DNA of 16,920 bases from Quisquiliibacterium sp. (lineage in GTDB: Bacteria > Pseudomonadota > Gammaproteobacteria > Burkholderiales > Burkholderiaceae_E), in contig JAURMJ010000195.1 in assembly GCA_030830765.1 (NCBI GenBank), forward strand, positions 1 through 16,920. The letters are read 5' to 3'. The position numbers and the translations under genes are program-made. Under the pieces are notes generated by a model. That model saw nothing but the letters and a program-made list of their open reading frames with translations. It was not told the origin of the DNA and ran no database searches. Shown piece after piece: positions 1 to 16,920 of this stretch (within the stretch, counting starts at the first letter, position 1; each line of letters starts with the position of its first letter).

Positions 1-137
1 GCCTTGCGCCAGTCGCTTGCCCGCCTCCTCGATGTGATGGCACTGCGCGATGATGGTGCGATCCTGAAACCACTCGCCTGAATGTCCATCGCTTGTTAAG
101 GGCTGGCAGCACGGGGGCCCGCACCTGGAACAAGCCC
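1..137. other. Edge stretch, no firm gene; possible plus-strand C-terminus
   Basis: Frame 1 on the plus strand is open from the window edge to a TGA at 79-81 (26 codons, ending ...DDGAILKPLA). It could be the end of a gene convergent with the riboflavin synthase gene. A minus-strand frame across the same bases is also open and has a high GC third position, but no convincing start codon. The stretch is too short to choose between them. I looked on the minus strand for the conserved core of an FMN riboswitch, which often precedes ribBA downstream of the synthase gene, and did not see it. Confidence 0.2.
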
Positions 138-749
138 TCAACCGGGCAGATGCACCCCCGCGAGCATCCTCTCGACATAACGGGCAATCAAATCCACCTC
201 GAGATTGACCCGGTCGCCGGTGCGCAAATGACGTAAGGTGGTGACCGAGATCGTGTGCGGGATCAGGTTGATGCTGATCACAGCGCCCTGCGCGGAGTCC
301 ACAACCGAGTTGACCGTCAGACTGGTGCCATTGACAGTTGCTGACCCCTTGTAAGCAAAATACTTGGACAGCAACGGCGGCACCTGGATATCCAGCCGCC
401 AAGACTCGCCCACTGGCGCGAAATGCACAACCTGACCAAGCCCGTCCACATGGCCACTGACCAGATGACCGCCAAGCCGGTCAGCCAGGCGCAAGGCCTT
501 CTCCAGATTCACCTCGCCCGGCCGATCAAGCCCGACGGTCAGGTTCAGGCTCTCCCTGGACACCTCAACCACGAAACGCGGACCATTGATCGCGACGGCA
601 GTCATGCAAGCGCCCTGAATCGCGATTGAGTCGCCAATCTGCACATCGGACAGATCAAGAGATCCAGCATGCACGGTGACCCGCAAACCATCTGCCAATT
701 GCTCCAGCGCTTCGATCGTACCGACCGCAGCGACAATTCCGGTGAACAT
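138..749 (-). CDS. ribE: Riboflavin synthase, alpha subunit
   Basis: Cytoplasmic enzyme that dismutates two 6,7-dimethyl-8-ribityllumazine molecules into riboflavin and a pyrimidinedione, the last step of riboflavin synthesis. The 203-residue length is normal. The N-terminus MFTGIV is the invariant start of the family. Two lumazine-binding barrels are visible: residues 1-~97 with GDSIAIQGACMT, and ~98-190 with GHLVSGHVDG near residue 93 and the repeat motif NGTSLTVN. A good Shine-Dalgarno (AAGGAG, 6 nt before ATG) supports the start. It lies 44 nt downstream of ribD on the same strand, so the two are probably co-transcribed. The symbol ribE is used as in Burkholderiales; the same gene is ribC in E. 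coli. Identification is secure. Confidence 0.95.
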   Translation of the reverse strand: MFTGIVAAVGTIEALEQLADGLRVTVHAGSLDLSDVQIGDSIAIQGACMTAVAINGPRFVVEVSRESLNLTVGLDRPGEVNLEKALRLADRLGGHLVSGHVDGLGQVVHFAPVGESWRLDIQVPPLLSKYFAYKGSATVNGTSLTVNSVVDSAQGAVISINLIPHTISVTTLRHLRTGDRVNLEVDLIARYVERMLAGVHLPG

Positions 750-793
750 CTCGCGCTCCTTGCGTGCTTGATTTCTGATCTTGCGGATTACAT

Positions 794-1912
794 TCAGCCC
801 ACAGGCGCAGGCGGCACGCTCGGCGCTTCGCGCTCGATCCGGGCCAGAACCCTGATATCTGAGCCAATCCGATCCACCGCATCCAGTTGCAATCTGGTCC
901 GGGCCTCAAGCTGATCGAGCGCCGGCAGGTCAAACATGCCCATACCATCGCCCAGCAGCGATGGCGCCATGTAGACAAGCAACTCGTCGACGCACGCCTC
1001 ACGCAGCAAGGAGCCATTCAGCTTGAAGCCTGCCTCGACATGGACTTCATTGATCTGTCGCGCAGCCAGCTCCTGCATCAGTGCCGGCAGGTCGACCTTA
1101 CCGCTCGGATTTGCCAGCTTGAGGATCTCGCAGCCGCGATCGCGCAATTCGGTTTCCTTGCCCGGGTTGTCGGCCGCGCAGACGATCAGCACGTTGCCCG
1201 AACCAAGCAGCTTGGCCTGCAGGTCAACCTCGAGGCGGGAATCGACCAGCACTTTCAGCGGCTGCCGATCCGTTTGAACCAACCGGACATTGAGCAGGGG
1301 GTCATCATCACGCACTGTGCCGATTCCAGTCAGCAGCGCGCAGGCCCTGGCTCGCCACGCATGTCCATCAGTGCGCGCAGCCTCGCCAGTGATCCACTGG
1401 CTTGTACCGTTCCGAAGCGCAGTTTTTCCATCCAGACTGGCCGCGACCTTCAGTCGCACCCAAGGCAGCCCACGGGACATCCTTGAAATGAACCCGGGAT
1501 TCAGTGCGTGTGCCTGAGCTTGCAGCAAACCGCATCTCACATCGACCCCCGCCTCGCGCAGCATGGCCAACCCTCGCCCGTTGACCTGCGGGTTCGGGTC
1601 CTCCATGGCAGCAACCACCCGCCCGACCCGGGCATCGATCAAGGCCTGTGCGCAGGGTGGCGTGCGACCGAAATGGCTGCACGGCTCCAGTGTCACGTAC
1701 AGGGTTGCACCGCGCGCCCGGCCACCGGCCTGCGCCAGCGCAACGATCTCGGCATGCGGTTCGCCGGCTCGCCGATGCCAACCCTCACCGACAATTTCAC
1801 CATCCTTGACGATGACCGCTCCCACCCGCGGGTTGGGCGATGTCGTGTAAAGACCAAGCGCCGCCAACTCGAGCGCTCGGGCCATGAAATTGTGATCCGC
1901 ATCGTTGAACAT
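794..1912 (-). CDS. ribD: Bifunctional riboflavin deaminase/reductase RibD
   Basis: Catalyses two successive cytoplasmic steps of riboflavin synthesis: deamination of the GTP-derived pyrimidine, then NADPH reduction of its ribosyl side chain. The N-terminal zinc deaminase domain (about 1-145) shows HAE at residues 53-55 and PCSHFGRTPPC with zinc cysteines C78 and C87. The C-terminal reductase domain (about 146-360) contains RLKVAASLDGKTAL, SQWITGEAAR and a late HVEAG motif. Length (372) is typical. The start MFNDADHNFMARAL matches the usual family beginning, although no strong Shine-Dalgarno precedes it; M10 is the alternative. The gene diverges from the SIMPL-domain gene across 105 bp and heads the ribD-ribE unit. 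Confidence 0.95.
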   Translation of the reverse strand: MFNDADHNFMARALELAALGLYTTSPNPRVGAVIVKDGEIVGEGWHRRAGEPHAEIVALAQAGGRARGATLYVTLEPCSHFGRTPPCAQALIDARVGRVVAAMEDPNPQVNGRGLAMLREAGVDVRCGLLQAQAHALNPGFISRMSRGLPWVRLKVAASLDGKTALRNGTSQWITGEAARTDGHAWRARACALLTGIGTVRDDDPLLNVRLVQTDRQPLKVLVDSRLEVDLQAKLLGSGNVLIVCAADNPGKETELRDRGCEILKLANPSGKVDLPALMQELAARQINEVHVEAGFKLNGSLLREACVDELLVYMAPSLLGDGMGMFDLPALDQLEARTRLQLDAVDRIGSDIRVLARIEREAPSVPPAPVG

Positions 1913-2017
1913 TTGAAAGGGATTGTACCGAGTACCATTCAGAACTGATCCGGCCCTCCTGATGTCGGGCCACTGAATGCTGCCCAGACCGTAACCGGCA
2001 AGACCTGAGGTATCGCC

Positions 2018-2737
2018 ATGAACAACGTCTCGCGACCACTTAGCCTTTTCTTCATGTTGCTGCTGTCAGCCGCGATGCTTCCCGCGCCAGTGCGGGCAGC
2101 AAGTGGTGAGCCTGCGGCTCCACCGATCCTGCGGCTAGACGCAGAGGCCTCTCGGGAAATCGATCAGGACAGTGCGATCGCCGTGTTCTTCATCGAGCGT
2201 GAGGGCCCGAAAGCGGCGCAGATCCAGTCGGAAATCAACGCGACAATCTCCGACGTGATCAAGGCACTGAAGGGCGACCCGCAACTGAAAGTTCGGTCGG
2301 GCACCTACCGGACCTATCCGCGCCACTCGCGTGACGGAAAGATCCAAAGCTGGAGCACCCGAGCAGAGGTAATCGTCGAGTCCACCGATATCGAAGCGGT
2401 CTCTCGCGCGACCACGACAGCTGCAGCCTCAATGAACGTCGGATCAATCAGCTTCGCACTGTCCAGCGCGCGGCGCAAAGAAGTTGAACAGGCCCTGATG
2501 CAGGAAGCTGCCGAGAACTTCCATGCCCGCGCCCGCAACGCCGCCAAGGCGCTGGGATTCTCGTCAGTGGAACTGATTGAAGCCAGCTACAACAAACCAT
2601 CCATGCCACCAATACCGCTTGCAAGGACAATGGCGGTCTCTGCGTCGCTGAACAGCGCCGCACCGGCTGTCCCGATGCACGCAGGCCAGAGCACCGTCAC
2701 AGTGAGCTTCAGCGGCTCGTTCCGCCTGAAGAACTGA
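2018..2737 (+). CDS. Exported SIMPL-domain (DUF541) protein
   Basis: 239-residue protein with an N-terminal Sec signal peptide: basic start, hydrophobic core at about 8-22, likely cleavage after VRA at residue 27. The rest fits the SIMPL/DUF541 family of periplasmic or outer-membrane-associated proteins. It opens with ILRLDAEASREIDQDSAIAV, has a middle section TYRTYPRHSRDGKIQSW, and ends with a beta-strand STVTVSFSGSFRL, the usual family ending. Biochemical function is unknown for most members; E. coli YggE has been linked to reduced oxidative stress. GAGG 7 nt before the ATG supports the start. The ThDP enzyme follows 40 nt downstream on the same strand, so the two may share a transcript, although no functional link is evident. 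Confidence 0.8.
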   Translation: MNNVSRPLSLFFMLLLSAAMLPAPVRAASGEPAAPPILRLDAEASREIDQDSAIAVFFIEREGPKAAQIQSEINATISDVIKALKGDPQLKVRSGTYRTYPRHSRDGKIQSWSTRAEVIVESTDIEAVSRATTTAAASMNVGSISFALSSARRKEVEQALMQEAAENFHARARNAAKALGFSSVELIEASYNKPSMPPIPLARTMAVSASLNSAAPAVPMHAGQSTVTVSFSGSFRLKN

Positions 2738-2777
2738 TTCACGCATGCCAACAAAAAATTCAAGAGGAAGAATCCTG

Positions 2778-4511
2778 ATGAACTCAAGCAATGCCTCGTC
2801 CGCCAAGCGTAGCGGCGGCCATGTTCTGGTCGATGCGCTGGCAATCCATGGCGTCGACACGGTTTTCGGCGTGCCGGGCGAGAGCTATCTCGATGTGCTC
2901 GATGGCATGCACTCACACAAGAATGACATGCGCTTCATCATCTGCCGCCAGGAAGGTGGTGCGGCCTTCATGGCTGACGCGTATTCCAAACTGACCGGTA
3001 AACCAGGAGTACTGATGGTGACCCGGGGTCCGGGTGCGACAAACGCATCAGTTGGCATCCATACCGCACGCCAGGACTCCACCCCGATGATCGTGCTGGT
3101 CGGTCAGGTCGGCAATGACTGTGTCGAGCGAGAAGCATTCCAGGAAATCGATTACCGCAGGATGTTCGGAGAGATGGCCAAGTGGATCGGCCAGATCGAC
3201 CGAGCCGATCGCATTCCGGAATACATGGCGCATGCGTTCCAGGTTGCCACCAGTGGCCGACCGGGTCCGGTGGTCCTGGCTTTGCCCGAAGACATGCTGA
3301 CCGAGCAGGTGGAAGTCCGTGACACGGCTGCCTTCACCCCGGTGCGCGCTGCGCCGGCGCCGGCTGATCTGGAGCGGATCAGCACGCTGCTGGCCAGTGC
3401 CAAGAGGCCGGTTGCGATTCTCGGCGGCAATGGCTGGACGCCGGCTGCAGTCGCCGATTTCACTCGCTTTGCCGAGGCCAATGCGCTGCCGGTCTCCTGC
3501 GCATTCCGCTTCCAGGATGTGTTCGATAACAATCATCCGAATTACATCGGAGACGTTGGCATCGGCATCAACCCCAAGCTGGCTGCCCGCGTGCGCGAAT
3601 CCGATCTGGTGCTGGTCCTGGGTCCACGACTTGGCGAGATGACCACATCCGGCTACACGCTGTTTGACATCCCGGTGCCGCGCCAGACGATGGTGCATGT
3701 GCATGCCGGTGCGGAAGAACTTGGCCGGGTCTATCAGGCCGCCGTGATGATCAACTCGGGCATGCCCGAAATTGCGGCTGCGCTGGCAGACCTTCGGGTC
3801 GACAGTTCAGCCTGGAACGGGCAAGTCGCCCAGGCCCGTGCCGACTACGAAGCCTGGCAGCAGCGCCCGCCCGCAATGCAGACGCTCTCGCCGGCACTCG
3901 ACCTGTGGGAAGTCGTACAGCAGCTTCGCAGCAAGCTGCCGGTCGACACCGTCGTCACCAACGGCGCCGGCAATTTCGCAACCTGGGCTCACCGCTTCTG
4001 GCGTTACGCAGCGGTCTCAGCGCATCCTCAGGGACAGACCCGCTCACAGCTGGCGCCAACCTCCGGCGCGATGGGCGCTGGCGTTCCGTCAGCGGTAGCG
4101 GCCAAGATTGCGCAGCCCGATCGCACGGTCGTCTGCTTCGCCGGGGACGGCGACTTCCTGATGACTGGCCAGGAACTGGCAACTGCAGCGCAGTATGGCG
4201 CCGGTATCGTCGTCGTGCTGTTCGACAACGGCATGTACGGCACGATCCGCATGCACCAGGAACGCGAATACCCAACCCGAATCGTCGGCAGTGAGCTCGC
4301 CAACCCGGACTTCGTGCGCTTCAGTGAAGCGTTCGGAGGATTCGGCGTGCGCGTCGAAAAAACGGCTGAGTTCGGCCCGGCACTGGATCAAGCCGTTGCG
4401 TTCGCACACAGCCAGAACAAGCCGGCGCTGATTCACCTGAAAGTTGATCCGGAAGCCATCACGCCGAACCTGACGATGTCGCAGGTCCGTGCCGGCTCAG
4501 GCAAGCGCTGA
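2778..4511 (+). CDS. Acetolactate-synthase-like ThDP-dependent enzyme
   Basis: 577-residue thiamine-diphosphate enzyme with the three-domain pyruvate-oxidase/acetolactate-synthase fold. The N-terminal PYR domain carries FGVPGESYLDVLD (30-42), the catalytic glutamate in RQEGGAAFMADAY (E59) and TRGPGATN. The central domain (~190-350) has a GGNGWTP nucleotide-binding-type turn. The C-terminal PP domain has the Mg-ThDP motif starting GDGD (456-459) and ending at N484 in FDNGMYGT. The product is a carboligase or decarboxylase whose substrate cannot be read from sequence. No small regulatory subunit gene is adjacent, which argues against canonical IlvB. An in-frame ATG at 2745 lacks a ribosome site; the ATG at 2778 follows AAGAGGAAG and is preferred. 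Confidence 0.85.
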   Translation: MNSSNASSAKRSGGHVLVDALAIHGVDTVFGVPGESYLDVLDGMHSHKNDMRFIICRQEGGAAFMADAYSKLTGKPGVLMVTRGPGATNASVGIHTARQDSTPMIVLVGQVGNDCVEREAFQEIDYRRMFGEMAKWIGQIDRADRIPEYMAHAFQVATSGRPGPVVLALPEDMLTEQVEVRDTAAFTPVRAAPAPADLERISTLLASAKRPVAILGGNGWTPAAVADFTRFAEANALPVSCAFRFQDVFDNNHPNYIGDVGIGINPKLAARVRESDLVLVLGPRLGEMTTSGYTLFDIPVPRQTMVHVHAGAEELGRVYQAAVMINSGMPEIAAALADLRVDSSAWNGQVAQARADYEAWQQRPPAMQTLSPALDLWEVVQQLRSKLPVDTVVTNGAGNFATWAHRFWRYAAVSAHPQGQTRSQLAPTSGAMGAGVPSAVAAKIAQPDRTVVCFAGDGDFLMTGQELATAAQYGAGIVVVLFDNGMYGTIRMHQEREYPTRIVGSELANPDFVRFSEAFGGFGVRVEKTAEFGPALDQAVAFAHSQNKPALIHLKVDPEAITPNLTMSQVRAGSGKR

Positions 4512-4526
4512 TCCAACTCGTGGGAA

Positions 4527-4561
4527 CTGCAGCCAGCTGATCATCGTCGGCCCGGCTGCAG
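4527..4561. terminator. Inverted repeat between convergent genes, possible terminator
   Basis: CTGCAGCC at 4527-4534 is perfectly complementary to GGCTGCAG at 4554-4561, with a 19-nt loop. It sits in the 113-bp gap between the converging ThDP-enzyme gene and nrdR. There is no T-tract on either side, so a role as a bidirectional terminator is only a guess. Confidence 0.3.
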
Positions 4562-4624
4562 GGTCCGCAGCTTCTGCCCATCGGGATTTCCAACGCCTCA
4601 AAGCGTATCCGCTCATGGGGCAGG

Positions 4625-5101
4625 CTATTTGGACTCGACTCGCCCCCGTTTGCCGGGACGTACTTCACGGATCGCCTCGGCAAATTCATCGATGTCCTCG
4701 AAACTGCGATAAACCGACGCGAAACGCACGTAGGCAATCTTGTCGATGCGCTTGAGTTCACGCATCACCAGTTCGCCGATCTTTTCGCTGGCGATTTCAC
4801 GCAAGCCCAGGCTCAGCAGCTTTTCCTCAATCCGGTGAATCGTTGCATCCACCTGCTCGGCTGCCACGGGTCGCTTACGCAGTGCAAGCTGCAACGAGGC
4901 CCGCAACTTGCGACGATCGAACTCAACTCGTGACCCGTTCTTCTTGACGACTGCGGGCAAAGACAACTCGACCCGCTCATAGGTCGTGAAGCGCTTGTCG
5001 CAGTTCGAGCAGCGACGACGACGACGGACGCTGTCACCGTCATCGGACTCACGACTGTCTACAACCTGGGTATCTTCATGATCGCAGAAGGGACAACGCA
5101 T
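4625..5101 (-). CDS. nrdR: Transcriptional repressor NrdR
   Basis: 158-residue repressor of ribonucleotide reductase genes that senses ATP and dATP. The N-terminal zinc ribbon has cysteines C3, C6, C31 and C34 ([18 protein letters not shown] and [14 protein letters not shown]). An ATP-cone domain follows at about 49-139, with the typical [16 protein letters not shown] entry. Length and start are standard; AGGA precedes the ATG. It lies 54 nt downstream of glyA on the same strand, a pairing common in proteobacteria, so it is probably expressed from the glyA promoter. No ribonucleotide reductase gene or obvious NrdR box is present in this window. Confidence 0.95.
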
Positions 5102-5155
5102 TGAAGCATCCTGGGGCCTGCCACATCGGTTTACGACGCGACAGGCCTCGACTGA

Positions 5156-6400
5156 TCAACGATAAACCGGAAAGCGCGCAGTCAGTTCGGAGACCTGCTC
5201 GCGCACCCGAGCGATGTTGGCCTCGTCATGCGGATTATCCAGAACATCGGCAATCAGATGCCCGACCTTCTGGGCCTCGGCTTCGCCGAAACCACGGGTG
5301 GTCATGGCAGGCGACCCGAGACGCACGCCGCTGGTGACAAACGGTTTTTCCGGGTCATTCGGAATGGCGTTCTTGTTGCAGGTGATATGCGCCTGACCAA
5401 GCACCTGCTCGGCCAGTTTGCCGGTCAGACCCTTCGGGCGCAGATCGACCAGCATCACATGCGATTGCGTACCACCCGACACGATGCGCAGACCGCGCTC
5501 AGTCAACGTCCTGGCCAGCATCGCAGCATTGGCGACGACCTGTTGCTGGTAGACCTTGAAGTCGGGCTGGAGCGCCTCTAGGAAGGCCACCGCCTTGGCA
5601 GCAATCACATGCATCAGCGGTCCACCCTGAAGCCCCGGGAAGATGGCCGAATTGATGGCCTTCTCATGTTCCGACTTCATCAGGATGATGCCGCCGCGGG
5701 GCCCGCGCAGGCTTTTGTGGGTCGTGGAGGTCACGATATCGGCATGGGGCACCGGATTCGGATAGACCCCGGCGGCGATCAGCCCCGCATAGTGCGCCAT
5801 GTCAACCATGAAAATCGCACCGACTTCCTTGGCGATGCGAGCGAAACGCTCGAAATCGATGTGCAGCGAGTAGGCCGAGGCGCCGGCAATGATCAGCTTG
5901 GGACGTGACTCCCGAGCCTTGCGCTCCATCTGGTCATAGTCGATTGCTTCATTCGCATCCAGGCCGTAGGACACTACATTGAACCACTTGCCGGACATGT
6001 TCAGCGCCATCCCGTGGGTCAGGTGCCCACCTTCGGCAAGGCTCATGCCCATGATCGTATCGCCGGGCTTGAGAAAAGCCAGGAAGACCGCTTCATTGGC
6101 CTGAGCACCCGAGTGCGGCTGCACGTTGGCTGCCTCAGCACCAAACAGCTGCTTGATCCGGTCGATTGCCAGTTGCTCGGCAATATCAACATACTCGCAA
6201 CCGCCGTAATACCGCTTGCCCGGGTAGCCTTCTGCATACTTGTTGGTCAGCTGCGAACCCTGCGCAGCCATCACCGCAGGACTGGTGTAGTTTTCGGACG
6301 CGATCAGCTCAATGTGCTCCTCCTGGCGGCGCGTTTCGAGCTGGATGGCATTCCAAAGCTCAGGGTCGGCCTGAGCAATTCCGGTATTTCGATCGAACAT
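5156..6400 (-). CDS. glyA: Serine hydroxymethyltransferase
   Basis: Cytoplasmic PLP enzyme interconverting serine plus tetrahydrofolate with glycine plus 5,10-methylene-THF, the main one-carbon source for purines, thymidylate and methionine. At 414 residues it matches the bacterial family. Visible motifs are [11 protein letters not shown] (30-40), [14 protein letters not shown] (54-67), [18 protein letters not shown] (198-206) and the PLP-binding [12 protein letters not shown] with the Schiff-base lysine at K229, the same number as in E. coli. The ATG follows an AAGGAAA-like site in the leader. The upstream 228-bp interval is long and hairpin-rich (see separate entry). It heads the glyA-nrdR unit. 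Confidence 0.97.
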
Positions 6401-6628
6401 CTGATTTTCCTTCGCTTGCGTAGTTTGGCTGCGGCCTGATGCCGCGAATCGCTACGCCCAGGCGATCGGCTGCCGACGATCGAAGCCCGTAGTTCGGGAA
6501 CGCCTTCGGCCAAGTCCGCGCTTCACGGTGTTGATTCACCCCGGATCGCCAGGGCCTGAAAGCCCGGACGCACCGTTTCGCCAGTCACGCGGAAGTCAAG
6601 ATTTTAACCTGCCACCGCGGCTTGCGGG
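6401..6628 (-). promoter_or_regulatory. glyA upstream leader, hairpin-rich, no recognised riboswitch
   Basis: 228 bp without a gene upstream of glyA. On the minus strand a TAAAAT (-10-like, plus 6601-6606) lies near its distal end, and a TTGACT (plus 6594-6599) sits just inside. Neither pairs with a good partner hexamer. The intervening leader contains a short hairpin GCGGC-CTGAT-GCCGC (6431-6445) and a palindromic element CGATCG...CGATCG (6463-6482) about 65-80 nt before the ATG. I looked for glycine, SAM and SAH riboswitch cores and did not recognise any. Confidence 0.35.
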
Positions 6629-7267
6629 TCAGTCTGCTTCGATTGCGTCGTCGGCACCACGCAGGTGAACCACATCGGCCCATGAAATCAGCTGAAAACT
6701 GCCGCCGTCATAACGGATCCGGTTCACACTGGCATTGAGCAACTCATGCTGCCTGGGCTCGCTAATTCCCAGTCCAGTCGCGATCCGGTAGGCGCAATCG
6801 AGCACACCACCATGGGAGACTGCAGCCAACTTTTCGCCCGGATGTCGCTCAGCCAGGGAGCGCAACGTGACTGCGACGCGATCCTGCAACACGCGCAGCG
6901 ACTCGCCAGATCCGGGCAATTCGAAATCGACCTCGCGCGCGCGCCACCGGCTGAAATCCTCGGCATGATCGCGCTGCAGCTCATCCCAAGTCCGCCCCTC
7001 GAACGCGCCATAGAATCGCTCCCGCAGGCCGGTTTCCAGGATCAGGTTCTGCCCAAGCGCCCGAGCCAGCGGCTCTGCCGTTTGCCGTGCACGCGACAAA
7101 TCACTGCTGTAGACCGCGGCCAGCGGCTCTGAACCCAGAGCCCTCGCAAGCTGCATCGCCTGCAATCGGCCTTCGTCGTCCAGCGGAATATCGATCTGCC
7201 CCTGAAAGCGGCGTTCCCGGTTCCAGGCAGTCACCCCATGACGGATGAGAATGATTTCGGTCGCCAT
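6629..7267 (-). CDS. Histidine phosphatase family protein (GpmB/CobC-like)
   Basis: 212-residue cytoplasmic phosphatase of the histidine phosphatase (dPGM-like) superfamily. The phospho-accepting RHG lies at residues 9-11 (IILIRHGVTAWN), followed by RFQGQIDIPLDDEGR. SSDLSRARQTAE is the conserved arginine segment, the catalytic acid region is ETGLRERFYGAFEG, and the second histidine is in AVSHGG near residue 152. This is the active-site set expected of a working phosphatase. Substrate is not determinable; family members range from phosphoglycerate mutase-like enzymes to alpha-ribazole phosphatase. The stop of dtd and this ATG share a base (TGATG), so translation is probably coupled. A GTG one codon upstream (7270) is an alternative start. 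Confidence 0.85.
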   Translation of the reverse strand: MATEIILIRHGVTAWNRERRFQGQIDIPLDDEGRLQAMQLARALGSEPLAAVYSSDLSRARQTAEPLARALGQNLILETGLRERFYGAFEGRTWDELQRDHAEDFSRWRAREVDFELPGSGESLRVLQDRVAVTLRSLAERHPGEKLAAVSHGGVLDCAYRIATGLGISEPRQHELLNASVNRIRYDGGSFQLISWADVVHLRGADDAIEAD

Positions 7268-7758
7268 CACTTTTCCTTGGTCGCAGCCGGCTGCGCCGGC
7301 GAGACCTGCAACCAGAACGTCACAGGGCCATCATTGACAAGATGCACTTTCATGTCGGCCCCGAAGACACCGGTCTGAACAACCGGATGCCGGCTTCGCG
7401 CACCCGCAACAAAGGCATCAAAAAGCGCGCGACCAAGCTCGGGCGGGGCTGCCGGTGTAAAACTGGGACGCGTCCCGCTTCGGGTGTCCGCGGCCAACGT
7501 GAACTGAGGAACCAGCAGCAGCCCGCCTGCCTCTTCGCCAGGCTGCGTGCCCAGATCAGCAACGGATCGATTCATGCGCCCGGAAGCATCGGGAAAGACC
7601 CGATACGCAAGCAGCTTGTTCAACAGCTGGTCGGCTTCGCGCTCGGTATCACCACGCTGCGCACAGACCAGAACCATCAAACCCCGGTCGATCTCTCCGA
7701 CCGACTGGCCATCCACCTCGACACGCGCCTGCGAAACGCGCTGCAGCAGCGCGATCAA
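7267..7758 (-). CDS. dtd: D-aminoacyl-tRNA deacylase
   Basis: 163-residue cytoplasmic enzyme that hydrolyses D-aminoacyl-tRNAs (notably D-Tyr-tRNA) and glycyl-tRNA(Ala), keeping D-residues out of proteins. The start [16 protein letters not shown], the segment [16 protein letters not shown] (85-100) and the tail [19 protein letters not shown] (129-147, with the cross-subunit cis Gly-Pro motif) are diagnostic. The motif usually written SQFTL reads PQFTL here (P84). The start codon is TTG, overlapping the tyrS stop as TTGA; its position gives exactly the conserved N-terminus, so it is likely real and translationally coupled. Location directly after tyrS fits its role in proofreading tyrosyl-tRNA. 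Confidence 0.93.
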
Positions 7759-9002
7759 GCGAGCGTCACTCTGGCGAATCGGCGCTTGCCGACCTGAACG
7801 ACATAGCTTCCTGCAGGCAGCTTCAGACCTTTGTCCTCGACCCGTTCTCCATCGACACGTACTCCACCCTGTTCGAGATTACGCATGGCCTCCGAGGTGG
7901 ACGGTACAAGTCCTGCCTGCTTGAGTACCTGAGCGATCGACAGCGGTGCGCCAGCAATGTTCATCTCGGGCATCTCATCAGGTAACGCGCCCTGCCGGAA
8001 TCGCGCTTCAAAGTCAGTCAGCGCCTGCTCGGCCGCCGCAGGCGAGTGAAAGCGGCTAACGATTTCCTGGGCAAGCATCACTTTCGCATCACGCGGATTG
8101 CGCCCGGACTCGCATTCGATGCGCAGCGCGTTGATGCTGTCCATCGGCTTGCAGGACAGCAGTTCGAAGTAGCGCCACATCAGCGTGTCGGAAATCGACA
8201 TCAGCTTGCCGAACATTTCGCCCGGAGCTTCGGTGATGCCGACGTAATTACCCTTGGACTTGGACATTTTGTCGACGCCATCAAGCCCTTCCAGCAGCGG
8301 CATCGTCAGAATGCACTGTGGCTCCTGCGCGTACTCGCGCTGCAGTTCGCGCCCGACCAGCAGGTTGAACTTCTGGTCAGTCCCGCCGAGCTCGATATCA
8401 CTGCGCAGAGCCACCGAGTCATAACCCTGCATCAGCGGGTAAAGCAATTCGTGCACCGAGATCGGCAGCCCGCCCTTGAAGCGTTTGGTGAAGTCATCGC
8501 GCTCCATCATCCGGGCCAGCGTGTATTTCGCAGCCAATTCGATCATGCCGCGCGATCCGAGCGCATCAGACCACTCGGAGTTGTAACGGATCTCGGTGCG
8601 TTCCCGATCCAGCACCAGACTGGCCTGATCAAAGTAGGTCCGCGCGTTCAGTTCAATCTGTTCGCGAGTCAGCGGCGGGCGAGTGGCATTGCGTCCGGAC
8701 GGATCGCCAATCATTGCGGTGAAGTCGCCGATCAGGAAGATCACGGTATGCCCGAGATCCTGCAACTGACGCATCTTGTTAAGGACAACGGTATGCCCAA
8801 GGTGCAGATCGGGCGCGGTCGGATCCAGGCCCAGCTTGATCCGCAACGGTTTACCGCTTGCCTCGCTGCGAGCGAGCTTGTCAATCCAGTCCGCCTGCAC
8901 GAGCAGTTCGTCGCAGCCCCGCAAGGTCACGGCCAGCGAGTGGGTCACCAACTCGCTTGGAGGCGCCTTGGCGCCGCTCGTCGATCCGTTTTGTGCATTC
9001 AT
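7755..9002 (-). CDS. tyrS: Tyrosyl-tRNA synthetase
   Basis: 415-residue class I aminoacyl-tRNA synthetase that charges tRNA(Tyr). The Rossmann domain holds the HIGH-type signature HLGH (67-70) in [15 protein letters not shown] and the KMSKS loop at 245-249 ([11 protein letters not shown]). KMSKS rather than the E. coli-type KFGKT points to the second bacterial TyrRS subgroup. A C-terminal S4 RNA-binding domain (about 352-412, [16 protein letters not shown]) follows. An ATG 15 codons upstream at 9047 is in frame, but the ATG at 9002 has an AGG ribosome site at suitable spacing and gives the usual length. It is first in the tyrS-dtd-phosphatase operon and diverges from the M23 peptidase gene. 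Confidence 0.96.
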
Positions 9003-9099
9003 ACCTGCTTGCCTGCCAGAGATGTCTTTTCGGTTAGAATCGCGCATTCATCGCCAGCTGACGCGGAAACCGTATCAGACTGGCAAGCCCGGGATTCTA

Positions 9100-9119
9100 G
9101 CCGACACACCCGTGTCGGC
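9100..9119. promoter_or_regulatory. Perfect 8-bp hairpin/dyad in divergent tyrS-M23 region
   Basis: GCCGACAC (9100-9107), a 4-nt loop ACCC, then GTGTCGGC (9112-9119) form a perfect inverted repeat 15 bp before the M23 peptidase ATG. A minus-strand TAGAAT (-10-like, plus 9094-9099) directly abuts it, pointing toward tyrS. A plus-strand TAGAAT lies at 9035-9040 pointing toward the peptidase gene. Neither has a good -35. The dyad could be an operator or an mRNA hairpin. Confidence 0.4.
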
Positions 9120-9134
9120 CTCATACGATTCAGA

Positions 9135-10454
9135 ATGCACAGGAACACGCGCTTCAAGCAGGTGGCAACTGTCACCGCACTGGTCGGGGCTCTTGGCGCG
9201 GTCACCGCGTTTGGCGTCGCGCCGCTCACGCAGGTGGAATTGCCCCCGCTGGTCAGCGTCACTGAGCCGGTTCTACTGTCCCTGCAGGCCCCGGAGTTCT
9301 TCGCCGAAAATACCGGCTCATTCTTTCAGAGTGAAGCGATTCGCCGGGGCGACACGATCGCCGCGTTGATCAGCCGGATGGGCGGCGATGACCGTGATTT
9401 CATCCGTTTCATCGGCAAGGACCCGGTCGGGCGCAAGGCGCTTCAGATCCGTGCCGGGCGTTCGGTCCAGGCCGAGATTGACACCTCCGGAAGAGTCCTT
9501 CGCTTCGTCTATCGCGCAGGTTCCCTGGAAGATGACAGTGCTTCGCAGGGTCGCCCCGGCAAGCGACTTGAGATCGTTCGAAACGGCAATACGTTCTCAG
9601 CGCTCGAAGCTGATATCCCGCTCGAGCGCTCGGTCGAAATGCGCTCGGCAACAATCAGCAGTTCACTGTTCGCAGCGACAGATGCAGCCGATATTCCCGA
9701 AGGCGTCGCGATCAAGATCGCCGACATCTTTGGGGGTGAGATTGATTTCCATCGTGACCTGCGCAAAGGCGATGAACTGCGCGTCATCTATGAAACCGTT
9801 CGCGAAGCCGACAGCCTTGAGGGATCAGACGGCAGCCGGGTCTTAGCCGTTGAATTTGTCAATGATGGCGTACGTCATGAGGCAATGCTTTTTGAGCGCA
9901 ACGGCAAGGCAGAGTATTTCAGCTTTGAGGGTAAGAGCCTTCGTAAGGCATTCCTGCGGAATCCGCTCGAATTCAGCAGGATTTCCTCGGGTTTCAGCCT
10001 GTCGCGCAAGCACCCCATCACCAACGACTGGCGCGCCCATCGGGGTGTCGATTTCGCAGCCCCCACCGGCACCAAGGTCCGGGCGTCAGCTGACGGGAAG
10101 GTTGTTTTCTCGGGCCGACAAAACGGTTATGGCAACGTCGTCATTCTTGAACACGGCGGGCGCTATTCGACGCTATATGCCCATCTGAGCCGTATTTCGA
10201 CCGATGTTCGTGTCGGAACGCGCGTCAGTCAGGGTGACACCATCGGACTGGTCGGCGCCACCGGCTGGGCGACTGGGCCGCACCTGCATTACGAAATGAG
10301 AATCAGCGGACGTCACGTGGATCCGATGAAAGTGGCTTTGCCTGAGAGCAAACCGCTGGTCGGCCCGGATCGGGACCGCCTGATTGCGGCGGCCACGAGT
10401 GTGCGCGCACAACTTGCGCAAATTGACTCGATCAAGCTCGCCCTGTTCGAGTGA
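9135..10454 (+). CDS. M23 (LytM) family metallopeptidase, membrane-anchored
   Basis: 439-residue probable periplasmic murein endopeptidase. It has a short basic N-terminus followed by one hydrophobic segment (about residues 10-32) that should act as a signal anchor. A middle region (~65-280) resembles the OapA/LysM-like part of MepM-type proteins. The C-terminal LytM domain (~285-400) keeps all zinc and catalytic positions: HRGVD (H302, D306), YAH (H350) and GPHLHYE (H383, H385). It should therefore be an active hydrolase cutting peptide cross-links rather than a degenerate activator such as EnvC. The frame stays open far upstream across tyrS, but the protein-like sequence begins at the 9135 ATG; its ribosome site is weak. 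anmK follows 42 nt downstream. Confidence 0.9.
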   Translation: MHRNTRFKQVATVTALVGALGAVTAFGVAPLTQVELPPLVSVTEPVLLSLQAPEFFAENTGSFFQSEAIRRGDTIAALISRMGGDDRDFIRFIGKDPVGRKALQIRAGRSVQAEIDTSGRVLRFVYRAGSLEDDSASQGRPGKRLEIVRNGNTFSALEADIPLERSVEMRSATISSSLFAATDAADIPEGVAIKIADIFGGEIDFHRDLRKGDELRVIYETVREADSLEGSDGSRVLAVEFVNDGVRHEAMLFERNGKAEYFSFEGKSLRKAFLRNPLEFSRISSGFSLSRKHPITNDWRAHRGVDFAAPTGTKVRASADGKVVFSGRQNGYGNVVILEHGGRYSTLYAHLSRISTDVRVGTRVSQGDTIGLVGATGWATGPHLHYEMRISGRHVDPMKVALPESKPLVGPDRDRLIAAATSVRAQLAQIDSIKLALFE

Positions 10455-10496
10455 TCAAGGGTGGGCTCCTGACCCGCCGCTTCCTCTGAGGCCCAG

Positions 10497-11669
10497 ATGC
10501 GCGAGCTTTATATCGGCCTGATGTCAGGGACAAGCCTTGACGGGGTCGATGGCGCGCTCGTCGACCTCGCAGGCGAACACCCACAGACCATCGGCTTTAC
10601 CAGTGCGCCAATGCCCGTGAATCTTCGGCGCGACCTACTTGCGCTGCAGCATAGCGGTCCGGATGAACTCGCAAGGGCAGCCATCTGTGCAAATCAGATT
10701 GCCACGATCTATGCGCAGGTGGTCAATCGCCTTATTGAGGACGCAGCGCAGTCGCTGCTCAACGGGGATACATCTGATGAGTCCAGGTCGTCGTTCCAGC
10801 GCGAGTCAGCGGCAGTCCGTCAGCAGATTCGCGCGATCGGCGCACACGGACAAACGATTCGTCACCAGCCCGAATCCGGTTACACACTTCAACTGCTCAA
10901 CGGGTCACTGCTGTCGGAACTGACCGGACTCGCAGTCGTTTGCGATTTTCGGGGAGCGGATGTTGCGGCCGGAGGACAAGGAGCCCCTCTTGTTCCCGCC
11001 TTTCACCAGGCCGTGTTCAGCCATGACTCCCGACGCCGTGCGATCATCAACATTGGCGGCATTGCCAACCTGAGTCTGCTGGCCCCTGGAGCCACGGCGC
11101 TTGGCTGCGATTCAGGACCGGGCAATGCGCTGATGGATGCCTGGCATGAGATGCATCGTGGCGGGCCCTTTGATCCCGACGGCACCTGGGCGGCAAGCGG
11201 TACCGTTGATCAGACCCTGTTAGACCGTCTGGCCAGCGAACCCTACTTCTCAAAGCCGGCCCCTAAAAGCACCGGGCGAGATCTGTTCAATCTCGAATGG
11301 TTACAGGCTGCGCTGCACGAGCCAGTCGTACCAGAGGACGTCCAGGCAACACTTCTGGAACTGACCGCCCAGAGCATCCAGGCTGTGGCGGCCAGCTTCC
11401 GGGCTGATGAGGCATACGTCTGCGGCGGAGGCGCGCGCAATGCGAGACTGATGCAGCGACTGCGCGAACTCCTTGCCCCCGTGCCCGTCACGATGACCGA
11501 GGGCCTCGGAATGGATCCGCAGTCCGTTGAAGCGGTCGCCTTCGCCTGGCTTGCAAAGTGCCGCATCAATAAAAACGCCGGCAATCTGCCGGCGGTCACG
11601 GGAGCAAGCGGCCCCCGGATATTGGGCGCCCTCTACGAGGCGCCCATTGAACAATCAGACGGAGAATGA
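10497..11669 (+). CDS. anmK: Anhydro-N-acetylmuramic acid kinase
   Basis: 390-residue cytoplasmic kinase that opens and phosphorylates 1,6-anhydro-MurNAc from cell-wall turnover to MurNAc-6-phosphate. The start [18 protein letters not shown] carries the nucleotide-binding GTSxDGxD motif (residues 11-18). It is followed by [11 protein letters not shown] (115-125), [22 protein letters not shown] (149-170) with the catalytic aspartate, NIGGIANLS and [13 protein letters not shown]. The protein is slightly longer than E. coli AnmK (369), in part from a polar stretch around residues 88-108. GAGG lies 5 nt before the ATG. It probably shares a transcript with the M23 peptidase, pairing wall cleavage with recycling. 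Its last 15 bp overlap the end of erpA on the other strand. Confidence 0.95.
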
Positions 11670-12005
11670 AGACCCGCAGCCACAGGTGGTCGTCGCGTTC
11701 GGATTCTTGATCACGAACTGTGCACCTTCAAGATCTTCCTTGTAGTCGATTTCCGCCCCAATCAGATACTGATAGCTCATCGCGTCGATCAGCAGCGTCA
11801 CACCGTTCTTTTGCATGACGGTATCGTCTTCACCGGTCAGCTCTTCGAAGGTGAAGCCATACTGGAAGCCTGAACATCCGCCCCCCTGCACGAAGACGCG
11901 CAACTTCAGGTCGGCGTTCCCTTCTTCCTCGATCAACTGCCGCACCTTCTCGGCCGCATTGTCGGTAAAGATCAGCGGAGCGGGCATTTCGGCAACTGCG
12001 TTCAT
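11655..12005 (-). CDS. erpA: Iron-sulfur cluster insertion protein ErpA
   Basis: 116-residue A-type carrier that delivers Fe-S clusters to apo-enzymes, in E. coli including isoprenoid-synthesis enzymes. The three cluster ligands are present: C44 in [11 protein letters not shown], and C108 and C110 in the C-terminal CGCGSSFSV. The sequence ([47 protein letters not shown]) and length match ErpA better than IscA. A strong GGAG site lies 9 nt before the ATG. It ends tail-to-tail with anmK, leaving no room for a dedicated terminator between them. A bactofilin gene lies upstream on the same strand. Confidence 0.95.
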
Positions 12006-12030
12006 TTCATTTATCTCCAGATAGACCCTG

Positions 12031-12036
12031 ATTCTA
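12031..12036 (-). promoter_or_regulatory. Candidate -10 element for erpA
   Basis: The minus strand reads TAGAAT here, about 26 bp before the erpA ATG, within the 114-bp gap after the bactofilin gene. A start site near 12024 would give a short leader containing the GGAG site. No good -35 is seen 16-18 bp upstream, so erpA could also depend on read-through or an activator. Confidence 0.35.
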
Positions 12037-12119
12037 TCGGTCTGCGTTTAACCCTGCCAGCGGAACAGGCAATTGGAATCTCGGCGAATCACGGTCCGGT
12101 TCAACCAGACAGCCTGGGA

Positions 12120-12515
12120 CTAGCCTTGCTTACTTGCCAGTTTGAGGCCAGGCCGCTCATCTTCAAGGTGCGCCATCGTACCCTCAATGATCGCGCCCGG
12201 ATGAATTTCAAGTGCCCGATAGCTGACCTGGCCCGAAATTCGAGCCATTGGCTGCAGTTCAAGGAGTTCCTGCGCCTGCACAGGCCCTTCAATCGAGCCG
12301 TTGACAATCACATTGTCTGCACGCACCCGACCAATCACGCGGGCCTGCTCGGACAGCACCAGAACGCTCGGAACATCGTCCTCAGCAATGACATCCCCAC
12401 GCACCTGACCGTCGATCCGCAACCCACCATGAAATCTGATGTTTCCTTCGATAACCGTAGAGGCTCCGATCAGGCTTTCAATTGCGTTACTCGGGGCTTT
12501 TTTCCGATTGAACAT
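12120..12515 (-). CDS. Bactofilin (polymer-forming cytoskeletal protein)
   Basis: 131-residue bactofilin, a nucleotide-independent filament-forming protein that lies under the inner membrane and helps position cell-wall or polar machinery. A short tail (MFNRKKAPSNAIESLIG) precedes a right-handed beta-helix of repeated short strands: TVIEGNIRFHGGLRIDGQVRGDV, then ARVIGRVRADNVIVNGSIEG, then ARISGQVSYRALEIHPGAIIEG (about 18-117). A polar tail closes it. It has a near-perfect Shine-Dalgarno (AAGGAGG, 12521-12527 on the plus strand) 5 nt before the ATG, suggesting high expression. Upstream by 69 nt is a coiled-coil membrane protein in the same direction, a plausible partner or anchor. Confidence 0.9.
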   Translation of the reverse strand: MFNRKKAPSNAIESLIGASTVIEGNIRFHGGLRIDGQVRGDVIAEDDVPSVLVLSEQARVIGRVRADNVIVNGSIEGPVQAQELLELQPMARISGQVSYRALEIHPGAIIEGTMAHLEDERPGLKLASKQG

Positions 12516-12584
12516 CTGTTCCTCCTTAAAGCTTGACGCCTGAGCCCAGGGTCTGAGTCAATCCTGCCCGTTGCTCAAACAATG

Positions 12585-13355
12585 TCATAGCATCGCGGTC
12601 TGCTGCGCCCGTAAGGTATCACCCTCAAGGACCCGAAGCTGAACTGATCGCACTTTCATACCGACGGGGACGTCGAAGATACCTTCAATGCGTTGATAGC
12701 GCCGAAAAGTCACTCTTACCTCCGGCTTTTCTGAGTCATCCGGGATAATCAGTACTTTCTTGCCCGCCTTGGACTCCAGTCTGACGGACAGTTGCCATGC
12801 TCCATCAAAGTCCCGGTCAGCCCGGGCATCCTGAGTGAGCAGTGCACGATAACGCAGCTGTCTGCTCTCCGGGACGGGACTCACTTCGAACCGCCGGATT
12901 GCAATCGGGCCGTCCGAGTTGCCTGCAGGCAACAGGCTTTCCAGGTAAGTCAGATCCGCCTTGAGCCGTGCATTTTCGGTTTCAAAAGTACGCATCTGAG
13001 CACTGAGACGCTCGGCCGCAACCCGCTCAACCAGCATGTTCGCATTGGCCGCCTGGGCCTGGGCTTGCATCTGCGCCTTCGCTTCAAGCGTACTGGAAAG
13101 CTGTTGCTTCAGCCGTTGCAGCTCCACGGCGTGCTGCCGTGCGGCCATCTGTAAAGCCGCCACATCGCGTTGCAGGCTCTGTCGGGCAGCCTGATCATCC
13201 CCTCGTGTTCCTTGCCACGCCCATGAGACCGCGCCCCCGACAACGAGCACAACCGCCGACTGAATCATCAGCCAGACGCTCCAATGCACATGGCGGCGAA
13301 CCTTCATCCGAGGGGTGCCGGCCGACATTCGACGTGCAAACAGTTTCAATTTCAC
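12585..13355 (-). CDS. Single-pass membrane protein with coiled coil (DUF6776-like)
   Basis: 256 residues from a GTG start (VKLKLFARRMSAG). A basic cytoplasmic N-terminus (1-25, with RMKVRRHVHW) precedes one transmembrane helix (about 26-47). A long coiled-coil-prone stretch follows (about 53-145, rich in Q, A, R and E), then a beta-rich C-terminal domain ending LEGDTLRAQQTAML. I recognise the layout as the betaproteobacterial DUF6776 type found near bactofilin and erpA; the function is unknown. The frame remains open 67 codons further upstream to a TTG at 13556 and includes a hydrophobic stretch, but the GTG at 13355 fits the family start. Its ribosome site (AAGAG) is weak. The adjacent bactofilin suggests an envelope or scaffold role; that is inference. 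Confidence 0.7.
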   Translation of the reverse strand: MKLKLFARRMSAGTPRMKVRRHVHWSVWLMIQSAVVLVVGGAVSWAWQGTRGDDQAARQSLQRDVAALQMAARQHAVELQRLKQQLSSTLEAKAQMQAQAQAANANMLVERVAAERLSAQMRTFETENARLKADLTYLESLLPAGNSDGPIAIRRFEVSPVPESRQLRYRALLTQDARADRDFDGAWQLSVRLESKAGKKVLIIPDDSEKPEVRVTFRRYQRIEGIFDVPVGMKVRSVQLRVLEGDTLRAQQTAML

Positions 13356-13633
13356 AGAGTTTGCTCTTGGACTGAACGGACGCCCCACTGCATTGAGCGA
13401 AACGCGCTCGATCGAGACAGGGATCAGACTGAAGTCGGGTTGTAACGAGGCGACCCGATGGTAGCACTCGAAAATCGCACAGATGCAACCCATGGCGCTG
13501 AAAACGCTCAGGACCCACCAGGGCGCAAGGGCTGGAGAGCCTTCAAAAGATCTCAAAGCCAGCCGGGACCGCGGTTCTCAACAGATAGCTGCAATGGCGC
13601 TCCAGCCTGATCCAATTGATCCGCCAGAACGAC

Positions 13634-13658
13634 AAAAGCCGCCCATCGGGCGGCTTTT
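13634..13658 (-). terminator. Intrinsic terminator of the rplM-rpsI operon
   Basis: AAAAGCCGCCC (13634-13644), a 3-nt loop, and GGGCGGCTTTT (13648-13658) form a perfect 11-bp hairpin 30 bp past the rpsI stop. On the minus strand the GC stem is followed by four Ts. It would also work in the opposite direction. Confidence 0.85.
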
Positions 13659-13687
13659 GATGCACAACGTACTGCGGCAGTAACGAA

Positions 13688-14080
13688 TCAGCGCTTCGAG
13701 AACTGCTTGCGGCGACGTGCCTTGTGAAAACCCACTTTCTTCCGTTCAACTTCCCGTGCGTCCCGGGTAACAAAACCGGCGCCAGAAAGTGCAGGCTTCA
13801 AAGTCGCGTCATAGTCAACCAGCGCGCGGGTAATCCCGTGACGAACTGCACCGGCCTGGCCGGATTCACCACCGCCGTGCACGTTGACCATGATGTCGAA
13901 ACTTTCCAGATGATTGGTCAGTTCCAGCGGCTGACGCACAACCATGCGACCCGTTTCGCGAGCGAAGTACTGGTCGAGCGGCTTGCCATTGACGACCACG
14001 TCGCCCTTGCCCTTCTTCAGAAAAACCCGGGCCACGGAAGACTTGCGGCGGCCGGTGCCGTAGTAGTAATCGCCAATCAT
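13688..14080 (-). CDS. rpsI: 30S ribosomal protein S9
   Basis: 130-residue small-subunit protein whose basic C-terminal tail reaches the P-site tRNA. It begins [20 protein letters not shown], contains the conserved [23 protein letters not shown] segment, and ends [11 protein letters not shown] with the invariant KR terminus intact. Length and start are standard. It follows rplM by 88 nt in the usual L13-S9 operon and is closed by the hairpin terminator at 13634-13658. Confidence 0.98.
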
Positions 14081-14168
14081 CGGATCAACGCCTTCAAATG
14101 TTTGTTAAGACTTCCGGTTGACTGCTTCGACGCCCACTAACTACGAGAGCGCGGCAGCATCGCCGGAT

Positions 14169-14597
14169 TCAGATATCCAGAGCCTTCGGCTGCTGCGCGG
14201 TGTGCGGATGCGTAGCGTCGCCGTAGACCTTGAGCTTCTTGATCATCGCATAGCCCAAGGGGCCCTTCGGAAGCATGCCCTTGACGGCCTTCTCAAGCGC
14301 GCGCCCCGGAAAACGGGACTGCATGTTGGAGAAGTTGGTCTCGGTGATCCCACCCGGGTAACCGCTGTGGCGGTAATACTTTTTGTCGAGTTCTTTGTTG
14401 CCGGTCACGCGAATCTTGCCCGCGTTGACGACGACAATGTAGTCGCCGGTATCGACGTGGGGCGTAAATTCGGGCTTGTGCTTGCCACGCAGACGCAGCG
14501 CAATGTTGGCCGCGAGGCGACCCAGCACTTTGTCAGACGCGTCGACGACAAACCAGTCACGCGTGACTTCATGCGGCTTGGCAGAAAATGTTTTCAT
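14169..14597 (-). CDS. rplM: 50S ribosomal protein L13
   Basis: 142-residue large-subunit protein that binds 23S rRNA early in assembly. It shows [11 protein letters not shown], the hallmark [39 protein letters not shown] and GMLPKGPLG, and ends ALDI. A TTG four codons upstream (14609) is in frame, but the ATG at 14597 gives the standard N-terminus. It is first in the rplM-rpsI operon, with a well-formed promoter about 190 bp upstream. In E. coli, L13 is reported to repress its own operon through the mRNA leader; the long structured leader here would suit that. Confidence 0.98.
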
Positions 14598-14640
14598 CTG
14601 TGCACTCAATCGTTCATGCGCGAGAGCGGGATCCGAGTAG

Positions 14641-14684
14641 CTGGGCTCACTCCCAGAGACTTGAGTCGTACTGATGAGGACTCA
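14641..14684 (-). promoter_or_regulatory. Two hairpins in the rplM mRNA leader
   Basis: CTGGG/CCCAG (14641-14645 with 14652-14656, 6-nt loop) and TGAGTC/GACTCA (14662-14667 with 14679-14684, 11-nt loop) are adjacent stems in the transcribed leader. They lie about 45-90 nt before the L13 start codon. They are candidates for an L13-binding autoregulatory element, but I cannot match them to a known consensus. Confidence 0.35.
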
Positions 14685-14789
14685 CCCTCTCTTGATCGCC
14701 CGTTTTGACTCCGATTACGTGCGTCTTGGACACCCAAGCTACACAGCTCGCCCCCCACCGTGGGAGCAGCTTCTCGCGGAAAGCCTGAT

Positions 14790-14819
14790 ATTCTAACGCG
14801 AAGTCAAACGCAAAGTCAA
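14790..14819 (-). promoter_or_regulatory. Sigma-70-type promoter for rplM-rpsI
   Basis: On the minus strand TTGACT (plus 14814-14819), an 18-bp spacer and TAGAAT (plus 14790-14795) make a good housekeeping promoter, with a start site near 14783 and a leader of about 186 nt. The spacer contains a second TTGACT because of a 12-bp near-perfect tandem repeat. Confidence 0.75.
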
Positions 14820-14959
14820 AAGGAAACAATCCTCAGCGGCCGGGACCTGACATCGACGGCGAGGAATTCATTAGACAGGGCCGTGAAATCTTGAACCGGG
14901 GACAAGGTTTCTCCATCAATCTTCGGAGCGACCGCACCCCGGAAGATGCAGCCCCCCCC
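14820..14959. other. Intergenic stretch with no recognised feature except C8/A8 run
   Basis: Between the rplM promoter and the terminator of the candidate small RNA I see no ribosome site, motif or credible reading frame. A run of eight Cs (14952-14959) abuts a run of eight As (14960-14967), a place where sequencing or replication slippage would be likely. Confidence 0.4.
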
Positions 14960-14990
14960 AAAAAAAAGCCCGAGCGCTTTGGCTCGGGCT
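14960..14990 (-). terminator. Strong intrinsic terminator
   Basis: On the minus strand AGCCCGAGC, loop CAAAGC, GCTCGGGCT, then eight Ts (plus-strand stem arms 14967-14975 and 14982-14990, T-tract 14967-14960). The orientation shows that a minus-strand transcript comes from the 15000-15300 side and stops before rplM. Confidence 0.9.
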
Positions 14991-15049
14991 GAATCCACCA
15001 AAGGAGGAGGGTGGAGGAGACACCGGAGGGTCGCTCAAAAGCGACCGAT
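14960..15049 (-). ncRNA. Candidate ~90-nt small RNA with anti-Shine-Dalgarno loop
   Basis: Minus-strand RNA predicted from about 15049 to 14960. Its parts in 5'-3' order are as follows. Stem 1 is GGUCGC-UUUUGA-GCGACC (15046-15029). A linker follows with repeated CUCC. Stem 2 is UCCACC/GGUGGA (15015-15010 with 14999-14994) and presents a 10-nt loop CUCCUCCUUU. The last element is a terminator with a 9-bp stem (14990-14967) and eight Us. The loop contains CCUCCUUU, identical to the 3' tail of 16S rRNA that binds ribosome sites, so it could pair with many mRNA ribosome-binding sites. A promoter-like TTGCAG-17-TATCAT lies immediately upstream. No coding potential is apparent. Existence, ends and targets are inferred. 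Confidence 0.55.
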
Positions 15050-15055
15050 GCGGTC

Positions 15056-15084
15056 ATGATAGCGAATTATTTTGTGCACTGCAA
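15056..15084 (-). promoter_or_regulatory. Candidate promoter of the small RNA
   Basis: Minus strand TTGCAG (plus 15079-15084), 17-bp spacer, TATCAT (plus 15056-15061). The -10 is 5/6 of consensus and the -35 keeps TTG. A start about 7 bp on gives an A at 15049, just before the first stem. Confidence 0.5.
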
Positions 15085-15140
15085 GATCGAGTGAGGGATG
15101 CGCTCATTTCTCAAGCCAAGCAAGGCACCGAAGAAAGCCT

Positions 15141-15200
15141 GATAATAACTATAAACTATTGTTTTTATTCATAATTTAATAGTCATAAGTCATACTAAGC
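15141..15200. promoter_or_regulatory. AT-rich control region upstream of osmC
   Basis: Only 12 of 60 bases are G or C here, against a GC-rich background. It contains ACTAT-AA-ACTAT (15149-15160) and a tandem AGTCATA AGTCATA (15181-15194), features typical of promoters and regulator sites. It lies about 100-160 bp before the osmC ATG and between osmC and the minus-strand small RNA, so it could serve either. No specific regulator can be assigned. Confidence 0.45.
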
Positions 15201-15297
15201 ATCCTGGAATGGGTGATGAGGACTAGCCCAATCAAACGATCTGAATGCCGCAACGCAACACATCCTTGCGGATCGATAAGCAACAAAGGTGACTGAC

Positions 15298-15720
15298 ATG
15301 GAATGCACGGTGAAGTGGACAGGCCCGGACGGGATGAGTTTCCTTGCCGAGACCGGCAGCGGGCATGCTGTTTTGATGGACGGCGCCCCGGAGGGCGGTG
15401 GCAAGAACCTGGCCCCTCGCCCGATGGAGATGGTTCTGCTCGGAACGGGTGGGTGCACCGCCTACGACGTCGTCGTCATTTTGCGTAAGAGTGGCCAGGA
15501 CATTCGAGGCTGCGACGTCAAACTGAGCGCCGAGCGCGCCGAGACTGACCCCAAGGTCTTTACCCGCATCAACTTCCACTTCACTGTCCGCGGCCGCGCG
15601 CTGAAGGCCAACCTGGTCGAGCGGGCCATCAAGCTGTCGCACGACAAATACTGCTCGGCTTCAGCAATGATCGAAAAGACGGCGGAGTTGTCCATCGACT
15701 GGTCGATCGTCGAAGACTGA
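15298..15720 (+). CDS. OsmC/YhfA-family protein
   Basis: 140-residue protein of the OsmC/Ohr superfamily, whose characterised members reduce organic hydroperoxides with a pair of cysteines. The two conserved cysteines are C53 in GTGGCTAYDVV and C119 in KYCSASAM. The sequence resembles the YhfA-like branch rather than Ohr, so peroxide-reducing activity is likely but unproven. Additional cysteines are C3 and C72. The ATG at 15298 has AAAGG at good spacing; the in-frame GTG at 15289 overlaps that site and is less likely. It converges with coq7 across 43 bp. The AT-rich region upstream is its probable promoter. Confidence 0.88.
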   Translation: MECTVKWTGPDGMSFLAETGSGHAVLMDGAPEGGGKNLAPRPMEMVLLGTGGCTAYDVVVILRKSGQDIRGCDVKLSAERAETDPKVFTRINFHFTVRGRALKANLVERAIKLSHDKYCSASAMIEKTAELSIDWSIVED

Positions 15721-15763
15721 GCCTGTCCCGCCGCAGGGCTTGCCCCGCAATCGGGCAGCCACC

Positions 15764-16429
15764 CTATAAATAGTGCGCAGAACGCGTCATCACGCGGGCG
15801 GCAAGGCGCATCAGACTCCGGACGGGGGCAGGCATCTCCCCGCCGCCCAGGCGCAAAGCGGTCTGCGCGTGGGCTATTTCATCTTCCCGCATCACCTGAA
15901 CAATCGCTCGCGATCGCGCATCCGCGGTGGGCAACTTCTCGAGATGTCCGGCCAGGTGCTGTTCGACCTGACGCTCGGTTTCCGCCATGAACGAAAGGCT
16001 CAGCCGATCGCCCAGCTTGCCCGCGAGCGCGCCGATTGCGAAGGCACCGGCAAACCAGAGCGGATTTAGCAAAGAGGGTCTGGCACCGAGTTCATCAAGC
16101 CGCTCACGCGTCCAGGCCAGATGATCGCCCTCTTCAGCTGCGGCCTTCCGAAAACTGCTGGCGAGTGCTGGTGTGTTGGCACTAAGCGCCTGCCCTTCAT
16201 AAAGCGCCTGAGCACACACCTCGCCAACGTGATTGACGCGCATCAGCGCCCCGGACAGTGCTCGCTGCCGCTCATCCAGGTCATCGGAATCAACCAGTTT
16301 TACAGCAGGCGAAGGCCGCGCGACAGCGGGCGCAGAGGTCACTGTCAGCAGTGCTCGGCCGGTAGCCGCGAGCAGTTGATCCAACGAAGAAGAGGGCAAT
16401 CGACCAGAATCATTTCCCACAATGTGCAA
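15764..16429 (-). CDS. coq7: 2-polyprenyl-3-methyl-6-methoxy-1,4-benzoquinone monooxygenase
   Basis: Diiron hydroxylase of ubiquinone synthesis, membrane-associated, adding the penultimate hydroxyl to the quinone ring. The diiron ligands are recognisable: E70 in NHVGEVCAQALYEGQ, E100xxH103 in AAEEGDHLAWT, a glutamate near 150-152 in FMAETERQVEQH, and E184xxH187 in MREDEIAHAQTA. The hydrophobic FAGAFAIGALAG (126-137) is the expected membrane-interaction stretch. The start is uncertain: the longest frame opens with TTG at 16429, with a GTG at 16420 and another TTG at 16384; none has a clear ribosome site. The LDQLLAATGRALLTV segment is the usual beginning, so the true start may be the internal TTG at 16384. 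Confidence 0.93.
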   Translation of the reverse strand: MHIVGNDSGRLPSSSLDQLLAATGRALLTVTSAPAVARPSPAVKLVDSDDLDERQRALSGALMRVNHVGEVCAQALYEGQALSANTPALASSFRKAAAEEGDHLAWTRERLDELGARPSLLNPLWFAGAFAIGALAGKLGDRLSLSFMAETERQVEQHLAGHLEKLPTADARSRAIVQVMREDEIAHAQTALRLGGGEMPAPVRSLMRLAARVMTRSAHYL

Positions 16430-16449
16430 TCCAAGAGGTTGAGCCAGCC

Positions 16450-16530
16450 CTGCTGTTGCAGCAGCACCACATCGTACCGCGATTCAGTCACCAAATTCAC
16501 CTTAAACCTGTTCCCTCCCGGCAAATTTGG
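16450..16530. promoter_or_regulatory. Dyad elements upstream of coq7 and the edge gene
   Basis: In the 209-bp gap between the divergent genes there is a hairpin CTGCTG-TTG-CAGCAG (16450-16464). A second dyad is formed by CCAAATT (16491-16497) and AATTTGG (16524-16530). These may be regulator sites or mRNA structure. No convincing -35/-10 pair was found for the plus-strand gene. Confidence 0.3.
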
Positions 16531-16638
16531 ACACAATGGCTGAGACTTCAATCCGAATCTGATTCATTTCAGTGTGTCGGGGAGTTGCGGTGGCGTGAGG
16601 GCCGCCGATTGATTCCAGAAACCAAGGAGATTCTTTCA

Positions 16639-16920
16639 ATGAAGAAATCTGTAATCGCAGTGGCTGTTGCAGCCGCCCTGCCGGCTTTCGCACAGGCCGC
16701 CTCGAACGTTCAACTGTACGGCTCGATCGACACCAACATCGAGTGGAGAGACAACGGCACCAACAGCCGTCCCGACAATGTCGGCACCGGCGCCTACCCG
16801 GCCATGAAGGAAGAAGTTGCGTCGCTGCCCAAGCACGTTGTGTACCGCCCGAGAGATCTTGCAGCACTTGGTTCGCAGAAACTCGGCGTAGTGGCCTGGG
16901 GTAATGGCGGCTGTTCCGAC
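16639..16920 (+). CDS. Porin-leader/alpha-beta-hydrolase-like chimera, 3' truncated by window
   Basis: First 94 codons of a gene running off the window. A Sec signal peptide (MKKSVIAVAVAAALPAFAQA, cleavage about residue 20) is followed by NVQLYGSIDTNIEW (23-36). Both are the standard opening and first beta-strand of Burkholderiales trimeric porins. From about residue 48 (VGTGAYPAMKEEVASLPKHV, then VYRPRDLAALG and VVAWGNGGC at 84-92) the sequence is not porin-like. It resembles the N-terminal part of secreted alpha/beta-hydrolase-type proteins. AAGGAG lies 9 nt before the ATG. It is either a natural fusion that borrowed a porin export signal or a recombinant remnant. The catalytic part lies outside the window, so activity cannot be judged. 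Confidence 0.6.
   Translation, partial: MKKSVIAVAVAAALPAFAQAASNVQLYGSIDTNIEWRDNGTNSRPDNVGTGAYPAMKEEVASLPKHVVYRPRDLAALGSQKLGVVAWGNGGCSD

Follow-up and report, generated by a model that had tools for sequence, protein, structure and literature searches.

On the minus strand of the window (the whole 16,920-nt stretch analyzed here), a small RNA transcript of approximately 90 nt is predicted at 14960..15049 from its fold, promoter and terminator, with the start estimated from the -10 element. On one side lie rplM (ribosomal protein L13, 14169..14597, Pfam PF00572) and rpsI (ribosomal protein S9, 13688..14080, Pfam PF00380), both on the minus strand as well. On the other side, a gene for an OsmC-like protein (15289..15720, plus strand, Pfam PF02566) points away from the sRNA. 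Near the rpsI-rplM pair, at 12120-13556 on the minus strand, a bactofilin gene (PF04519) adjoins a DUF6776 gene (PF20567) on one strand.

The sigma-70-like promoter TTGCAG-17-TATCAT (15056..15084, minus strand) has its -35 element at 15084-15079 and its -10 element at 15061-15056, which places the sRNA start near 15049. This pair was absent from the output of a stricter promoter scan. A promoter-like pair before rplM, TTGACT-18-TAGAAT (14790..14819, minus strand), was found by the promoter scan and is separate from that of the sRNA.

The minus-strand RNA from 15049 to 14960 folded into three hairpins with a minimum free energy of -38.2 kcal/mol (z -4.65), and none of 200 shuffles was as good. 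The 5' hairpin occupies 15029..15046. Downstream of it is a single-stranded stretch complementary to Shine-Dalgarno (SD) sequences, UCUCCUCC (15013..15020), placed by the fold and by conserved columns. The middle hairpin carries a second anti-SD stretch in its loop, CUCCUCCUUU (15000..15009), and this loop includes CCUCCUUU at 15000-15007. The last hairpin is an intrinsic terminator (14960..14990) with nine pairs (14990-14967) and a run of eight U (14967-14960). The three consecutive hairpins, the terminator with eight U and the -35/-10-like pair with a 17-bp spacer had all been noted in a first-pass annotation and were confirmed. Its view of a compact, stand-alone sRNA of approximately 90 nt with its own promoter, terminator and anti-SD loop is likewise supported as a prediction.

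Family, conserved structure and genomic setting

A covariance search with Infernal assigned 14960-15022 (minus strand) to Rfam RF02278, Betaproteobacteria toxic sRNA, at 78.2 bits (gathering threshold 50) over the whole model, positions 1-64 of 64. This core comprises the 5' anti-SD tail, a hairpin and the terminator. The layout of RF02278, namely two hairpins of which the second is a terminator, plus CU-rich single strands, is present in the window RNA. The first-pass annotation had been unable to tie the RNA to a described family; the score shows that it belongs to an already catalogued one, and finding it here would not in itself be a surprise to a specialist. Other families were tried and rejected. 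For NmsR (RF02877) the NmsRb model gave 33.2 bits against a gathering score of 52, and for MmgR / suhB (RF00519) the score was 14.2 bits against 41. SorX (24.5 bits) and SorY (24.6 bits) stayed under their thresholds, as did anti-hemB and ncS16 under their gathering scores. No CcsR family appeared among the 12 Rfam matches up to E = 5, and a CcsR model may not be in Rfam.

The window's genome has three RF02278 matches with 78.2, 59.3 and 37.5 bits, the last of them under threshold. The second lies between acyl-CoA dehydrogenase-like and LysR-like reading frames, which were named by eye. Within the window's taxonomic family, 71 of 74 genomes had a match. Of 150 genomes sampled evenly across the order, 98 matched at E <= 0.001, 58 of them over threshold. 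Some genomes carry many copies: at least nine in one genome (G006), two of them approximately 400 nt apart, and at least eight in another (G055). Wider comparisons were based on 148 matches, made up of 32 loci and 116 further listed places; these are the best-listed matches only and cover 92 of the 98 matching genomes, and the tandem neighbours G055:C1:2304465 and G043:C1:1107934 were left out.

We examined the structure in 19 long-form orthologues, hand-picked for a covariation alignment. Both sides had changed at four of the six pairs of the 5' hairpin, with 91% of the cells paired, and at four of the nine pairs of the terminator. The middle stem was invariant in these sequences and therefore offers no covariation evidence for or against. 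Four of five covariation measures of the alignment beat 500 of 500 shuffles; the fifth, which concerns further pair types, was not above the shuffles (45 of 500 were as high). In a set of 32 members, which is mostly composed of the best-scoring matches and whose conservation is therefore biased upward, the terminator stem varied in sequence with most of its pairs kept. For 9 of the 14 predicted pairs, both sides had changed in at least one of these sequences. The steadiest parts were the 5' tail UGUCUCCUCC and the middle stem. The 5' hairpin is confined to long-form orthologues: several short-form relatives from the window's family lack it, because their promoter lies directly before the core.

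The anti-SD stretches were conserved to different degrees. CUCCU occurred in 144 of the 148 related cores and GUCUCCUC in 117, compared with 45 for CCUCCUUU, the exact match to the 16S tail. The first-pass annotation had put its weight on a middle loop exposing this tail. The loop of the window RNA does hold CCUCCUUU, yet the exact tail is missing from most of the 148 relatives, so that this weight is not supported and we rejected exact 16S mimicry as a conserved feature. The 5' single strand UCUCCUCC is a second, better conserved anti-SD stretch, which had been overlooked.

The genomic setting is conserved as well. Of the 32 loci, 17 had rplM next to the sRNA with both on one strand, and the fetched DNA of the other 15 contained no rplM. 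Within the window's family, rplM was the neighbour in 28 of 30 loci; the interval comparison thereby bore out conservation in relatives with the rplM-osmC order. A divergent osmC lay on the other side of the sRNA in most rplM-linked loci. When 80 named rplM loci were searched, 15 had a strong RF02278 match, every one upstream of rplM and on its strand: 14 of the 26 loci with osmC in the fetched DNA, versus 1 of the 54 without. Four further matches among the 80 were weak, two at the usual place (L035 and L047), one after rpsI (L034) and one elsewhere (L053). Burkholderia and Paraburkholderia loci (L326-L328) showed the rplM-sRNA-osmC order of the window.

According to the literature on B. cenocepacia J2315, ncS27 encodes a processed RNA of 92 nt, which lies on the minus strand with BCAL3348a and BCAL3349 on either side; BCAL3348 is named among the ribosomal protein genes. 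As the position next to rplM and osmC is conserved and agrees with that of NcS27, we conclude that the window RNA is an NcS27 orthologue by position, as distinct from a letter-by-letter comparison with the J2315 sequence. We take bdhR1 to be identical with NcS27. The name bdhR1 is used for an RF02278 member in a preprint on the Bordetella sRNA S17 (PMC11722255).

A PhaR-like box over the -35 element

PhaR is a repressor that leaves DNA once granules of polyhydroxybutyrate (PHB) form. A PhaR consensus, YTKNTGCRNYGCANMAR, has been deduced for Ralstonia eutropha (PMC12849132), and PhaR sites of Sinorhizobium, including that of the sRNA gene mmgR, have been reported from EMSA (PMC12542648). The -35 element in the window sits in TTGCAGTGCACAA. 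A palindromic PhaR-like box with two mismatches to the R. eutropha consensus covers it (15071..15087, minus strand), with the core TGCAGTGCA at 15075-15083. The first-pass annotation missed this box, and the promoter is the new part of the present analysis. The window's genome has phaR (PF07879 at G000:C226:2391-2570), and both of its phasin genes carry the short pattern TTGCRNYGCAMMA just upstream.

Two observations favour a reading in which PhaR is uninvolved, with the RNA as a typical RF02278 sRNA and its palindrome either recognized by a different regulator or simply a lineage-bound variant of the -35 element. Taken by itself, the window shows no excess of the box over chance (2 matches versus 3.39 expected). 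In addition, TTGCRNYGCAMMA is overrepresented across genomes whether or not they have phaR: compared with a backward control, there were 548 versus 191 sites in genomes without phaR (ratio 2.87) and 2030 versus 832 in genomes with it (ratio 2.44; p 0.84). We therefore rejected this excess as evidence for PhaR, and the outcome makes PhaR control slightly less likely. The 21 versus 2 TTGCRNYGCAMMA sites of the window's genome say nothing about PhaR, since genomes that lack it show as great an excess.

The box upstream of the sRNA, on the other hand, tracked phaR. With the published consensus at up to two mismatches, within 150 nt upstream of RF02278 matches, a box was found at 57 of 118 matches in genomes with phaR and at 1 of 30 in genomes without. 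Background windows of the same loci had it in 66 of 1747 and 10 of 427 cases, respectively. For the 116 held-out matches, whose upstream DNA was unseen when the motif idea arose, the counts were 42 of 94 and 0 of 22 (Fisher p 1.5e-5); the 42 of 94 compare with a shuffle mean of 3.25 and a highest shuffle of 9. Thresholds of one, two and three mismatches were all computed. One mismatch gave 9 of 94 versus 0 of 22 held-out matches, and three gave 59 of 94 and 5 of 22, where the shuffle means were 20.1 and 3.8 (20 shuffles). Counted by genome, the box was present in 48 of 70 with phaR versus 1 of 22 without, and counted by family in 23 of 29 versus 1 of 11; the genomes are related, so that none of these box and phaR counts represent independent events. 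Family f42 opposed the trend, with the box in 1 of 2 without phaR and in 0 of 1 with it.

None of 200 permuted palindromes reached 57 (highest 23). As controls, the box was found at 29 of 32 phasin upstream regions (the best 30 phasin loci and the two of the window's genome, 240 nt each) and at 0 of 79 rplM upstream regions (150 nt, 79 of the 80 loci). In the best 30 loci from the window's family, 19 had the box at up to two mismatches and 9 more at three. Ten named genomes had it at 17 of 25 matches, four of them perfect. When 14 box-bearing promoters were picked by hand, 11 showed a TTG/TAnnnT pair 17 bp apart with the box over the -35 element.

Some copies are also physically linked to PHB genes. 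Nine of the 148 matches adjoin phasin or phaR in the fetched flank. Eight of these lie just downstream of a phasin gene on the same strand, approximately 10 to 290 nt past the aligned phasin, and the ninth lies beside phaR. Acidovorax radicis (L325) offers a named example of such linkage. By rough arithmetic, with two such genes per 3.6 Mb genome and 1.5 kb on either side, far fewer than one linked copy would be expected among 148. The linked copies are weak members, at 32-40 bits and under the gathering score, and keep the layout of a CU-rich start, a stem and a terminator.

The association is far from universal. No box was found at 61 of the 118 matches in genomes with phaR, and only 2 of 9 matches from the window's family in the order sample, in genomes with phaR, had one. 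Neither further RF02278 match of the window's genome has the box at up to two mismatches, and Cupriavidus gilardii has perfect boxes at two other copies and none at its rplM-linked copy. Of the 98 genomes matching RF02278, 23 had no detected phaR. Co-occurrence of sRNA and phaR was weak (75, 23, 31, 21; p 0.038), for which reason we rejected the idea that the one marks the other. A TATTAGA.AAT-type motif was observed upstream of 20 of 30 matches in genomes without phaR and of 3 of 118 in genomes with it (for example, L023, L025, L031 and L173). Perhaps it reflects another regulator or promoter type that takes over in genomes lacking phaR; as the promoter type may follow the tree, it also speaks for PhaR being uninvolved. 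Nevertheless, considering that the box follows phaR, recurs at phasin genes and is equalled by no permuted palindrome, and that some sRNA copies lie beside phasin and phaR, we regard an uninvolved PhaR as unlikely, though this remains the strongest of the competing readings.

A literature search covering titles, the beginnings of abstracts and the matches listed yielded no paper linking RF02278, NcS27 or S17 to PhaR, and PhaR goes unmentioned in the main text of either PMC5688073 or PMC11722255. The former paper refers, by way of a supplementary figure, to an upstream motif shared by three homologues, which may be the PhaR-like box.

Proposed role of the RNA

Taken together, the window RNA, an RF02278 sRNA and by position the NcS27 orthologue, probably blocks SD regions, is repressed by PhaR, whose binding we infer, and is released when PHB accumulates. 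The computed part of this reading consists of the family, the structure, the synteny, the association of box and promoter in phaR genomes and the linkage of some copies to phasin or phaR. Others have reported the effects of NcS27 on growth, the repression of targets by S17 and the control of phasins and mmgR by PhaR. The RNA would be made from its own sigma-70-like promoter. PhaR would bind the palindrome over the -35 element and repress the sRNA in PHB-making relatives, and probably in the window's organism too. Once PHB granules form, they would titrate PhaR and release the sRNA, which would then damp carbon uptake and catabolism, in a manner that may be likened to the working of alphaproteobacterial MmgR. 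Binding at the window promoter, PHB-dependent induction and the targets in this organism are what we infer.

As for the mode of action, the 5' tail UCUCCUCC and the loop CUCCUCCUUU would prevent translation of selected mRNAs by pairing with their SD regions. As the family is interpreted in the literature, the CU-rich single strands pair with the ribosome-binding sites of mRNAs, and 55-80% of the predicted contacts of double-hairpin RNAs are placed around such sites (PMC5688073). The same paper reports that overexpressed NcS27 slowed growth and that antisense silencing of its CU-rich part led to faster growth. S17 of Bordetella, RF02278-like in its 5' part, is reported to repress targets (PMC11722255), and NmsR of Neisseria to act through two anti-SD stretches placed as in the window RNA. 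By analogy with NcS27, S17 and NmsR, the window RNA would block the SD regions of chosen mRNAs.

The first-pass annotation had instead proposed a global translation inhibitor, in which a loop resembling the 16S tail titrates SD sites at large. The presence of CCUCCUUU in the window loop fits this, as does the growth inhibition reported when other RF02278 family members are expressed in E. coli. We nevertheless consider it improbable: the exact tail is found in only 45 of 148 relatives, a review describes NcS27 overexpression as affecting growth on some substrates and leaving others unaffected, and a published passage that concerns E. coli BL21 describes stationary-phase entry as only modestly impaired. 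The possibility that the element acts as an rplM-rpsI leader or attenuator, and not as a trans-acting sRNA, was rejected as hardly credible, since the position of all 15 strong matches upstream of rplM on its strand, which would suit it, is outweighed by the separate promoter-like pair between the sRNA terminator and rplM, by the number of copies that stand apart from rplM (the DNA fetched for 15 of 32 loci contains none), by the failure of any ribosomal-protein leader family to reach threshold on the minus strand, and by the reported nature of NcS27 as a short separate transcript.

The PhaR-repressed, SD-blocking sRNA may represent a wider group. We lean slightly towards the view that RF02278 sRNAs form the RNA arm of the PhaR regulon, many with a PhaR-covered -35 element and some arising from the 3' ends of phasin mRNAs. 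If so, carbon storage itself would trigger the repression of carbon uptake and catabolism at the level of translation. Storage and translational control would then be coupled in a large group of bacteria living in soil, associated with plants or producing PHB. A 2017 Burkholderia paper calls the regulation of double-hairpin RNA accumulation unknown (PMC5688073). PhaR would become a candidate cause of that accumulation, and the PhaR link could explain when RF02278-type RNAs are made. A PhaR-like operator on the promoter is a named and cheaply testable answer on the control of these sRNAs; the interest lies in the promoter, which opens this control to direct testing.

Comparison with known sRNAs

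Among the known systems, the NmsR siblings (RF02877) of Neisseria share three stem-loops with the window RNA, and of their two anti-SD stretches one is reported between hairpins 1 and 2, the other in loop 2. They are reported to act on TCA-cycle mRNAs. They differ in having tandem genes, and the NmsRb score is under the gathering score.

NcS27 shares the RF02278 family and the place beside a ribosomal protein gene, and its orientation on the strand opposite to BCAL3349 is a further trait in common with the setting of the window RNA. CU-rich single strands occur in both. The window RNA is predicted to be approximately 90 nt long with an extra 5' hairpin, compared with a reported length of about 92 nt for NcS27. 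By contrast, the organism is another one, and PhaR control is absent from the passages on NcS27.

S17 of Bordetella pertussis resembles the window RNA in its RF02278-like 5' part. Its promoter is given as -35 TTGCAT and -10 TACTAT with a 17-bp spacer, and its authors postulate a repressor without giving a name (PMC11722255). These published letters, as distinct from B. pertussis DNA itself, recur in Achromobacter anxifer (L315) and at locus L009, where a PhaR-like core lies over the -35 element. If the proposed control is correct, the postulated repressor would have a candidate in PhaR. S17 differs in its long form of 190 nt, which is processed to 67 nt, and in being highest in Bvg+ mode (PMC11722255).

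A parallel in regulation is MmgR (alpha-r8) of Sinorhizobium meliloti, an sRNA whose gene is reported to be repressed by PhaR/AniA, with a PhaR site detected by EMSA (PMC12542648). MmgR differs in that it is no relative by its RF00519 score, and its reported role is the fine-tuning of PHB and phasins. If the proposed control holds, RF02278 sRNAs would be the convergent counterpart of alphaproteobacterial MmgR, and unlike anti-SD sRNAs would have come under PhaR in alpha- and betaproteobacteria.
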